A stretch of DNA of 64,000 nucleotides from Desulfosporosinus sp. FKB (lineage in GTDB: Bacteria > Bacillota > Desulfitobacteriia > Desulfitobacteriales > Desulfitobacteriaceae). The stretch lies in NCBI RefSeq assembly GCF_002196705.1, contig NZ_NADJ01000011.1, positions 57,600 to 121,599 of the forward strand, in the 5' to 3' direction. The stretch's first letter is position 1; every line of letters starts with the position of its first letter. The position numbers and the translations under genes were made by a program. Of the stretch, positions 1 to 64,000 are shown in pieces. Under the pieces are notes generated by a model. It searched no databases and was not told the DNA's origin. It saw only the letters and a list, made by a program, of their open reading frames with translations.

Positions 1-278
1 GCCTCTTCTGTGTCTCAAGGTTTCCTAAATGAACAAAGAGGCTTACTTCAATATAGAAACGGTGGAAATATGGGGCCAAAGCCGGACGACATATTAGTTT
101 TTCTAACGGTCTTTACGGGCATGTAGCGATTGTAACAAAAGTAACCGAAAACTCCATAGAGATTATTCAACAAAATGAAAAGATTACCCGCCAAGTACTT
201 AAACTTGTGATAAGAAATCATCACTTCTTTGTCGGTTCTAGCGTCAAACCCACTGTATGGCTAAGGAAAGCAGAATGA
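1..278 (+). pseudogene. CHAP-domain cell-wall amidase fragment, frameshifted, open at left edge
   Basis: Frame 1 is open from the first base and reads the start of a CHAP (NlpC/P60-like) domain, ending in KPDDILVF. At the T run at 98-102 the homology moves to another frame, which reads SNGLYGHVAIVTKV, continues to VWLRKAE and stops at 276-278. One extra T would join both parts into a single CHAP domain with its GHVAIV histidine motif. The upstream part lies outside the window. This is either a real decay event or a one-base sequencing error in a homopolymer. CHAP enzymes cut peptidoglycan peptides; no signal peptide can be judged here. Confidence 0.6.
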
Positions 279-379
279 TCCAAAAAATACAAAATTAAAC
301 ACAATCTTCACAATCTAGCATTTTCAATATACCCAACTACCCCTCAAAAAAAGTCTTTTTTGGAGACCCGGACTTGACC

Positions 380-450
380 CCAGCTAACCTTTACACAAGG
401 CGGCTTCTTGGACTTGGCAAGGGGGGGCAAGTGGCTGGGGATTTGCATGG
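380..450. repeat. diverged repeat copy D (3' part only)
   Basis: The stretch with GGCGGCTT and GGGGCAAGTGGCTGGGGATTT resembles the end of the longer repeat at 2648-2862 (GGCGGCTAT, GGGGCGCAAGTGGCGTGG). Only the distal part of the repeat is present. Its nature is unknown; it may be the debris of one mobile element spread through the first 3 kb. Confidence 0.35.
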
Positions 451-464
451 CGTTTATATTTTAA

Positions 465-830
465 TCACAAATTCTTTAGATATTGTTCAATTTCGCACTT
501 TAAATGGTTATATTGTTCTAAATTTGTGTCAGAGAATGCTTCTTCTCTATTAGAGAGTATATCCAAATAGATTGGTTCATGCTGGAACTGTGATTTTGTA
601 AAGTCATACCTTTTATGATCTATGCTATTATAATAGTGCCACCCATCAGGTGTTTCTGTTTTTAAGATGTCACCACCAAAGAAATCGTTAACAACTAATG
701 ACGTTACTCCACATTGGCCATTTGCCGGGTTCTCTAAAGTCCACTTTGAACTTGAATTTATTGACCAACACTTATTCAAAACGCTCAGGAATTTTTGTAT
801 GTTCAGTTCTGCATAATTGATCATTCTCAT
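465..830 (-). CDS. YunG-like protein
   Basis: A 121-residue cytoplasmic protein of unknown function. Residues around 37-77 carry the pattern seen in Bacillus YunG-type proteins: NGQCGVTSLVVNDFFGGDIL, then WHYYNSIDHKRYDFT. The conserved Cys in QCGVTS and the His of WHYYN could form a papain-like pair, but that is inference. The ATG follows an AAGGAATA sequence. It stands alone among decayed genes and repeats, which suggests an accessory region. No signal peptide or membrane segment is visible. Confidence 0.6.
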   Translation of the reverse strand: MRMINYAELNIQKFLSVLNKCWSINSSSKWTLENPANGQCGVTSLVVNDFFGGDILKTETPDGWHYYNSIDHKRYDFTKSQFQHEPIYLDILSNREEAFSDTNLEQYNHLKCEIEQYLKNL

Positions 831-963
831 TTATTCCTTTTTAAGAATATCATTTGCATTATTCTGCAAATTTACAATAAATACCTGCCAATACAAAGTA
901 CTACATAGTTCTCCGACTAGCAGACCCACCTCCGGTTTTCTGCCCCGAAACACTCCACCTTAC

Positions 964-1030
964 TCATCCCTCCAGCTTCCCGGTTCAGTGAGCGCCTTTG
1001 GATAGGTAAGGGCATCCTGTTAGGTTTCTC
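964..1030. repeat. diverged repeat copy A
   Basis: Shares CATCCCTCCAGCTTCCCGG, then GTGAGCGCCTTTGGATAGG, then GGCATCCTGTTAGG with copies B (1624-1773) and C (2648-2862). It is the shortest copy and sits just downstream of the DUF1648 gene. Confidence 0.6.
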
Positions 1031-1033
1031 ACA

Positions 1034-1549
1034 CTATTTAGCCTTAAATGCCCGCCAGATGTAGAAAATCAGTGTAACTAACGGTAGCAATATAGATATT
1101 AAGATGAAACCTATTCCAAGGCCTAGCTCCTTACCCATTGCACCCTCAATAGTTCTCCATTGAATATAAGCGAAAATCCAAATTACTTCCATCTTTAAAG
1201 CTTGGACCATTAATCTGGCCAATTTATATTGTATTTCCGCGTTTTGCTCAGTAATATCAAATGGATAATTGAACCTATGTGGATAACGATTTAATATCGT
1301 TAGGAATATGTACATTAGAACGACCACTAGAACTAATAGGAATATTTCTCCTTTCGACCCCCATCGGTCAACTTGGCCCTGAATATTGTAATGAACCGGA
1401 ATTTTACTCGGTAATGAGGACCATATAATTACAGGATAAATTAATGAAGTTGCTACTCCAATAATAGCGCCAATATCAAATATGTTTTCCAGTAAGGAAC
1501 GATGCATTTGTATTCGCGGAAGTTTTTCCTTCGAAGAACTCTCAATCAT
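1034..1549 (-). CDS. DUF1648-domain membrane protein
   Basis: A 171-residue integral membrane protein. The first membrane segment (about 24-46) is followed by the DUF1648 signature: SSLPSKIPVHYNIQGQVDRW (about 46-65), then GSKGEIFLL. Further hydrophobic helices lie at about 70-87, 118-130 and 142-165. DUF1648 proteins include relatives of the SdpI immunity protein and of YhdJ-like membrane proteins; the SdpI C-terminal domain is not obvious here, so no immunity role is claimed. The ATG has a GGAGCAAGTT ribosome site. It is flanked on both sides by copies of the same diverged repeat. Confidence 0.75.
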   Translation of the reverse strand: MIESSSKEKLPRIQMHRSLLENIFDIGAIIGVATSLIYPVIIWSSLPSKIPVHYNIQGQVDRWGSKGEIFLLVLVVVLMYIFLTILNRYPHRFNYPFDITEQNAEIQYKLARLMVQALKMEVIWIFAYIQWRTIEGAMGKELGLGIGFILISILLPLVTLIFYIWRAFKAK

Positions 1550-1623
1550 AACTTGCTCCTTTATTAAAGCAAACTATTAGGCTATAGCCAGACTTCTGAA
1601 TAATATCAATTCCAAATATGCCG

Positions 1624-1773
1624 CAATCCCTCCAGCTTTCCGGTTTGGTGAGCGCTTTTGGATAGGTAAGGATAGCCTGTTAGGGTTCTTTTTTCTTCGG
1701 CTCACACATGAAGACCAGCTTGCCTTTACACATGGCAGACTATTTCTTCTTGAGGTTCGCCGGAGCGGAGGGA
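1624..1773. repeat. diverged repeat copy B
   Basis: Shares the core CCCTCCAGCTTTCCGG...GTGAGCGCTTTTGGATAGG with copies A and C and extends through a CGGCTC block to TATTTCTTCTTGAG and CGGAGCGG, as copy C does. It fills most of the gap between the DUF1648 gene and the hydrolase. I found no real gene in the 1550-1906 interval. Confidence 0.6.
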
Positions 1774-1906
1774 TTGATATTAATAATGTACCTACATTTT
1801 TCTCCACCCTAACTCTCGCTAATTCTTTGCTGAAGTCGACTAGAATTGAAATACCCTCCCAAAGCCAATAAAGGTATTCTGAAGGGTATTTCAAAAATCA
1901 TAAAAC

Positions 1907-2563
1907 CTAGTGATTATTTTCTAAAAACTCAAGAGCTAGCTTGTCAAATTCTCTGCTATTACTGAACATGGCCGGATGTGAACCAGTTGGATAGAAAACT
2001 AATTTCGAATTTTTCAACCTATTGGAAAACGTTTTCATGCGAAATTCCATATCCTTAATTAATTCATCTTGAAGACTTCCGGTTATTAATACCGGCACAG
2101 TTATTTCAGATAAATCTCCACAATAGAATCCCTTTCTGGATAAACTCGACAGTTCAATCATTTTAGTATCAGCATCTACAACTTTCTTCCACCTCAGACC
2201 ATGCATCAGAAACCAAAATAATATTGAACGAATATTTCTCTTCGCTTCTTCACGCTGGTCTCTCAGAGTAGCAACATCTTCACTATTTAGAGAATCGCCT
2301 CCAAAGCTATCTGCAATGATTTTGCCGACTAGCAATGGTTCTAATAAAGCCATGTTTAAGGCGACAATGGCTCCCCCACTCGTACCGATTAGGTTTACTT
2401 TATTAAGCTTTAATGTTTGACATAACTTAATGGCAACCCTAGCATTGTAGCACCAATAATCTACTGGAAACTCCTGCAATATTTCAGATTTACCATGCCC
2501 AGGATAATCTATTACAACAACCCGGAATCGTTCGGCATAGAATTTAACTTTTGGTGTAAACAT
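1907..2563 (-). CDS. alpha/beta hydrolase, N-terminally truncated
   Basis: A 218-residue alpha/beta-hydrolase-fold protein. IDYPGHGKSE (about 18-27) is followed by the nucleophile elbow GTSGG (about 60-64, Ser nucleophile), a probable acid in GSLQDELI and the catalytic His in GSHPAMF near the end. Family members are usually 250-280 residues and start with a strand and an HG oxyanion motif. Here the frame stays open upstream, reading FELRNTASSKMFTP where relatives would read roughly HGNTASSKMF, so the HG motif is destroyed. No Shine-Dalgarno precedes the first ATG. The fold probably lacks its first strands, and the gene may be a pseudogene. Repeat copy C starts about 85 bases upstream. Confidence 0.6.
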   Translation of the reverse strand: MFTPKVKFYAERFRVVVIDYPGHGKSEILQEFPVDYWCYNARVAIKLCQTLKLNKVNLIGTSGGAIVALNMALLEPLLVGKIIADSFGGDSLNSEDVATLRDQREEAKRNIRSILFWFLMHGLRWKKVVDADTKMIELSSLSRKGFYCGDLSEITVPVLITGSLQDELIKDMEFRMKTFSNRLKNSKLVFYPTGSHPAMFSNSREFDKLALEFLENNH

Positions 2564-2647
2564 CTTTGAAGAAGCAGTATTACGCAGTTCAAATTTTAAT
2601 ATTATACATGTTTTTGATAATTCCTCTTTTTAATACTTAAATGTAAC

Positions 2648-2862
2648 GCATCCCTCTACCTTTCCGGTTCTGTGAGCCCCTTTGGATAGGTGAGGACATG
2701 CCTGCAGTATTGCCTATTAAGGTTCCTTTTCCTCCGGCTCGAAGGCCACCATCCGGTAACATCACACGCAAGTCACGCACATGACTGCTGGCTAAGCTTT
2801 ATTACGGCGGCTATTTCTTCTTGAGCTTAGCGGGGCGCAAGTGGCGTGGAATTTGCTGTCAT
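2648..2862. repeat. diverged repeat copy C (longest copy)
   Basis: The longest member of the family: CATCCCTCTACCTTTCCGG, CCCCTTTGGATAGGTGAGG, a CCTCCGGCTCGAAGG block, GGCGGCTATTTCTTCTTGAG, then GGGGCGCAAGTGGCGTGG. No intact reading frame runs through it. It occupies the intergenic space between the truncated hydrolase and the cation transporter. Confidence 0.6.
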
Positions 2863-2916
2863 GTATGTCCAGCCCTCATCTAAACCTCAACCTGAGGTTT
2901 AATCATCGTGGCAACT

Positions 2917-3528
2917 TCAGGTATCTTCTACTCCCCGAGCTTCTTGAATGGCCTCCAGGCCTTCCTTCACTACAAAGTAGGTCAACCCAAATGAAATAAT
3001 TGAATCAATCCACCACCAACCAAAAAATGCAGTTAAAGCAGCTCCGACTAAAACAATTATCGCCATATACGCACAAACAATACTGCAAGAGCCATCTGCT
3101 TTAAGCGCGTTACTACTGATTTCCCCACCAATCCGCTTCTTGGATCTCGACAAATATATCATTAAAATGGTTGAAACAATCGCTAATCCAATTCCCATCG
3201 TGCTGGATTCAGCACCTTGTTTAGTCCATAATTCATGAATTGCAGCAACAACGATATAAATGGCTAATAATATTAAAGCTATACCTACGACCCATGATGC
3301 GGTTCTTTCTGCCTGTTTCACTCGTTCCAGACTTGCCCCCTTGGCTTCAATTAACAATCTCCATAACAAAACAACTCCAGCAACTAGTTCAATAATGCTA
3401 TCGGCTCCAAAAGCAACTAATGTAAGAGAGTGTGCAATTAAACCAGCACCTATTGCAACCCCTGCTTCAATAATCATCCAGATTATTGAAACTAATTCTA
3501 TGTAGACCCCCTTTTTAACTGTCTCCAA
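2917..3528 (-). CDS. CDF-like cation transporter, membrane domain only
   Basis: A 203-residue protein with about six hydrophobic helices. TM2 contains FGADSIIEL and TM5 contains KADGSCSIVCAYM, the places where cation-diffusion-facilitator exporters carry their HxxxD metal pairs. Here each Asp is kept but the partner His is not; TM5 instead has two Cys. The usual C-terminal cytoplasmic domain is absent, so the protein is about 90 residues shorter than ZitB/YiiP. A role in metal export is family-based inference; the altered ligands suggest a different metal or a degenerate transporter. The TTG start follows an AGAGGTG ribosome site. A perfect inverted repeat sits directly upstream. Confidence 0.7.
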   Translation of the reverse strand: METVKKGVYIELVSIIWMIIEAGVAIGAGLIAHSLTLVAFGADSIIELVAGVVLLWRLLIEAKGASLERVKQAERTASWVVGIALILLAIYIVVAAIHELWTKQGAESSTMGIGLAIVSTILMIYLSRSKKRIGGEISSNALKADGSCSIVCAYMAIIVLVGAALTAFFGWWWIDSIISFGLTYFVVKEGLEAIQEARGVEDT

Positions 3529-3549
3529 CAGGAAATCACCTCTTTTAAT

Positions 3550-3575
3550 AATACGATACTATATTTTATCGTATT
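3550..3575 (-). promoter_or_regulatory. Palindromic operator upstream of the CDF-like gene
   Basis: AATACGATA-N8-TATCGTATT is a perfect 9-base inverted repeat ending 21 bases before the start codon of the CDF-like gene. Its position suggests a repressor site overlapping the promoter. The cognate regulator is not in the neighbourhood. Confidence 0.6.
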
Positions 3576-3589
3576 TGTTTCCCTTATAT

Positions 3590-3931
3590 AAGTAAAATTG
3601 ATCCTGCCTCCCACCGCTCCCTGCGGTCATATTTGCCATTGATGAGTGTCCCGGTATACCGCCGATTTGGGTGTCCGGAGTGACCAGAATTTATACAACC
3701 AAGCGCCAACTACAGACGGCACCTGCGCGAAATAAGAACATTGCAAACCAATCCAGAGTTAATTTATCACCAGGCTGCTTTGTTACATATCCATAATTAT
3801 TTGGAGAAAAAGCGTGGTTCTGTTAAATATTTAACTTTTTCATGTTATCAGTGATGTTAGTATTTATATATACTAGCTAGTTTGTTTGATCCAAGGTCTT
3901 GGTATCATGTTGAAAAGTAGGTGGTGTTCAA
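3590..3931. other. Gene-free stretch, possible IS remnant
   Basis: No gene is seen between the CDF-like gene and the DUF1638 gene. The segment around 3620-3700 contains CCGCTCCCTGCGGTCATATT and GGGTGTCCGGAGTGACCAGA, which recall terminal sequences of IS21-type elements. I cannot confirm this without a search. The last 130 bases are AT-rich and probably hold the promoter of the next gene. Confidence 0.3.
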
Positions 3932-4525
3932 ATGAAGGTGCACATAGTTGCCTGTGGTATCTTTCAATTGGAGCTTGAACGAGTACTAGAGGAAATCAAA
4001 GCAGAATGGGGACCAACCGATGAGTTCAATGTTACATTTACATCTTCGGCTTTGCATGTAGACAGTGATAAGCTTAAAGCTGGCATTACAGAAGCTCTTG
4101 ATTTTGTGACTGAGGAAAAGAAAGTCCTCTTCTTTGGCTCTATGTGCCATCCTGATCTTAGCGAATTTACAGAAAGATATCACGTTAGCAAACAGAAACC
4201 TAGGAATTGTATTGATTTGATTTTGGGTATGGATAGACTGAAGGAGTCTGAATCATCTCTAAATGTATTTTACCTTACACCAGGCTGGTTGCATAATTGG
4301 CAGAGCATTTTTAAGCAGGGTCAGGGCTGGGACGAAATAGACGCTAGACAAAATTTTGGTTTCTATGATAAGGTCGTACTTTTAGACACCGGTGTTTCCG
4401 ATCTCAAGGAAGAGGATATTTTAGAGTTTTTTGAATATACCCAAGTGCCAATCGAAATTGAGAGAGTCGAACTAGGTGCTTTTAAAGAGTATGTGGTTGA
4501 AACTTTAAAACAAGCATTAGTGTAA
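3932..4525 (+). CDS. DUF1638-domain protein
   Basis: A 197-residue cytoplasmic protein. It begins VHIVACGIFQLELERVL, has GSMCHPDL near residue 70, NCIDLILGMDRL near 90, YLTPGWLHNW near 113 and VVLLDTGVSD near 150, the order of conserved blocks in DUF1638. The conserved Cys and His residues (CG, CHP, NCID) suggest metal binding. Family members often sit beside corrinoid methyltransferase genes in anaerobes, but none is present here. The ATG follows GTAGGTGGTG. It is 54 bases upstream of the flavin-fold gene and is probably co-transcribed with it. Confidence 0.75.
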   Translation: MKVHIVACGIFQLELERVLEEIKAEWGPTDEFNVTFTSSALHVDSDKLKAGITEALDFVTEEKKVLFFGSMCHPDLSEFTERYHVSKQKPRNCIDLILGMDRLKESESSLNVFYLTPGWLHNWQSIFKQGQGWDEIDARQNFGFYDKVVLLDTGVSDLKEEDILEFFEYTQVPIEIERVELGAFKEYVVETLKQALV

Positions 4526-4579
4526 TAAGTCATAACAAACTTAATTAATAGTAAATAAAAAATTAAGGAGTGTCTTATT

Positions 4580-4891
4580 ATGGTTATAGTTGATGATATT
4601 AAAGAGATTATATCAAAGGCTCCATTCATTCCCATTACTACTGTTTCCACCTATGGTGAACCACACATGATCGTGGTCGGAAAAGTAGCGGAAGTCAGAG
4701 ATGGGGACATCCTCGCGTTTGGTATCTATAAGATGACGATAACCCAACAAAACATTAAGGATAACGCAAAAATGCAGGTTATAATTTCAACAACAGAGGG
4801 CGGCCCTAAAGGTTTTAGGCTTGAAGGCAAAGCTTTTATCGAAGATAAGTTGGTATTGTTTAAAGCCGAGAAAGCAGAAAAACTGTTATAA
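4580..4891 (+). CDS. pyridoxamine 5'-phosphate oxidase-like FMN-binding protein
   Basis: A 103-residue split-barrel protein. The pattern PFIPITTVSTYGEPHMIVVG (about 15-34), a mid segment with ILAFGIYKMTITQQNIKDN and FRLEGKAFIED near the end match the short PNPOx-like family that binds FMN or F420-type flavins. The true PNPOx active-site residues are not identifiable, so general flavin reductase or storage functions are equally possible. The start has AAGGAGTG at a good distance. It lies downstream of the DUF1638 gene in the same direction. Confidence 0.75.
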   Translation: MVIVDDIKEIISKAPFIPITTVSTYGEPHMIVVGKVAEVRDGDILAFGIYKMTITQQNIKDNAKMQVIISTTEGGPKGFRLEGKAFIEDKLVLFKAEKAEKLL

Positions 4892-4899
4892 GAATATCA

Positions 4900-4944
4900 A
4901 AATGCACAATGATCTCGCACATTACAGCAGGTTATTGTGCATTT
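4900..4944 (+). terminator. Stem-loop after the DUF1638/PNPOx pair
   Basis: AAATGCACAAT and ATTGTGCATTT form a perfect 11-base inverted repeat around a 23-base loop, directly after the flavin-fold gene. It lacks a strong T tract, so it may be a weak terminator, an mRNA-stabilising hairpin or a protein site. Confidence 0.45.
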
Positions 4945-5057
4945 GCCTTTGATACAAATAATACCATCATAAAGTGAGTTTTCGTTCTTTATTGTTAAAC
5001 TGAACCTTTCTTGATAAACTTTCTTTATAAATATATAAGGATAAGGGAGGGAACGGT

Positions 5058-5741
5058 ATGAAGCGTTGCCTCATCTGTTTACAAGAATTAGACCTATTTC
5101 AGGGACTAGATCGGGAGCAATTCACAAATTTATGTCAATGTACAACTAGAAAGAGGCTGTCCAAAGGAAACTATCTTTTTCATCAAGGAGACATTACGGA
5201 TACTATCCACCTGGTAAAATCAGGTAAGCTAAAACTTGTTCAGACTGCTGAAGATGGGCATGAAACGATATTGGATATCTGCGGTCCCGGTGAAGTACTT
5301 GGTGAATTGTCTTTTTACAAAGAACAAAAAGAACATTCTAGTGCGATAGCCATGGAAGAGGCGTGCATTTGCTGTTTTAGTAAAATACAATTCGAGTCGT
5401 TAATCAAGCAAGATCCCTCTTTTGCCTTAAGAATTATTAACTACTTAGGACAAAAGCGTTATGATAATTTAAATTCAGAAAAGGAAACCAGACGAACTGT
5501 TAAAGAGAAATTATTAGGCCTTTTCTATAATCTTGCTAAACAATATGGGAAAAAACTTCAAAACTCAACAATGATCGATCTTATAATTACTCAGCAAGAA
5601 TTGGCCGATATGATTGGTTCTTCCAGGGTTATGGTCATTCAAACACTTAATGAGTTGAAGGACGCAAACATTATCGACCGAAAGAATAGATATTACATCT
5701 TGAAAGAGGACCCTTGTCTTAGCACTCACATATTTGAATAG
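5058..5741 (+). CDS. Crp/Fnr-family transcriptional regulator
   Basis: A 227-residue regulator with a cyclic-nucleotide-like sensor domain (about 14-125) and a C-terminal winged helix (about 140-220). The sensor has the GELSF turn but lacks the Arg that binds cyclic nucleotide phosphate in CRP, so cAMP is unlikely as ligand. Cys residues at 4, 7, 26 and 28, with more at 75, 103, 105 and 106, could hold an Fe-S cluster or act as a thiol redox switch, as in FNR-like proteins. The HTH reads TQQELADMIGSSRVMVIQTL; the VMVIQ part of the recognition helix is unlike the usual ETVSR. Start has GGGAGGG. Oxygen or redox sensing is inference; a CRP-like site stands before the TauE gene at 59595. Confidence 0.85.
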   Translation: MKRCLICLQELDLFQGLDREQFTNLCQCTTRKRLSKGNYLFHQGDITDTIHLVKSGKLKLVQTAEDGHETILDICGPGEVLGELSFYKEQKEHSSAIAMEEACICCFSKIQFESLIKQDPSFALRIINYLGQKRYDNLNSEKETRRTVKEKLLGLFYNLAKQYGKKLQNSTMIDLIITQQELADMIGSSRVMVIQTLNELKDANIIDRKNRYYILKEDPCLSTHIFE

Positions 5742-5893
5742 ATAAAATTCGATTTGTATAACATTTGTTTTACATTGTAATATTTTTCTCGATTGAATTA
5801 AGACAGTTAGCTGATTGAAAAAATCACCATGACTATTACCATAAATTACTTTCACAGTCTCAAGGCCCCCTTGACACTGTGATACATTTATCA

Positions 5894-5916
5894 GACGTTT
5901 TTACCCCAAAAACGTC
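5894..5916. other. Hairpin adjacent to the nested-stem element
   Basis: GACGTTTTT and AAAAACGTC form a 9-base perfect stem around a short loop, 21 bases before the nested inverted repeats at 5938-6076. It may be part of the same structured unit. Confidence 0.45.
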
Positions 5917-5937
5917 CATTTTACCTCGAACATGTAC

Positions 5938-6076
5938 CCATGAACGTAGCCAGAAAACATTGCGCCTGTTTTTAATTTAATTCCGAATATTCCAGAACCT
6001 ACAACCCGCACCACAGGCGGGTTTAGAGTGTCTGTTTTCTTAATCGAACCACGGTCTCGACGTGCTGCGTTCATGG
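5938..6076. ncRNA. Candidate structured RNA: three nested inverted repeats
   Basis: Three pairs of arms are nested in order. The outer pair is CCATGAACGTAGC (5938-5950) with GCTGCGTTCATGG (6064-6076), 13 positions with one mismatch. The middle pair is AGAAAACA (5952-5959) with TGTTTTCT (6033-6040). The inner pair is AACCCGC (6003-6009) with GCGGGTT (6017-6023). The arrangement predicts a closing stem, an asymmetric internal region of about 23 bases and a terminal hairpin. No open reading frame of note crosses it. It lies in the 500-base gap between the Crp/Fnr gene and the Gly-rich protein, about 100 bases before the latter's promoter. Strand is undetermined. I recognise no known RNA family in it. 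Confidence 0.45.
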
Positions 6077-6178
6077 AAATATATTTTCTATAAAAACTTA
6101 CAATGAACTAACATCAACGTGTGTGCGATGGTACACCTTTCTATAAATCTAGAAATCTTAATGATCGATCGTAAAATT

Positions 6179-6211
6179 CAGGTTGACAATTTTGCTATAT
6201 TAACCTGATAT
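6179..6211 (+). promoter_or_regulatory. Sigma-A promoter overlapped by an inverted repeat
   Basis: TTGACA (6183-6188), 17 bases, then TGATAT (6206-6211) form a near-consensus promoter about 55 bases before the Gly-rich protein. CAGGTT (6179-6184) and AACCTG (6202-6207) form an inverted repeat covering both promoter boxes, a likely repressor site. Confidence 0.65.
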
Positions 6212-6265
6212 TTAAACAAACGTGTTACAAATGGCATATATTGGTTATTGAAGGAGGTGCCAAAA

Positions 6266-6475
6266 ATGTTTCTTGGTAGAAATCGGGCGTTAAATCAAGG
6301 TGGAGGACTCGGAGGCCAGGACGCGGGAGGAAATACTGAGTTCTTAAATCAATCTAATCGAGCGATGCCTTACGGTATGCAACGCTTCTTAGCTAAAAAG
6401 GGGATTAATTCCTATGAGGACCTTGGGAGCAGATTTCAATCAGCTCCGCGAATGCCTTTTAGAAGGGCACGTTAA
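6266..6475 (+). CDS. Small Gly-rich basic protein of unknown function
   Basis: A 69-residue soluble protein with an N-terminal basic patch, a run of glycines (NQGGGLGGQDAGGN), a central MPYGMQRFLAKKGINSYEDL and an Arg-rich tail. The ATG at 6266 is chosen because AAGGAGGTG lies 7 bases upstream; a longer frame from a TTG at 6248 would contain the ribosome site. It has its own strong promoter at 6183-6211 and a terminator at 6495-6525, so it is a monocistronic and probably well expressed gene. I recognise no family. The composition suggests nucleic-acid or surface association, but that is a guess. Confidence 0.75.
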   Translation: MFLGRNRALNQGGGLGGQDAGGNTEFLNQSNRAMPYGMQRFLAKKGINSYEDLGSRFQSAPRMPFRRAR

Positions 6476-6494
6476 TGTTACTGAGACGATTCAA

Positions 6495-6525
6495 AAACAG
6501 CCCCCTCATTGCGAGGAGGCTGTTT
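6495..6525. terminator. Terminator between convergent genes
   Basis: AAACAGCCCCCTC, a short ATTGC loop and GAGGAGGCTGTTT form a 13-base stem with one mismatch between the Gly-rich protein and the convergent membrane protein. It can serve both strands. Confidence 0.7.
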
Positions 6526-6532
6526 GCTATGG

Positions 6533-6790
6533 CTATCGCCTTAACTTTAAATGAACATCATCCGCTGAGGACTTCGGTGTAATATCAATGATTTCACCTG
6601 AGGCAAAATGATTGTGATTGTTATTCTTGTTAAAACTTCGGTAATGTTTTCTTTTCCAATAAAGACGTAAAATCCCTATTGTTCCGACAAGAAGAACACC
6701 CATTAATAGAATTCCCATGGTGAAAGCGGCCATTGTAATGACAAAGGCCAAGATTGCCAAATACCAAAGAGCTTTATAAAATTTTGCCAT
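6533..6790 (-). CDS. Small membrane protein
   Basis: An 85-residue protein with two hydrophobic helices at about 8-25 and 27-44, then a basic, His/Asn-rich tail (KRKHYRSFNKNNNHNHF) and a hydrophilic C-terminus. The ATG at 6790 is preferred because AGGAGGA lies 4-10 bases upstream; the longer frame from 6811 would start inside that site. No family recognised. It is 50 bases downstream of the YbjQ-like gene in the same direction and may share its transcript. Confidence 0.65.
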   Translation of the reverse strand: MAKFYKALWYLAILAFVITMAAFTMGILLMGVLLVGTIGILRLYWKRKHYRSFNKNNNHNHFASGEIIDITPKSSADDVHLKLRR

Positions 6791-6840
6791 ATATCCTCCT
6801 TTTAGGGACAATGTAGTGAACTCATATAGCTAAAGATATA

Positions 6841-7161
6841 CTATTCAACATGTACGGCAGTACCAGAAGCACTAACCATCAGCATACTGCCATTTTGACC
6901 AATCACTTCATAATCCAAATCAATTCCGACGACCGCATTGGCCCCTATTCGTGCTGCCCGCTCTTCTAACTCTCTTAAAGCTACACTTCGCGCATCCTGC
7001 AGTTTCTCTTCATAAGCACCTGAGCGTCCGCCAATAATATCCGTAATACTGGCAAATATATCACGCATAATGTTGGCACCCATAATAGCTTCTCCGGTTA
7101 CAATACCTAAATATGAGGTAATACGATGTCCTTCAATAGACGGGGTTGTCGATAAAATCAT
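6841..7161 (-). CDS. YbjQ/UPF0145 family protein
   Basis: A 106-residue protein whose sequence follows the YbjQ (UPF0145) family throughout: [20 protein letters not shown] at the start, [22 protein letters not shown] (split here by description), [20 protein letters not shown] in the middle and VVGIDLDYE followed by [11 protein letters not shown] at the end. The length equals the family norm. YbjQ proteins form pentamers and have been called heavy-metal-binding domains, but the cellular role is not established. Start has GGGAGGG. Confidence 0.9.
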
Positions 7162-7224
7162 AGATTTTCCCTCCCATATAGTAATCCTTTATCTCATGGC
7201 TGAAGTTTTAAATCTTAGCTTTCT

Positions 7225-8028
7225 TTAAGATTTTAAATGCCGTAAGGCAATCTTTTGAAACATCACCAAAAGGCCAACACACAACCTATAAATTGAATCC
7301 AGCTGGAGATTAACTTCTGCAGTCTCATCGAAAAATACATTTAATTTTGATTCAATGTCCTCTGTTGGTTTAGTGTAACAAAGGAGTAAAGGAACTTTAG
7401 GCAAGGGATATAAGGCAAGAGAAATATCTGCTTCAAAACTTGTTGGAACAGGTTTGCCGCTGAAAATATGAATCATATCTTCAATCAGGTCTGGATGGTC
7501 ATCGGTAAGTTGTTTTAAAGGTTTTTCAAAACGTTGCTCAAAGAATGTATTCCATACAGTCTCTTTACTTAGTTCTCTGAAATGAACCCAATTCCCGGTA
7601 GGAACTTTCCCGGCACTATAAATAGTATAGTTGAGCAAAGGCACTATTACCCAGACATTAATATGACAGTCAGAGATAACAGTTCCCTCAGAATCAACGC
7701 CAAAATCCTTTCCCAAACATTTAATGATCAGCTTATCTCCGGAAAGAGCAGCCCCCAACCGTTCTACTGATGCGGGAAAGTTTATCTTACTGATTTCATT
7801 TTTCAAAGGTACAAGAACTTGCTTCAATTGCTCTTCCGGGGTCGATTGGCGGACGATCTTTCCTTCTAATTCCTGAATAAGCGCCCTCTCTAAATGAGGA
7901 CATCCAGTGAACTGTTTTTCTCCCTTAATCACTGCTGCAGCAAAGGCAAGACAGGTTGCCAAGCCGCATTGTCTGCAATTTGATCTAGGGAGCAATTTGT
8001 AAACTTCCAAAGGATTATCCAGTGACAT
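7225..8028 (-). CDS. Fe-S / DUF3786 protein
   Basis: A 267-residue protein. The N-terminus (about 10-46) holds a four-Cys Fe-S motif of the Fer4-like type, CRQCGLATC followed by a Cys in FTGCPHL, as in the corrinoid Fe-S protein and RnfB. The rest is DUF3786 (about 75-260), with GKDFGVDSEG, HINVWVIVPLLNYTIYSAG and a conserved C-terminal helix. Such proteins are typical of anaerobes with one-carbon metabolism and probably take part in electron transfer or metal-centre assembly; the exact role is unknown. ATG at 8028 is chosen for the GGGGGTGG site; a GTG at 8040 would overlap it. Confidence 0.8.
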   Translation of the reverse strand: MSLDNPLEVYKLLPRSNCRQCGLATCLAFAAAVIKGEKQFTGCPHLERALIQELEGKIVRQSTPEEQLKQVLVPLKNEISKINFPASVERLGAALSGDKLIIKCLGKDFGVDSEGTVISDCHINVWVIVPLLNYTIYSAGKVPTGNWVHFRELSKETVWNTFFEQRFEKPLKQLTDDHPDLIEDMIHIFSGKPVPTSFEADISLALYPLPKVPLLLCYTKPTEDIESKLNVFFDETAEVNLQLDSIYRLCVGLLVMFQKIALRHLKS

Positions 8029-8177
8029 GTGATTTGCCACCCCCTATTTTGAAACGCTGCATAAGTTCTTCTGAGACTATTTTGCATCTCTAAGTTTTTT
8101 TTGAGGACCTTAAGATTGTAAAGTCAGGCCCTATATAGACTCTATACATAAAATCTAATATAAATTCTATTAAATGA

Positions 8178-8891
8178 TTAATCTTCTAACTCTAATGCAG
8201 TTTCTAAAGCTATTTCAATCATATTTCGGAAGGTCTTTTGACGCTCTTCGGAGGTTGTAATTTCATGCGTTATAAAACTATCGCTGACAGTCATTATCCC
8301 AAGGGCCCTGACGTTAAATTTTGCAGCTAAAGTATAGAGTGCTGCTGCTTCCATTTCCACTGCCAAAACTCCAAACTTAGCCCAGTGCTTCCAATCGTCA
8401 GGTTCATCTCCATAAAAAGTATCTGTGCTTAATATGTTGCCTACTCGAACAGGGACTCCTAATTTTAGAGCATTACTATAGGCCTTCATGAGCAAGGAAA
8501 AATTAGCCGTTGGAGCATAATCCATATTGTTGAATCTAAGTTTGTTCATGTTGGAATCAGTCGAGGTACTCATTGCCAGAATGACATCTTTAAGATGAAT
8601 ATCCGCCTGCATAGCACCGCAAGTACCAATGCGAATTAAATTCTTAACTTTAAACTCGGTAATAAGTTCATTGACATAGATTGAGATTGAGGGCATTCCC
8701 ATTCCAGTTCCTTGAACAGAAACCCGTTTTCCTTGATAAGTACCTGTAAATCCGAACATGCCTCTTACTTCATTATAACAAACAACATCTTGAAGAAAGG
8801 TCTCTGCTATGAACTTTGCTCTCAAAGGATCGCCGGGTAAAAGAACTGTCCTTGCAATCTCGCCCTCTTTAGCGCCAATATGTATACTCAT
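8178..8891 (-). CDS. deoD: Purine-nucleoside phosphorylase, DeoD type
   Basis: A 237-residue hexameric-type phosphorylase that splits purine (deoxy)nucleosides with phosphate into base and pentose-1-phosphate in the salvage pathway. Typical blocks are [14 protein letters not shown] (phosphate site), RIGTCGAMQ, the substrate-binding [15 protein letters not shown] and MTVSDSF with its catalytic Asp. Length matches DeoD (about 235). The ATG at 8891 is chosen because AGGAAGGTG stands just upstream; a GTG three codons earlier falls inside that site. The gene is monocistronic and is preceded by a hairpin at 8969-9000. Confidence 0.95.
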
Positions 8892-8968
8892 AAACGTCAC
8901 CTTCCTAAATTAAACAATTCTGATCAATCTTATTTTAACCGATTCTATGACGATCTGTCCACTTTAAT

Positions 8969-9000
8969 GGAATAAGCCCACCAAAAGGCGGGCTTATTCC
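8969..9000. other. Strong hairpin upstream of deoD
   Basis: GGAATAAGCCCACC and GGCGGGCTTATTCC form a 14-base stem with one mismatch around AAAA. It has no T tract on either side. It may be the end of an upstream unit or a structured leader of deoD. Confidence 0.5.
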
Positions 9001-9226
9001 TAAAAACTAATCCAAAAATTTTCTTCATTTATCCTCTAAGAAACTATAAGCAGTACGTTCCCAATCGCACTAGGAAAGAAGAAAAAGGTTCCCTCCGATT
9101 ATGCTGTCCCGGAGGGACAAAGAGGATATACATGAAAAAGACTTAAGGACAAATGTCCTTACGCCTTATTATACAATATTCCCAGGGGTTTGTATTGCGT
9201 TGCTTCGTGGTAAGTTTTAGGTAAGG

Positions 9227-9364
9227 ATGAAGATTTGTCAGTCCATAAATACCGGACAGTTTAATATTGGCTTTAGCACCGAACAGGTAAACGGCAGTGA
9301 AAGAATTTTAACCCTCTGTGTTGCACAGCTGCGAGGAGTGCAAACAAAAAAGGCCACCAATTAG
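9227..9364 (+). CDS. Possible 45-residue ORF (weak)
   Basis: An ATG after GGTAAGG opens a 45-codon frame reading MKICQSINTGQFNIGFSTEQ and on to VQTKKATN, with a balanced amino-acid mix that looks coding. A hairpin with AAAGGCCAC / GTGACCTTT overlaps its stop. The rest of the roughly 1-kb gap 8892-9907 has no convincing gene. No homologue is recognised, so chance is quite possible. Confidence 0.2.
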   Translation: MKICQSINTGQFNIGFSTEQVNGSERILTLCVAQLRGVQTKKATN

Positions 9365-9388
9365 TGACCTTTCTTTTAACCAATGGAT

Positions 9389-9647
9389 CCCGCAAAGTTC
9401 CCCCAGAATTAATGGATAAACGGCTCTGGATTAATTTTCAACATACTCACTAAGAAAATACGAACCAAATCATGTTAGGTTAGCAAACTAATCTCGACAA
9501 ATCCTCCACTACTTCTGATAAAATGTGTTTCGGGAACAATCCTCTGAAATCTCGACCTAATTTCCTAGCAGAATCAATGACTTACTGATTACCAAAGAAA
9601 TTTTATGGGACTAACGACAACAGAGTTACGGGGAGGAACTTTGCGGG
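9389..9647. repeat. 259-base segment with long inverted ends
   Basis: The segment begins CCCGCAAAGTTCCCCC and ends with GGGAGGAACTTTGCGGG, imperfect inverted repeats of about 16 bases. Short hairpins flank it on both sides (9349-9377 and 9669-9691). There is no reading frame inside. This is the layout of a miniature inverted-repeat element, but no target duplication is evident, so a structured RNA is equally possible. Confidence 0.4.
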
Positions 9648-9668
9648 AAAGCTTTCTTAAAATAAAAG

Positions 9669-9691
9669 AACTACCTTCTTACTAGGTAGTT
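9669..9691. other. Short perfect hairpin
   Basis: AACTACCT and AGGTAGTT pair perfectly around a 7-base loop, 22 bases beyond the inverted-end segment. It could be a terminator without a long T tract. Confidence 0.4.
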
Positions 9692-9849
9692 ATCAATTCA
9701 ACGAATTCAGCACCCATTAAAACCGCAATGCTGAAAACCTCCGAAGAATCGAAACTTCACCTAGCAATGCCCTAACAAGAACTTAACTGAATCTTTTATT
9801 TATTGTTTATGATTTAATTATAATCCTATTCTATTTTTTGTCAAGTGCC

Positions 9850-9911
9850 TTTTTATCCCAATCAGGTCCCCCGCCGAAGCACGATGTTCGGCTTTAGCTG
9901 AACGAGTTCAC
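9850..9911 (+). repeat. IS605-type palindromic element, copy R1 (internally deleted)
   Basis: The left-end motif TTTTTATCCCAATC leads after a short GC block (CCGCCGAAGC) to the right-end palindrome TTCGGCTTTAGCTGAA and GAGTTCAC. The left hairpin and much of the middle are missing compared with R3 and R5. Its last bases overlap the end of the GDSL gene and provide that gene's stop codon. Confidence 0.65.
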
Positions 9912-11050
9912 TCCACAGTGAACCTCATACAAATACTTTTCTTAAGGATCTGACCACTCCGAGACGGTAATCCTTGTTTGATTAAGAGACAATAGGAACC
10001 CGGCAAATACCCATTTGAAGGCGGTTTAACAACTAGAAAATCAGAACCAATCTTTGTAGTTTGAACAGAGAGGTTCAACGACAAGCCGGAATTCGTATAA
10101 ACCTGTATGTAACCGGCAGCTGACTGAGCTAAGGTATCTGTGAATTTTACTGTCCACGTTTTATCCTCAGGCACATTTCTTCGACTATCCCAGGGAATTG
10201 CATTCGTTAGGTCATATAGGCTGCAAAGAGTTTGGAATATGAAAAGATGGCCTTCTGGAGTTGGGTGAGGATCTGTATTTCCTTGCAACAAATTATAATT
10301 CAATGGTTTTTGCTCATATCCCTTGAGAAAACAAGTATAGATGTCCGCATAGGAATACCCTTCACCTACTTCAATTACGGAGTTGATTTTCTCAACATAA
10401 GGATCTATGAGGGAGAAAAAGGGATCATTTTGAGCAAAGGGATTGTAAATATTCAAGGCGTATACCTGACTGTCAGGTGCAAGAGATTTCAGGGATTGAA
10501 TGATTCCAGGCCAATCCTTTTTAAAACTTGCGACACCATCGGCTAATTGTCTTTCAATCGTTCCAGATGAAGCAAGCTGCAAAAGTGTACCCTCAAGATT
10601 TTTATCAGAACGCAAAGCCTGAGCTAGCTTAGAGTTTAATTGAGGATCTAACAGCTTAAGGTCATAAACCCCAGCCAGAGAACTAATCACTGGACCGAGG
10701 AGATTATTTCCGCCTATACTTATCGTTACTATACGTGACTTGTTTAAACGCTCTTTTACTTTGGAATTGTTTTTAAGCTTTTCTAAAAGGTCGCTGCTGG
10801 TATCTCCGGGATGAGACAGATTATAAAATTGAGAGCCTGCAAGCTCAGGCTTACTCTGCAAGTAGGCGTTAAAAAGATCAGAGTAGCCCTGGCCTGAAGG
10901 AGCGCTATACCCGTAAGCTATCGAATCACCTAAAGAGACATAATCGGTTGGAGTTATTGTGGTGGCGTCAGCGGTCTGAGGAGAGAATAACGTTACTGGA
11001 AAACAAATCAGGCATAGTATCAGAACAAAGATTATCAACTTCCGCAACAT
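9908..11050 (-). CDS. Secreted GDSL/SGNH-family esterase or lipase
   Basis: A 380-residue exported protein. A signal peptide with a Lys/Arg start and a 20-residue hydrophobic core ends near residue 29 (TADA). The SGNH hydrolase follows: VSLGDSIAYG with nucleophile Ser43 (block I), GGNN at 113-116 (block III oxyanion) and DPHPTPEGH at 260-268 with catalytic Asp and His (block V). A beta-rich C-terminal part (about 290-380) may bind substrate or wall. It probably hydrolyses esters outside the cell. The stop codon TGA is contributed by mobile element R1, so the original C-terminus may have been a few residues different. Start has AGGTGAG. Confidence 0.85.
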   Translation of the reverse strand: MLRKLIIFVLILCLICFPVTLFSPQTADATTITPTDYVSLGDSIAYGYSAPSGQGYSDLFNAYLQSKPELAGSQFYNLSHPGDTSSDLLEKLKNNSKVKERLNKSRIVTISIGGNNLLGPVISSLAGVYDLKLLDPQLNSKLAQALRSDKNLEGTLLQLASSGTIERQLADGVASFKKDWPGIIQSLKSLAPDSQVYALNIYNPFAQNDPFFSLIDPYVEKINSVIEVGEGYSYADIYTCFLKGYEQKPLNYNLLQGNTDPHPTPEGHLFIFQTLCSLYDLTNAIPWDSRRNVPEDKTWTVKFTDTLAQSAAGYIQVYTNSGLSLNLSVQTTKIGSDFLVVKPPSNGYLPGSYCLLIKQGLPSRSGQILKKSICMRFTVE

Positions 11051-11104
11051 TATAGTTTCTCACCTTCATACCAATTCCTACTTTAGGATTTATCTCTTTA
11101 GGAT

Positions 11105-11842
11105 TTAGATGAAATTCCCGCCGTCAACAACAATCGTTTGCCCGGTTACAAAGCCGGCATGTGCAATAAGTGCGTAAACAACTTCGGCGATATCATCCGG
11201 GGTGGCCACGCGTCCGAGGGGAGTACCGGCTGCAAGATGGGCGATATGCTCATCCTTACCTTCCACCCAACGAGTCTGTACGATTCCCGGGGCTACAGCA
11301 TTGACCCTAACCTCAGGAGCTAAAACGCGAGCTAAAGATTTATTAATGCTGACAACGGCAGCCTTTGAGGCTGAATAAGCAATAGAGCTGCCTAATCCCG
11401 TCAGGCCGGCAATGGATGCCATATTGACAATACATCCACGAGTTTTCTTAAGTTCTGGGGCGGCAGCACGGGAGCAGAAGAACGTTCCTTTAACATTTAC
11501 TCCCATAATGTCATCCCAATATTCTTCTTTTAAGCCTTCTAAATCAGCATGATCTACAAAGTGAGTCATACCGGCATTATTAACAAGAATGTCTAATTTT
11601 CCAAAGTCGTTAACAACCTTCCTGATCATTAATCTGACGTCTTCATCCTTTGCTATATCGGCCCGATAAGTTAGACAACGAACACCCAAACTTTCGACCT
11701 CAGCCTTTGTCTTTAAGGCGTCATCTTCTGAACGTGAATAATTAACGGCAATCTGGACACCGGCTTTAGCAAGAATCAGGGCAATTGCTCTCCCAATTCC
11801 CGTACCTCCGCCAGTAATTAAAGCTATTTTTCCTTGCAGCAT
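11105..11842 (-). CDS. Short-chain dehydrogenase/reductase (FabG-like)
   Basis: A 245-residue classical SDR. TGGGTGIGRAIA (about 10-21) is the nucleotide-binding glycine motif, NNAG at about 88-91 is the central strand motif, and the catalytic Ser-Tyr-Lys set is seen in MASIAGLTG and YSASKAA (about 155-161). APGIVQT and TGQTIVVDGG at the end are typical of FabG-type 3-oxoacyl reductases and other NAD(P)H ketone reductases. There are no fatty-acid synthesis genes beside it, so the substrate is unknown. Start has GAGGAGGAG. It lies 55 bases upstream of the GDSL gene in the same direction and might be co-transcribed. Confidence 0.9.
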   Translation of the reverse strand: MLQGKIALITGGGTGIGRAIALILAKAGVQIAVNYSRSEDDALKTKAEVESLGVRCLTYRADIAKDEDVRLMIRKVVNDFGKLDILVNNAGMTHFVDHADLEGLKEEYWDDIMGVNVKGTFFCSRAAAPELKKTRGCIVNMASIAGLTGLGSSIAYSASKAAVVSINKSLARVLAPEVRVNAVAPGIVQTRWVEGKDEHIAHLAAGTPLGRVATPDDIAEVVYALIAHAGFVTGQTIVVDGGNFI

Positions 11843-11990
11843 TTAAACTCCTCCTCTACGTCTTAATTCTGTATTATATAAATTTAAAATATTGAATTCT
11901 AGTATAACGCACCCTCTAAAACTGTACAAGTTTAATCCAGAGGGTCCTTCCAGACTTTAGGATGCCAAAAATCTTAAAACTAATCCAAGA

Positions 11991-12165
11991 AAGCTAAAGC
12001 TGAACATCGGGGCTTCAGATACAATAATGTCCAGTGGACATTATTGCCGAGCCGCCTTTCCCAAAAGGAATATACTTAGCGGCGAAGGAGGACTCTACCC
12101 CACCTAAAGTTAACGAAGGGCCCACCCCCACTTATAGAAGTGGGGGGCTTAAAACTGGATAAAGC
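11991..12165 (-). repeat. IS605-type palindromic element, copy R2
   Basis: Read on the minus strand it starts with TTTATCCAGTTTTAAG, the hairpin CCCCCACTT/AAGTGGGGG, then a GGTGGGGTAGAGTCC block, a long variable stem (AATGTCC/GGACATT) and ends at CGATGTTCAGCTTTAGC. The last GAGTTCAC of other copies is missing. No gene lies in 11843-12299. Confidence 0.7.
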
Positions 12166-12299
12166 CTCTTTGTTTTTTCTGGAGATGGCTCTAGTTCCTG
12201 TAATCTGCCCCTATTCTTTTGTCAAAAGGGGTTTTACTGGATTTACTTAGAGAGATACTTTCCTGGTTTGGCGTCTAAATCTTGAACAAATGCTTAACC

Positions 12300-13103
12300 T
12301 CAGTTCGTCATTCCTGCTTTCTTATACAGCTCATAAAAGTGATGAGTCGGTCCAACCCCTTTGCCAATGTCTAAAGAGTGTTCAATCGCAGCAGTAATGT
12401 ATTCTTTAGCCCGGGAAACGGCTTCATCAAGAGAATAGCCTAAAGCAAGGTTAGAAGTTATAGCTGAAGACAGAGTACATCCGGTTCCATGGGTATTCTT
12501 TGTCGCAATTCGTTTTGAAGCATAATACTTAAAGCCTTGACCATTATAGAGAATATCCGTTGAATCATCCTCCAGGTGTCCGCCTTTAAGAAGAACATTC
12601 TTAGCTCCCATTTGGCGAATTATTTTTGCAGCCTCTTCCATCTGGGGAAGATTACGAATCGACATTTTTGCCATCACTTCTGCTTCCGGAATATTAGGTG
12701 TTACGATGGTAGCTAAGGGCAAAAGCTTACGAATAAGTGTTGCCTCGGCTTCAGGATTTAACAAATGGTAGCCGCTTTTTGATACCATGACCGGGTCCAG
12801 CACAATGTTCTGCGGGGAATAGTCTTTTAGAGATTCGGCAATGACCTCAATAGTGGAAATTTGAGAAACCATACCAATTTTGAGACCATCGACTTCAATA
12901 TCTTCAAAAATCGCCTTAATTTGAGCTGCTATCACCTCTCTGGAAATATCCTGAACGGCAAAAACTCCTTGTGTGTTTTGAGCCGTGACGGCGGTAATGA
13001 CGCTCATGCCGAAAATGCCATGTGCGGAAAAGGTTTTTAGATCGGCTTGAATTCCTGCTCCTCCACTACTGTCCGAACCAGCGATTGTAAGTGCTTTTTT
13101 CAT
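12300..13103 (-). CDS. thiD: Hydroxymethylpyrimidine / phosphomethylpyrimidine kinase
   Basis: A 267-residue ribokinase-fold kinase that phosphorylates HMP and HMP-P in thiamine biosynthesis. The start ALTIAGSDSSGGAGIQADLK is the ThiD signature, VLDPVMVSKSG binds substrate, TPNIPEAE follows, and NTHGTGCTLSSAI near residue 210 holds the anion hole and catalytic Asp/Cys region. ATG at 13103 is chosen for the GGGGGTAG ribosome site; an in-frame upstream start precedes that site. A TPP riboswitch and a terminator stand in its leader, so it is shut off when thiamine diphosphate is plentiful. No other thi gene is adjacent. Confidence 0.95.
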   Translation of the reverse strand: MKKALTIAGSDSSGGAGIQADLKTFSAHGIFGMSVITAVTAQNTQGVFAVQDISREVIAAQIKAIFEDIEVDGLKIGMVSQISTIEVIAESLKDYSPQNIVLDPVMVSKSGYHLLNPEAEATLIRKLLPLATIVTPNIPEAEVMAKMSIRNLPQMEEAAKIIRQMGAKNVLLKGGHLEDDSTDILYNGQGFKYYASKRIATKNTHGTGCTLSSAITSNLALGYSLDEAVSRAKEYITAAIEHSLDIGKGVGPTHHFYELYKKAGMTN

Positions 13104-13137
13104 TGTTCTACCCCCATAATTTTTCATTCTTTCATAT

Positions 13138-13174
13138 AAAAAGAGCCTATCTCCAGAATAGGAGTTAAGCTCTT
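13138..13174 (-). terminator. Attenuator of the TPP riboswitch
   Basis: On the minus strand AAGAGCTTAACTCC, a short loop and GGAGATAGGCTCTT followed by TTTTT make an intrinsic terminator between the TPP aptamer and thiD. This position is that of the expression platform. Confidence 0.8.
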
Positions 13175-13191
13175 AATTATTTAAACAAAAA

Positions 13192-13298
13192 GAGTAACTG
13201 CTTACCTACGCTGGCATTATCCAGATCAGGTTTATAGGGTCTTAGACTTTCCAGGGTCTAAATCTCAGCCGGCCTTTCCAGCTCCCCCGCTCTGTTCT
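13192..13298 (-). promoter_or_regulatory. TPP (THI-box) riboswitch
   Basis: The minus strand shows the conserved THI-box order: GGGGGAGC, GGCTGAGAT, then ACCTGATCTGGATAATGCC and AGCGTAGGTAAGC. These are the helix 2-3 and helix 4-5 core sequences that bind thiamine diphosphate. It is followed by the attenuator and thiD. Confidence 0.95.
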
Positions 13299-13539
13299 TA
13301 TGTTTTTCTAAAATCTAACACGCTCGAAATCGAAAGTCAACTCTTTAAACTTAGGGGCAAACCATGATTTTCGATTTATTTTAGGGAAGCGGTCTCTTCT
13401 CGCCGTCCATGGCTTCAGAGACACTTGGTCGTCCGGGGGGGCATAAACGAAATTATTAAAATACGAGAATAACCGCGAAATGTCTTACAAGTGTGTTATT
13501 GTTATTGTAATTATAGATTTAAACTTAGGAGGCATTTCA

Positions 13540-14868
13540 ATGGGAGATCCTTTACTTATGACCATAATAGTTCTAGCAAGTATTTCGTTACTCTTACTTA
13601 TTCTCTTAGTATTTCGCTCTTCTCAAAATTCAGCGAACCATTTCCAAGGAAAATTCGAGGTATTGGAGAAGGGCCTTGAACGCAGCGAGCGCTTAGTTCA
13701 TGGCGAAATCTCTAAAAATCGCGAAGAATCAATGCTCAACTCACGTCAGGTGCGGGAAGAACTAAGCCAAACCCTTCATTCCTTCAACGATTCAGTTTTG
13801 ACTCGCATGGCGGAGATTGCTTCCCTCCAGCGCAATCAGTTGGATATTTTTTCAGATCAGTTAGGCTCGCTAACTAAAACCACTGATTTGAAATTGGAAC
13901 GACTGCGTCATACTGTCGAAGAACGGCTTACACAGATTCAACAGGATAACGCCCATAAATTAGACCAAATGCGCGCCACCGTCGATGAGAAACTCAGCGC
14001 TACCCTGGAGCAGCGATTGGGAGAATCCTTTAAATTAGTCAGTGAGCGGCTTGAAGCCGTGTATAAAGGGCTCGGGGAAATGCAGACATTAGCCTCCGGT
14101 GTTGGGGATTTAAAGAAAGTCTTAGCGAATGTAAAAACCAGAGGCATTATGGGTGAGATTCAACTGGGGAATTTGCTTGAGCAAGTCCTTACCCCCGAAC
14201 AATATGCAACCAATGTCCCGACAAAACTCGGAAGCAATGACCGCGTTGAATTTGCCCTTAAATTACCGTCACGGGATGATCAGGATAGTGTCCTTTGGTT
14301 ACCCATTGATGCAAAATTTCCCTTGGAGGACTATGAACGATTGCTGGAAGCACAAGAACAGGTAAATGTCCCGGGGGTTGAAGAGTTTGGCAAATCCCTG
14401 GAGACTCGGATTAAGTCAGAAGGCAAAAGTATTCATGATAAATATATCGATCCGCCCCACACAACGGATTTCGGCATCTTGTTTCTGCCTGTTGAAGGCT
14501 TATATGCCGAAGTTTTGCGGCGCCCGGGTTTATGTGAATTCCTGCAGCGGGAATATAAAGTGATCATCACCGGTCCAACGACCCTCGCTGCACTCCTTAA
14601 CAGTCTACAGATGGGCTTCAGAACCTTAGCCATTGAAAAACGATCGAGTGAGGTTTGGAATCTCTTGGGTGCTGTCAAAACGGAATTCGGAAAATTTGTG
14701 GAGATCCTTGAAAAAACCCAGAAGAAACTTCAAGAAGCAAGTAATACTATTGATTCGGCAACGAAAAAATCGCGCACCATTGTTCGGAAACTAAAAACCG
14801 TTCAATCGCTGCCAGTAAATGAAACAAATCTACTCTTAGAACAGAATGAAAGTAATATTGAAGACTAA
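13540..14868 (+). CDS. rmuC: DNA recombination protein RmuC
   Basis: A 442-residue RmuC-family protein. A single N-terminal membrane anchor (about 4-24) is followed by a long coiled coil (about 30-195) and the RmuC nuclease-like domain (about 200-420): GIMGEIQLGNLLEQVLTPEQ, LPIDAKFPLEDYERL, TDFGILFLPVEGLYAEVLR and IITGPTTLAALLNSLQMGF. RmuC limits inversions at short repeats in E. coli and is also tied to phage defence and to branched-DNA processing. The ATG at 13540 has TTAGGAGGC upstream; the longer frame to 13480 has no ribosome site. It is alone on the plus strand here. Confidence 0.92.
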   Translation: MGDPLLMTIIVLASISLLLLILLVFRSSQNSANHFQGKFEVLEKGLERSERLVHGEISKNREESMLNSRQVREELSQTLHSFNDSVLTRMAEIASLQRNQLDIFSDQLGSLTKTTDLKLERLRHTVEERLTQIQQDNAHKLDQMRATVDEKLSATLEQRLGESFKLVSERLEAVYKGLGEMQTLASGVGDLKKVLANVKTRGIMGEIQLGNLLEQVLTPEQYATNVPTKLGSNDRVEFALKLPSRDDQDSVLWLPIDAKFPLEDYERLLEAQEQVNVPGVEEFGKSLETRIKSEGKSIHDKYIDPPHTTDFGILFLPVEGLYAEVLRRPGLCEFLQREYKVIITGPTTLAALLNSLQMGFRTLAIEKRSSEVWNLLGAVKTEFGKFVEILEKTQKKLQEASNTIDSATKKSRTIVRKLKTVQSLPVNETNLLLEQNESNIED

Positions 14869-14950
14869 TAGGGTTCACTGCTGTCAGTTTCTTTTATTAA
14901 AAATTGGCAGCTCTTTTAATCTTTAAGAGATAATTTTTCAGCGAATTCGC

Positions 14951-15127
14951 TAATCGTGAGACTCCCACTTCAAGTGGGAGTGGTTCCCATACCTTGCTTC
15001 GGTCGGGGTAAAGTCCATCCATCAGCGCGATAGCATTTGTTATGGGCTAGGCGCTTTCGGCGTAAGTGTCCACAGGGCACTTACGCCACCGAAGCCACGA
15101 TGTTTTGCTTTAGCTGAACGAGTTCAC
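14951..15127 (+). repeat. IS605-type palindromic element, copy R3 (full length)
   Basis: A full copy: TAATCGTGAGA, hairpin CTCCCACTT/AAGTGGGAG, TGGTTCCCATACCTTGCTTC, CGGGGTAAAGTCCATCC, a block with GCGCGATAGCATTTGTTATG, stem AAGTGTCC/GGGCACTT, then TTTTGCTTTAGCTGAA and GAGTTCAC. R5 matches it almost base for base. Nothing else was found in 14869-15225. Confidence 0.75.
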
Positions 15128-15225
15128 TAGCAAATTCATTAAGAGGGTTAAAATTACCCGTAAAAAGTAAATGAGCCATCGTAAAATAGCTCATTTCATT
15201 TGATAGTGTCATTGACACTTTAATC

Positions 15226-16953
15226 CTAACTAACAAATCTTGCTCGTTTCCATAATTCATTATAAACTCCCCCAAATTGAAGAAGCTCTGTATGCGTCCC
15301 CTGTTCGATTACTCTTCCGTTGCCAAGCAGCAAAATCTCGTCCATGTTCTCTAAACCTAAGAGGTTGTGAGTTATCAAAATTATTGTTCGCCCCTCCAGA
15401 AGATGAAAGACTTCCCTTTGTACCTCGCCTTCAGTAATCGAATCAAGGCCTGCAAATGCTTCGTCTAGAATTATGATAGGCGCGTTCTTTAATAAGACAC
15501 GAGCAATAGCTAAACGCTGTCTCTGTCCGCCGGATAGCTTTAAACCAACTTCACCGACGTAACTATCATAACCTTGGGGTAAGGACAGGATGAATTCATG
15601 GAGCTGGGCCTGTTGAGCAGCCTCAATCAGTTCCTGATCCGTGGCCGACGGTTTGGCCAAAAGAAAATTCTCTTTAATCGTTGCATTAAAAAGATAAGTC
15701 TGTTGAGAAACGACAGCGAATAAATCCCTCAGCCCTTCTAAATCGTATTCCGGCAACGAGTGTTCAGCCAGGAATATCTTGCCCTTATCAGGTTCCCAAA
15801 ATCTTAAGACAAGGTTGATGATGCTGGTTTTGCCCACTCCGCTCGGTCCGACAATTGCTGTTTTGCTTCCCTTTGGAATGGCAAAAGCCAGATCTTTCAG
15901 AACCCAGGGTTCATCTTGATCATATCGAAAGCTCACATCTTGGAAACGCAAATCTAAATTATCTCCTTGGGGAAGAAGATTGCCGTTGTCATTTAGCCCC
16001 TGTTTGTTCTCCATTAGCTCTAACAAACGATCGGCCGCCGCAAGGTTTTGTTCACAATAATGAGGGAGCAAGGCTAGTGGGAAAATTGCTTCGAAGCTGC
16101 TTAAGGTTCCAAGAGCCAACATTCCTAAATCGACTCCCTTTAACCTCCCTGCTTCCACAAGCAGAATTCCCAAGACGAGGACAGACAGCATGCCAAGATT
16201 GGCAATCAGTCCAATCAGCGATGAAGAAAGTGCTGAAAGCTTCATGAGTTTACGCTCATGCTTGATTATCCTGTCACTTGTCTGTTCAATTTTGTGCAAG
16301 TGTTTTCTGACCTGATTATAAGATAATAGTTCAGTCATTCCCAAGAGACCGTCAGCAACTTGGGTATTTAACTCTGCTTTTAGGGAGATAACCCGAGTTG
16401 CGATACCCTGTCCCAGTATCTTAATGAGCCAAGGCAGCAATAGACCCGCCATTAAGAAGCCGGCAGCAAGAATATAGGAAAAACGAACATCGAACCTCGT
16501 TAAAAAGACTCCATATCCCAACAAAACTAAGAAGGCTACAAGAGGCGGGGCAAAAACTCGAAGATAAAAGTTCTGCTGTGTCTCTACATCCCCAACAATT
16601 CGGCTTAGAAGATCAGCACTGCGGAAGTGGCTTAAACGAGCCGGGGCGAGTGGCTCTATTTGTTCATAAAATGTTACCCGGATTCTGCTTAAAACACGAA
16701 ACGTCACATCATGGGACAAATAACGCTCCAGGTAGCGGAAGACAGCGCGCGATAGCCCAAAAAAGCGTACTCCTACGATGGTTACCATCAAATCCAGAAT
16801 GGGAGGATGCAGAGCAGCTCGCGCCAAAAGATAAGCAGACGCAGCCATTAAACCAATATGACTGGTAACAGTAAAAACACTTAAGAATAAGGCTAACAGT
16901 ATTCTTGGCCAATAAGGAATCAGCAAACGAATTAACCAGATTATTCTTTTCAT
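15226..16953 (-). CDS. cydC: ABC exporter subunit CydC (cysteine/glutathione export for bd oxidase assembly)
   Basis: A 575-residue fused membrane-ATPase subunit. Six membrane helices (about 1-320) carry the CydC hallmark SRAVFRYLERYLSHDVTFR (about 73-91). The nucleotide-binding domain (about 340-575) has Walker A GPSGVGKTS, signature LSGGQRQRLAIAR, Walker B IIILDEAFAGLD and the switch His in ITHN. CydDC exports thiols to the outside of the membrane and is required for mature cytochrome bd. The start ATG overlaps the cydD stop by four bases (ATGA), showing translational coupling. It is the last gene of the cyd operon, followed by mobile element R3. Confidence 0.93.
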   Translation of the reverse strand: MKRIIWLIRLLIPYWPRILLALFLSVFTVTSHIGLMAASAYLLARAALHPPILDLMVTIVGVRFFGLSRAVFRYLERYLSHDVTFRVLSRIRVTFYEQIEPLAPARLSHFRSADLLSRIVGDVETQQNFYLRVFAPPLVAFLVLLGYGVFLTRFDVRFSYILAAGFLMAGLLLPWLIKILGQGIATRVISLKAELNTQVADGLLGMTELLSYNQVRKHLHKIEQTSDRIIKHERKLMKLSALSSSLIGLIANLGMLSVLVLGILLVEAGRLKGVDLGMLALGTLSSFEAIFPLALLPHYCEQNLAAADRLLELMENKQGLNDNGNLLPQGDNLDLRFQDVSFRYDQDEPWVLKDLAFAIPKGSKTAIVGPSGVGKTSIINLVLRFWEPDKGKIFLAEHSLPEYDLEGLRDLFAVVSQQTYLFNATIKENFLLAKPSATDQELIEAAQQAQLHEFILSLPQGYDSYVGEVGLKLSGGQRQRLAIARVLLKNAPIIILDEAFAGLDSITEGEVQREVFHLLEGRTIILITHNLLGLENMDEILLLGNGRVIEQGTHTELLQFGGVYNELWKRARFVS

Positions 16954-18695
16954 AATGAGAGCCCTCTTGCTTTCTGAACAAGCTGATAATACAGCCCCCG
17001 TTTTATCATTAAATCATCATGGTTGCCCGCTTCGACGATGCGGCTTTGATCCAAGACAAGAATACGATTTGCCTGACGAATGGTATTAAGCCGATGAGCG
17101 ATGATAATAGTGGTCTTCCCCTGTGCTAAGTTCCAGAGAGCTTCCTGAACAGCCTTTTCACTCTCAAGGTCTAAAGAAGACGTCGGTTCATCGAAGATAA
17201 GCAGCGGTGGATTTTTCAAAAAAATTCTGGCCATAGCAATTCTTTGGGCTTGACCTCCGCTTAAACGATACCCTCCTTCACCCAGGATTGTGTGATACCC
17301 TTGGGGAAATGTCATGATAAACTCATGAGCATTAGCGGCCTCCGCCGCCTTGATGACTTCGCTCGTGGTCGCCTCGGGTTTTCCAAGGGTAATATTTTCT
17401 AAAATGCTGCCAGCAAAGAGATAGGGATTTTGAGGAACATAGCCGATCTGTTCCCGCCAAATATTGGGTGAGATGGCCTGAAGCACTTCTCCATTTACAA
17501 AAATTTGACCTTCTGAGGGTTGAATAAAGCCCATTAAAAGTTGAACCAAAGAGGTCTTCCCTGCCCCGCTGGGACCAACAAGGGCTATGGTTTCCTGGCA
17601 ATTCAAAGATACATTGATATCTTGTAATGCCGGTGTATCCTCCTGCTCATAGGTTAAGGAAATATGGTCAAACTTAATCTGATAATCGTCTGCAAGAATC
17701 CTTGAATGACGAATATTGGAATTAGGCTCGATGATAAGATTTGGCTGAGGCACGTTTAAAATCTCAAAAATCCTTGCAGCAGCATTTACTCCGGATAGTC
17801 CAGCATGAAAATTTAGGCCAAGTGTTCTTAGAGGAGTATAAAATTCAGGTGCTAGCAATAAAAGAAACAACCCGGAAGAGAAAGAAAGAGTACCGTAAAC
17901 AAGTCTTAAGCCAATAGCAACGGCAACAAGTGCGGTACTCATTGTCGCCAAAAATTCAAGGACAAGAGCCGATAAAAAAGCGATTCGCAATACACTCAAC
18001 GTCGATTCCCGAAAAGATTCACTGACCCTGGCGATGACTCTAATCTGATCTTTAGCCCGTCCAAATAGTTTTAAAGTAGTGATTCCGCGCAAAATGTCCA
18101 GAAAATGTCCGCTCATCCAACTCAAACGCTGCCACTGCTGCAACGACTTCTTCTCGGCTAATTTGCCGATCAGCACCATAAAGATGGGAATCAATGGCCC
18201 TGTCAAAAGAAGAATGCTCCCTGATTTCCAATCTAAGGGAAAAACAAAGACTAAGATGATTAAAGGTATACCGACCGCTATGAGAAGCTGAGGCAAATAT
18301 TTGGCAAAATAATCTTCAAGAGCATCTGTTCCGCCAACAATGGTTGAGATTACTTCACCACTTTTTTCTCCCCGAACATAGAAAGGACCTAAAGCGAATA
18401 TCTTCTGCAGCAATTGCTGCCTCAAACCGCTTTTAACACGTAAGGCTGCTTCATGGGCACATACTTCGCTTGACCATTGAAAAACAGCTTTAGTGATGAC
18501 AATAGCCAGAATTAAGCCCAAAGCATGTTCAACAGCTTTAAAGGGCGCCTTGCCAAGAAAAACGTTAGCGACAATCTGAGAAAAATACCAAGCTTGGGCA
18601 ACGGCCAGGAGTGAAATTCCGACACTCAGACCAACGGTAAGTATAAGGTACCCCTTCACTTGCCTCCCTTCATTTATTAGTCGCTTATCAAACAT
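16950..18695 (-). CDS. cydD: ABC exporter subunit CydD
   Basis: A 581-residue ABC half-transporter. The membrane part (about 1-310) contains the CydD marks GPLIPIFMVLIG and LSWMSGHFLDILRGITTLKL (about 190-215). The ATPase part has Walker A GPSGAGKTS, signature LSGGQAQRIAMAR, Walker B LLIFDEPTSSLD and IAHR. It pairs with CydC. The ATG at 18695 is preferred, since GGAG is 9 bases upstream; the first ATG at 18704 is right on top of that site. It lies 114 bases after cydB in the same direction. Confidence 0.93.
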   Translation of the reverse strand: MFDKRLINEGRQVKGYLILTVGLSVGISLLAVAQAWYFSQIVANVFLGKAPFKAVEHALGLILAIVITKAVFQWSSEVCAHEAALRVKSGLRQQLLQKIFALGPFYVRGEKSGEVISTIVGGTDALEDYFAKYLPQLLIAVGIPLIILVFVFPLDWKSGSILLLTGPLIPIFMVLIGKLAEKKSLQQWQRLSWMSGHFLDILRGITTLKLFGRAKDQIRVIARVSESFRESTLSVLRIAFLSALVLEFLATMSTALVAVAIGLRLVYGTLSFSSGLFLLLLAPEFYTPLRTLGLNFHAGLSGVNAAARIFEILNVPQPNLIIEPNSNIRHSRILADDYQIKFDHISLTYEQEDTPALQDINVSLNCQETIALVGPSGAGKTSLVQLLMGFIQPSEGQIFVNGEVLQAISPNIWREQIGYVPQNPYLFAGSILENITLGKPEATTSEVIKAAEAANAHEFIMTFPQGYHTILGEGGYRLSGGQAQRIAMARIFLKNPPLLIFDEPTSSLDLESEKAVQEALWNLAQGKTTIIIAHRLNTIRQANRILVLDQSRIVEAGNHDDLMIKRGLYYQLVQKARGLSL

Positions 18696-18809
18696 GCCGT
18701 TCATCTCCTAAACCTTAGCTTGACCAAATGAAAAATGAGGGCTTAGTTTTCTATGGCATTCACAGTCAAAATAAAGGAATGCATGGAGAACAGGCCCTCA
18801 GGCGTATTT

Positions 18810-19814
18810 TTAATAATGCAGGTCTTTTTCAGTGACCCGTTTGCGGAATACCCAGTAAGTCCAGCCTTGATAAAGCAAGACGATAGGAACCATGGTAAAA
18901 GCTACAATAGTCATGATTTTCAAAGTATAAGGACTGGAAGAGGCATTATAGATTGTCAAACTCCAATTCGGATTTAAACTTGAAATCATAACGTGAGGGA
19001 AAAGTCCCCAGAACATTGCAACAGTAAATAAGAGAATTGTCAAGCCATTCAGGACAAAAGAAACTTTCACCTTTTGCGAACGCAATAAGACATTGGCAAG
19101 TATAAGCGTAATACCCGAGCATAACAAGGTGATCCCAGCGCCCAGAGTGGAAAATAGTCCTGTTTGGAAGTACGTGCAGACTGCCATGATTAGGACAATG
19201 AGAATAGCTAATAAGCCAACACTTCGGGCTGTTTTCGCAGCCTTTTCAGCCATTTGCCCAGTAGTTTTAAGACTAAGAAACAGAGCACCATGAAAGACGA
19301 AAACAAAAAGTGTCGTTAAACCGCCTATAATTGTATAGGGAGAAAGGAGATCAAAGAACGTTCCTACGTATTGCATCTTCGCATCAATAGGAACTCCCTT
19401 AATGAGATTGGCTACAGCAACCCCCCAGAGAATAGCCGATAAAATACTCCCGGTGAAAATTGCCCAATCCCAAGAAGTACGCCAGCCGGGGCTTGAATGA
19501 CTGCTGCGAAACTCAAAAGCCACTCCCCTTATGATCAAGGCCACCAAGACTAAAAACAAGGCGAGAAAGAAACCGCTGAATAAGGTGGCATACCAATTGG
19601 GAAACGCTGCAAATATGGCTCCCCCTGCCGTAATCATCCAGACTTCATTGCCATCCCAATGGGGACCGATGGTATTAATAATTTGGCGGCGATCTACATC
19701 ATTCTTTCCCAGAATAGGCAATAGGATGCCTACTCCGAAATCAAATCCTTCGAGGAAAAAGAAACCGACAAACAAAACAGCGATTAGGATAAACCACAGA
19801 CTATTTAAGTCCAT
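18810..19814 (-). CDS. cydB: Cytochrome bd oxidase subunit II
   Basis: A 334-residue membrane protein with about eight or nine helices. The start LNSLWFILIAVLFVGFFFLE (split by two further residues from GFDFGVGIL) is the CydB signature, followed by GPHWDGNEVWMITAGGA near residue 50 and AFPNWYATLFSGF. CydB is the partner of CydA in the quinol-oxidising, oxygen-reducing bd complex. Its start overlaps the cydA stop by 10 bases. In a strict anaerobe the enzyme most likely removes oxygen rather than supporting aerobic growth; this is inference. Confidence 0.95.
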   Translation of the reverse strand: MDLNSLWFILIAVLFVGFFFLEGFDFGVGILLPILGKNDVDRRQIINTIGPHWDGNEVWMITAGGAIFAAFPNWYATLFSGFFLALFLVLVALIIRGVAFEFRSSHSSPGWRTSWDWAIFTGSILSAILWGVAVANLIKGVPIDAKMQYVGTFFDLLSPYTIIGGLTTLFVFVFHGALFLSLKTTGQMAEKAAKTARSVGLLAILIVLIMAVCTYFQTGLFSTLGAGITLLCSGITLILANVLLRSQKVKVSFVLNGLTILLFTVAMFWGLFPHVMISSLNPNWSLTIYNASSSPYTLKIMTIVAFTMVPIVLLYQGWTYWVFRKRVTEKDLHY

Positions 19815-21190
19815 AATGACGCCCCCTTCATTTCATGATTCAGTGTCTCCGGGCTTGCCTCTTCAGGACCTTGTTTAATAAATTTAACGAGGAGATAAAC
19901 ATCGGCAACAGCTAGGATTGAATAGATCAGGGCAAAACCGATCAGAGCTATGAGCATTGACGTCGCAGGTACGGAAGTCGAAACAGCTGCTTCCACTTTC
20001 TGCAGGCCATAGACAATCCAGGGCTGACGGCCGACTTCTGCCATATACCAACCGGAAGTATTGGCAATATAGGGAACAGGAATTGTAAAAAGCAAAAGCT
20101 TTAAAAACCAAGTCTTTTGTTCTAAGCGTTTAGACTTATAGAAATACAGACCTAAAAGAGACATTAAGACCAGCCACATACCGGCAGTAAGCATAATTCT
20201 AAAGCTCCAGAACAGAGAAGTTACAGGCGGAATGTAGTTTCCTGGTCCATATTGCTGCACGTCGGCAGCCTGAAGTTCATTAATTCCTTTAACTTCCCCG
20301 GTAAAACTGTCATAAGAAAGAAAACTCAGCATGCCGGGAATTTCAAGTTGGGACGTATTTTTATGCCCTTGATCATCAATAGAGGCAAAAAGCAACAAGC
20401 CGGCGGGATTTTCAGTTTCCCAATGTGCTTCTGCTGCAGCCATCTTCATAGGCTGAACCTTCACAAGATACATGCCTTGTAAATGCCCGATACCGGCGAC
20501 TCCGAAAGTACTAATTATTCCAAAAACTACGGCCATATGAAAAGAACGGCGAAATACGTCCTGATGGTTCTTTTTGATTAGATGATAAGCACTAATTCCC
20601 ATTACGAAAAAGGCTGCTGTAACAAAACCGCTTAAGACGGTATGAGGAAATTGATAGAAAACATGGGGGTTGGTTACTAAGGCCAGGAAACTTGTCATTT
20701 CTGCCCGGCCATGACGCAAAGCATAGCCAACAGGCTCCTGCATAAAAGAGTTAGCAATTAAAATCCAAAGTGCTGATAAATTCGAGGATATAGCTACCAA
20801 CCAGATACTAAGCAAATGTACCTTTTTGGGCAATCTATCCCAACCAAAAACCCATACTCCTAAAAAGGTTGATTCCAGGAAAAAGGCTAGCAAGGCTTCA
20901 ACGGCTAAAGGCGCCCCGAAAATATCACCGACAAAGCGGGAATACTCAGACCAGTTCATACCGAATTGAAACTCTTGAACCAACCCCGTAACAACGCCCA
21001 TGGCGAAATTGATCAGGAATAATTTACCCCAAAACTTAGTCATTTTTTTATAAGTTTCATTGCCTGTTCTTACATACCAGGTCTCCATCAGAGCAACTAA
21101 AACTCCAAGCCCCAAAGTCAGGGGTACGAATAAGAAATGATAGGATGTTGTCACTGCAAACTGTAATCTAGATAATATTAGTTGAGTCAT
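19805..21190 (-). CDS. cydA: Cytochrome bd oxidase subunit I
   Basis: A 461-residue CydA with nine helices. Heme ligand His18 lies in TTSYHFLFVPLTLG; the Glu-rich proton/heme region is in LLAFFLESTFLGVWVFGWDR (about 99-118); the second axial His and the quinol-side residues are present, and the signature GRQPW lies in MAEVGRQPWIVYG (about 385). The Q-loop is short, as in Firmicutes. It is the first gene of cydABDC; a strong promoter lies at 21403-21431, giving an approximately 200-base leader. Start has GGAGGTGC. Confidence 0.95.
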   Translation of the reverse strand: MTQLILSRLQFAVTTSYHFLFVPLTLGLGVLVALMETWYVRTGNETYKKMTKFWGKLFLINFAMGVVTGLVQEFQFGMNWSEYSRFVGDIFGAPLAVEALLAFFLESTFLGVWVFGWDRLPKKVHLLSIWLVAISSNLSALWILIANSFMQEPVGYALRHGRAEMTSFLALVTNPHVFYQFPHTVLSGFVTAAFFVMGISAYHLIKKNHQDVFRRSFHMAVVFGIISTFGVAGIGHLQGMYLVKVQPMKMAAAEAHWETENPAGLLLFASIDDQGHKNTSQLEIPGMLSFLSYDSFTGEVKGINELQAADVQQYGPGNYIPPVTSLFWSFRIMLTAGMWLVLMSLLGLYFYKSKRLEQKTWFLKLLLFTIPVPYIANTSGWYMAEVGRQPWIVYGLQKVEAAVSTSVPATSMLIALIGFALIYSILAVADVYLLVKFIKQGPEEASPETLNHEMKGASLWT

Positions 21191-21402
21191 CGCTGCACCT
21201 CCGCTTTCATTTTAAACTCAAACTACGCTTATTCAGACATAAGGATCTTTATACAATTTACCACCTCATTCCCTATTCCTTCGTTGATGATTGAAGTTTG
21301 GTAAGATAAGTTCATTGATAGAAATTTGGCTTGGTTGTTGGATGAATTGGATCTGATTAAATTTGTTTTGTTTTTGAATATGTACTATTTATTTTATTGT
21401 TA

Positions 21403-21431
21403 TTATACTAATTATAAATAAATTCGTCAAC
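21403..21431 (-). promoter_or_regulatory. cydA: Promoter of the cyd operon
   Basis: On the minus strand TTGACG, 17 bases, TATAAT. This is close to the sigma-A consensus and points at cydA. The leader of about 200 bases between it and the ATG is AT-rich and has room for redox-regulator sites, but no clear Rex or Fnr box was found. Confidence 0.75.
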
Positions 21432-21454
21432 AGAGATAATGTCGAAAAGACTAA

Positions 21455-21494
21455 TGCCTAAGCCAGCCCGGGATTCTCAACTGACTTAGGCATA
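21455..21494 (-). terminator. Terminator-like hairpin after or before the LTA-synthase-like gene
   Basis: ATGCCTAAGCCAG and CTGACTTAGGCAT form a 13-base stem with one mismatch, between the cyd promoter and the end of the sulfatase-like gene. On the minus strand it lies 24 bases upstream of the cyd -35 box and just downstream of the sulfatase-like gene, so it insulates the two. Confidence 0.65.
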
Positions 21495-21517
21495 TTATTC
21501 TTTAAATGTTTCTCGAA

Positions 21518-23383
21518 TTATTTATAACCTTGTCCTTTAAAATAGTTTTTTTCAACAACAAGATCTGCCAAATCAATACCTGCTATTGCTTGATTTTCCT
21601 CAGTCTCGGAGGAAGCTTGTCCTACGTATTCTTTATTAGCCAAAACAGCAAAATTCTTATGCGTATTTAAGAGATTTCGTCCAAAGGCAGTGTTTTGATA
21701 CGTCTTTTCACTAATACCCATTAAAGAAGCTATTGTCGGCATAGTATCAATCTGTCCCCCGGTGATCTTAAGCTCTTGCCCATTCATTCCTTTATGAAAA
21801 ATGATCAGAGGAATTCGTTTGCTGTCATCAAGCCACCAGCTTTCTTGGGGCTGTACTTGCTTAACTTCATCATCATAATATTTATGAACACCAGTATGGT
21901 CGCCATAAATAACCACAACGGAATTATCCAAAACTCCTCGTTGGTCCAAAGTATTCAGGAAATTTCCGAGTTGCTCGTCGGTATAATGGACACTTTGGAA
22001 ATATCCCCCTAGCTTGGATTTGTTTAAGTCATCACTTAACTTGAGAGTTCGATATTGAGCCGGCAGATCAAAAGGATTGTGACTCGTTAAGGTGACCATA
22101 AAATTGTAGAAAGGCCGTTTTTCATTTTCAATAATTGGTGCGATTTGCTTTAAATAGCTTCCATCGCTGATCCCTAAGCCGATTTTCTCAGTTTCCTTAA
22201 AGTGAGTTGCATCCAACGTTTTTTCAAAACCTATAGACTTCAGAGCGGGCATCCAATTCCAATAGGACCCCTTGTCGGGATGAATGGCCACCGTTGCATA
22301 CCCTTTGTTGGCCAACATTTTGGGTAAAGAATTATAGGTATCATTTGGAAAACGGAAAAAGGCAGCCCCTGTTCGGATGGGATATACAGAAGTGTTGGTC
22401 ATAAGGTCAGCATCGGAACTCGTCCCATTATTCACTTGTTCATAAAAATTAGAGAAATATAAACTGTTTGCTAATAATTTATTAAGGTTAGGTGTTATTT
22501 CCTGTCCATTAATTTTTTGCTTAATGACAAAATTCTCAAGTGACTCCACTTGAATCACGATAAGGTTTTGATTGGTAAACATACCGAAGTATTGATTTGG
22601 CGGCAGATTTTCTTGCTTATCCTTAAACCAATTCTTGATTTCAGCGGTTTGCTGGGGAGTAGCCGGCTGGATATTCTTATTTTTATAAAAATTATATAAA
22701 TCAAACGCATGATAACCTAAAGGCGACAAATTAGACATCGTTTGGTTGGGAGACCAAGAAACTCTAAACAGCATTGTCTTGTTGTTTCCGTGAAGATCAA
22801 GCTGATAATGCTGATAATAGATATATGCAGTGGGCAGCAGCAATGTCAGTAAAAAGGCTATTCCGCTTCGAGTCCTATGGAGATAAAATGTTTTTTTACC
22901 AAGGCCAAGGGCAAGATATATTACAAGATCTATGATCATAACCATATCAATGGGACGAAGCATAGAAATTATGCTATTTGATAAATTGTCCAGATTCGTA
23001 GTCTGACTAAAGATATAGGGAGAAATAAAACTATTAAATCCTCGATAGTACATCAAATCAGAGATTAATAATAGGGTTATTAAGCCATTACAAAACTGCA
23101 GGAACCAAAAGCGTGCCCGCCCCTGGAATAAGAAACTAAAGCTTAGAGGAATCAGGATCATGGAAATATAGACAAGGATCGGCGGAGTTGAACTAAAACT
23201 AAAGAATGCCTTCATAAAGCTGAATTTTGAAGAATCATCATTATTAACTAAGCCAAGAAACAAAATAAACTTTATTAAAAGTGTCAAGACCATGGTGAAA
23301 AGTAATATGTTGTTTTTCAGGAACTGCACGAGTCCAAATCTCTGCCGTTTTTCTAGAAATCCCCGAGTTTGAGATGGCGGCAA
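21518..23383 (-). CDS. LTA synthase family sulfatase-domain membrane protein
   Basis: A 621-residue protein with about five N-terminal helices (to residue 210) and a large extracellular alkaline-phosphatase/sulfatase domain. NLIVIQVESLENFVI (metal-binding Glu), NNGTSSDADLMTN with the nucleophile Thr, IHPDKGSYWNWMPALKSIGF, VVIYGDHTGVH (Asp-His metal site) and PLIIFHKG are those of LtaS/YfnI-type glycerol-phosphate transferases. It likely polymerises polyglycerol phosphate of lipoteichoic acid. The start is uncertain: the TTG at 23383 has no Shine-Dalgarno and a stop lies 17 codons earlier, so a start at a GTG or ATG inside the first 31 codons is possible. Confidence 0.85.
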   Translation of the reverse strand: MPPSQTRGFLEKRQRFGLVQFLKNNILLFTMVLTLLIKFILFLGLVNNDDSSKFSFMKAFFSFSSTPPILVYISMILIPLSFSFLFQGRARFWFLQFCNGLITLLLISDLMYYRGFNSFISPYIFSQTTNLDNLSNSIISMLRPIDMVMIIDLVIYLALGLGKKTFYLHRTRSGIAFLLTLLLPTAYIYYQHYQLDLHGNNKTMLFRVSWSPNQTMSNLSPLGYHAFDLYNFYKNKNIQPATPQQTAEIKNWFKDKQENLPPNQYFGMFTNQNLIVIQVESLENFVIKQKINGQEITPNLNKLLANSLYFSNFYEQVNNGTSSDADLMTNTSVYPIRTGAAFFRFPNDTYNSLPKMLANKGYATVAIHPDKGSYWNWMPALKSIGFEKTLDATHFKETEKIGLGISDGSYLKQIAPIIENEKRPFYNFMVTLTSHNPFDLPAQYRTLKLSDDLNKSKLGGYFQSVHYTDEQLGNFLNTLDQRGVLDNSVVVIYGDHTGVHKYYDDEVKQVQPQESWWLDDSKRIPLIIFHKGMNGQELKITGGQIDTMPTIASLMGISEKTYQNTAFGRNLLNTHKNFAVLANKEYVGQASSETEENQAIAGIDLADLVVEKNYFKGQGYK

Positions 23384-23561
23384 ATTTAACGGGTTGTAGA
23401 TTAATGGTTCCTCATGTTGTGACAGAATATATCAATCCTTTACTATATATTTAGGCACAATAGAAACATTCAAGAAATATCCGAAAATTCCTCTTTTTTC
23501 TCGAAGGAGTTTGTGTATAACACGCCCTCCTTCCCAGTACAAAAATATTTCGCCTTTTTAG

Positions 23562-23831
23562 TTACATTAAAGTATTCGGACGATCCTCAAAGACAGTTTT
23601 GAAATTCTCATTTTTAATAATTTGGGCTATTAACTCTGTTTTTTCATCAGCAGAATACTCATAAAAAATCGGATTGAGATCCCATTCGTGATTTGCAGGA
23701 TAGTAGCGTAAATTTGCTCTAACAGTTTTTTCTGAACCGTTATTTTGGAAGACGAGAGTTAAAGCATAATTGTTAAAGTTATATTCAGGATCAAATCCCG
23801 AGCCATTAACTGTAACATCGTAAATTTCCAT
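23562..23831 (-). CDS. Small conserved-looking protein of unknown function
   Basis: An 89-residue soluble protein with a beta-rich first half (IYDVTVNGSGFDPEYNFNNY, then ALTLVFQNNGSEKTVRANLR) and a helical, acidic second half. GGGAGG precedes the ATG. No family is recognised. It sits between parC and the LTA-synthase-like gene on the same strand, 77 bases downstream of parC's start side only by position; there is no sign of coupling. Confidence 0.6.
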   Translation of the reverse strand: MEIYDVTVNGSGFDPEYNFNNYALTLVFQNNGSEKTVRANLRYYPANHEWDLNPIFYEYSADEKTELIAQIIKNENFKTVFEDRPNTLM

Positions 23832-23908
23832 CGTAAATCCTCCCGTTTCACCTCTTGTTTACCCTTTAGTATGTTGCAGCGTCATTTGCATTATGCAATA
23901 TCCTCTTC

Positions 23909-26335
23909 TCAAAACAGCCTAACGCTTAAATTATTCTGTAAAACTGGTATCCATTGTATTCCGTATTTAGTCCGAGATTCAGTTTTTAAATTGTTCATAT
24001 CCAGTTTTGTAATCTCACCGTTGACTTGAAGAATTTCTAAAACATCATCCGCTTTAGCTTGAGTGATGCCGACAAGAAAACCCGTCTTAGCCGGGTTTAT
24101 TTTAGCAATTCCAATACCCTTGCCGGTTCTTCCCTGAGGTTTAAACTCATTAAAAGATGTCCGTTTGACAAATCCTCGCTCGGTAAGGGTTACAAGATCG
24201 CCCGAAGAATCATCCGGTGAGGAAACCAGTAATAATGCATCGACAACTCGATCCCCTTCGTTCAAGGTAATACCCTTAATACCACGCGCTTTACGACCCA
24301 TTGGGTTGATATCCGTCAAGGGATAACGAATCCCTTGACCTTTATACGTGGCAAGGAATAACTCTCCTTGAACAAAACCCATAAATACTTTAATTAAACG
24401 ATCTCCTTCTTTAAGTCCCATACCATCGGAGCTGCGAGCATGAACAAAGTCCTTAACCGGACTCCTCATCACTTGTCCTTCTTGCGTTATAAAAACAAAG
24501 TAACTCTGACTGCTCTGATCTGCCCCTTCTTTTAAAGCTATAATTGAGACAATGGTCTCCTGCGCTTGCAGCTGAAGCAGATTATTCAGTAGACATCCTT
24601 TCTCCTTAGGCCCAGCTTCCGGTACCGTCTTGGCTTTGATACTATAAAAATTACCAAGTTGGGTGAAGAAATACAGTGTTTCTTGATCTGTGGCCGGGAC
24701 TTTTATAGAGACACTATCCCCATCTTTAAACGATAATAACGGTGTCGATTTAAGGTTCTTGGTCGGTAAAGGAATTCGTTTAATATAACCCTGCTGGGTC
24801 AGAATTACTTCAAAGGGATGTTCTGTTTCCTCGAAGGAACTGAGGTCAAACTGGTTTCTCATTTCTTCAGGCAAAATAAGTGTACGACGTTCATCACCAT
24901 ATTTATCCGCGATTTCTTTAAGTTCCCGCTTAATAATCTGATAGACCTTAAACACATCAGCCAGGATTCCTTCTAATTCTGATATCAGTTGCAAGGTATT
25001 TTCATAATCAGTTCGTATTCCTTCCAGTTCATAGTTTGTGAGGCTCTGGAGCTTCATGTCGAGAATTGCTTGTGATTGTATTTCCGAGAGCTCGAATCTT
25101 GTTATAAGCGCTGCTTTGGCAAGTGCCGGTGTTTTGCTGGAACGGATAATCTCAATTACCTCGTCAAGATGATTAATCGCAATCATCAGGCCTTCAAGAA
25201 GGTGAATCTGCTTTTTGGCTTTTTCTAAATCAAACTCTGTTCGTTTCGTAACCACAATTTTGCGATGTTCAATAAAGGCCTCATTAATCTCGTGCAACCC
25301 TAAAACTTTGGGTGTTCCATCCGCAGTAATAACAAGATTGATGATCCCAAATGTCTCCTCCATCTGGGTATATTTGTAAAGATTGCGTAAAATTTCGAGG
25401 GGGTCCGCCTCTTTACGGCATTCCACAACCAAACGAATTCCTTCACGATCCGATTCATCTCGAACCTCACTAATCCCATTGATTTTTCCGGAATCTGCAT
25501 GTGCCTCGATTTTAGATGCTAAGGTTGATTTATTGACTTGAAAAGGAATTTCAGTTATGACAATTAAACGTTTGCCGTTTTTACCTTGCTCTATCACAGC
25601 TTTACCGCGCATGGTCACTTTTCCGCGGCCGGTCTTATAAGCGCTGATAATTCCTTCAGTTCCTATGATCAACCCACCTGTAGGAAAGTCAGGACCTTTC
25701 ACTTTTTCCAAAAGCTCCTCGACGGTAATGTCCGGTCGGTCAATTTGCATGATCAACCCGGCAACAACTTCCCTTAAATTATGGGGAGGAATATTCGACA
25801 TCATACCTACGGCAATCCCTGACCCTCCGTTAATTAACAGATTGGGAAAAGGGCTGGGAAGAACAACGGGCTCTTTGAGTCGTTGATCATAATTTGCTTT
25901 AAAAAGTACGGTGTTTTTATCAAGATCTTGGGTCATTAGTTGAGCTAAAGGAGTCATTCTCATTTCCGTATAACGCATGGCGGCTGCATTATCCCCATCG
26001 ATTGACCCAAAATTCCCTTGACCGTCAACCAAAGGATAACGAATAGCCCAGGGCTGGGCCATACGAACAGCCGATTCATAGATCGAAGAATCGCCGTGGG
26101 GGTGATATTTTCCCATACAATCACCAACAAGGCGGGCCGACTTGCTATAGGGTTTATCAGGAGACATGCCGATTTCGTCCATAGAATAGAGTATTCGGCG
26201 GTGTACAGGCTTTAATCCATCCCGGACATCCGGAACGGCTCTCTGCAAAATTACATGTTTGGAATAGCCTAAAAACGATTCAGGCAGGACTTCTTCCAAT
26301 GGCCGTTGACTAATCGTTTCTTCAGTTACACTCAT
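23909..26335 (-). CDS. parC: Topoisomerase IV / gyrase-like subunit A
   Basis: An 808-residue type IIA topoisomerase A subunit. The breakage domain has RAVPDVRDGLKPVHRRILY (about 32-50), the quinolone region GDCMGKYHPHGDSSIYESAV (71-90) and catalytic Tyr122 in AMRYTEMRM. The C-terminal beta-pinwheel runs from about 500 to 808. The GyrA-box (QRRGGRG) that allows negative supercoiling is not present where it should follow GYIKRIPL, so topoisomerase IV (ParC) is favoured over gyrase. It lies 21 bases after parE and is clearly co-transcribed with it. Start has GGGGGAG. Confidence 0.88.
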   Translation of the reverse strand: MSVTEETISQRPLEEVLPESFLGYSKHVILQRAVPDVRDGLKPVHRRILYSMDEIGMSPDKPYSKSARLVGDCMGKYHPHGDSSIYESAVRMAQPWAIRYPLVDGQGNFGSIDGDNAAAMRYTEMRMTPLAQLMTQDLDKNTVLFKANYDQRLKEPVVLPSPFPNLLINGGSGIAVGMMSNIPPHNLREVVAGLIMQIDRPDITVEELLEKVKGPDFPTGGLIIGTEGIISAYKTGRGKVTMRGKAVIEQGKNGKRLIVITEIPFQVNKSTLASKIEAHADSGKINGISEVRDESDREGIRLVVECRKEADPLEILRNLYKYTQMEETFGIINLVITADGTPKVLGLHEINEAFIEHRKIVVTKRTEFDLEKAKKQIHLLEGLMIAINHLDEVIEIIRSSKTPALAKAALITRFELSEIQSQAILDMKLQSLTNYELEGIRTDYENTLQLISELEGILADVFKVYQIIKRELKEIADKYGDERRTLILPEEMRNQFDLSSFEETEHPFEVILTQQGYIKRIPLPTKNLKSTPLLSFKDGDSVSIKVPATDQETLYFFTQLGNFYSIKAKTVPEAGPKEKGCLLNNLLQLQAQETIVSIIALKEGADQSSQSYFVFITQEGQVMRSPVKDFVHARSSDGMGLKEGDRLIKVFMGFVQGELFLATYKGQGIRYPLTDINPMGRKARGIKGITLNEGDRVVDALLLVSSPDDSSGDLVTLTERGFVKRTSFNEFKPQGRTGKGIGIAKINPAKTGFLVGITQAKADDVLEILQVNGEITKLDMNNLKTESRTKYGIQWIPVLQNNLSVRLF

Positions 26336-26356
26336 TGGGATACTCCCCCTTTCACG

Positions 26357-28270
26357 TTACATATCATCATCCGTAAAAACAATATTTTCCATCAAAAAAT
26401 CCCGCCGCGGTTCGACCTGTTCACTCATGAGAATTCTCAGTTTACGTTCTGCCTCCAATGAATCATCTATTGTTACTTGAATCATGCGCCGGTTGGCAGG
26501 ATTCAGGGTTGTTTCCCAAAGTTGTTCGGGGTTCATTTCACCAAGCCCTTTGTAACGTGAAATCTTGGCCGTTTTTCCTAATTCTTTGAGCTCTTTCTTT
26601 AATTCCTCTTCATCATAGGCATAGCGGGTAATCTTGCCCCGTTCTTTTTCTACTTTAAAAAGAGGAGATTGGGCAATAAAGACTCGACCGTTTAAAATGA
26701 GAGGCTTCATGTAACGGTAAAAAAAGGTTAACAAAAGGCATCGAATATGAGCTCCGTCAATATCAGCATCTGTCATGATACAAACACGAGCATAATTGCC
26801 TTTTTCCAAATCGAATTCTTTGCCAATTCCCGAACCTACTGCCGTAATAATACTTCGTATCTCTTCGTTTTCCAGGATCTTATCTAATTTCGCCCGATAC
26901 GTGTTAATAACTTTGCCTCGCAAGGGAAGTATAGCTTGAAAACGCCGGTCCCTCCCCATTTTAGCTGAGCCGCCGGCGCTGTCTCCTTCTACTAAGAATA
27001 GTTCATTGCGAGTTTTATCCTTACCGCTGCAGGCGGCAAGTTTACCGCTTAAAGCTTTAACCTCCGCATCTCGGGCCTTCTTTTTTAATTCTTTCGCTTT
27101 TTTAGCAGCCAAGCGAGCTAAACATGTTGTTAAGGTGCGGTTAATCACTTGTTTAGCTATGGATGGGTTTTGTTCGAGAAACTGACTTATGCCCTCGTTC
27201 GTTAAGGATTGAACAATCCCTTCAACCTCCAGATTGGAAAGTTTTGTTTTGGTTTGTCCTTCAAACTGAGGTTCTTTGATTTTAAGAGATAAGATACAGG
27301 TTAGACCATCCCGCAGGTCATCCCCGATAAGACTCTCATCTTTTTTGAAGAGGTTGTTTTTTCGCCCGTAATTGTTGAATGCTTTCGTTAAGGCAGTACG
27401 GAAACCCGATTCGTGGGTTCCCCCCTCATCCGTAGGTATGTTATTAACGTAGGAGTGCAGGGATTCATCCTCGCCATCGTTATACTGCAAAGCACATTCA
27501 ACAATGACCTCGTCCTTCTCCCCGGTAAAATAGATCGTTTTTTTATGGACAGGTGATACTCCGGCCTCTTTCATTAAATGTTCAACAAAACCAACGATCC
27601 CTTGCTGTTGTAAAAAGGTCTCGGTCTTTACCTCTCCCCTGTTATCCGTAAGTATAATCGTCAATCCCTTATTCAGAAAGGATAACTCCATTAAGCGGCT
27701 GCGCAAGGTAGTGTATTTAAAAACAGTAGTCTCCTTAAAAATCAAAGGATCGGGTTTAAAGGTTACCGTTGTTCCAGTACCTTTTAACTTCTTACCAATA
27801 ATTTTCAAATCAGACTTTAATTCCCCGCCCTGAACATATTCAACTTGATATTGCTTGCCATCCCGTTTAATTTGTACCGTTAAAAACTCCGATAAAGCAT
27901 TGACAACACTTGCCCCAACTCCGTGTAACCCGCCCGATGTTTTATAAGTATCTCCGCCAAATTTACCGCCAGCGTGCAGGGTTTCAAAAGCTAAGCGCAC
28001 TGCGGAGATTTTTTTTTCAGGATGAATATCAACGGGAATTCCCCGCCCATTGTCTTCAATCGTAATTGATCCATCTCGATTAAGGGTAACCGAGATTCGA
28101 TCGCAAAAACCTGCTCCCGCTTCATCAATAGCATTGTCAATAACCTCATAAGCAAGATGATGAAGTCCTTTGCTTCCCGTGGAACCTATATACATGCCCG
28201 GACGGCGGCGTACAGCCTCCAGGCCCTCTAATACTTGTATGGATTCTGCATTATACTGCGCTGCTGACAA
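26357..28270 (-). CDS. parE: Topoisomerase IV / gyrase-like subunit B
   Basis: A 637-residue GHKL-ATPase topoisomerase subunit. It has RRRPGMYIGSTGSKGLHHL, the ATP-binding EVIDNAIDEA and IEDNGRGIPV, GGLHGVGASVVNALS, then the TOPRIM part with ELFLVEGDSAGGSAKMGRDR and MTDADIDGAHIRCLLLTFFY, and the C-terminal YKGLGEMNPEQLWETT. The TTG at 28270 is chosen: GGAGG lies 8 bases before it, whereas the GTG at 28279 overlaps the ribosome site. It works with the parC product to decatenate chromosomes. Confidence 0.9.
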   Translation of the reverse strand: MSAAQYNAESIQVLEGLEAVRRRPGMYIGSTGSKGLHHLAYEVIDNAIDEAGAGFCDRISVTLNRDGSITIEDNGRGIPVDIHPEKKISAVRLAFETLHAGGKFGGDTYKTSGGLHGVGASVVNALSEFLTVQIKRDGKQYQVEYVQGGELKSDLKIIGKKLKGTGTTVTFKPDPLIFKETTVFKYTTLRSRLMELSFLNKGLTIILTDNRGEVKTETFLQQQGIVGFVEHLMKEAGVSPVHKKTIYFTGEKDEVIVECALQYNDGEDESLHSYVNNIPTDEGGTHESGFRTALTKAFNNYGRKNNLFKKDESLIGDDLRDGLTCILSLKIKEPQFEGQTKTKLSNLEVEGIVQSLTNEGISQFLEQNPSIAKQVINRTLTTCLARLAAKKAKELKKKARDAEVKALSGKLAACSGKDKTRNELFLVEGDSAGGSAKMGRDRRFQAILPLRGKVINTYRAKLDKILENEEIRSIITAVGSGIGKEFDLEKGNYARVCIMTDADIDGAHIRCLLLTFFYRYMKPLILNGRVFIAQSPLFKVEKERGKITRYAYDEEELKKELKELGKTAKISRYKGLGEMNPEQLWETTLNPANRRMIQVTIDDSLEAERKLRILMSEQVEPRRDFLMENIVFTDDDM

Positions 28271-28356
28271 ACAGTTCACCTCCGTAGTGATTTTACTCTA
28301 CTATTGACATTATGTACAATAACACCTATTTCTCCTCCTTGTCCAGTTACTTTAAT

Positions 28357-28406
28357 AAAAAAACTCTGAGCATCACTGTACTGATAACTACAGTTTTTAC
28401 TCAGAG
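28357..28406 (-). terminator. Terminator with nested stem after the Fe-S flavoprotein gene
   Basis: CTCTGAG with CTCAGAG and, inside, ACTGTA with TACAGT form a two-tier hairpin. On the minus strand it is followed by seven T. It ends transcription coming from the OYE-type gene before parE. Confidence 0.75.
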
Positions 28407-28448
28407 ACAGTATTAGTATCCGAACAACCTAATCTATAAAGAACTGCT

Positions 28449-28490
28449 TTTCCCCATCTAAGACCCCCACTTCTTGTAAGTGGAGATTGA
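28449..28490 (+). repeat. IS605-type palindromic element, copy R4 (left end only)
   Basis: TTCCCCATCTAAGACCCCCA, continuing as CTT, TGTAAGTGG, matches the left end and first hairpin of the other copies. The rest of the element is absent. Confidence 0.5.
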
Positions 28491-28503
28491 GACAAAGGCA
28501 AAA

Positions 28504-30525
28504 TTATTCTCCTGACCACAGGCCTCGAGCTTCCTGATAAGCATGATGAATAGCATCCAATGCTTTACGAGGGTTTAGCGCATCTCCAATCAAAGTCAAT
28601 TTTTCAACCTTTCCCAGCAAAGCGTGGTAAAGTTCATTCTGAGAGATAGAACCCACAGAAAGAATCACAGTATCGCAGGGGATTTGACGTTGTTCCCCTT
28701 CGCGTTCAACCAGCAAGCCATCGGTTGTTATCTCTAAAACTTTCGTTTGATCCATACATTTAACGCCATAGCGTTTCAAATCGGCGAGCATTGACCAGCG
28801 CGTACTTGGACCGATGTCTCTGCCAATTCCCTTAGCCATTTCTAACAAAGTAATTTGCTTATTACTTTGGGTTAATAAGCGGTATAGTTCTTTGTCAGAT
28901 TCAGCTTGATGCAAGATAAGGAAGCGAAGGCTCTCATCATCGAGAACAGATGGTTCTGCCAAAAAGAGAGCCGTTTCCACCCCAACTGCACCGCCGCCAA
29001 CAATTATGATGTTCTGACCAGTTGTTTTACGGCCAGCCAATACATCCCATGCTTGAAGAACGTTCTTATGGCCCTGATTGGGAAGCGGCGGGTTGATAGG
29101 AACAGACCCGGCAGCGATGATAACTTGATCAAACATGTCCTTTTTTACCGCTTCAAGAATCATTTCCGGCGTAGCCGCAACACAAAATTCAATATGTACT
29201 CCTTGTTGCTGACAGGCTGACAGCAAATAGCTGCTGAGATAAAGGAAATCTTTTCGTCCCGGAGGAGCAGCGGCTAGTGTCAATTGTCCCCCAGGTTTTT
29301 CAGTTTTTTCCCATACTGTAACCTTATGCCCAAGAAGACTTGAAACTCGAGCATATTCCAGTCCGGCAGCCCCAGCCCCAATCACTAGAATTTTTTGGGG
29401 GTTCGATGTTGGGTGCATTGATCCTAACTCAGCTTCATGTCCAGCTTCAGCATTGACTAAGCAAGCAACCGGTTTTAAACGGAAGATACTATCAAGACAT
29501 CCTTGATTGCAAGCGATGCAAGGACGAATGGCTTCTAGATTTCCTTGAATGACTTTATTCGGGAAATCAGGATCGGCCAGGAGCTGCCGGGCCATGCCAA
29601 TGAAGTCCGCTTTACCTTCTTGGAGAATCTTCTCGGCAAGCTCTGGAGTGTTGATCCGATTGCAGGCAATGACGGGAATCGAGACCGCTTGTTTAATCCC
29701 TGCAGCTAAGTAGGTAAACGCTCCGGACGGAACATTCATGGTAAGTTGAGGTACGGGTGTTTCATGCCATCCCCCTGTCACATTAAGTGCGTTGACCCCC
29801 GCTTTTTCAAGAGCCTGACAAAAAGCTCTTGATTCGAGATTTGTATGACTTCCAGGCATAAAATCATTGCCCGCAACCCGAACGATGATTGGATAATCCG
29901 CTCCAACAGCTCGGCGAACAGCTTCAACAACTTCTAAACCAAACGTCATTCGAGCCTGAAGATCTCCCCCGTAACGATCTTTACGTAGATTAGTTAAGGG
30001 AGAAAGAAACTGAGAGATTAAGTAACCGGCACTGGCCAATATTTCAACCCCGTCAAAACCCGCTGTCTGGACACGTTTAGCTGCGCTTTCATAAGACGCA
30101 ATAATTTCCAATAGTTTCGCTTGTGTCAATTCCTGAGGAGTTTGGCCTGTAAGCCGGGATGGGATCGCTGAAGGAGCTACGGGAGGTTGACCGGTATGGG
30201 CAGAGTAAGCGTAACGACCAGCTTGGTAGAGCTGTGGTACAATTTTTGCTCCTTCGGAGTGTACTGCCTCAATTAAACGAATCAGTCCCGGTATATAGCG
30301 ATCCTCGTCCAGCTGCGGCATGCCAAAGGCGTTGCCGATTTTATCTATGCCACAACCACCCACTATAATCAAACCTACGCCTCCGCGGGCACGGGATCGA
30401 TAGAATTCAATCAGTCGATCCGTAACTTCACCTTCCGGGCAGTACCCCAAATGCAGCGGAGTCATGATCAGACGATTACGCACTTTAAGGGTTCCTATCT
30501 GGGCGGGAGAAAACAATCGAGACAT
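28504..30525 (-). CDS. Old-Yellow-Enzyme-type Fe-S flavoprotein (2,4-dienoyl-CoA reductase / enoate reductase family)
   Basis: A 673-residue NAD(P)H-dependent reductase. The N-terminal TIM barrel (1-330) binds FMN and shows RNRLIMTPLHLGYC and DGVEILASAGYLISQFLSP with its catalytic region. A four-Cys cluster site follows at about 335-360 (CIACNQGCLD, then VAC), binding 4Fe-4S. A Rossmann FAD domain starts at KILVIGAGAAGLEYARV and a second NAD-binding motif is IIIVGGGAVGVETALFL. The family reduces C=C bonds of enoates, dienoyl-CoA or enones. A MarR repressor gene lies 91 bases upstream in the same direction, so the pair is probably an operon induced by the substrate. Start has AAAGGAGG. Confidence 0.92.
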   Translation of the reverse strand: MSRLFSPAQIGTLKVRNRLIMTPLHLGYCPEGEVTDRLIEFYRSRARGGVGLIIVGGCGIDKIGNAFGMPQLDEDRYIPGLIRLIEAVHSEGAKIVPQLYQAGRYAYSAHTGQPPVAPSAIPSRLTGQTPQELTQAKLLEIIASYESAAKRVQTAGFDGVEILASAGYLISQFLSPLTNLRKDRYGGDLQARMTFGLEVVEAVRRAVGADYPIIVRVAGNDFMPGSHTNLESRAFCQALEKAGVNALNVTGGWHETPVPQLTMNVPSGAFTYLAAGIKQAVSIPVIACNRINTPELAEKILQEGKADFIGMARQLLADPDFPNKVIQGNLEAIRPCIACNQGCLDSIFRLKPVACLVNAEAGHEAELGSMHPTSNPQKILVIGAGAAGLEYARVSSLLGHKVTVWEKTEKPGGQLTLAAAPPGRKDFLYLSSYLLSACQQQGVHIEFCVAATPEMILEAVKKDMFDQVIIAAGSVPINPPLPNQGHKNVLQAWDVLAGRKTTGQNIIIVGGGAVGVETALFLAEPSVLDDESLRFLILHQAESDKELYRLLTQSNKQITLLEMAKGIGRDIGPSTRWSMLADLKRYGVKCMDQTKVLEITTDGLLVEREGEQRQIPCDTVILSVGSISQNELYHALLGKVEKLTLIGDALNPRKALDAIHHAYQEARGLWSGE

Positions 30526-30616
30526 CCGATAATCCTCCTTTTTCTATTTAAAATAGATGTCAGGTATTGTCATTAGGTATATAGTGCATCTCTTTCTTGA
30601 GCAAATAGACTTGTCC

Positions 30617-31048
30617 TCAATCTTGGAAAAGCCTCTCCAAAACCTTTTCAAAAATAGCGTATTCTTCTCTGGAAAAACGCTCTTTGATCTCTTGATCCAT
30701 TTTTTCTGCAAGGTTAGTAATTTCCAAGATATTTGCACGTGCCTTTTCTTTTAGACAAACTAATAGTGACCGTCTGTCTTCGGGATCGTCCCTCCTCTCC
30801 ACTAAGTCTTGCCTCTCCATGCGATCCAAGATAGAAGTCAGTGTTGACCCATCCATCTCCAAACGTTTAGCAAGTTCTTTAAACTTGAGTCCGTCATTCT
30901 CCCAAACTACGGTCAAGACGTAAAACTGAGATGGAGTAATACTATAGGGAGAAAGATTACTCTCGTAATAACGATATATTTTTCTCATAACACGACTCAG
31001 CTTATAACAAATATATTTTGAGGGACCGCATGAATTATCGCTGATCAT
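30617..31048 (-). CDS. MarR-family transcriptional regulator
   Basis: A 143-residue winged-helix dimer. The DNA-binding part reads LKFKELAKRLEMDGSTLTSI (about 53-72) with the wing motif RRDDPEDRRSLLVCL, the canonical MarR DxRxxx pattern. Helices at both ends form the dimer interface. The gene precedes the OYE-type flavoprotein and probably represses itself and that gene through the palindromes at 31075-31112. Several Cys (7, 14) are near the N-terminus and might sense electrophiles, which would fit a partner enone reductase; this is inference. Confidence 0.9.
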   Translation of the reverse strand: MISDNSCGPSKYICYKLSRVMRKIYRYYESNLSPYSITPSQFYVLTVVWENDGLKFKELAKRLEMDGSTLTSILDRMERQDLVERRDDPEDRRSLLVCLKEKARANILEITNLAEKMDQEIKERFSREEYAIFEKVLERLFQD

Positions 31049-31074
31049 TTTTACCTTCAGGCCTCCTTTTTATT

Positions 31075-31112
31075 GGTATTACAATTAATTGTATACAAAT
31101 GATTGTAATACC
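31075..31112 (-). promoter_or_regulatory. Nested palindromic operator of the MarR gene
   Basis: GGTATTACAAT (31075-31085) and ATTGTAATACC (31102-31112) form a perfect 11-base inverted repeat. Inside it TTGTATACAA (31089-31098) is a perfect palindrome of the type bound by MarR proteins. It lies 27 bases before the MarR start. Confidence 0.8.
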
Positions 31113-31240
31113 ATTATAGTTTTGAGTTAAAAAAGTATCAAGATATTTAATTAAATTTTCAAATTATTACATACGAATTGATCCGATTGTATTTCAGATT
31201 TACTCAATTTAGAAATTAAACCATAGAACTACCAACATAA

Positions 31241-31426
31241 TTCATCCAACCGAAAGGCTTCCAATCCCACAAGTTAGAATGGTTCCCATACCTTGCTTCG
31301 GCGGGGGTAGAGTCCATCCTTCAGCGCGATAGCATTTGTTATGGGCTAGGCGCTTACGGCAAAAGTGTCCACAGGACACTTTCGTCACCGAAGCCTCGAT
31401 GTTCAGCTTTAGCTGAACGAGTTCAC
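31241..31426 (+). repeat. IS605-type palindromic element, copy R5 (full length)
   Basis: Left end TTCATCCAACCGAAAGG, a decayed first hairpin (CCCACAAGTTAG), then GGTTCCCATACCTTGCTTCG, GGGGGTAGAGTCCATCC, GCGCGATAGCATTTGTTATG, stem AAAGTGTCC/GGACACTTT and right end GTTCAGCTTTAGCTGAAC with GAGTTCAC. Nearly identical to R3 from the GGTTCCC block onward. It occupies most of the gap between the MarR gene and the TelA gene. Confidence 0.75.
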
Positions 31427-31526
31427 ATCAACAGCTTATTGGAAAGTATTATACTAAAGACAATTCAACCTGATTTACAAAAGATTCGACCAATGAAGTA
31501 TTAGGAACATTTTACTTTTTTATAAA

Positions 31527-31562
31527 ATTAACGGGCACGATTTATTGAATCGGCCCGTTAAT
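31527..31562 (-). terminator. Terminator after the TelA gene
   Basis: ATTAACGGGC and GCCCGTTAAT pair over 10 bases, extended inward by CGATT/AATCG. T-rich sequence follows on both strands. It lies about 60 bases after the TelA stop. Confidence 0.75.
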
Positions 31563-31622
31563 TTCTTTCATCATCGGTGCATTGCCTTATGGCTGTCTGC
31601 TATTTTGAAATACCGTTTATGA

Positions 31623-32747
31623 TCAGCGAATAATTCCACGATTTATAAAGTCTTGTTTCAAAACCTCTAAACGTTTTGTGCCATCAATACGTTTTTGCCT
31701 CATTTCATCTTGGATAGCCTTGGTCTCTTCTATCCCTTTAACGATTGTTTGCCAAGATTTTTCCAGAGTCTCAATACTTACTGAACTTCCCGACGCTAAC
31801 CTAGCAACCATTTTAGACTGCAGGGCTGTGTTTTCTGCGTTGCGGAGCAGAAGTTCATTCGTCTTTTCATCCAAAGCGCTCATCGCCTTAGCCTGGACTG
31901 ATTGCCGTTTTAACATAATTGCCTGAACTAAACATTGCTTGAAAATAGGCATTGTTATAACAAAAGCTGAGTTAATCTTGCGGATTAAATTATAATTACC
32001 ATATTCAATAGATTTGATGGTTGGCATACTTTGAACAGCAACATTTTCAGCAAGTTGTAAATCATAGATTCTCTGTTCCATAATCTCTTGTATTTGCAAG
32101 AGGTTATTAACCTTAATTTGATCAAGCTGATTGCCCGTCTGATTAGCCGCAGCTTGGGCTGTAGGAATGATATTGTTTTTAAGCTCAGCCAGAACGACTT
32201 GACCGGCATAGATATATTGACCCAGCTGCTCATAATATTCTGTGTTTCTCATAAACATATCTTCTAAATGTTTGTTTGCAGTATTGATCTCTGCTTCGTA
32301 CTGTTTTAGAGTGACAAAGACTTTATCTACTTCATCACCCATAGAGTTATATTTATGAAACAAAGCTTCTACAGAGTTTTTAGCTTTAGAGAACATTTTT
32401 GCTAAAAATCCCGGCGATTTTTCTTCAAAGTCCTTAATATCAAATTTGTCCATAATTTTATTCAGTTGCAGTAAAAGTTCACCTGAATCTTCAACTTTCG
32501 TTGTCTGCATGGAATGTAAAATAGCATCTGCAAATCTTGAAACCTCTTCTGAAGTATTTTTCCCAAAGCTCATAATTGAACTAACATCTTCAATATTGAT
32601 TTGGCGAACAATACTGCGTACTTCCGGGCTTTCCTTAACCTTAGCCATAATTTCGTTTTTAGTTTGTTCAACATTAAACTCTGGAACGGGTGCCGGAACT
32701 AAGCTTTTGTCCTCAGTCAATGTCGTTGTAAAGCCTTGGATTTCCAT
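31623..32747 (-). CDS. TelA/KlaA toxic-anion-resistance family protein
   Basis: A 374-residue, mostly alpha-helical protein with coiled-coil character. The family pattern is seen in LYGQ-like blocks: LAKMFSKAKNSVEALFHKYN (about 112-131), LEDMFMRNTEYYEQLGQYI, then SMPTIKSIEYGNYNLIRKIN (about 245-264) and FVITMPIFKQCLVQAIMLKR. TelA/KlaA proteins accompany Ter stress genes and confer resistance to tellurite and to some wall-acting agents; the mechanism is not established. It lies 126 bases after the YceG-like gene on the same strand, as in Bacillus yceGH. Confidence 0.9.
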   Translation of the reverse strand: MEIQGFTTTLTEDKSLVPAPVPEFNVEQTKNEIMAKVKESPEVRSIVRQINIEDVSSIMSFGKNTSEEVSRFADAILHSMQTTKVEDSGELLLQLNKIMDKFDIKDFEEKSPGFLAKMFSKAKNSVEALFHKYNSMGDEVDKVFVTLKQYEAEINTANKHLEDMFMRNTEYYEQLGQYIYAGQVVLAELKNNIIPTAQAAANQTGNQLDQIKVNNLLQIQEIMEQRIYDLQLAENVAVQSMPTIKSIEYGNYNLIRKINSAFVITMPIFKQCLVQAIMLKRQSVQAKAMSALDEKTNELLLRNAENTALQSKMVARLASGSSVSIETLEKSWQTIVKGIEETKAIQDEMRQKRIDGTKRLEVLKQDFINRGIIR

Positions 32748-32873
32748 GTTCTTTATACCTCATTTCCTCTTAATTAAGAGCATCTCACGATCGATTTTTT
32801 TTGCAACTTCAAATTAACTTCTTTAAAAATAGCAATCTCTTGTCTCGTCTATTTACAGCCTCGACCATCAGTA

Positions 32874-35348
32874 CTAAAACTTATTACTATTAAAAAATTT
32901 CGAGAAAAACCCTTGCTTATGAGTTGAAGGCGAAGGAATATTGTATAGTTCTGAAAGATCAAGGTCATATTTCAACAAAGGCAGCTGAAATACGTCAAAA
33001 AGGTTTGGCCTGATTAATTGTTCAAGGGTATTATACTTAGTAGGAGTAAAAACAAGAATATCCAAGCCAACTAAATTCAGAAAAGCAATTAATATCGCGT
33101 CAAATTCTGAAAAACTTTCTTTATTAGAATCATAAACAATAAGTTTGGGAATTTCTTGGGGAAAATCGAAAGTTTCTATGAGCTTGATCAAAGAATCATC
33201 CATGGTCAAGACTGTCATTAAAATCTTCAATTTCATCCGTTCATCAATTTGGAAAAGAAACATATTGGAAAACAGAAGTTCGTTGATTTTAGCAAGCAAA
33301 AACCGCTGCAAAGGTGTTCTCAGATACGTAAATTTATAATGTTGACTTTTCATAACTTTATCTTCATCGAGATAGCCTTGAGGATTAAATAAATAATCAG
33401 CTTGATAAAGTTCTTGTCTGGAATAGGTCACTCTACAGAAAGGTACAGCTTTGATTAAATGCGTATTTGCAGCCTGGGAAAAAGTTTTCAGGTCTTGCCA
33501 ATAGGCTGTTAAATCCTCATGAATTCCATTAATCTTGGCAAAGAGATTGGGAATATAGACTTTATGATTTTGAACTTTGAATTCAGGTCTTATTTTAGCT
33601 GCTTCCTGCCAAAGTATCTTCAGTTCATCATACGTTGTTTTCAGAGTAATTGGTTGAGTCAAGTAATGTTCGAATTGCCAAGGTTTATATAAACCAACAT
33701 CCTCACTGTAAATAACATCTTCAATTTCTCTTGAGGCATTATACGCCACAGTACTTTTGCGGATTAATTGTTCTTTTTGAGGAAATGGCACTAATTGTAG
33801 ACTATTTAAGTTTCTGATCACTTGAGTCATTGTACCATTATTGTCGAAATTTTTAAACGCCGAATCACCATCTAACTCGGAATGAATAAAGAGTACATCG
33901 CTTCCGATCCCATGAAAAAAGTTCAACAAATAAACTTCATGAAGTTTGATAGGACCATAAAAGAGAATTTTAAAGCATTGTTCCTGAAGAATTCCTCCCT
34001 CCCCATCTTGCGGCAAGGGATCTCTTCCTTCCAGCAGTTTTGGCAGATAGCGATTAATCCATACCACGAGCTTCAAACAAAAATTCAAGAAAATAGAAGA
34101 CGTGAAATGTGCTTGGCTATCACAAAATAGATTTACTGTATCGATAAACGATTGTTTAAGCGTATTATCAAAGATTGGGGGTTTTATCTGAGGCAAAATA
34201 TTAGCTTGAAGAATCTTTTCTAAGATATCCTCTCGAGTCTCAGAGGAACCATGAGCAAATTGCTCCGGAATTAAGGAACTTTCCACAGGAGTAGGAGCAG
34301 GAACGCCCTCAAGAAACTTCAGATAATGACCCGAACGCTGTAAGGTTCGGTCTAAATTATAGAGGTCGTTATAGTATTCTGCTTTCCAATCATCCGAAGA
34401 AACAGGCACACCGATATAACGTGTAAATAATGTCGGTAAAATGGGAAACTGTCCAGAAATATACCCACTGCGTTTAGATAACGGAAGAAGGATATCTTGC
34501 AAAGGATTATCTGAATGCTTCAATTTTACCACGATTGCAGGATCAGTTTTTATTTTAGAGATTAAATTGGAGGGCCTTTGCACTGCCTTTGTTGGGGATT
34601 GAATCGTCGAGATGTTTTTTGGACTGGTTTCCAGTACCGACCGTCTTTGGGGAAAGGAAGGAAGGGGTATTTCTTGGGATAATTTTATAGGCAGACAAAA
34701 ATGATTTTGCTTATCGATGTTGTCAAAGCGATCATTAAAGGTTGTATTAATTATGATGACATCGCAGCCAAGCAGAAACACTAATATCAGGAAGTATACT
34801 TCATGAGTCTTAGGACTTCCCCAATAGAGAATTTTAGGCTTAATCCGAGCTCTTTGGCAAAACTGACCAAAATCAGTGCACCAAAGCAGAATTTTTGTCA
34901 CAAAATTCATGGCGATGCTAATATTTTTTGGTTGATCATTAACCATATATAAATTAATTACAATAGCAAAAGCCTCGCGAATGGTTTGAGGGCTCAAATA
35001 ATCTATCGTTAGGGAAAAATAACCTTTACCCTCAAGAACATTAAGAAGAGCCCCGTTATTATAATCTTTAAGGGAAATCGGCTCTAAAACCCCCTTAATT
35101 CTTTCAATAATTTTTTGATCACTCGGCAAGGGAATTACCGTGTCCCAAATTTTAAAATTGTCCGTGAATTGAAGTTTTCCCGCAAAACTAGCGACTCGAC
35201 TTAATAATTCTTTCTGATTATCGCAGCCGACAATTCGATAGAAGTAAGCAGCTGAACCCCCTTCTCTTTCCTGCAAAGGAGACAGTAGATCCTTAAAGAG
35301 TTTTTCAATTTCCAACAGCATCATTTGATCATTTCGGCTTGTCTCCAC
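32874..35348 (-). CDS. YceG-like Ter-module protein with three internal repeats
   Basis: An 824-residue protein of the YceG (Bacillus) type found next to TelA and TerD. The unit K-I-L-x-W/Y-G-x-x-K-x-H-E-V-Y-x-L followed by a GxDVIxI strand is seen at 172-205 and again at 459-492. A weaker third unit is present near 735-775 (KLIVYDSNKESFSEFDAIL, then VGLDILVF). Each unit looks like a Rossmann-like strand-helix-strand. No membrane segments or signal are visible. Function is unknown; the context points to envelope or oxyanion stress response. The GTG start has AGAGGTG. The Bacillus homologue has two such units in about 540 residues, so this is a longer version. Confidence 0.8.
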   Translation of the reverse strand: METSRNDQMMLLEIEKLFKDLLSPLQEREGGSAAYFYRIVGCDNQKELLSRVASFAGKLQFTDNFKIWDTVIPLPSDQKIIERIKGVLEPISLKDYNNGALLNVLEGKGYFSLTIDYLSPQTIREAFAIVINLYMVNDQPKNISIAMNFVTKILLWCTDFGQFCQRARIKPKILYWGSPKTHEVYFLILVFLLGCDVIIINTTFNDRFDNIDKQNHFCLPIKLSQEIPLPSFPQRRSVLETSPKNISTIQSPTKAVQRPSNLISKIKTDPAIVVKLKHSDNPLQDILLPLSKRSGYISGQFPILPTLFTRYIGVPVSSDDWKAEYYNDLYNLDRTLQRSGHYLKFLEGVPAPTPVESSLIPEQFAHGSSETREDILEKILQANILPQIKPPIFDNTLKQSFIDTVNLFCDSQAHFTSSIFLNFCLKLVVWINRYLPKLLEGRDPLPQDGEGGILQEQCFKILFYGPIKLHEVYLLNFFHGIGSDVLFIHSELDGDSAFKNFDNNGTMTQVIRNLNSLQLVPFPQKEQLIRKSTVAYNASREIEDVIYSEDVGLYKPWQFEHYLTQPITLKTTYDELKILWQEAAKIRPEFKVQNHKVYIPNLFAKINGIHEDLTAYWQDLKTFSQAANTHLIKAVPFCRVTYSRQELYQADYLFNPQGYLDEDKVMKSQHYKFTYLRTPLQRFLLAKINELLFSNMFLFQIDERMKLKILMTVLTMDDSLIKLIETFDFPQEIPKLIVYDSNKESFSEFDAILIAFLNLVGLDILVFTPTKYNTLEQLIRPNLFDVFQLPLLKYDLDLSELYNIPSPSTHKQGFFSKFFNSNKF

Positions 35349-35383
35349 CCTATTTCACCTCTTTAGAAAAGCCATGATTTGTG

Positions 35384-35722
35384 CTAGACCCAAGAGTCCC
35401 ATACCTCCGGCTTATATCCTACTGTTGCCAATTTTCCATTACGTACAATCGGTGTTTGATAAAGGCTTGAATGCTTCAATAACATCTCTTCCTTACCCTG
35501 AGGTGTAATAATTCGCTCCATCATTAATAGCTTATAATCTTTGGCCTCAGAATTTATTAAATTATTTAAACCAACTGCAGACTTAACACTTTGCAGTTCG
35601 CCTTTACTCAAACCAAATTGTGCTAAATCAATAAATTGATAGGAAATTCTTCTCTCTTTAAAATAGCGTTCTGCCTTTTTGGTATCAAAACATTTCTTGA
35701 CGCCAAAGATTTGTATAGTCAT
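35384..35722 (-). CDS. ArsC/Spx-like thioredoxin-fold protein (YffB type)
   Basis: A 112-residue protein. IQIFGVKKCFDTKKAERYFK at the start fits the ArsC-like family, with a single Cys where YffB has NCDTVKKA; ISYQFIDLAQFGLSKGELQS and TPIVRNGKLATVGYKPEVWD complete the fold. The Spx-type CxxC is absent. True arsenate reduction is doubtful without an ars operon; the protein may be a glutathione/thiol-linked reductase or a redox regulator. The ATG at 35722 has GGGGAGC upstream. It stands between the drug exporter and the YceG-like gene. Confidence 0.8.
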   Translation of the reverse strand: MTIQIFGVKKCFDTKKAERYFKERRISYQFIDLAQFGLSKGELQSVKSAVGLNNLINSEAKDYKLLMMERIITPQGKEEMLLKHSSLYQTPIVRNGKLATVGYKPEVWDSWV

Positions 35723-35816
35723 TCCTTTGCTCCCCTTACCGTAATTCTCCTTAAAATGCATCTGCTTAAATTATGGCATTAATCCAATGAACTGATACTT
35801 ACACCAAGCAAGCAAT

Positions 35817-36779
35817 TCATAATGAGACAGATTCATCTTTCCTTCTTATTCCAGAATTGAAACTATGAAGCGTCATGCCAAGAATCACAAGTCCAATACC
35901 GATGATTGATATGATGCTGGGGTAATTTCCCTTTAAAATGAATATCTCTCCCAGGAGCGAAAAAATAATTTCACCGGACTGAGTAGCTTCAACTGCGGCA
36001 AGTTTATGAAGATCACCTCGGCTAAGATCAGTTGCTGTGAAAAAGAGGACAGTAGCAATTACACCGGACGATAGAGCAACAATCAATGATTGAATAACTT
36101 GTTGATGACTGGGAAGTCCAGCACTCATATAGCCATAGATAGAAAGAATCAACCAGAACGGAAGGCTTGCTAATGTCATTCCCAGAACTCTTTGATAGGT
36201 ATCCAATCGTTCTCCGCAAGCTGCCATCATTTTGCGATTACCTAAGGGATACGCGAAAGCCGCTGCAATGACCGGAAGTACTCCGAGCAGGATCTCCCGC
36301 AGGGTCAGGTGCTGTATTTGCTGACATTGGATAACAGCAACCCCTGTCAGAACGATTAAGGAAATCCACAGGCCTTTCACGGGAATCCTCGAACGTACTT
36401 TTTGTAACCCGCTGTCTGAAGATACAACTTCAAAAAACAATGGGGCCAGTAAAGAACCCGCAACAATCGTAATTTGCCACGTACTGGCCACTAACCAGGC
36501 CGGCCCGTAGTCAGCGGCAAAACATAAAGGAGCATAAAATAAGCCAAAGCCAACAGTACTCCAACCCAGCCATAACCAAGGCCTTCTTATCAAATCCAAC
36601 ACAAGTATTTTTAAATTCCCCCGGAGTAGGACAATTAAAAACAGCGGCACCACCATAAACTCATAGCGAAGAACTGCGCTCCATACCCAACTGCCTCCGG
36701 CAAGATTCATTGCCCGATTAAGCACAAAGGTAAAGGCAAAAAAAAATGATGCTAAAATACCCAGAATAATGGCTTTCAA
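35817..36779 (-). CDS. DMT-superfamily multidrug-resistance efflux transporter
   Basis: A 320-residue membrane protein with ten predicted helices in two repeats, of the EmrE-like 'multidrug resistance efflux transporter' branch. FFFAFTFVLNRAMNLAGGSW near the start, LCFAADYGPAWLVASTWQIT in the middle and KLAAVEATQSGEIIFSLLGE in the second half are typical. The TTG at 36779 is chosen because AGGAGG lies 6 bases upstream; an earlier TTG at 36794 falls before that site. The substrate is unknown. Its position inside the Ter-like stress region suggests a shared detoxification theme. Confidence 0.85.
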   Translation of the reverse strand: MKAIILGILASFFFAFTFVLNRAMNLAGGSWVWSAVLRYEFMVVPLFLIVLLRGNLKILVLDLIRRPWLWLGWSTVGFGLFYAPLCFAADYGPAWLVASTWQITIVAGSLLAPLFFEVVSSDSGLQKVRSRIPVKGLWISLIVLTGVAVIQCQQIQHLTLREILLGVLPVIAAAFAYPLGNRKMMAACGERLDTYQRVLGMTLASLPFWLILSIYGYMSAGLPSHQQVIQSLIVALSSGVIATVLFFTATDLSRGDLHKLAAVEATQSGEIIFSLLGEIFILKGNYPSIISIIGIGLVILGMTLHSFNSGIRRKDESVSL

Positions 36780-36849
36780 AGTGTTCCTCCTCAAGAAAAA
36801 TCCCTTTCGGGTTTATACCATTACCATAATATTATTGTATAATATAACG

Positions 36850-37257
36850 TTATGGAGAACAAGAATCCTCGTTAAAAGGCACTTTAAGTTCTATCCCTTT
36901 CTGCCTGAGATTTAATAAACATTCTTCTAAGTATGCCCTATCATGTTCAGGGTAGATAGGAGTAGATGCCGGAATATCTAATTTTTCCAGCACAAGACCG
37001 GCCCAGGGTCCTATATTTTTCCCCCTGTATTCAGGGCCATACCACTGCTGATTTGGTTTGTATCCTCGATGTTCCATTTCTCTAAGAACAAGATGATGAA
37101 AGCTTACGAGCTTTTCTACATTGTAAGCAAATACATAATCGACTGTTGAATGCTTTTTTCCCCACCCTTTGCCTCGCAGAGCGCAGCATTCGCGGTGTTG
37201 TCCAAGAAGTTGGGCGCGAGGCAAGAAAGGTAATAGATCTTGATGCCAGAGCCTCAT
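36850..37257 (-). CDS. Pyrimidine-dimer DNA glycosylase-like protein (TIGR02328 type)
   Basis: A 135-residue protein starting MRLWHQDLLPFLPRAQLLGQ, then HRECCALRGKGWGKKHSTVDY and HHLVLREMEHRGY with QWYGPEYRGKN. This matches the compact family related to T4 endonuclease V; HxxCxxLRGxxWG and the N-terminal residue used for imine chemistry are conserved. It may excise UV dimers or damaged bases, but family members are mostly uncharacterised. The ATG at 37257 has AAGGAAGGG upstream; a longer in-frame extension to 37350 overlaps the TerD-fusion end and is not credible. Confidence 0.8.
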   Translation of the reverse strand: MRLWHQDLLPFLPRAQLLGQHRECCALRGKGWGKKHSTVDYVFAYNVEKLVSFHHLVLREMEHRGYKPNQQWYGPEYRGKNIGPWAGLVLEKLDIPASTPIYPEHDRAYLEECLLNLRQKGIELKVPFNEDSCSP

Positions 37258-37307
37258 TGAACACCCTTCCTTAGTTGCTATAAGAATGAACTTTGAAACA
37301 TGATAGT

Positions 37308-38708
37308 TTAATAAATGAATTCTCCGGGATCTAAGTGAACTTCCCGACATATTTCGCTAACGACATTCTTTTCGACCGATGAGAATTCTCCATCTGCAAA
37401 ACCGATAGCACAGCATAGTCGAGCAACTAAACGGGCTGCTTCGGGTTTATTTGCGACTTTGCCAACAGCTCTCAATGCTTCTGCTTTACCTAACATGGGG
37501 TCATTTTTAATTCTTTGAACATATTCGGTAAATCGACTGTCAACATCGCGAATATTTATACCACGCATTTCTTGACTGGTCCTGAAATACTCTATGAGTT
37601 TCTCTCGTTCTGAAGGATCAATTACTCCGTCTGCCATAGCGACCAAGGCACTCCCAGCGACCAGAGCATCAGTAAGGTCTTTACCCATATATTTATTAAC
37701 GACATTTCTGGCATTTTCCGTTTGTTGTTGAAGCCACTGGGCAGTATTGGTATTACTTGCCGCATTCCAACGTTCTCGACAGCTCAAGCAAACAAATTCC
37801 ATGTTTCTACTGCCAATAAAACCGGCCAGCAAGCCAACGGGTCCTAGTAAAATGCCCCCTACGAAAGCTTTGCCAATTCCAAATCCTTTCTTTCCTGCTG
37901 TTATTTGAGTCGAATGACAACGCGGACAAGTCAGACCACCATGATCCTGTGGACACCCTGAATTTCGGGATGGTTCATAGGAGGTATAGTTTGTCTGTCC
38001 ATGCGATGTGCTTGCATAAGAACTTCCATAAGTCGCATGATCGATGCTTGTCTCTTGTCTATAATTACCTGCAGAGAAATTTCTTTCATTATTAATATTA
38101 AGGTTTCTGCTTGTTGACGTTTGATCTTCTTCAACATCTAACCCAAAATTTCTGCAGAGGGCTGCCAAACCACCTTGGAACCCACTTGCTATGGCATGGA
38201 ATTTCCACTCCCCGCCGTGGCGATATAGTTCAGCAGCTACAATAGCTGTTTCAACTGAAAAATCCTGACCCAAGTCATAATTTAGCAGTAATTCATTGGT
38301 GGTCGCATTAATAATTCGAACGTAAGAGCTTTTTATATCGCCAAAACTTTGCCTCTTTAGTTGAGCATCATTAATGGTAATCGTAAAGGCAATTCTTTCA
38401 ATATATGATGGCACAGCTTGAAGGTTAATTCGGATCTGCTCATCATCTCCGCTTCCGGATCCTTTCTTATTGTCGCCGCTATGTTTAACAGAACCCTGGC
38501 CACCAGATGGGTTATTATAAAAAACCAAATCCTTTTCATCATTGACAAGTCCGTTGGAACTTAACAGAAAAGCTGAAGCATCTAAATCATAATCATAACT
38601 ATTCTTAGAGACATTTGGAGCCCACCCCAAGCCAACAATAATTTCTTGCAAATTCGGATGACTTTTAGTCAAATCGACCTTTTGCCCTTTACTAAGTCTA
38701 ACAGCCAT
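37308..38708 (-). CDS. TerD - zinc ribbon - TerB fusion protein
   Basis: A 466-residue three-domain stress protein. TerD (1-192) has LSKGQKVDLTK, GLGWAPN, YDYDLDASAFLL and the Ca-binding acidic clusters DDEQIRINL with KFHAIASGFQGGLAAL. A zinc ribbon follows (CPRC at 261-264, CLSC at 307-310) around a Gly-rich hydrophobic hairpin (about 275-300) that may sit in the membrane. TerB (about 335-466) shows MADGVIDPSEREKL and FADGEFSSVEKNVV, its two acidic metal-binding helices. Ter proteins bind Ca and form membrane-linked chemical-stress complexes. It is the first gene of the module here and lies close to the glycosylase-like gene. Confidence 0.92.
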   Translation of the reverse strand: MAVRLSKGQKVDLTKSHPNLQEIIVGLGWAPNVSKNSYDYDLDASAFLLSSNGLVNDEKDLVFYNNPSGGQGSVKHSGDNKKGSGSGDDEQIRINLQAVPSYIERIAFTITINDAQLKRQSFGDIKSSYVRIINATTNELLLNYDLGQDFSVETAIVAAELYRHGGEWKFHAIASGFQGGLAALCRNFGLDVEEDQTSTSRNLNINNERNFSAGNYRQETSIDHATYGSSYASTSHGQTNYTSYEPSRNSGCPQDHGGLTCPRCHSTQITAGKKGFGIGKAFVGGILLGPVGLLAGFIGSRNMEFVCLSCRERWNAASNTNTAQWLQQQTENARNVVNKYMGKDLTDALVAGSALVAMADGVIDPSEREKLIEYFRTSQEMRGINIRDVDSRFTEYVQRIKNDPMLGKAEALRAVGKVANKPEAARLVARLCCAIGFADGEFSSVEKNVVSEICREVHLDPGEFIY

Positions 38709-38856
38709 TTACTTTCCCTGCCTTTCTATTTAAAAAACGTCAAAATCCTAATTAAATTAAATGAAGTTTACCATATAAAACCAAGGCCATGCAAACATTA
38801 TGCTAAAACTATCTAGCTTGTTAAGCTGCATTGAAAAGTAAATTAAAACATAAAAA

Positions 38857-38917
38857 GCTCCTTCTTGAAGTAAAATAAACAGTTTCTATTTAAACTGTCC
38901 ACTACCACAAGAGGAGC
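38857..38917. other. Nested hairpin between TerD-fusion and cupin genes
   Basis: GCTCCTTCTTG (38857-38867) pairs with CAAGAGGAGC (38908-38917) with one bulge, and ACAGTTT (38879-38885) pairs with AAACTGT (38892-38898) inside. It may be an IS-end remnant or a structured leader of the TerD gene. The remaining gap 38709-39024 holds nothing else I recognise. Confidence 0.4.
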
Positions 38918-39024
38918 GTTTCATCCACTTTCTTTTGAACGTTTTGCCAGATATTCTCTAGATATTCTTATGTTTTAGCAAAATAACAAGCATCCGTCCT
39001 TTAAAGTAAGTATCCATCGGAAAT

Positions 39025-39372
39025 CTAGTCAAAAATGACTAGAGCTAAAAACTCCAAATTCTGGTTCCCCGTATTTTCAATAGCATGTTTTTCGCCGCTG
39101 CGAGTAATAATCACATCTCCGGGTTTGACAGATTTTTGCTCTCCATTGTCATTTAAAAGGCCTTCCCCGCTGAGAATGACATAAGTTTCAAAATCTCCGA
39201 CATGCTCATGAAGGCCAAGAGACGCCCCAGGAAGGAGTACATTTTTGGCAAATAATCTTCCCTTGCCATTAAATTCATCAACATTAAGAAAATGAGTTAT
39301 TTGGAGTTCTCCTTTTCCCCCAAAGCGTTCAAAGACTGTTTCTTTTTTTAGGGAATCTCCATGTTTTAACAT
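39025..39372 (-). CDS. Cupin-domain protein
   Basis: A 115-residue single-domain cupin. Motif 1 reads GASLGLHEHVGDFETYVILS with GEG, giving the HxH and the Glu metal ligands; motif 2 reads PGDVIITRSGEKHAIENTGN with the fourth ligand His. It may bind a metal and act as a sugar/oxidoreductase-type enzyme or a sensor; no substrate can be deduced. Start has AGGAGAGTG. It is divergent from the M29 peptidase gene. Confidence 0.88.
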   Translation of the reverse strand: MLKHGDSLKKETVFERFGGKGELQITHFLNVDEFNGKGRLFAKNVLLPGASLGLHEHVGDFETYVILSGEGLLNDNGEQKSVKPGDVIITRSGEKHAIENTGNQNLEFLALVIFD

Positions 39373-39692
39373 TCAATGTCACTCTCCTTTGATTTGATTA
39401 CCAAATAATTATATCATATCCTCTTTTAGATTAAGGAATATTTTTCCCAATTTTAATTTTACAGACTATTTTCTCTACATAAAGTTTAGTTTCCATCTTG
39501 AAGATGTTTATATGATCTATAGAGAATTCTTCAGAAAATATATGTTATAATTTAACAAGTCTTTGTGAGCTAGTGAATAAATACCTCAATCTCAAAAGAT
39601 CTTTCGATTATGTGTACCTTGATTTTAGCATATATTAAATGCTGATGAAGAAATAATTCATGAAGCTAATTTCGGTAGAAAGGAATGTTATC

Positions 39693-40958
39693 ATGGCTGA
39701 TAGTTTAGAAAAATACGCGTTACTTATTGTAAAAACCGGCTTAAATCTCCAGCCGAATCAGACTCTCGTTGTTATGTCTCCTATTGAATGTGCATCATTT
39801 GCCCGCTTAATTGCCCAGACAGCTTTCCAAGAAGGGGCAAGAGATGTCATAATTCAATGGAGAGACGAACTCTTTTCAAAAATTCGTTTTCTCAACGCCC
39901 CTGAAGAAATATTCGATGAATTCCCTGAATGGCAGAAAAGTTTTTATCTCTCTTATGTTCATCAGGGATCTGCTTTCTTAACTATTTCTGCTTCTGACCC
40001 CGAACTTATGCAAGATGTCAGCCCTGAACGCATGATGAAAGCCCAAAAATCAAGCAGTATGGCTTTAAAAGAATACCGCGAGCATCTTATGAGCAATCAA
40101 AATGTTTGGAGTATCGTTTCTATTCCCACCGCGGCCTGGGCTAAAAAAGTTTTTCCAGATCTACAACCTGAAGAAGCACTAAACAAACTATGGGAAACTA
40201 TTTTCATGACAGTACGAGTTGATACGGAAAATCCGATTATGGCATGGAATAACCATAAAACCAACCTCAAAAAGAGACTGGATTTTCTCAATAACTATGC
40301 GTTTAAATCACTCCACTACAGGAATTCTTTGGGCACAGATTTAACCATTTCGCTCTCCCAAAAACACCAATGGCTTGGCGGTTCAGACTTCACACCTGAA
40401 GGCATTGAATTTATTGCCAACATGCCTACAGAAGAAGTGTTTACATTGCCTGATCGAAATGGAGTTAATGGCACCGTCATTAGTTCAAAGCCCTTAAATT
40501 ACAATGGAAATTTGATCGAACATTTTTCCTTTACATTTAAGGATGGGAGAATCGTTGGCTTCTCTGCGAAGAAAGGGTACGACACGCTGAAAAATCTCAT
40601 TGCAACAGATGAGGGTTCTCATTATTTAGGCGAAGTTGCTTTAGTTCCTTTTGATTCTCCTATCTCAAATTCAAATATCCTGTTTTACAATACGCTTTTT
40701 GATGAAAACGCATCTTGTCATTTAGCTATAGGTAAAGCCTATCCTGTATGTATTAAGAATAGTGAATCAATGGATGCAAAAGAATTACAAGGGTTAGGAG
40801 TTAATGATTCGTTAATACACGTTGACTTCATGATTGGTACAAATGATTTAGAGATAATCGGAGAAACATGGGATGGAAGAGAAATCTCAGTCTTTCAAAA
40901 AGGAAATTTCGCCTTCAAATCCTCATCTTATAAGAGCGGCTTGTTGGGCTGCCCATAA
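39693..40958 (+). CDS. M29-family (thermophilic) aminopeptidase
   Basis: A 421-residue metallo-aminopeptidase of the AmpS/PepS type. The C-terminal half carries the metal-binding blocks: MPTEEVFTLPDRNGVNGTV (Glu), DEGSHYLGEVALV (His, Glu), NTLFDENASCHLAIGKAYP (Asp, His) and LIHVDFMIGT (His, Asp). It trims N-terminal residues from peptides in the cytoplasm. The ATG at 39693 is chosen for the AAAGGA spacing; an upstream in-frame ATG at 39660 has no site. It is convergent with the PAS/sigma-54 regulator, ending 8 bases from it. Confidence 0.92.
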   Translation: MADSLEKYALLIVKTGLNLQPNQTLVVMSPIECASFARLIAQTAFQEGARDVIIQWRDELFSKIRFLNAPEEIFDEFPEWQKSFYLSYVHQGSAFLTISASDPELMQDVSPERMMKAQKSSSMALKEYREHLMSNQNVWSIVSIPTAAWAKKVFPDLQPEEALNKLWETIFMTVRVDTENPIMAWNNHKTNLKKRLDFLNNYAFKSLHYRNSLGTDLTISLSQKHQWLGGSDFTPEGIEFIANMPTEEVFTLPDRNGVNGTVISSKPLNYNGNLIEHFSFTFKDGRIVGFSAKKGYDTLKNLIATDEGSHYLGEVALVPFDSPISNSNILFYNTLFDENASCHLAIGKAYPVCIKNSESMDAKELQGLGVNDSLIHVDFMIGTNDLEIIGETWDGREISVFQKGNFAFKSSSYKSGLLGCP

Positions 40959-40966
40959 TATTTCAC

Positions 40967-42406
40967 TTATTTGTTATTCTTTTTTCGATACAAAATAGAA
41001 CGATGAATTCCTAACTTCTGGGCAGCTTCACCAACACGTCCGCCGCATTCTGCTAAAACTTGGTTTATATATTCTTCTTCTACTGCCTTGATAACATCTT
41101 TTAAGGTTCCTTGATATATTCGATTCTTGGCCGGCATATCATTATCCATGAATGATTCAGATCGTGTTAAGCTGTTGATGAAAAAATCTTTCTCGAAATT
41201 CAAGATATCGCCGGCCGATGTTATGAACAATCGCTCAATAACATTGCGTAATTCTCGTACATTTCCTGGCCAATTATAACTATATAGTGCCTGTGTCGCA
41301 TTTTTGGACAGTATTTTATGCAAAGTATATTTTTTATTTAAATCAGCCAAAAATTTATTGGCTAAAGCCAAAATATCCTCTGGCCTTTCTTTAAGAGGCG
41401 GCAAATTTATAGGTATTACATTTAAGCGATAATATAGATCACTTCTAAATAGCCTTTGATTGATCATAGTTTTTAAATCTCGATTAGTAGCAGCAATAAA
41501 TCGAACATTGGCTTGATATGTACTTGTATCACCTAATCTTTTGGCCTCTCCTGATTCTAAAACTCTCAGCATTTTTGATTGCATCGAGAGAGGTAATTCA
41601 GCAATTTCATCTAAAAACAAAGTACCGCTATTCGCTATTTCGAACAATCCCGGCTTTCCCTGAGGGTTTGCTCCTGAAAATGCCCCGCGAACATAGCCAA
41701 AAAACTCCGATTCCAGCAATTCATGGGGAATAGCTGCACAGTTCACGGGAATAAATGTTTCTTTAGAGCGGAGACTATTCCTATGGATGTGTCTTGCCAT
41801 AACCTCCTTGCCTGTCCCCGTCTCACCAATAAGCATTACAGTACTATCTGTTTTAGCGATAAAATTGCTGCTCTTCAAAATCTGCAGCATCTGCTTGCTT
41901 TCAGCCACAATTTCTTTATTCTCCATATCGGAATCACTAAGGTATTTAGCAGCAGTTTTATAGAGATGAGCTGTAGTTCTTTCTCTTTCTAAGGCTTCTA
42001 TATATTGATTAACGACATCAATGTCTCGAGCATTTGTTATAACCATGACAATTTCATCGGATTCATTCATCAATGGTTTGCTCGTCACCATTTGTTGTTC
42101 ACCTTGATGGTTTCTAACAATTCCCGACACAATCGAACGAGTTTTAATAGCCTGCATGGTTGGAGACCAATCGTAGACTCCACTTTTAACAAAATTTCTA
42201 ACATTCTTTCCTATTAATTGATCCGTAGTTAATCCCATAAATTTACCGGTCCCTTTATTCACTAAAAGTACATTACCAAATCTATCGGTAACAAAGATTG
42301 AGTCATAAGAGTTATCGAGTATCTGTTGCAAAAAATGCTGGCCAACAGACTTTTTTAAGTCTTTAATAGATTCCTGTTGATTTGTTTTATGATTTTCTGA
42401 GACCAT
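40967..42406 (-). CDS. PAS-domain sigma-54 activator
   Basis: A 479-residue enhancer-binding protein. A PAS sensor (about 25-130) includes NSYDSIFVTDRFGNVLLVNK. The AAA+ domain (about 165-395) has Walker A GETGTGKE (194-201), the sigma-54 contact loop GAFSGA (241-246, where GAFTGA is normal) and Walker B LFLDEIAELP. The Fis-type HTH near the end reads GEAAQKLGIHRSILYRKK. It activates sigma-54 promoters in response to an intracellular signal sensed by PAS. It is 360 bases downstream of the thiolase operon and is a candidate activator of the two -24/-12 promoters at 45907 and 50987. Start has AGAAGGTG. Confidence 0.9.
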   Translation of the reverse strand: MVSENHKTNQQESIKDLKKSVGQHFLQQILDNSYDSIFVTDRFGNVLLVNKGTGKFMGLTTDQLIGKNVRNFVKSGVYDWSPTMQAIKTRSIVSGIVRNHQGEQQMVTSKPLMNESDEIVMVITNARDIDVVNQYIEALERERTTAHLYKTAAKYLSDSDMENKEIVAESKQMLQILKSSNFIAKTDSTVMLIGETGTGKEVMARHIHRNSLRSKETFIPVNCAAIPHELLESEFFGYVRGAFSGANPQGKPGLFEIANSGTLFLDEIAELPLSMQSKMLRVLESGEAKRLGDTSTYQANVRFIAATNRDLKTMINQRLFRSDLYYRLNVIPINLPPLKERPEDILALANKFLADLNKKYTLHKILSKNATQALYSYNWPGNVRELRNVIERLFITSAGDILNFEKDFFINSLTRSESFMDNDMPAKNRIYQGTLKDVIKAVEEEYINQVLAECGGRVGEAAQKLGIHRSILYRKKNNK

Positions 42407-42660
42407 ATTATCACCTTCTCTTAATTGATATCTAAGATGAAAGAGAATTTGGTCGAAAAAAGAAAAGAGAGATACTATTCTTAACTACAAGTACATTAAG
42501 TACAAAAATTATAGTACTAATCTATTAAATGTATATTAAATATTCTGAATTTTATATCATTTACCGTTACCATTAGTTCGCCATGCTTCCTTTAATAACC
42601 TTCTATTCTTTATATGTGAAAAACTTCTATCCTCTATCTGAATAAGCTCATCATAGAACT

Positions 42661-42710
42661 TAAAAATAAAATAGAACCAATCATAAATTAATTCTTACGT
42701 TGGTTCTACT
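42661..42710 (-). terminator. Terminator after the thiolase gene
   Basis: TAGAACCAA and TTGGTTCTA pair around a 19-base loop; on the minus strand TATTTTATTTTTA follows. It ends the HBD-hydratase-thiolase operon. The rest of 42407-42770 is AT-rich and without genes. Confidence 0.75.
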
Positions 42711-42770
42711 TTAAATCCTATACCTCAACATACTTGCAATAGTTAAACGGTTCCTTGGTATTCATCAGCA

Positions 42771-43964
42771 TTAAAAGACTTTAATGACAAGGGCTGCGCC
42801 AGTATCGCCTGCTGCACATCCTGCAAATAGACCATACCCGCCTCCGATAATAGTCAATTCTTCAACCATCTCCATGATCGCTCGACCGGCGGTAGGTCCT
42901 TGAGGATGCCCGTAAATCAGTGAACATCCATAATTATTGATGTTCATAACATCTATTCCCATTTCATTGGCCATATAAAGATCATTTGCTGTAAAGGGAC
43001 TGTGAGTTTTGATGGCTTTAACATCCTTAATGGATATTCCGGCCTTATCTAAGGCCATTTTGGCGGCCGGAACAGGAGCCATAGCCATATGAGCTTTTTC
43101 AGCACGAGCAAAACCATATGACAGTACCTGAATTTGAATAGCGTTGTCAGTACTCAGATTTAGAGCTTTTTCCTGGCTTGTTACTATAACTCCACAGTTT
43201 CCATCTGCGGGGTAGGTCTGAGCTCCATAAGATAGGACTCCTCCGGGAATGACAGGTTTCAATTTCGTTAACCCCTCTAGTGTTGTGGGAGTTACACCTT
43301 CATCGCCTTCCAGAACTCCGGTTTTCTTTTTCGTGATCTTGAATTCAACGGGAACCATGTATCGTTTTTGGAACTCGCGATTATTAGCTAAAGCATCCTG
43401 GTACTGTTCATATCGTCGCATCGTAACTCTATCAATGTCTTCTTTGCTGATTCTGCCGGCTTTTTTAACAACGTTTTCTGCAGTCTGGATCATGGCCACA
43501 CCGCCCCAAGGATCTTGCGCAAAATTATCCATCATCCAACTTTCTGATATGACCTCACCACCAGGCCCCTGGGGATTGGGCCAGATTGTGAAAGGTCCAT
43601 TGGAACAACGATCCGTGAGTAAACAAAAGGCCGTATCATATAGGCCGGTCTCAATCGATGCAGCGGCATGATTAATGGACGTCGTAGATGTTGAACAAGC
43701 CTGGGGAATGTGTACACCAGGAATATCCGGTGCGCCCATGAGTGCTGCTGCCCATGGAGCTGCATAGAAAGAGTGCAATTGTCCGATTGTTTTACCAAAA
43801 ACAAGATATTCGAAAATTTTTGGATCAATTTTTCGTGTTTCAAACCATTTCTTAGCTGTCGAGGCAGCTAACTCAATGGAATTTTCATTCTGAAGACTAC
43901 CTTGCCAACGGGCAAAGGGAGTACTATAGTAACCGCCATATGGGATAAAGACTTTGGTATACAT
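42771..43964 (-). CDS. Thiolase-family acyl-CoA acyltransferase
   Basis: A 397-residue thiolase. The acylated Cys is in PQACSTSTTSINHAAA (about 91), GGVLSYGAQTYPADGNCG is in the middle, NNYGCSLIYGHPQGPTAGRA (about 340-360) holds the His, and GYGLFAGCAAGDTGAALVI at the end holds the second Cys. It should cleave a 3-ketoacyl-CoA with CoA to acetyl-CoA and a shorter acyl-CoA. The set of flanking residues differs from the usual biosynthetic thiolases, placing it in the thiolase-like/SCP2-related group. It is the last gene of the operon with 3-hydroxyacyl-CoA dehydrogenase and enoyl-CoA hydratase. Confidence 0.88.
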   Translation of the reverse strand: MYTKVFIPYGGYYSTPFARWQGSLQNENSIELAASTAKKWFETRKIDPKIFEYLVFGKTIGQLHSFYAAPWAAALMGAPDIPGVHIPQACSTSTTSINHAAASIETGLYDTAFCLLTDRCSNGPFTIWPNPQGPGGEVISESWMMDNFAQDPWGGVAMIQTAENVVKKAGRISKEDIDRVTMRRYEQYQDALANNREFQKRYMVPVEFKITKKKTGVLEGDEGVTPTTLEGLTKLKPVIPGGVLSYGAQTYPADGNCGVIVTSQEKALNLSTDNAIQIQVLSYGFARAEKAHMAMAPVPAAKMALDKAGISIKDVKAIKTHSPFTANDLYMANEMGIDVMNINNYGCSLIYGHPQGPTAGRAIMEMVEELTIIGGGYGLFAGCAAGDTGAALVIKVF

Positions 43965-44057
43965 TCAATAAACCTCCCTATATAAATCAAATAATTAGCC
44001 ATAAATTATTTTGTGGAATCATTCTTTCGGCCAAATCTTGACTTTAGGTTAAGCATT

Positions 44058-44840
44058 TCAACAATTCTTAAAGACTGCCGGCCGTTTGTTAATAAAAGCT
44101 TTTATGCCCTCATGGAGATCTTTGGTATGGAAGACTTTTTCCACATATTGCATTTCCATTTCCATTGCATCCGGCAGAGAAAGCTCGATTCCCTTATTAA
44201 CCAGATGCTTGGCATAGGATATTGCCACACCTGCTCCTTTGGCTAATTGTTTGGCAAGCTTTAAAGCCTCTTCTAAAGCCTTGCCCTGAGGTACGATTTG
44301 ATTGATTAAACCAATCTGCAATGCTTCTTCTGCTGAAAGAACTTTACCCGTAAACAACAATTCTTTTGCTTTGGCTTGCCCAACTAACCTTGCTAATCTT
44401 TGAGTCCCGCCGAGCCCGGGAATTAGACCCAGAGTCACTTCCGGCAAACCAATTTTTGCTTTTTCATCAGCAATTCTCAAATCACAGGCTAAAGCTAATT
44501 CACATCCCCCGCCTAATGCCAGACCATTTAAGGCCGCAATAACTGGCAATGGCGATTCTTCAAGAAAAGCAAACATTTCTTTATAGATCGTTGCATTTCC
44601 TCTCGGACCACTTTCCATTTGTTGAGGAAAATCTTTAATATCCGCCCCGGCGACAAAACACTTTGGTCCTGAACCCGTGATTACAATAGCCCTTAATTCC
44701 TGATTTCCTTCAACGGCTTTTAGAATCTTCTTTAGCTGTGACCTGACCGCCAACGTAAGAGCGTTAACTGGGGGATTGTTAATAGCAATAACACCCACAT
44801 CATCTGTGATTGTAAGTTCAACAACATTGTTCTCAGCCAT
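44058..44840 (-). CDS. Enoyl-CoA hydratase
   Basis: A 260-residue crotonase. It adds water to 2-enoyl-CoA. GSGPKCFVAGADIKDFPQQM forms the oxyanion/CoA loop, ALNGLALGGGCELALACDLR the second oxyanion element, and KIGLPEVTLGLIPGLGGTQR carries the first catalytic Glu region, with the second Glu in the ELALACD segment. The ATG at 44840 is chosen because GGAGGAAG lies just before it; a longer start at 44882 overlaps the HBD end. It lies 25 bases after the dehydrogenase gene and 93 bases before the thiolase gene, clearly one operon. Confidence 0.95.
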   Translation of the reverse strand: MAENNVVELTITDDVGVIAINNPPVNALTLAVRSQLKKILKAVEGNQELRAIVITGSGPKCFVAGADIKDFPQQMESGPRGNATIYKEMFAFLEESPLPVIAALNGLALGGGCELALACDLRIADEKAKIGLPEVTLGLIPGLGGTQRLARLVGQAKAKELLFTGKVLSAEEALQIGLINQIVPQGKALEEALKLAKQLAKGAGVAISYAKHLVNKGIELSLPDAMEMEMQYVEKVFHTKDLHEGIKAFINKRPAVFKNC

Positions 44841-44865
44841 AAATACTTCCTCCTGATTTAGTAGG

Positions 44866-45723
44866 TTATTTATCATAGTCAAACCAGCCGCCGCCGGTTT
44901 TCTTACCCAGCCGTCCGGCGCGAACCAAAGATTTTATAGTCTGAGGAGGATTCCACTTCATATCTTTAGATTCGTTAAATAAGTAATCTCCCACATGTAC
45001 GGAAATTTCAACACCGGTAAAGTCCATAAGTTCGAAGGGACCCATTGGATAGTTCAAGCCCAATTTTACGGCTGTATCAATATCTGCCGGAGAAGCAATT
45101 CCTTCTTCAACGATTCGAATGGCCTCAAGGAACTGTGGCATCATGATACGATTGACAATAAAGCCCGGGGTATCCTTCTTTACGACAACCGGAGTTTTAC
45201 CCATAGCCAAAGCCGCATCGGAAGCTAATTTTACCGTCTCATCGCTGGTATAATAGCCTCGAATAACTTCTACCAAGCGCATGATCAAAGGAGGATTGAA
45301 GAAGTGCATGCCAACGACTTTTTCAGGTCGGGAGGTTGCCGAAGCCAAGGTGGTTATTGACATGGAGGACGTATTGGAGCCAAAGATGGTTTGCGGTGGG
45401 CAAATCTTATCGAGTTTGGCAAAAGCGCTCTTTTTAACCTCTAAATCCTCAAATATAGCTTCAATGACAAGATCAACGGTGGCTAGATCTTCCATATTGG
45501 TAGTCAAAGTTATGCGCTGCAGTACTTCCTCTTTTTCTTGCACGGTCATTTTCTGTTTGGCTATGCTTTTATCAAGAAAACCGGATATTCGCTTAACGGC
45601 ACCTTCAACAAATCTCTGTTCAACATCACAGAGTACAATTTTAAAACCTTGAACAGCGGCTAAATGAGCAATTCCGCCCCCCATTGATCCGGAACCTAAA
45701 ACCCCAATTGTTTTTATTGACAT
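44866..45723 (-). CDS. 3-hydroxyacyl-CoA (3-hydroxybutyryl-CoA type) dehydrogenase
   Basis: A 285-residue single-function enzyme, the length of Hbd. The NAD site is IGVLGSGSMGGGIAHLAA; catalytic residues lie in FGSNTSSMSITTLA and VVGMHFFNPP (His), with the Asn/Glu pair in LVEVIRGYYTS, and the C-terminal domain has PGFIVNRIMMPQFLEAIR and LGLNYPMGPFELMDFTG. It oxidises 3-hydroxyacyl-CoA to the 3-keto form. First gene of the lower operon; a perfect sigma-54 promoter lies at 45907-45922. ATG at 45723 has TAAGGAGG; a GTG just before would be too close. Confidence 0.95.
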   Translation of the reverse strand: MSIKTIGVLGSGSMGGGIAHLAAVQGFKIVLCDVEQRFVEGAVKRISGFLDKSIAKQKMTVQEKEEVLQRITLTTNMEDLATVDLVIEAIFEDLEVKKSAFAKLDKICPPQTIFGSNTSSMSITTLASATSRPEKVVGMHFFNPPLIMRLVEVIRGYYTSDETVKLASDAALAMGKTPVVVKKDTPGFIVNRIMMPQFLEAIRIVEEGIASPADIDTAVKLGLNYPMGPFELMDFTGVEISVHVGDYLFNESKDMKWNPPQTIKSLVRAGRLGKKTGGGWFDYDK

Positions 45724-45906
45724 CACACTTACCTCCTTATTCTGATAAAGCTTTAATAACTTTTTAATGTTTACAGGTGTTTGTTTTAAACTTGGTTCGA
45801 CGCCTCCTTTCGAAATTAAGTAATTTGTACTTTCTCATTCGCCTTAGCCTAAATGCCTTCTTTCATCTTGTAAGAACACATTGTCGTTACGCTGAAATGT
45901 ATATAA

Positions 45907-45922
45907 TGCAATTCCCATGCCA
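45907..45922 (-). promoter_or_regulatory. Sigma-54 (-24/-12) promoter of the dehydrogenase-hydratase-thiolase operon
   Basis: On the minus strand TGGCATGGGAATTGCA fits the consensus TGGCAYR-N4-TTGCW at every fixed position. It is about 185 bases before the dehydrogenase start. The same sequence with only two bases of variation precedes the upper operon at 50987-51002. Confidence 0.88.
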
Positions 45923-45968
45923 AAATACCTTAGGAGCATTATCCCAGTTTTGCTGCAAAACAGAGACA

Positions 45969-46043
45969 GTGAAGCCGTTCAGCTAAAGCTTTACATCGGG
46001 TCTTCCCACTTGTAGAAGTGGGAGTCTTACGATTGGATAAAGC
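45969..46043 (-). repeat. IS605-type palindromic element, copy R6 (short)
   Basis: On the minus strand TTTATCCAATCGTAAGA, hairpin CTCCCACTT/AAGTGGGAA, then CCCGATGTAAAGCTTTAGCT and GAACGGCTTCAC. It has lost the middle. It sits between the sigma-54 promoter and the upstream activator motif, adding about 75 bases to their spacing. Confidence 0.65.
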
Positions 46044-46129
46044 CTTGTTAAATAAGTACCTTGTAAAAAATCTTTCCTATCCTTGTAAAAAAAATTTCCA
46101 CTGAATTATGAAAGACAACTCGGCTAGTC

Positions 46130-46151
46130 CTCGAAGACACTGTTTTCGCAC
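46130..46151 (-). promoter_or_regulatory. Candidate upstream activator site (copy 1)
   Basis: CTCGAAGACA, 7 bases, CGCAC on the plus strand, 208 bases from the -24 box (about 133 if inserted element R6 is discounted). The identical pattern with the same 7-base spacing lies upstream of the other sigma-54 promoter. Confidence 0.55.
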
Positions 46152-46210
46152 TGTTAGCCTCCGGGAAAACGGCGGTGGTTCCGTATGTCTGCATGCAGGT
46201 CTGATAGCAA

Positions 46211-46253
46211 AAATAAGCCTTCCGAAGGATTCTCTTTATCCTCGGAAGGCTAT
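46211..46253 (-). terminator. Terminator of the CoA-transferase/acyl-CoA dehydrogenase operon
   Basis: AGCCTTCCGA and TCGGAAGGCT pair, extended by GGAT/ATCC. On the minus strand TTATTTTTG follows. It stands 87 bases after the acyl-CoA dehydrogenase stop. Confidence 0.8.
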
Positions 46254-46339
46254 TGAAACTTTATAAATTAGTGAAACAAATACGAGGTAATGTTATAGCA
46301 AAATTCATTGAGAATTTATACCCAAAGATGTAATCGGAT

Positions 46340-48094
46340 TCAAACGGTATATTTGCTGTTCTCTGAAATAGCGCCGGCAATTTCTTGTCTTAAGGAGATC
46401 GTATTTTGAATTCTATAATTTGTTAACCGCTGCAAATTTGCCAACTGGTTCTCTAAGTCCTTTCCACAAACTAGGGCTGTTAAAATTTCTCTGGCAGCTT
46501 GTTCGATACATCCGATACTGGAGTTAATATAAGCTATAGCCATCTTAAACTTCAGCTTTGCCTGCTCTTCGCCTTCATTAAGCAATGATTTTTGTGCCCG
46601 AAGCCATGCACTTTCAAGAGCGAAAATCCGGATTGCAATATCCGCCAATCTTCCTAATAGTTCTTGCTGTTTCTGAAGATCTTTTCCATACTTCTCAAGT
46701 GCATTGCCAAAGGTCAACAAAAAGATATCCTTTGCTGACTGTACTTTTCCCGCTTCCCCTTCTCTGACTATACATCCCGCTTCAATTTTTTTTCTGAGCT
46801 CATCAACCTCTTCTTGAAGAGGTAAATCTCCCTTCACAGCACGACGAAATAGAGTTGTAGGTATTAAAACTCTATTTATTTCATTAGTTCCTTCAAAAAT
46901 CCGATAAATCCGTGCATCTCGGTAAAGTCTTTCAATGGGATATTCAGAACTAAATCCATATCCTCCGTGAATTTGTACTCCTTCATCAACAACAAAGGCC
47001 AAAGCTTCCGTAGCAAAAACCTTATTCATAGAACATTCTAAAGCATATTCTTCAATACCCTTCGCAGCAATCTGTCCTCCGTTTTCACCTGAAGTGTCTA
47101 AACTATTCATCATGTTTTCCAGAAGACCGCCTGTTCGATAAACCATGCTTTCTGTCACGTAAATTCTAATGGCCATCTCAGCCAATTTCTCTTTAATAAG
47201 GCCAAAATTAGCGATTGCGGTTCCGAATTGCTTACGTTCATTAGCATATGAGGCCGCTAATTCAAGGGCATACTTGGCATTACCCACAGAATTTGCTGCA
47301 AGTTTGTAGCGGCCTAAGTTTAAAATATTAAATGCTACCACATGCCCCCGGCCTATTTCGAATAGTAAATTCTCTGCTGGCACATGAACATCTTCAAAGA
47401 TTACAGATCTAGTCGAAGATCCTTTTATGCCCATTTTCTTTTCTTCAGGTCCCGTGGATAAGCCATGGGAATCTGCGTCTACAATAAATGCTGAAAACTT
47501 ATCTCCATCAATTTTAGCGTAAACAACAAATATATCAGCCATCGCTGAATTTGTTATAAACTGCTTCGTTCCATTAAGAATGTAATACTTGCCGTCGGAA
47601 CTTAAATCTGCCCTCGTTTTAGCCGACATTGCATCCGATCCTGCTTCGGGCTCTGTCAAAGCATACGCTCCTATGATATCGCCGGCAGCGATACCCGGTA
47701 AATACTTTTTCTTTTGTTCATGAGTACCAAACATTACAATAGGCATACTTCCGATCCCCGTCTGACCGCCTTGGGTCATAGCGAATGAACCAGATCGGCC
47801 CATACACTCGGCGATAATGGTAGTACTTATTTTGTCCATCTCGAAACCACCATAGTCTTCCGAAATATCGGCACCATTTAATCCTAACTCTCCGGCTGCC
47901 TTGAGCAGTTCTCTATTGAGTCCCTCTTTTTCAGCTTCCAATTCATCCATTCTGGCTAAAACGCTGTCTGTAACGAAGCCGGCCGCCGTTCTGTAAATCA
48001 TTTTGTGTTCTAATGTAAAATCTTCAGGGGTAAAGATAGCTTGGGGATTGGTTTGCTCGAAAAGAAAACTTCCTCCTTTAGGCAATTGGTTCAT
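46340..48094 (-). CDS. Acyl-CoA dehydrogenase (FadE type, long form)
   Basis: A 584-residue FAD enzyme that oxidises acyl-CoA to 2-enoyl-CoA. It shows YALTEPEAGSDAMSAKTRA (FAD/acyl region), YILNGTKQFITNSAMADIFV, RKQFGTAIANFGLIKEKLAE and the catalytic Glu in RIFEGTNEINRVL (about 425). The extra C-terminal helical domain of about 150 residues is that of the Bacillus FadE class. ATG at 48094 is chosen: the GTG at 48103 is directly against the ribosome site. It is the last gene of the upper operon with the CoA transferase and the MFS transporter. Confidence 0.93.
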   Translation of the reverse strand: MNQLPKGGSFLFEQTNPQAIFTPEDFTLEHKMIYRTAAGFVTDSVLARMDELEAEKEGLNRELLKAAGELGLNGADISEDYGGFEMDKISTTIIAECMGRSGSFAMTQGGQTGIGSMPIVMFGTHEQKKKYLPGIAAGDIIGAYALTEPEAGSDAMSAKTRADLSSDGKYYILNGTKQFITNSAMADIFVVYAKIDGDKFSAFIVDADSHGLSTGPEEKKMGIKGSSTRSVIFEDVHVPAENLLFEIGRGHVVAFNILNLGRYKLAANSVGNAKYALELAASYANERKQFGTAIANFGLIKEKLAEMAIRIYVTESMVYRTGGLLENMMNSLDTSGENGGQIAAKGIEEYALECSMNKVFATEALAFVVDEGVQIHGGYGFSSEYPIERLYRDARIYRIFEGTNEINRVLIPTTLFRRAVKGDLPLQEEVDELRKKIEAGCIVREGEAGKVQSAKDIFLLTFGNALEKYGKDLQKQQELLGRLADIAIRIFALESAWLRAQKSLLNEGEEQAKLKFKMAIAYINSSIGCIEQAAREILTALVCGKDLENQLANLQRLTNYRIQNTISLRQEIAGAISENSKYTV

Positions 48095-48205
48095 TAAACT
48101 CACTCTCCCTATTTCTTTCGATTATTAATCCATTAACTTGTATTCAGTTTTGGTATTGAAGCAAACTTTAGAGATTTATCAAGTGTATCTTTTTATCTTC
48201 AAGGA

Positions 48206-49549
48206 TTAAGCCTTTATACCGGCTATATTTTCGATACTTTTTCCTCTTGTCTCTGCAATAAAAAATAGAGCTATGAAAGCGGCAATGACTGCAGGAACAG
48301 CAAAAAAGATAAAAATCCCCCTGAAACCAACTCCTAATTGCTGCACATATCCTGCAGCGATGGGACCGAAAAAACCGCCGACTCGGCCAAACGCTTGGGC
48401 CCATGATACACCGGTTGTTCTAAATTCAGTTGGATATCCTTCCGCAAGGAGTGGTTGAGTGCCACTGAGCCCCCAATTCATTGCCAAGCCTACCAGCATT
48501 CCGCAAATTACAACTTGCCATTGATTTAAAGCAATACCGAGCAAGAGAATTGCGGCAGCTGTAAAAACCCAGCCGAAAATCACGTTGATTCTTCGACCAA
48601 TCTTATCAGCTGCGTACCCTGTACAAATACCGCCAATCATCCCAAAAACATTTTGTAAAACAGCGAAGGAATAACCTTTCACCAAGCCATACCCTTTACC
48701 AACAAGAAGTGTGGGCAGCCAACCATTAATTCCATAAATAACGACAGAGCCCATAAAATATATAATCCAGAGAGCTATCGTTGTCTTGCGATAATCCGCT
48801 GAAAAAACAGCACTTACACCGACTGTGGACGGAGGAGATGGGATCACTAAACTTCCCGGAACATATTTCCCCGCCTGGCCTCTAGCTGTAATTTCCATGT
48901 GCATTATTTCTTGTAAGGCATCAATTTCTCTCCCTTTTCCTAGAAGCCAATGTGATGATTCAGGAAGTACAAAGAGCAATATAAAGGCGTAAATAATTGG
49001 AATACCTCCGACCAAATAACAAACACGCCACCCATAGGCTGGAACAATATATATGGCTGCTATACCAGCCACAACCCAGCCCAAAACATAGAAAGACATA
49101 ATCGATGAAGTAAAATATCCTCTATTCTTAGTCGGTGAACTCTCAGACAACATGGTCACGGCAACGGGTATAATCGCCCCAAAACCAATACCACTTAAAA
49201 TTCTGAGTAGAGCAAAGGCCTCAAAACTATGGACAAAATAAATAGGAAACGTTAAGAGGGAGAATAGCAGGCAAAAGAATGCAAGTGTCTTTTTTCTGCC
49301 TATCCGGTCGGAAATAACTCCAGCAATAATTCCTCCAATCATCAAGCCTATAAGACTCCACGAAGCAAGGCTTCCGGTTTGCACCTTTGATAAGCTCCAT
49401 TCTTTCGTCATTTGAGGCATTGTATAAGAAACGACCATATAATCAAATCCACAAAAAAGCAGGGCAAAACCTATTAAAAAATAAATTTTAAATGTATATT
49501 TTGACAAACCTATGCCATCAATGATTTGGGATATGGATATTTTATCCAT
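48206..49549 (-). CDS. MFS transporter of the aromatic-acid/H+ symporter type
   Basis: A 447-residue carrier with 12 helices. DYMVVSYTMPQM in helix 1, the loop 2-3 motif GVISDRIGRKKTLAFF, the ESSHWLLGKGRE segment after helix 6 and a second cytoplasmic motif AADKIGRRINVIFG fit the AAHS / sugar-porter-like branch that imports organic acids. It lies 40 bases after the CoA transferase and 111 bases before the acyl-CoA dehydrogenase. It most likely imports the acid that the CoA transferase activates; the acid is unknown. Start has GGGGAGG. Confidence 0.9.
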   Translation of the reverse strand: MDKISISQIIDGIGLSKYTFKIYFLIGFALLFCGFDYMVVSYTMPQMTKEWSLSKVQTGSLASWSLIGLMIGGIIAGVISDRIGRKKTLAFFCLLFSLLTFPIYFVHSFEAFALLRILSGIGFGAIIPVAVTMLSESSPTKNRGYFTSSIMSFYVLGWVVAGIAAIYIVPAYGWRVCYLVGGIPIIYAFILLFVLPESSHWLLGKGREIDALQEIMHMEITARGQAGKYVPGSLVIPSPPSTVGVSAVFSADYRKTTIALWIIYFMGSVVIYGINGWLPTLLVGKGYGLVKGYSFAVLQNVFGMIGGICTGYAADKIGRRINVIFGWVFTAAAILLLGIALNQWQVVICGMLVGLAMNWGLSGTQPLLAEGYPTEFRTTGVSWAQAFGRVGGFFGPIAAGYVQQLGVGFRGIFIFFAVPAVIAAFIALFFIAETRGKSIENIAGIKA

Positions 49550-49589
49550 TATCTTACCTCCCCGATATTAATTGAAGTAATGGCATCTA

Positions 49590-50873
49590 CTAGATAATGC
49601 CTTTTTCTTTAAAAACAGCGATTTCACTCTCACTATAACCGAGAAGGGTGTGGAGAATCTTATCTGTATCCTGTCCTATCTTCGGTGCCCCACGCCAAAC
49701 CTGAGCGGGAGTTTCGCTCATTTTGGGACAAAAGCCAAAGGCTTTCACATTTTCTTCCAAGGTCTCATCGAAGTACTGAATGAAATTGCCTCTCTTCTGA
49801 TAATGTTCGCTAGCAGCAAGTTCAGCCGAGGTTCTCACGATTCCACAGGGCACCTTTAAACTGAGCAAATATTCCTTAGCCTTTTCAGCATCTCTTGCCG
49901 CCACCCATTCTGTTGCAATCTGATTTAACTCCAGGCCTAACTCTGAATTAATCGCCTCAACAGACCCCCCTGCTGCTTCATGAGAATATTTATTCAAGTC
50001 GAGTCCCAGAGCCTTAACAAATCGCCCATAAACTGCTGGTCCATAGGCACCAATGTATAAATACTTATTATCTTTAGTTTTGAAGAGGTTGCCCGGTTGA
50101 AAAATAGCTACCTTATTTCCTTTCCGTTCTCTAATTCGACCTAAAAGAAAATATTGCACAAAGGTATCATTGAGGACTTTGCTCATCGCTTCGATCTGAG
50201 CAACGTCAACAGCTTGCCCCTGACCCGTTTTTTGAGCGTGAATATAAGCCATGAGAATTCCATTAGCCGCAAACATAGCTGTTAAATAGTCATTAATAAA
50301 CGTTGCCGCATGTGATGGGGGCGATGGTTCTGGAAAACCATTAACAAACATATAGCCCCCTTCCGCTTGACCAATCGGATCATAGGAAGGTCGATCACAC
50401 TCCGAAAGAATGCCCCCAAACTGGGGCCTGCCAAAGCCGCTTATATGAGCAATGACTAACTTTGGGTTAACTTCCAAGAGTATCTTTTCTGTTATTCCCA
50501 GCTTCTCTGTCCAGACCATATTTTCTACCCAGACATCACAGTTCTTAATTAAAGAGAGAAAAATCTCCCGGCTTTCTGGTATTTTGAGGTTAATCTCAAG
50601 TGTCAAACTTAGTTTATTTCTGGCTTCCTGGATCCACCCAGCACTGACCCGCTTATCACCACGCTTAATAACAGGAGCCTGTTCCCGATAGGGATCACCT
50701 GCCTTTGGCCTCTCGATATGAATAACCTCAGCCCCGTATTCCCCAAGCAATGATGCGCAAAAAGGTGCCGCCACAATACTTCCTGTCATTAACACTCTCA
50801 TACCTGTTAGTGGTCCATAGGTTGGCACAAGAGCCGGCGCAGGAATTCGCTCAATTTCTTTCCATCGTTCCAT
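49590..50873 (-). CDS. Class III (CaiB/BaiF) acyl-CoA transferase
   Basis: A 427-residue CoA transferase. MRVLMTGSIVAAPFCASLLG then GAEVIHIERPKAGDPYR, the nucleophile-Asp region SFGRPQ-like HISGFGRPQFGG with YDPIGQAEGGYMFVNG, and the conserved end NLFKTKDNKYLYIGAYGPAV are those of family III. It moves CoA between a donor acyl-CoA and an incoming acid, the first step of degradation. It is the promoter-proximal gene of the upper operon, 114 bases after the sigma-54 promoter. Start has AAAGGGG. Confidence 0.92.
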   Translation of the reverse strand: MERWKEIERIPAPALVPTYGPLTGMRVLMTGSIVAAPFCASLLGEYGAEVIHIERPKAGDPYREQAPVIKRGDKRVSAGWIQEARNKLSLTLEINLKIPESREIFLSLIKNCDVWVENMVWTEKLGITEKILLEVNPKLVIAHISGFGRPQFGGILSECDRPSYDPIGQAEGGYMFVNGFPEPSPPSHAATFINDYLTAMFAANGILMAYIHAQKTGQGQAVDVAQIEAMSKVLNDTFVQYFLLGRIRERKGNKVAIFQPGNLFKTKDNKYLYIGAYGPAVYGRFVKALGLDLNKYSHEAAGGSVEAINSELGLELNQIATEWVAARDAEKAKEYLLSLKVPCGIVRTSAELAASEHYQKRGNFIQYFDETLEENVKAFGFCPKMSETPAQVWRGAPKIGQDTDKILHTLLGYSESEIAVFKEKGII

Positions 50874-50986
50874 GGTCTTTTCCCCTTTCCATTAATTAAT
50901 TTCAACATGAGTAAGAATAAGGATCATAAAACACGTTTGATATGCTAGGAGATATCTATTTTGAAATATTCTGACTATTTTAAATT

Positions 50987-51002
50987 TGCAATTCTCATGC
51001 CA
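50987..51002 (-). promoter_or_regulatory. Sigma-54 (-24/-12) promoter of the CoA-transferase operon
   Basis: On the minus strand TGGCATGAGAATTGCA matches TGGCAYR-N4-TTGCW at all fixed positions. It differs from the promoter at 45907-45922 in only two bases. It points at the CoA transferase gene, about 115 bases away. Confidence 0.9.
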
Positions 51003-51152
51003 TCTTTAAAACAAATCTCTCTCCTCCCTGAAGAAGCTTATTTGAAGATATTTTCAAAGAATAGAATTTTAAAGTCCATTACCTGTTGGCAAAATATTTT
51101 TCTGGAAATGTAAAAATTTTTTCCGTATCCAATATAAAAGGTTTAGCCAGCG

Positions 51153-51174
51153 CTCGAAGACATTTAAACCGCAC
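51153..51174 (-). promoter_or_regulatory. Candidate upstream activator site (copy 2)
   Basis: CTCGAAGACA, 7 bases, CGCAC, placed 151 bases from the -24 box. It repeats the pattern at 46130-46151 with the same spacing, so one activator probably drives both operons. Confidence 0.55.
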
Positions 51175-51260
51175 CTTTACCCCCTGACAAAAGCGGCAGA
51201 TTAGTCGCACTAATGCAAGAGGAAAAAATTTACGGCCAAATGGGATTACTTTTCTATAGT

Positions 51261-51293
51261 AAAAAAAAAATTAGCATCTAAAATCATGCTAAT
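51261..51293 (-). terminator. Terminator after the PrpR-type activator gene
   Basis: On the minus strand TTAGCAT, a short loop, ATGCTAA and then ten T (the plus-strand A10 at 51261-51270) form a strong intrinsic terminator 90 bases after the gene. The remainder of 50874-51381 holds the sigma-54 promoter and activator site. Confidence 0.88.
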
Positions 51294-51381
51294 CGCAGTT
51301 GACCTAATGTAGTAAGATTATTAGGCTAGGGTTAATAGGTACTAAGTTAAGAGACAATTAGATTATAATAAGTTCCTACGC

Positions 51382-52989
51382 TTAATTATAATTTAACATC
51401 TTCGAAAGAGTTGGGCGGCTAATTCCGAGTTTCAGTGCTAATTCACTATTGCTTAATTTTGCTGTAGCTCTCATTCTGCGAACAATTTCTGTATTCATTT
51501 CCGCTAAGGTACTAATACAAACACTTATTTTATCCTTATTTCCATCCTTCGAATCAGCGGAAAAATTATTTTCAATAAATTCTTCGTCAATAAGTTCAAG
51601 CATAATAGTTGATGCATCCTTTTCATTATTTGCTAATACCACACATCTTTCTACTAAATTTTGAAGCTGTCTGCTGTTCCCAGGCCAATCCAAATTGGAT
51701 AGTCTTTTGAGGACGTATGCTGGCAAAGAATAGACTGTTTTGGAGTACTTTTTAGAAAATTTCCTCACAAACAAAATTACTTGATCCGGAATATCCTCCC
51801 TTCTCTCACGCAGAGGCGGTAAAACAACTTTCAAGACACTTAAACGAAAATACAAATCTTCCCTAAATGTTCCTTTCCTGACTGATTCTGTTAAATCTTC
51901 ATTAGATGCTGCAATGATTCGAACATCCACTGAAACCACTCGGTCGCTGCCTATGCGCCGAACTTCTTTTTCCTGAAGTACTCTCAATAAGTTACCTTGC
52001 TGTTCAAATTTCATTTTCCCAATCTCATCGAGGAATAGAGTTCCGCCATTCGCCAGTTCAAACAAACCAGGTTTGCCCCCTTTTATTGCACCAGTAAAAG
52101 AACCTTCCGCATAACCAAAAAGTTCACTTTTAAATAAATTATCATCGAATGATGCGCAATTTACTGCAACAAATGGTTCTTTACGCCTCACATAATGTTC
52201 ATTATGAATACTCTGAGCCAACAATTCTTTACCAGTACCACTCTCTCCCCGGATTAGTATTGTGCAGTCTGTATTTGAATATTTCTTCGTTTTCTCAATA
52301 ATAGCAGCCATTTTACGGTTCACATAGATAATATCGTTGAACGTATATTTTGCTCTGAATCCTTTTGCCAATAACTCTCTTTTATGCTTAGGTTCCTGAA
52401 CTTTACTGTATAATCTAGCTTCCAGAAAATCTCTAGCTTGAGTTAAAGCGTTTTTAATGGTTTTTTTTCCGGCAGATACGGAGACGTAAATTAACCCAAA
52501 TCGTTTCACTAAGTTTTTGATTCTCTCTCCAACGCCCAATATTACTTGAATCCCATCTTTACGTGCTTCTGCCATTTGATTTTCTAGTTCCATCCAGCTT
52601 TTGTAGACGTAAATTTTAACGTTAAGGCCAAGAACATAACTAAGTTGTCTTACGACGGTGGGGTCCTCAGTTCCGGCAATAAATAAACCTATTTTCTCTC
52701 CCGTTGCTTTTGCCTTATCAAGAGCCAGAACTATCTCATACTCCGTGGGATGAATACTAATCATTTGCATGAAAGGTAATTCTTGTCGTAATAATTCCAA
52801 TGTCGCCCCTCCGCTTAATATTACTTTGATGCGATCAGGATCATTTGATATAATATCTTTGATTAAACTTACAGCAGATTCGAAAGAAGTCTCTATAATT
52901 GAAACAAACATATTCAGTTCACTTTGAACTTGTTCAATAATTTTCGTCGCTTCTTTATCCGGTGAAGTTACAACAATCTCTGTAAGCAT
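51382..52989 (-). CDS. PrpR-type sigma-54 activator
   Basis: A 535-residue enhancer-binding protein. The N-terminal part (1-190) is a PrpR_N sensor: VKVILSGGATLELLRQ-like sequence, GTEDPTVVRQLSYVLGLNV and SVSAGKKTIKNALTQARDFL. The AAA+ part has Walker A GESGTGKE (248-255), GSFTGA (296-301), Walker B TLFLDEIG and an Arg finger region. The HTH reads NSELALKLGISRPTLSKML. PrpR senses 2-methylcitrate; related proteins sense other organic or CoA metabolites, so a ligand from the adjacent pathway is likely. It is next to the CoA-transferase operon on the same strand. Start has GGGGGG. Confidence 0.92.
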   Translation of the reverse strand: MLTEIVVTSPDKEATKIIEQVQSELNMFVSIIETSFESAVSLIKDIISNDPDRIKVILSGGATLELLRQELPFMQMISIHPTEYEIVLALDKAKATGEKIGLFIAGTEDPTVVRQLSYVLGLNVKIYVYKSWMELENQMAEARKDGIQVILGVGERIKNLVKRFGLIYVSVSAGKKTIKNALTQARDFLEARLYSKVQEPKHKRELLAKGFRAKYTFNDIIYVNRKMAAIIEKTKKYSNTDCTILIRGESGTGKELLAQSIHNEHYVRRKEPFVAVNCASFDDNLFKSELFGYAEGSFTGAIKGGKPGLFELANGGTLFLDEIGKMKFEQQGNLLRVLQEKEVRRIGSDRVVSVDVRIIAASNEDLTESVRKGTFREDLYFRLSVLKVVLPPLRERREDIPDQVILFVRKFSKKYSKTVYSLPAYVLKRLSNLDWPGNSRQLQNLVERCVVLANNEKDASTIMLELIDEEFIENNFSADSKDGNKDKISVCISTLAEMNTEIVRRMRATAKLSNSELALKLGISRPTLSKMLNYN

Positions 52990-53473
52990 GATATCCCCCC
53001 AGCGCTAATCCAAGTGAATAAAACTCTAAAAAGGGTAAATAATTCAGAACTAACCATGTTCCATAACACTATCCTCCTTTACAGTTAAATCATTTTACTT
53101 TTAATACAAGCAAAATTTATACCAAGACAGACACCAATAAATTACTATTTTGAATTGTCTGAATTTACCCATTATTAGGCAATTACGGTTATATCCACTT
53201 CCTTTTATACCTCTAACTCACGAATGTTGCTCAGATTTTTATCAAAATAGTTGCGCTAGCAATACAATTTGGTGCTATTTAAGCGACATTGTTTCAATTG
53301 TGCAACTAAAATTCAAGACTTTTTAACCCTTATCAATTATTGATGGTCAATTCTCTGCTCTATGTCAACCCAATTATCTATCTGTTTATCAAAAAACCAT
53401 GCCCCGTCTAACTCCTGCAAAAAGAGGCGTTTAAAGACTTAACTCTAAAAATCCAAAGTGGGTGCAAATAGTC
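52990..53473. other. Gene-free stretch
   Basis: No gene, promoter or repeat that I can support lies between the PrpR-type activator start and the terminator at 53474. The sequence is AT-rich. Confidence 0.6.
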
Positions 53474-53509
53474 AAAGGCGTTCTCAGTATAATGAGAACG
53501 CCTTTATTT
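53474..53509. terminator. Terminator after paralogue 1
   Basis: AAAGGCGTTCTCA, a GTATAA loop and TGAGAACGCCTTT form a perfect 13-base stem 48 bases after the stop of the paralogue gene. Confidence 0.85.
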
Positions 53510-53556
53510 AATGATTTGGCAAGGGACAATCCCCGTGGCGATTAGCAAACACTCTT

Positions 53557-54177
53557 TTATTTTATCCAGATATCAAGATTATCCTTATATTCGATAATTT
53601 TCTCTGCTATTTTTACCCCAACATACTGAAAATAGCTCTCGCCGAAGTAATTTTGATTCTCAACAAACTTTACACCCGCATTGACTCTGTGGAGCAAAGG
53701 TATGCGGTTGGTTTTATTTATATCAAAATTCTTAATTCCTTTGCCAAATTCTTCGCCTAAAATAGCATTTCCCCAATAGACTGGTCCCTTCTCCGGCTTA
53801 ATTTTAAAGACCCGTCGCAGAAATTCATAGGGAAAGGCACCAAAGGTAATAATAATTTTCGGTTTATAGTCTAAGACGATTTCCCTGAACATCTCAATTT
53901 CTTCGCCGACTTCAACGCCCCACCAGTTTAAAGTATTGGGAACGATACCACTATCAGTTACTGCGTTCCTAATATATAGGTTTGTTGTATCAATTCTCGT
54001 TTGGATTTCCCGATAAACTTTATCTTGCATTTCGGCAAGAACCGGTGTCCATATTTGATGGCGAACTGCAGGATATTTGGGATTTACCAATAACCAAATT
54101 GGATAATTTTTATCTCCTGTATCTCTCTTAGCCTTTTCAGTTTGAGATATATAGTTATGGCGTATGAGATTTGACAT
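53557..54177 (-). CDS. Unannotated family, paralogue 1 (possible uracil-DNA-glycosylase-like fold)
   Basis: A 206-residue cytoplasmic protein, one of three close paralogues here (others at 60104 and 62267). Conserved blocks: GDKNYPIWLLVNPKYPAVRH (about 20-39), PVLAEMQDKVYREIQTRIDT, IVPNTLNWWGVEVGEEIEMF, KPKIIITFGAFPYEFLRRV (about 102-120), NKTNRIPLLHRV and the end KDNLDIWIK. The PKxIITFGAFxxxFL strand and the later PLLHR recall UDG-superfamily motifs; that is a weak analogy. It lies 67 bases after the SulP permease gene and shares its terminator, so they are probably one operon. ATG at 54177 is chosen for GAGGCGGGG. Confidence 0.7.
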   Translation of the reverse strand: MSNLIRHNYISQTEKAKRDTGDKNYPIWLLVNPKYPAVRHQIWTPVLAEMQDKVYREIQTRIDTTNLYIRNAVTDSGIVPNTLNWWGVEVGEEIEMFREIVLDYKPKIIITFGAFPYEFLRRVFKIKPEKGPVYWGNAILGEEFGKGIKNFDINKTNRIPLLHRVNAGVKFVENQNYFGESYFQYVGVKIAEKIIEYKDNLDIWIK

Positions 54178-54244
54178 TTTGACCCCGCCTCTCAATCAAT
54201 TTACCGATCGTCGATCACTCATCGTTTTGGGTTTACAATCATCT

Positions 54245-56074
54245 TTAATTAGTGCTGGTATTTTCAAAATAAGCTGGCTTTTTATTGGAGCTGTTCCCTC
54301 CATTAAAATTCGAAACAGATTGTAAGAGATGATAGGCAAAATTATCAGTTTCCGTGTTAGTATTTTCACAAGAAAATGCAACCCTTGTCTTCTCAATATC
54401 AAGAGCAATCGATTTTAACAGATCGTCTTCAGACAAGGTAAACTCGTAATCCACTCCTAATTCAGTATCTAGATTCGCCTTTAAAAGTAGTAAATTAATC
54501 TCTGGCCTTACTCCGCAGATCATGGCTTTTCCACCAAACCTATTTACAGATTTAATAAAAACCTTCAGGGCATTTAGTGCTGTTACGTCAAGGGAAATAA
54601 CATTTTTCATTTCCAAAACATAAAGATTAGCTTTATCAACCAAACTATCAAGTTTTTGTTCTAAATCGTAGGCAGAGCCAAAGTACAAATGACCTTCTAT
54701 TTGGATGATAAGCAAATCGGTTTTCTCATCTACGACCATTAATTCCTGCCGGTTAATTTTCAAATCCCTTCCCTGTGAAGGAATGAACAATTTGATTGGT
54801 GATTTATTTGTGTCCTTGAGATAGAGTATTATGGATAACACTATCCCCGTATAAATCGCATAATCTAAATCTGGCAGCAAGATTGTTGCCAAACAAGTTA
54901 CCGCCATAGCTAAAGAATCTGAATTAAATTTCCCTAATTTGATAATACTTTTAATTTCTTCTTGATCAATTAAACTATATGCCGTTACCAGGATAACTCC
55001 TGCCAGGCAAGGATTCGGAATATAACGGGCATAGGGTGCAAAGAACAAGAGGACAAGGCCTATCACCACACCTGACAGAATTCCTGACAATCTGCTAACT
55101 GCTCCATTATGGTAGTTGATAGCGGAACGGGTGAAGGAACCAGAGGCTGGGAAACACTGAAAGAATGAGGATATTATATTCGCAAGCCCCTGTCCAATGA
55201 ATTCTTGATTGGCGTCAATTTTTTGTCTAGAGGTACTTGAAATAGATTTAGAAATTGAAATCGCTTCAACCAAGCCGATCACAGAAATTGCAACTGCCCC
55301 ACTAAAAACTTTACTTGCTGAATCAAAGTTGAATTGAACCATTTTGAAAGGAGGCAATGACGAAGGAATGAATCCTGTAAGTTTAACACCCTTTTGATCC
55401 AATCCAAACATGATAATGATTAAGATCGGGATAACAATCCCTATAAGTGCACCAGGCAAGTTTTTATTGATTCTTTTACATGTCAAAATAATTACGATTG
55501 TCAATAATCCCAGTCCTAATGCATAGAGATTGGTTTGATTAATGTGAGTTAATACATAGTAAAGTTTCTCCATAGTTGGTAATTGAGCTGAATTTTTAAT
55601 TGAGATGCTCAGTATCGTATTCAATTGTCCAAGGGCAATTAAAACACCTGCACCCGCGGTAAAACCCACAATAACGCTATGTGATACAAAATTAATGACT
55701 TTTCCTAGTTTAATTATTCCATACAACATTTGTAAAGTCCCTACTAGGAAGGTCATAAGAAAGAGCATTTGATAAGCATTATCAAGTCCCATATAGTTTC
55801 GCATACTTCCTGCAACGAGCAGGCAAATGGCATTTGTAGGACCAGTAACCAAATGTTTTGAACTTCCAAAAGCTGAACCGAAAATAGAAGACACGATAGC
55901 CGTGTATAGACCGTATACTGGATTCACTCCTGCGATCAGAGCATACGCCATCGACTGAGGAATCGCTACTACAGCAACAGTCAAAGCAGCAATTAAGTCT
56001 CTGGTGAAATATTCCTTTTTGTAGTTTTTTATTGTAGACATCACAGGAATATATCGAAATCCTGTTAGGTTCAA
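54245..56074 (-). CDS. SulP-family anion permease with STAS domain
   Basis: A 609-residue transporter. The membrane core (about 20-420, 12-14 helices) has YFTRDLIAALTVAVVAIPQS, AYALIAGVNPVYGLYT, GSSKHLVTGPTNA and QEFIGQGLANIISSFFQCFP, all diagnostic of SulP. The STAS domain (about 440-560) reads LLIIQIEGHLYFGSAYDLEQ and VISLDVTALNALKVF. It probably imports sulfate, though bicarbonate or other oxyanions are known in the family. The TTG start at 56074 is 9 bases after AGGTGG. A perfect 12-base inverted repeat lies just upstream. In a sulfate reducer this could be a respiratory substrate transporter. Confidence 0.92.
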   Translation of the reverse strand: MNLTGFRYIPVMSTIKNYKKEYFTRDLIAALTVAVVAIPQSMAYALIAGVNPVYGLYTAIVSSIFGSAFGSSKHLVTGPTNAICLLVAGSMRNYMGLDNAYQMLFLMTFLVGTLQMLYGIIKLGKVINFVSHSVIVGFTAGAGVLIALGQLNTILSISIKNSAQLPTMEKLYYVLTHINQTNLYALGLGLLTIVIILTCKRINKNLPGALIGIVIPILIIIMFGLDQKGVKLTGFIPSSLPPFKMVQFNFDSASKVFSGAVAISVIGLVEAISISKSISSTSRQKIDANQEFIGQGLANIISSFFQCFPASGSFTRSAINYHNGAVSRLSGILSGVVIGLVLLFFAPYARYIPNPCLAGVILVTAYSLIDQEEIKSIIKLGKFNSDSLAMAVTCLATILLPDLDYAIYTGIVLSIILYLKDTNKSPIKLFIPSQGRDLKINRQELMVVDEKTDLLIIQIEGHLYFGSAYDLEQKLDSLVDKANLYVLEMKNVISLDVTALNALKVFIKSVNRFGGKAMICGVRPEINLLLLKANLDTELGVDYEFTLSEDDLLKSIALDIEKTRVAFSCENTNTETDNFAYHLLQSVSNFNGGNSSNKKPAYFENTSTN

Positions 56075-56095
56075 ATTAATTCCACCTTTCCTCTG

Positions 56096-56149
56096 AATAA
56101 CAACCCTCTAAGTTATCTGTGTTGTTAATAATACATTAGGGTTGTTATT
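56096..56149 (-). promoter_or_regulatory. Perfect 12-base inverted repeat in front of the SulP gene
   Basis: AATAACAACCCT (56096-56107) and AGGGTTGTTATT (56138-56149) are exact reverse complements with a 30-base spacer. It starts 22 bases before the TTG start and encloses the likely leader. It could be an operator pair, or a hairpin that controls translation. Confidence 0.55.
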
Positions 56150-56292
56150 CCGAACGTTTAAGGCATAAATCCTGTCTCAAAATTTAGCAATAAAAAGCCA
56201 AGCCTATTGGTGTCAACATATACCTATAGACGTTCAAATCGCCCTAAAAACGGCGGCCTAGAATTCCTCTTAACACAGATGGCTTTGATTGA

Positions 56293-56343
56293 GACTTAGC
56301 TGCAGCCTCATCTTAGGCTGCAACTAAGTCTTCTTTTCTTTTA
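56293..56343 (+). terminator. Strong hairpin with T tract on the plus strand
   Basis: GACTTAG and TGCAGCCT pair with AGGCTGCA and CTAAGTC; TTCTTTTCTTTT follows. It is oriented for a plus-strand transcript, yet no plus-strand gene is present nearby. An unannotated small RNA may end here. Confidence 0.65.
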
Positions 56344-56401
56344 AGCATGAGATTTTGCAGCAGCTATCTTGGTCAGGGTAGATAACCATAAGGAATTCTG
56401 G

Positions 56402-56451
56402 TATAATTTAATTAGTCACATTTTTTAGCGGCCTTCGAGGCTGCTTTTTTT
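56402..56451 (+). ncRNA. Minimal promoter-terminator cassette, copy 1
   Basis: TATAAT at 56402-56407 is followed 20 bases later by the hairpin AGCGGCCTTCGAGGCTGCT and seven T. A transcript starting here would be only about 40 bases long. The same layout and similar bases recur at 63784-63834. The hairpin overlaps the stop region of the 22-codon ORF on the other strand. No good -35 box is visible, so activity is uncertain. Confidence 0.35.
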
Positions 56452-56518
56452 ATTTTCTTAACTCTAACCCAATCGTCGGAATTTTTGTTCCTGTTTCTAA
56501 AACTGTCCATTTACGCAT
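56450..56518 (-). CDS. 22-residue micro-ORF overlapping the 33-residue one
   Basis: A 22-codon frame reading MRKWTVLETGTKIPTIGLEL and two more residues. GGAGGAAG lies 7 bases before its ATG, inside the end of the preceding ORF, and the two overlap by 8 bases, as in translationally coupled genes. Basic and amphipathic. No family is known. Low complexity of evidence at this size, but the ribosome site and coupling support it. Confidence 0.4.
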   Translation of the reverse strand: MRKWTVLETGTKIPTIGLELRK

Positions 56519-56612
56519 GCTCTCTTCCTCCGCTTCTTTGTTCCAATTGATCTGCTAAGATAACCCCGAAGGATGCTACCATAACCATAATCGCTAATAT
56601 ACCTGTTAACAT
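56511..56612 (-). CDS. 33-residue single-pass membrane micro-protein
   Basis: A 33-codon frame, ATG preceded by GGAGGTGAG at ideal distance. The sequence MLTGILAIMVMVASFGVILA is a perfect membrane helix, followed by the charged tail DQLEQRSGGREHA. It resembles in form the small accessory subunits of transporters such as KdpF, although sequence identity is not evident. It is upstream of the SulP gene on the same strand and downstream of the UspA gene, so it may accompany one of them. Confidence 0.6.
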   Translation of the reverse strand: MLTGILAIMVMVASFGVILADQLEQRSGGREHA

Positions 56613-57155
56613 TGCTCTCACCTCCAAATTAAATATTTCACTAATTTAATAAAAGGTTAACATTATGTTTTTATTCTGTCTATGGGAAATCAATATGCTC
56701 ACCATCAATTAACGTAATGGCAAAAATGAAAAATAATGTAATTGCCGGTTTAGTTCCACAATACTTCAGTTATCCTTATGATTACTTTGTGGATTTTTTT
56801 CCTTACTCAGATTCATTACTTGCAATATAATCTGCAAAATACCGCCAAATATATCTTATATTACCTACAATTTGACATTCTCATTCTCTAAAACGCTCAT
56901 CAATGGTTTAGGTATCCAGTTGAAAGCAGTAACTAACCAATAATTATTACCGATGCTGAAGGAATGACCCTAAAAAAAAAATTCCCAAAAACAAATAGAA
57001 GCCTCTTTTCAGAACAAAATTTCATCCACATCCTTATAACGCTGGTGCTTGTGCCCCACATCCGAATCGTATTTCAAGTCTTGACCACCTGTTGAGCGTA
57101 TAAAGCAAAAGCTTAGCGGCATGAATGCCGTATAGTACCGTTTAATTAACGCAGC
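56613..57155. other. Gene-free stretch upstream of the micro-ORFs
   Basis: About 540 bases of AT-rich sequence with no frame I can support. The leader and promoter of the micro-ORFs should lie in its left part. Confidence 0.6.
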
Positions 57156-57188
57156 AAAAAAAGAGGTAACCGCTTATTCAGTCACCTC
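57156..57188 (-). terminator. Terminator of the first UspA gene
   Basis: On the minus strand GAGGTGAC, a 10-base loop and GTTACCTC are followed by seven T. Element R7 lies between this terminator and the UspA stop codon. Confidence 0.85.
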
Positions 57189-57228
57189 AACAAAATCAAA
57201 ACCTATTTTTGTCTAACTTTTTCATCAG

Positions 57229-57313
57229 GGCTTCGGGGGAACTTTACCCCCACCGAAGCAAGATATGGGAACCACTCCCACTTGTTTAAGTGGGAGTCTT
57301 ACAATTGGATAAA
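57229..57313 (-). repeat. IS605-type palindromic element, copy R7
   Basis: On the minus strand TTATCCAATTGTAAGA, hairpin CTCCCACTT/AAGTGGGAG, TGGTTCCCATATCTTGCTTC, GGTGGGGGTAAAGTTCCCCC and GAAGCCCTGATG. The right-end palindrome is missing. It was inserted just after the UspA stop codon, before that gene's terminator. Confidence 0.7.
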
Positions 57314-57332
57314 TGTTTAATAATAATTCCTA

Positions 57333-57890
57333 TCAATTTCCCAAATAATTATCTATAAATTCTTGTGGAAGCTTTTTAATCAGCATAACTGGTATCGTTG
57401 ACTTATTAAGTAAATTATGAGCTAAACTGCCGAAGATTAACCCCTTAAAACTTGATAAACCACGCGTTCCAATAATAATTTGATCAAAAGAATTAGTATT
57501 TGCATAATCAAGGATTATATCTTCAATATGAGATGTATCATTAGGAGCATCGCTTGAGCCCTTAGTGTATATTTCTTTATGGGCAACATTGTATCCCTGG
57601 TTGAAGAAGATTTGATTTGTTTTACGAAGAATCTTATAATATTCCTTCTCAGTCTCATTATCCGACTCAGAAAGAACATGCTTCATCCATTCAGAAGTAG
57701 GAGTAGCCGGCCAAGTATCTCTCCAATCATACGCTTTAAATAAAGGAGATTCGTTTTCCTCAATAACTCTTAATACCGTTAATTGCATATCTGGCATATT
57801 TTGTAGTAGTGTAGCTGTGTAAACCGCTGCAGAAAATGCCTGGTGCGAGCCATCAGAGTAAAGAAGTACTTTAAACTGAGAATCATTCAT
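57333..57890 (-). CDS. Universal stress protein (UspA family), copy 1
   Basis: A 185-residue UspA protein. LLYSDGSHQAFSAAVYTATL at the start and IIIGTRGLSSFKGLIFGSLA with HNLLNKSTIPVMLIK at the end give the ATP-binding G-2x-G-9x-G(S) pattern. The segment in the middle is longer than in minimal Usp proteins (about 140 residues) and acidic. The copy at 62987 has the same length excess and architecture, so the two are paralogues. Expression under growth arrest or redox stress is typical of the family. Start has GGAGAG. Confidence 0.9.
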   Translation of the reverse strand: MNDSQFKVLLYSDGSHQAFSAAVYTATLLQNMPDMQLTVLRVIEENESPLFKAYDWRDTWPATPTSEWMKHVLSESDNETEKEYYKILRKTNQIFFNQGYNVAHKEIYTKGSSDAPNDTSHIEDIILDYANTNSFDQIIIGTRGLSSFKGLIFGSLAHNLLNKSTIPVMLIKKLPQEFIDNYLGN

Positions 57891-58090
57891 AATTTCAATC
57901 TCTCCTAAAATAATATAGAACTATTCTATCACAATTACGAGTTCTCAGTCTCTAGTGTTTTAAAATTTTTTTCGGAGTATTTTGACTCCCCTTTTAAGCT
58001 CATCTATAGTTAAAGCCCAGATATGATCACAATCAATTATCATCTCTGAAATTGGTTTCGAGCTGGTTAAGCAGTTTATCATTAACTAAC

Positions 58091-58564
58091 TTATCCAGCC
58101 ACATGAAAAACGCCTGAAGCTGCCGAGAGTATAATAATAATTTCCAACCCCACCATAATTGCATAGGGGATATCTCTTTTTATAGAATAATTGACAAACA
58201 AGGTAATATAACCAATAACAGAAACTAGTCCTAAAAATGCTAATCCAACTAAATTCATATAATCAGCATGACTGACCATTGTTAACCAACTCCAACCCGA
58301 AGGAGCATTAGTAAGTTTTGCATATTCATGAACTGAAAGCCCCCAATACTGAGGCATTTGCGAAGGCGCAACCATTGGATTAAATAAACCCGCCATATAC
58401 AGGATAAACGTAACAGCCATAATGCCTATGCCGGCCCAGGAACATACTAATAAAATATTTGCATATCGATTCTGTTCAGGACTAACCATTGAACTTAGAG
58501 CAGCATCCGAAGGATTGACTACACTTTGAGCATGGCCATTGGAAATAGAAGCTTGACTATTCAT
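58091..58564 (-). CDS. Four-helix membrane protein paired with the TauE/SafE exporter
   Basis: A 157-residue protein with a hydrophilic N-terminus (about 35 residues) and helices at about 38-60, 100-125 and 133-155, with a loop containing PQYWGLSVHEYAKLTNAPSG and a WLTMVSHADYMNL segment. It resembles in layout the DUF1634-type partners of TauE/SafE exporters, but I cannot confirm the family. ATG at 58564 has GGGGGT upstream; an earlier ATG at 58579 overlaps the TauE gene end. It is only 5 bases after the exporter gene, so the two are one unit. Confidence 0.65.
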   Translation of the reverse strand: MNSQASISNGHAQSVVNPSDAALSSMVSPEQNRYANILLVCSWAGIGIMAVTFILYMAGLFNPMVAPSQMPQYWGLSVHEYAKLTNAPSGWSWLTMVSHADYMNLVGLAFLGLVSVIGYITLFVNYSIKRDIPYAIMVGLEIIIILSAASGVFHVAG

Positions 58565-58569
58565 AATTT

Positions 58570-59496
58570 TTACCCCCATCCTAATCCATCTAATAAAGAT
58601 TTTAACCCAGCAAATAATAACATAAGGATTACAATATAGCGGATTGATTTAGGTTTTGTAATATTGAGAAGCCGAACACCTACACGTGATCCAAGCATAA
58701 TGCCAAGAACTGACGGAATAGTAATTATTGCAAGTACTGCACCTTGATTTAAATAAATCCAGGCTGCTGAGGTATCAGTGATTGCCAGTAGTGACATACT
58801 CGTACCAACTGCTATTTTGAGAGGAGCACCTAGCAGGAGATTCAATACAGGAACGTTAGCCCAACCTGCGCCAATTCCAAACATTCCAGCGATAACCCCA
58901 ATAAGGCAGAAGAGCAACAAACCTTGAGGCAGTCTCCAAACCGTCCAGCTTATATCTTGGCCGCTGGAAGACTCATAATATGCGCCCCCGATATTCAGAT
59001 AGCGAGCTAAGGAATCCGGACGGCCAATCTTGGGGATTTCACTATTTTTCGAAAACACAAATACTAAGGCTATACCTGTAATTAAAACGCCTAATAATAT
59101 TTTCAATATATTCTGTGGAAGAGCAAGTCCTAAATAAGCTCCAGCGATACTTGAAGAGGAAGCAAGCAATGCCAGGGGAATCACTAATCGCAAACTGGCC
59201 ATATTTGCTTTGAGGAGCTTTGGCCCGGCAGACAATGAACATGCAAGTGCAACAAATAAACCCGTGCCGCGAATGAAATCAAAGTTAAAAGGAAAAAAGC
59301 TGCTAATGATTGGTACAAATAGTGTGCTTCCCCCAATCCCTGCTAAGGCCGAAACAATACCTATAAAGAAGGTTGTTACCATCAAGGCAAGCGGCCACAC
59401 CCACCAGGGCACACCTGGTGTACTAGCTGCATTCGCCACAGCAAGACTAGTTGATGCAAATATTGAACTGGTGTGGGCGAAAAATTGTCCGATCAT
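58570..59496 (-). CDS. TauE/SafE family sulfite/organosulfonate exporter
   Basis: A 308-residue membrane protein with eight helices. ALAGIGGSTLFVPIISSFFP (about 49-68) and GIGAGWANVPVLNLLLGAPL with KIAVGTSMSLL in the second half are the duplicated DUF81 motifs. Substrates of the family include sulfite, sulfoacetate, thiosulfate and taurine. Two helices at the N-terminus are followed by PGVPWWVWPLALMVTTFFIG. A CRP/Rex-like palindrome lies about 100 bases upstream. With the SulP gene nearby it points to sulfur-oxyanion traffic. Start has GGAGGC. Confidence 0.9.
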   Translation of the reverse strand: MIGQFFAHTSSIFASTSLAVANAASTPGVPWWVWPLALMVTTFFIGIVSALAGIGGSTLFVPIISSFFPFNFDFIRGTGLFVALACSLSAGPKLLKANMASLRLVIPLALLASSSSIAGAYLGLALPQNILKILLGVLITGIALVFVFSKNSEIPKIGRPDSLARYLNIGGAYYESSSGQDISWTVWRLPQGLLLFCLIGVIAGMFGIGAGWANVPVLNLLLGAPLKIAVGTSMSLLAITDTSAAWIYLNQGAVLAIITIPSVLGIMLGSRVGVRLLNITKPKSIRYIVILMLLFAGLKSLLDGLGWG

Positions 59497-59594
59497 ATTC
59501 TGGGCCTCCTATATACGTTAAATTTTCTAGGCATTAAGGCATTAAGTCTTTAACTTATATATTTTTGTAAATCTCACACCCCCTACTCTTAATA

Positions 59595-59610
59595 TGTGAG
59601 TCTTCTCACA
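59595..59610 (-). promoter_or_regulatory. CRP/FNR- or Rex-like operator before the TauE gene
   Basis: TGTGAGTCTTCTCACA is a perfect 6-4-6 palindrome. It equals the CRP half-sites TGTGA-N6-TCACA and is one base off the Rex site TTGTGA-N6-TCACAA on the minus strand. A further pair TACTC...GAGTA flanks it. The window's Crp/Fnr regulator at 5058 is a candidate, but Rex cannot be excluded. Confidence 0.6.
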
Positions 59611-59879
59611 AATAGAGTAACATTTGTCTTTGCCTCGTGTCTATAGGATAACAATATGTTCATAATCGATTTTATCTATGGTTCGAGCCCTATAAAGTGT
59701 CCCTAAAAAAAACAAAGGCCCGTAGGAACATACTCACTACAGACCTCTATCAATTTCGCCTAAAACTTTTGTCAATTCCAACTCATTTTCACAAGAGAAT
59801 AATTTTATTGAAAGAAACTTTACTCAATTCAGTAAAGCGAACATGTTTAAAATTGTTCCTTTAACTTTGCCTCGTAATA

Positions 59880-59996
59880 GTGAACTCGTTCAGCTAAAGC
59901 TGAACATCGGGGTTTCGGTGGGTGACTCTACCTCCACCGAAGCAGGGTATGGGAACGACTCCCACCTTTGAAGCGGGAGTCGATTAGATAAATAGA
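59880..59996 (-). repeat. IS605-type palindromic element, copy R8 (clean short form)
   Basis: On the minus strand TTTATCTAATCGACTCCCGC, a hairpin with GGTGGGAGTC, TTCCCATACCCTGCTTCGGT, GGAGGTAGAGTCACCCACC, GAAACCCCGATG, then GTTCAGCTTTAGCTGAAC and GAGTTCAC. Left and right ends are both present, with a CGGTGGAGG/CCCACCG stem between. It is between the TauE operon promoter and the second paralogue. Confidence 0.75.
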
Positions 59997-60103
59997 TTTA
60001 CTAGTTCAAAATTGCACTAATGATTTGACTAAGTCCATAATGCTAGATTAAAATCAGCCAAATGAATATATTGGGGTTCAATCATTCTATGATTGTAAAA
60101 ATG

Positions 60104-60733
60104 CTAGATCCAAATATCGAGGTTATCCTTATTCTCAATAATTTTATCCGCTATTTTTGTCCCGACATAATGAAAGTATGTCTCGCCGTCATGAGGGCCC
60201 GAATAATTTGGATCTACTGTGAATTTCGCGGTTTCAATCACTCGCCGAAGCAATGGAATTCTATTGGTCTTCATAATATCAAAATTATTAATTGCTTTAC
60301 CAAATTCATGACCAAGATTAGCTGTGCTCCAAAACTTTGGCCCTTTTTCAGGTTTAATCTGATAAACTCTTCTCAAGAATTCAAAAGGGAATGCACCAAA
60401 GGAAATAATAATTTTAGGCTTAGATTCAACAGCAATTTCCTTAAAGATCTCAATTTCTTCAGCTACTTCAACGCCCCACCAGTTTAGAGTATTTGGTACC
60501 AGTTCGCTTACTCTAACCGCGTTTCGAATATAAATATTTGAAGTATCTATCCTTGAATGCAAAACTCGGAACACCTTATCCTGTACTTCAGCAAGAACGG
60601 GAGTCCATATATTGTGTCGAACAGCAGGATGTTTGGGATTGACAAGCAACCATATAGGGTACCCTCTATCCCCTGTCTCCTGTTTTATTTTTTCTATCGC
60701 AGGAATGTATCTGTTAAGCGTTAAGTTAGACAT
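60104..60733 (-). CDS. Unannotated family, paralogue 2
   Basis: A 209-residue protein very close to paralogue 1 and 3: YPIWLLVNPKHPAVRHNIWT, PNTLNWWGVEVAEEIEIFKE, KPKIIISFGAFPFEFLRRVY, MKTNRIPLLRRVIETAKF and an end KDNLDIWI. It carries a three-residue insertion (PHDG region) before ETYFHYVG. The conserved Trp pair NWW and the FGAFP strand are kept in all copies. It is upstream of the TauE/SafE unit on the same strand. ATG at 60733 has GAGGAGGG; a start at 60751 lies before that site. Function unknown. Confidence 0.7.
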   Translation of the reverse strand: MSNLTLNRYIPAIEKIKQETGDRGYPIWLLVNPKHPAVRHNIWTPVLAEVQDKVFRVLHSRIDTSNIYIRNAVRVSELVPNTLNWWGVEVAEEIEIFKEIAVESKPKIIISFGAFPFEFLRRVYQIKPEKGPKFWSTANLGHEFGKAINNFDIMKTNRIPLLRRVIETAKFTVDPNYSGPHDGETYFHYVGTKIADKIIENKDNLDIWI

Positions 60734-61414
60734 ATGAAAATCCCTCCTCACAAGATTTAAACATCTAAATATGATCAGTTCTTTAACTTGGGTTAGGAAT
60801 CTGCTTTTTAAGCAAATGTCTTTAATTTATAAATAATGCTTTATCAAATATTTAATCAAATTTCTTAGCAACCCTTAGGTATGCTTTCTTAACTGTATCG
60901 CTCCTCTATTTGAAAGATTATGGCAGTGTTGTCTCCCTCCTTGCCTTAAGTATGTACTTATCCTCACAATTAAAGATTATCATTGTGTTAAGGTATTGTC
61001 TATAACTAGGCAATATTATCGTAATTAGATTATCCTATGGATAGAGCGTATTTAAATGTCTATTTATTCCATTTTAGTTAATCTGACCATACCATTGCAT
61101 CAACTTCAGCTATATTCTTATGGTAATAAGGATAACAGCCTGTGACCTATCTTAGTTATAAAGAAGTAAAATCAAGAAAAAACGCTTGAAAATCAAAGGT
61201 GCTTAGAAATATTTAAACCTTGGAATTGTCTTAAAACTTCTGAGTTCGCTAAATTGTGTATTTCCGCCGAAATATTCTTAAAATCTTATTCAAAAATTAT
61301 TATAATATTTCTTAATTACCTAGGATATTTTTCTTTGAAATTAATCTTAATATGGGTTATTTCTATCGATTATGATTGTTTTACTTCCTGTCACTGTCAC
61401 TGATAACTTGTCTG
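60734..61414. other. Gene-free stretch with one inverted repeat
   Basis: About 680 AT-rich bases without a gene. CACAAT (60965-60970) and ATTGTG (60982-60987) form an inverted repeat with an 11-base spacer, about 230 bases before paralogue 2; TTGTGAGG on the minus strand resembles half of the palindrome at 59595. Confidence 0.5.
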
Positions 61415-62115
61415 GTGAACATGCTCCCACCACTTACGTTCTGCGAACGTTGAAGTGGGGGCTTCTTGGTCAATACTACTAACGTAGCAAGTTGTCCCAA
61501 GCTCAAAGGGTGTGACCCACCCCACAGAATACCCTATTTATAAGGCAAGGTTGAGAAGATTTTTACTGGCGTTGACATCCCTGTCGTGGTGATTGCCACA
61601 CGAGGGGCAATCCCACTCTCGAAGCTGGAGATTCTTTACATCAGCGTTTTTATAGCCACAAACTGAGCAGAGTTGACTACTGGCGTAGTTCGCGGGAGCG
61701 ATAATCACCTCGCGTCCGTACCAATGAGCTTTGTACTCTATCATGGTGCGAAATTCACTCCAGGACGCTACGGAGATAGCTTTGGCAAGCTTATGGTTCT
61801 TGACCATAGTTTTAACGCGAAGGTCTTCTCAAGATTAAGCTGAGCGTTGGCTAACGCCAAACTATCGACCTCTTTAAGCCAAGGAAACGTAGTTTTGTAT
61901 TGTGCAGGGGTATTTTTCAACATCGTTTGAGTGGTTTGGTAATGTTCTATTTTGTCATGAAGCATTGTATTATAGATAAATCGAACACAACCAAAGGTTT
62001 TTGCGAAGTAGATTTGTTGCTCTTGGTTCGGGTAGAGTCGATATTTATAGGCTTTAAGCAATGGCTTGTTCACCTCCCTTGCAATTTATTATACAGCAAT
62101 GAAGAGACAATAATT
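61415..62115 (-). mobile_element. IS200/IS605-type insertion element remnant
   Basis: A minus-strand element. Its right end has AAGCCCCCACTT, a CGTT-rich loop, AAGTGGTGGGAGC and GTTCAC, the hairpin-plus-TTCAC form usual for IS605 right ends. It encodes only tnpB fragments; no tnpA is present. The last part of tnpB and the sequence to 61415 is where an omega-RNA would be transcribed. Confidence 0.75.
61538..62073 (-). pseudogene. tnpB: TnpB (RNA-guided nuclease family), internally deleted
   Basis: The N-terminal 85 or so residues are intact ([50 protein letters not shown]). At about 61810 the frame jumps to the C-terminal part, which starts [20 protein letters not shown] and holds [20 protein letters not shown], the zinc finger CSVCGYKN...CPSCG and the RuvC-III motif [10 protein letters not shown]. 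The roughly 180-200 residues between, with the RuvC-I Asp and the RuvC-II Glu (in EDL), are missing and the frame is shifted. The nuclease cannot be active. The normal family length is about 370-400 residues. Confidence 0.9.
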
Positions 62116-62117
62116 TG

Positions 62118-62228
62118 TTGAGATAACGCAATTCATCCCCTCCCTAATCGTTGCGACGATTTGAGGGAGGGGACTTCTTGCTAACGTGGTTAAAAACAAA
62201 CCCTGAAGTTTGAAGTCTTCAGGGTAGT
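62118..62228 (-). repeat. Second pair of IS605-type ends upstream of tnpB
   Basis: ACCCTGAA (62200-62207) and TTCAGGGT (62218-62225) form one palindrome. Next to it CCCCTCCCT and AGGGAGGGG with TCGT/ACGA inside form a very strong hairpin (62135-62172). On the minus strand the order left-end hairpin, AAGAAGTCCCC, right-end hairpin suggests a roughly 110-base non-autonomous element, or the left end of the tnpB element joined to a foreign right end. Confidence 0.55.
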
Positions 62229-62266
62229 TGCTGTCACTTAACATTTTATTTAATTCTTATTAAACC

Positions 62267-62893
62267 CTATTTAATCCATATATCTAGGCTATCTTTATTC
62301 TCTATTATCTTTTCAGCTATTTTTTTCCCTACATATTGAAAATAGTTTTCTCCATAATAATTATGATCTTCGATAAATCTCCCACTTTTTACGACTCTGC
62401 GCAATAAAGGTATGCGATTAGTTTTCGTGATATCAAAGTTTTCCAGAGCTTTACCAAATTCATCACCTAAATTTGAGGTACCCCAAAACTTAGGCCCCTT
62501 TTCCGGATATATTTCATAGACTCTTCGTACAAATTCAAAAGGAAATGAGCCAAATGTTATTAAAATCTTAGGTTGATAATCCACAACCATTCCCCTGAAA
62601 AGCTCAATTTCTTTAGCTAATTCCATGCCCCACCAATTTAAAGTATTGGGAATTATTCGGCTGTCGCCAACAACTTTTCTCGTGTATAGTTTCGTTGTGT
62701 CAATTCTCGTACGCAGGTCCCTATAAACCTTATCTTGTATCTCTGCAAGAACTGGTGCCCAAATATTATGGCGTACAGCCGGATGTTTAGGATTTACTAA
62801 TAGCCAAATAGGATATGATTTATCTCCGGTCTCCCGTTCAACTAATTCAGCCGGACTTGAAGTTGTTGTATTAGTTTCATTTAACGATGACAA
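62267..62893 (-). CDS. Unannotated family, paralogue 3
   Basis: A 208-residue third paralogue: GDKSYPIWLLVNPKHPAVRH, APVLAEIQDKVYRDLRTRID, NTLNWWGMELAKEIELFRG, QPKILITFGSFPFEFVRRVY, TKTNRIPLLRRVVKSGRF and NYFQYVGKKIAEKIIENKD with DSLDIWIK. The start is TTG at 62893, preceded by AAGAAGGGG. It is the most diverged at the N-terminus, which is Thr/Ser-rich. It follows the second UspA gene by 93 bases with a terminator between, and precedes the IS605 remnant. Function unknown; see the finding on this family. Confidence 0.7.
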   Translation of the reverse strand: MSSLNETNTTTSSPAELVERETGDKSYPIWLLVNPKHPAVRHNIWAPVLAEIQDKVYRDLRTRIDTTKLYTRKVVGDSRIIPNTLNWWGMELAKEIELFRGMVVDYQPKILITFGSFPFEFVRRVYEIYPEKGPKFWGTSNLGDEFGKALENFDITKTNRIPLLRRVVKSGRFIEDHNYYGENYFQYVGKKIAEKIIENKDSLDIWIK

Positions 62894-62928
62894 ATTAACC
62901 CCTTCTTTCAGTATTCAGTCATGCATAT

Positions 62929-62960
62929 AAAAGCCCCAAAGAGAAATTCTCTTTTAGGGC
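62929..62960 (-). terminator. Terminator of the second UspA gene
   Basis: GCCCCAAAGAGAAA and TTCTCTTTTAGGGC pair nearly perfectly; on the minus strand CTTTTATATG follows. It lies 27 bases after the UspA stop. Confidence 0.8.
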
Positions 62961-62986
62961 AAGTTATCCTGTTCCTGCTTCATAAG

Positions 62987-63655
62987 TTAAAAAAATATAT
63001 TACCGGTACGGCCACTGATCATATGTGCAATTTGGGAGTTCTCTTCTCTTGTGTCCGATAAGAAATTACTAATAAATTCTTGAGGCAGCTTTTTAATTAA
63101 TAATACAGGGATTGATGACTTATTTTGTACTTTATGAGCTAAGCCCCCGAAAATTAACCCTTTAAACATTGAGAAACCATGTGTTCCCATAATAATCAGG
63201 TTAAATGAGTTTCTTTTAGAATAGTTTAAAATTAAATCTGCAGTATCAGAGGTATCTGATTTATCAATATTGGAAAATAATAGTTGATGGTTTATTTGGG
63301 ACGAATTTTCCACGAATATGCGATTTGTTTTCGATACTAAACGAGCATATTGATCTCTATGATCTTCTTCTGAATTAAGCATCTGTTTAAACCAATCATC
63401 TTCAGGAATTTTAAGATAAGTCTGTGACCAACTAAGCTCCGATTCAGACTCCCAGTAAATCCTCTTATACTTTCGTCTTAATTCACTCCAACTAAACTCA
63501 CTCCCCATAAAACGTTCATGACTTTCACGTATTTGAAGAATTGTCAATTTCATATTCGGAATATTATTTATGAGTGATGCGGCACACACAGCGGCAGAGA
63601 TTGATTGTGCCGACCCATCGGAATAGAGCAAGACATTAAAATATGAACTCTCCAT
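62987..63655 (-). CDS. Universal stress protein (UspA family), copy 2
   Basis: A 222-residue UspA-type protein with the start LLYSDGSAQSISAAVCAASL and the ATP motif IMGTHGFSMFKGLIFGGLAH with KVQNKSSIPVLLIKKLPQEF. A middle insertion of about 50 residues (HERFMGSEFSWSELRRKYKR and on) and a C-terminal extension of about 30 residues distinguish it from copy 1 and from minimal Usp proteins. A shared KKLPQEFI end shows common origin with copy 1. Start has AGGGAAGGGG. Confidence 0.88.
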   Translation of the reverse strand: MESSYFNVLLYSDGSAQSISAAVCAASLINNIPNMKLTILQIRESHERFMGSEFSWSELRRKYKRIYWESESELSWSQTYLKIPEDDWFKQMLNSEEDHRDQYARLVSKTNRIFVENSSQINHQLLFSNIDKSDTSDTADLILNYSKRNSFNLIIMGTHGFSMFKGLIFGGLAHKVQNKSSIPVLLIKKLPQEFISNFLSDTREENSQIAHMISGRTGNIFF

Positions 63656-63783
63656 ATAAATAGCCCCTTCCCTGAATAACTTGAGCTAGTAATATTTCGC
63701 ACTTATTGGCCATATAAATAAATTCTATAAAATTTCCGTTTTTATTTCGAAAATAATTATTCAGCATTGTTTCGAGTTTATGG

Positions 63784-63834
63784 TATAATTAACATGTCAA
63801 ATTTCTTAGCAGCCTTTCTAAGGCTGTTTTTTTT
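63784..63834 (+). ncRNA. Minimal promoter-terminator cassette, copy 2
   Basis: TATAAT (63784-63789), about 20 bases, then CAGCCTTTCTAAGGCTG and eight T. The intervening bases share GTCA...ATTTCTTAGC with copy 1 at 56402-56451. It lies on the plus strand, divergent from the second UspA gene. Confidence 0.35.
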
Positions 63835-63839
63835 CTATC

Positions 63840-64000
63840 AGATTGATTCATACCGCATCATGATACCACACTAATAAAAGCATATCCTTTTGGAAGCACT
63901 TAGTTTTAGCAAAACTAAAACAGTAAGAAGATTTTATAATAGGTTAAAAAAGATATCAATTTTTTTCTCAGATTTTACCTTAATCCGATACTTAGATTTG
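63840..64000. other. Right edge, no gene seen
   Basis: AT-rich. TTAGTTTT and AAAACTAA (63901-63919) form a small hairpin. No reading frame can be supported before the window ends. Confidence 0.5.

Follow-up and report, generated by a model that had tools for sequence, protein, structure and literature searches.

A predicted uracil-DNA-glycosylase-fold family multiplied beside anion transporters and aprA in Desulfosporosinus

Introduction

Desulfosporosinus lives by sulfate reduction. Sulfate reducers have many candidate sulfate transporters, and which of these truly move sulfate has been described as an open question (Marietou et al., 2018, PMC5840216). A 64,000-nucleotide stretch of the Desulfosporosinus sp. 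FKB genome, called the window here, raises a related question: what kind of protein would be kept in three copies among the genes for such transporters, and what might it do there? We consider below the identity of this family, its predicted fold, its distribution and its neighbours, and then weigh several scenarios for its function.

Results

The locus and its gene content

All genes of the window given below with coordinates lie on the reverse strand. The three copies of the family, of about 210 residues, are found at 53557–54195 (copy 1), 60104–60751 (copy 2, starting either at the GTG at 60751 or at an ATG six codons further in) and 62267–62893 (copy 3), and copies 2 and 3 are 69% and 66% identical to copy 1, respectively, as expected from the sequence-only reading, which had proposed three paralogues of an unknown family within 9 kb. 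A fourth copy is present on a separate contig of the FKB genome. Two of the motifs that the same reading had ascribed to all copies, NTLNWWG and TNRIPLLxR, are indeed in all three, while the third, given as KPKII(T/S)FG(A/S)FP, is slightly variable, reading QPKILITFGSFP in copy 3. None of the three copies has a Pfam match at E up to 1 or an NCBIfam match near its cut-off.

Interleaving of these copies with SulP, TauE/SafE and Usp genes had also been claimed, and Pfam confirms all of the named neighbours. Copy 1, which falls in the SulP-linked clade of the family tree, lies 49 bp downstream of a SulP permease with a C-terminal STAS domain (54245–56074; Sulfate_transp E 1.8e-99, STAS E 5.6e-13; NCBIfam sulP score 362.9, just below the cut-off of 380.45), and on its other side is a sigma-54 activator with a PrpR_N domain (51382–52989; Sigma54_activat E 6.2e-65, PrpR_N E 7.3e-31), probably the associated regulator of this copy's locus. 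Copy 2 belongs to a TauE-side clade (support 100/100), and downstream of it are a TauE/SafE (TSUP) membrane protein gene (58570–59496; Pfam TauE E 3.4e-39, 135.3 bits against a cut-off of 32.6) and the gene for its membrane partner (58091–58579; sub-threshold resemblance to DUF1634, E 0.052), the two genes overlapping by 10 bp. The cluster formed by this partner has nine members in nine loci, with TauE adjacent in every one. Copy 3, of a Usp-linked clade (support 100/100), is preceded at 93 bp by the gene for an atypical Usp protein of 222 aa (62987–63655; Pfam Usp E 5.9e-11) that keeps the ATP motif in part, as GxxGx9GG with Gly as its last residue. Another atypical Usp, of 185 aa with GxxGx9GS, is encoded at 57333–57890 (Pfam Usp E 1.3e-15); the two score 58.6 and 43.5 bits, above the Pfam cut-off of 24. 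Usp is used here as the name of a family, not as a sign of a stress system such as the sequence-only reading had suggested. A third Usp gene follows directly beyond the window end, and a piece of aprA lies at the contig end, 3.4 kb beyond the window.

Many relatives had been listed with one in-frame TGA codon. In 20 stretches that were read, each such codon proved to be either part of the leader, shortly before the ATG, or the normal stop, and selenocysteine in the family is therefore rejected.

Predicted fold and relation to the UDG superfamily

A structure model with copy 3 as query, built from 43 sequences, reached a mean pLDDT of 80.5, compared with 35 for an earlier model from just three sequences. 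In a Foldseek search with this predicted model, ranks 1–40 were UDG-superfamily entries throughout, at modest query-normalised TM-scores of 0.38–0.50. By VIA, the best match was the family-4 UDG 4zby (Z 10.8, 3.6 Å over 156 residues), and 49 of the best 50 matches listed were named UDG or TDG, human TDG being among the structural matches. The model thus predicts a UDG-type alpha/beta/alpha fold, in line with what had been guessed from the motifs. The predicted fold is shared over nearly the whole chain with family-4 UDG (UDGa; 4zby, 1ui1) and with UdgX (Z about 9), whereas identity in the structural alignments is just 10–14%. The stretch from strand 2 to strand 3 aligns with family-4 UDG; in it an Asn follows strand 2, and there is a Pro-Lys strand-Gly pattern.

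Members scored at most 17.4 bits against the curated UDG profile, with its cut-off of 24.3, in a scan of 21 genomes. Among 43 members searched, Pfam UDG matched nine below its cut-off (best E 0.0045) and NCBIfam UDG_fam4 matched two weakly (best E 0.002), with MUG and TDG family models absent from these weak matches. Since unrelated NCBIfam families score alike (SterCoASynCasI, 9/43, E 0.0043), the only profile match that adds weight is the one to a family-4 UDG profile, which scored above 5 bits for 23 members out of 98 (at most 18.3), while just 2 of 588 control sequences, shuffled or reversed, did so (at most 6.7). Another profile, resembling family 4, scored no better with members than with controls (above 5 bits in one member and four controls), and hhalign against small UDG alignments gave no informative probability (best 4.6%, P 0.0087, against family 4). 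Searches of PHROGs and PADLOC returned weak matches only, to inconsistent families (best E about 0.005 and about 0.01, respectively), and a profile search of PDB sequences with the family returned no match. Judged mainly from the modelled structure, this family adds to the UDG superfamily a new branch that is lineage-specific and belongs to a transport locus of sulfate reduction.

Pocket positions

At the presumed motif-1 position, the end of strand 1, the family has (V/I/F)NPK where family-4 UDG has GEAPG; Asn is found in 95/97 and Pro in 97/97 members, and the flanking Gly residues are not kept. This equivalence is taken from the strand ends of the model. Joint MAFFT alignments placed motifs 1 and 2 differently between runs, and residue equivalence to UDGs is therefore only something we infer. 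The putative motif 2, after strand 4, reads IPLL(R/H)R, so that the His of family-4 UDG would correspond to Arg in 85 of 98 members and to His in 13. The position aligned with family-4 motif 3 (N89 of Tth UDGa) is occupied by Asn in 58, Ser in 31 and Lys in 5 of the 98, and several invariant residues (Glu, Arg, Trp, Phe) fall within or close to the helices that follow strand 3. The iron-sulfur cluster of family-4 UDG needs four Cys; the family, with 0–2 Cys in 96 of its 98 members, is without these cysteines. MUG has a Gly after its Asn-Pro, a position that is Lys in 91/97 family members. The presumed motif-1 Asn and the lack of a required motif-2 His resemble family-2 MUG/TDG, and UDG families 2 and 6 are both described as being without the motif-2 His (PMC5387724).

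Members are weakly basic (median pI 8.5), with a median charge of +1.8, where family-4 UDG domains reach +5.9 and a mixed set of UDGs +3.9. From dN/dS values of 0.02–0.08 in the six of nine orthologue pairs with computable dS (saturated in the other three, and high, 1.8–3.3, in three of the six), the genes are judged to be under purifying selection.

Distribution and genomic linkage

The family occurs in 27 of 29 genomes of the genus Desulfosporosinus and in both sister-genus genomes, with 1–8 matches each; short fragments in three genomes (G012, G024, G025), pieces of split or truncated copies, are within this range and outside the 98 members and 68 copies counted here. It was found in 0 of 42 other genomes of the order, after one match (E 0.001), in an ORF of 381 residues next to a gene that by eye resembles one for a corrinoid protein, was dropped as looking like chance. 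The Firmicutes-wide frame of the sequence-only reading shrinks to the two genera found to have the family. None of the 13 other genomes with AprA in the phylum sample has it, and sulfate uptake as such can therefore do without it.

Among stretches that had been chosen for holding the family, a SulP, TauE, DASS or ArsB-like gene lies within 4 kb of 58 of 68 copies (unchanged when SulP pieces shorter than 200 residues are omitted) and a Usp gene within 4 kb of 46; conversely, 49 of 51 Usp genes are within 4 kb of a family copy. SulP itself neighbours 35 copies if pieces of 70–116 residues are included, one of which has no Pfam match, and 30 without them. Ten copies lack both a transporter of these kinds and Usp within 4 kb; six are beside kinase or sigma-54 genes, and four (L025, L026, L028, L029) are beside none of these, stretch L025 beginning only 365 bp before its copy, with the upstream side outside it. 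Paralogue clades of the tree mostly retain their own neighbour. The proposed tie to sulfur oxyanion transport holds in so far as the link with anion transporters and Usp recurs across the genus and in the sister genus, but its range is wider, including DASS and ArsB/NhaD-like proteins, with chromate-type transporters in the cluster.

In all 16 genus genomes with both genes on one contig, a family copy is 3.8–7.1 kb from aprA. In Desulfosporosinus this lineage-specific family has duplicated repeatedly, and its copies form part of the cluster of anion-transport genes that adjoins aprA. In the sister-genus genome G001 the copy is about 102 kb from aprA, yet beside TauE and Usp; in the sister-genus stretches L079 and L080, Usp, TauE, its partner and the copy lie together away from aprA, and the aprA stretches L186 and L187 of that genus have two Usp matches each and no family member. 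A profile search of 13 aprA stretches from other families of the phylum found no family member either; ArsB/DASS-like transporters are present in L175, L176 and L179, and Usp in L175.

Of 30 loci, 16 have sigma-54 activators, counting PrpR_N and response-regulator types together. Upstream of seven of nine copies in the kinase-linked clade, which was singled out after initial hits, there is a sequence that fits the sigma-54 promoter at 10 or more of 11 positions; among the 59 other copies one has such a match, and among 349 non-family genes six do.

Discussion

Our best guess, a tentative one, is that the family forms together with Usp a nucleotide-binding accessory module of anion transporters. 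The UDG-fold protein would be a cytosolic accessory of SulP, TauE/SafE, DASS and ArsB/NhaD-like transporters, working with the neighbouring Usp protein. Usp would have ATP or a similar nucleotide as its ligand. The UDG-fold protein would take up a base, a nucleotide or an adenylyl compound in what was once the glycosylase pocket, marked by the conserved Asn-Pro after strand 1 and the Arg/His after strand 4, and the pair would in this way couple sulfate import and sulfite or anion export to the cell's adenylate or APS status. In these clusters a family paralogue of its own is found near most transporters, which would account for the family expanding along with them. A linked histidine kinase and sigma-54 activator probably turn on some of the copies. 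For this scenario speak the predicted fold, the recurrent linkage to transporters, Usp and aprA, the sigma-54 promoter matches and the residues at the pocket positions. Counting against it, the ATP motif GxxGx9G(S/T) is complete in just 19 of the 51 Usp proteins of the clusters, and there are the ten copies without transporter or Usp, the 13 AprA genomes without the family and the long distance from aprA in the sister genus.

An unlikely alternative is that the family is glycosylase-dead and has nucleic acid or some other protein as its partner, perhaps regulating the transporter operons. The predominance of Arg at the motif-2 position and the linked sigma-54 activators and kinases would suit such a role, and the invariant residues at the helices after strand 3 of the model suggest a binding surface. 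However, no known DNA-binding domain was matched in the family, the conserved residues at the pocket positions argue for a small ligand, and regulation could be accounted for by the linked regulators alone.

We are a little more doubtful that the protein is a working DNA glycosylase for sulfite-damaged pyrimidines, excising the sulfonated base while TauE/SafE pumps sulfite out. AprAB makes sulfite, and bisulfite adds to cytosine, which is deaminated via 5,6-dihydrouracil-6-sulfonate to uracil. In this scenario the motif-2 Arg would hold the sulfonate and the motif-1 Asn would place the water as in MUG/TDG. Consistent with it are the fold predicted by Foldseek and VIA, the near-universal Asn-Pro and Arg/His, the weakly basic protein, the proximity of copies to aprA and TauE, and the precedent of families 2 and 6 for a missing motif-2 His. 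Yeast data also favor it: Ung1 is reported to have hardly any effect on bisulfite mutagenesis there, the lesion being inferred to be 5,6-dihydrouracil-6-sulfonate (PMC3521656). On the other side, it is hard to see why an enzyme that repairs the whole genome should have paralogues beside transporters, the motif-1 Gly is lost and the motif-3 Asn is far from constant, other AprA genomes do without the family, its charge is lower than that of UDGs, and the FKB genome already has a UDG above the Pfam cut-off, Ung-like by eye. We also count against it that many partner transporters are presumably importers, to go by their families. A related and rather improbable reading is that a new UDG branch evolved in Desulfosporosinus against the sulfite of its own respiration. 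As part of a module shared with Usp and sulfite/sulfate transporters, it would recognize sulfite-modified pyrimidines, either dihydrouracil-6-sulfonate or the cytosine compound that precedes it, whether present in DNA or as free nucleotides, and would remove or signal them.

Local tandem duplication without a functional tie could be the source of part of the linkage. That the family as a whole is unconnected to transport, a passenger that multiplied in a cluster where transporters are present by chance, seems quite improbable. Duplication inside the aprA cluster is obvious, and four copies have none of the linked genes within 4 kb; yet the sister genus shows the links at a distance from aprA, four transporter families are involved, the paralogue clades mostly retain their neighbours, and purifying selection is strong.

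The family gives the UDG superfamily a predicted branch whose genomic setting is anion transport, not DNA repair. A family multiplied beside anion transporters and aprA hints at a new way of sensing or surviving sulfur oxyanions; high-flux sulfite producers may need protection of their nucleic acids from bisulfite chemistry, for which this locus offers a specific candidate gene. The terms 'universal stress', 'UspA', 'uracil' and 'hypothetical protein' do not appear in the main text of PMC5840216. That study describes sat and aprAB of D. orientis as having SulP, DASS and TSUP genes nearby, and it places a SulP near such genes in D. meridiei and a TSUP in D. acidiphilus; these look like the clusters that carry family copies. 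As the family adjoins most of the candidate transporters in the sampled clusters of one genus, near aprA, it offers a handle on the question of which of them carry sulfate.

Results

The predicted structure of the family, modelled from 43 sequences with a mean pLDDT of 80.5 and a pTM of 0.79 (residues 1-16 and 168-177 falling below 50), bears out the likeness to the uracil-DNA glycosylase (UDG) superfamily that the sequence-only reading had vaguely put forward. UDG-superfamily entries made up all 11 Foldseek matches with E up to 0.001 and filled ranks 1-40, at modest TM-scores of 0.38-0.50 by query length. VIA-align matched the model to the family-4 UDG 4zby (Z 10.8, 3.6 A, 156 residues, 13% identity), and 49 of its best 50 rows were named UDG or TDG, the remaining one being a phage polymerase chain. 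Evidence at the level of sequence agrees weakly with the UDG fold. Ten of the 11 sub-cut-off matches of the Pfam UDG model over 21 genomes were family members, and this model matched 9 of 43 members, with a best E of 0.0045. A family-4 profile, whose match spans strand 2 to strand 3, gave scores above 5 bits for 23 of 98 members, the highest being 18.3, versus 2 of 588 controls made by shuffling or reversal, the highest being 6.7. Counting against this support, unrelated NCBIfam models attain E-values similar to the UDG ones; with a narrower family-4-like profile members did not exceed controls, and hhalign of the family against UDG alignments gave no useful probability.

Pocket residues were counted in 98 distinct members, with equivalences set by the strand ends of the predicted model rather than by superposed side chains. 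Directly after strand 1 stand Asn (95/97) and Pro (97/97), and strand 4 carries Asn, Pro and Leu in all 98, followed two residues further by Arg (85/98) or His (13/98). The position aligned to family-4 Asn89 is Asn in 58, Ser in 31 and Lys in 5 of the 98. The iron-sulfur cysteines are not present in the family. According to an excerpt of PMC5387724, the motif-2 His is missing from UDG families 2 and 6 and the motif-1 catalytic Asp/Asn from families 4-6; thus, one lost motif is no proof of lost activity.

In the window, the cluster lies on the minus strand and runs, in transcription order (63.7 kb down to 51.4 kb), through a universal stress protein (Usp) gene, family copy 3 (62267-62893), family copy 2 (60104-60751), TauE/SafE, its membrane partner (58091-58579; the two genes overlap by 10 bp), a second Usp gene, SulP-STAS, family copy 1 (53557-54195) and a PrpR-type sigma-54 activator. 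The three family proteins are 66-69% identical; Pfam gives them no match with E of 1 or less, and NCBIfam gives them no name. The FKB genome is close to that of Desulfosporosinus acididurans, in which the counterpart of copy 1 has 98% identity. Between copies 2 and 3 lies the remnant of an IS605-type OrfB/TnpB gene (61538-62073, minus strand) in two overlapping pieces, one with an HTH_OrfB_IS605 domain and the other with a Cas12f1-like TNB domain, the middle being lost. Upstream, in the 3.5 kb between the window end and the contig end, are a third Usp gene, genes for two proteins that Pfam identifies as chromate transporters, and a piece of the APS reductase gene aprA severed by the contig end (35 residues matched, 80% identity). 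This assembly break inside aprA (L065:19896-20000, at the contig end beyond the window) recurs in genomes G032 and G017. A repeat is probably behind such breaks, because G008, G009 and G028 each hold two aprA copies with starts ~4-10 kb apart.

Genes were clustered over 30 stretches (one set of 20 complete plus 10 of 24 further loci), picked for holding the family and including orthologues that are not independent of one another. They contain 68 family copies, 51 Usp (at least 120 residues), 22 SulP (at least 200 residues, excluding 4 shorter pieces), 17 sigma-54 activators, 12 histidine-kinase ORFs (some split), 10 TauE, 9 longer TauE, 10 DASS (Na_sulph_symp) and 5 ArsB/NhaD-like proteins, identities resting on Pfam for one member of each cluster, or two for the sigma-54 activators. 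A transporter of these kinds lies within 4 kb of 58/68 copies (SulP 30, longer TauE 17, DASS 14, TauE 12, ArsB-like 6) and a Usp within 4 kb of 46/68; conversely, 49 of the 51 Usp proteins are no more than 4 kb from a family copy. The 5.12 Mb FKB genome gives 12 Usp matches, so a random point would have a Usp within 4 kb ~2% of the time. Ten copies have neither neighbour within 4 kb; six of them adjoin kinase or sigma-54 genes and four adjoin none. One of the six, in stretch L020, also adjoins a divergent ABC transporter with an SBP_bac_11-kind solute-binding protein. Two such ABC gene sets diverge from a family copy there (L020:1189-8633; Pfam on three of the genes gave SBP_bac_11, BPD_transp_1 and ABC_tran) and resemble genes for the uptake of molybdate or a similar oxyanion.

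The paralogue tree (67 copies) offers a stronger argument for linkage than these counts. Its well-supported clades mostly retain their own neighbour: SulP upstream; TauE downstream; Usp upstream; a 236-residue membrane protein upstream with Usp downstream; DASS or ArsB-like upstream; or a divergent histidine kinase. Exceptions exist, such as copy L020_10, which groups with SulP-linked copies and has no adjoining SulP.

In the clade divergent from a histidine kinase, most copies have as neighbours a kinase gene and one for a sigma-54 activator of the response-regulator type (Pfam, one member each). A sigma-54 promoter consensus, matched at 10 or 11 of 11 positions, precedes 7/9 of these copies, 1/59 other copies and 6/349 non-family genes, a comparison in which the group was singled out after the first scan already showed matches there and Fisher tests overstate because relatives are treated as independent. 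Among the seven is the fourth FKB copy (stretch L066, G000:C27:12000-30000); it diverges from genes for a histidine kinase and a sigma-54 activator, and a perfect match stands 102 bp ahead of its called start. The three window copies had no match in the first scan (at least 9 positions, 300 bp upstream).

Among 73 genomes searched in the order, the family occurs in 27/29 of the genus, 2/2 of the sister genus and 0/42 others (one chance match, in G004, being dropped), with 1 to 8 matches per genome. AprA was above cut-off in 20/29 family-bearing genomes vs 0/44 others, and aprA is truncated in five further carriers (G015, G017, G029, G000, G032); none was found in carriers G012, G023, G024 and G033, whose assemblies have ~130-970 contigs. 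Genus members G021 (98% complete) and G026 (79%) have neither the family nor AprA above cut-off. This co-occurrence is partly phylogeny, because the carriers are two genera. Across 398 genomes sampled from the phylum, the family was found in three, all Desulfosporosinus (the G004 match again dropped), and it was absent from 13/13 other AprA genomes; it is therefore not a general trait of sulfate reducers.

By coordinates, all 16 genus genomes with a copy and aprA (whole or as a fragment) on one contig (G000, G008, G009, G011, G013-G020, G027, G028, G032, G035) show a distance of 3.8-7.1 kb between aprA and the nearest copy. Where the two fall on separate contigs, six aprA contigs were inspected: in G022, G025, G030 and G031 the DNA from aprA to the end of the contig carries SulP, and in three of these Usp as well; the remaining 3.4 kb in G010 holds nothing known, and the G034 contig stops at aprA. 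In sister-genus genome G001, the copy is ~102 kb from aprA, beside Usp, TauE and partner, and the aprA stretch contains Usp genes.

Discussion

We argue for a putative role of the family protein as a transporter accessory, because its paralogues adjoin different transporters, pair with Usp and retain the pocket. Such a protein would bind a base- or nucleotide-like ligand and perhaps adjust or protect the adjoining transporter. Alternatively, the family may be a putative glycosylase for sulfite-damaged bases. The chemistry fits, since bisulfite mutagenesis in yeast is, in the available portion of PMC3521656, Ung1-independent and ascribed to dihydrouracil-6-sulfonate, which is thought to be poorly removed by Ung1, but this activity is a poorer fit to the paralogue pattern than the accessory role.

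According to excerpts of Marietou et al. (2018, PMC5840216), D. orientis has SulP, DASS and TSUP genes close to sat and aprAB, and D. meridiei and D. acidiphilus each have one transporter gene of these kinds in such a position; searched by word, the paper mentions neither Usp nor uracil. A UspA gene showed raised transcription in a peat Desulfosporosinus, the locus not being specified in the portion available (PMC6372793). No such family is described in the titles or abstract openings, that of PMC12316311 included, of the open-licence papers found on Desulfosporosinus with UDG superfamily, Usp, Usp plus sulfate permease, or uracil-DNA glycosylase; on UDG superfamily with transporter and Usp; on dihydrouracil-6-sulfonate with glycosylase; or on uracil-DNA glycosylase and sulfite in sulfate-reducing bacteria.

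At nine loci (L068:5236-7516 and orthologues), a longer TauE/SafE (~440 aa) is followed by the unnamed 236-residue membrane protein, which has no significant Pfam match, and then by a family copy. A conserved 156-residue protein with no Pfam match at all lies in the same cluster at eight loci (L073:9027-9497 and orthologues). Downstream of several clusters, a two-domain TerD-TerB protein is encoded (L084:15243-16682 and orthologues, nine loci); it often precedes an ArsC-like gene and one for a large unnamed protein, as judged by eye.
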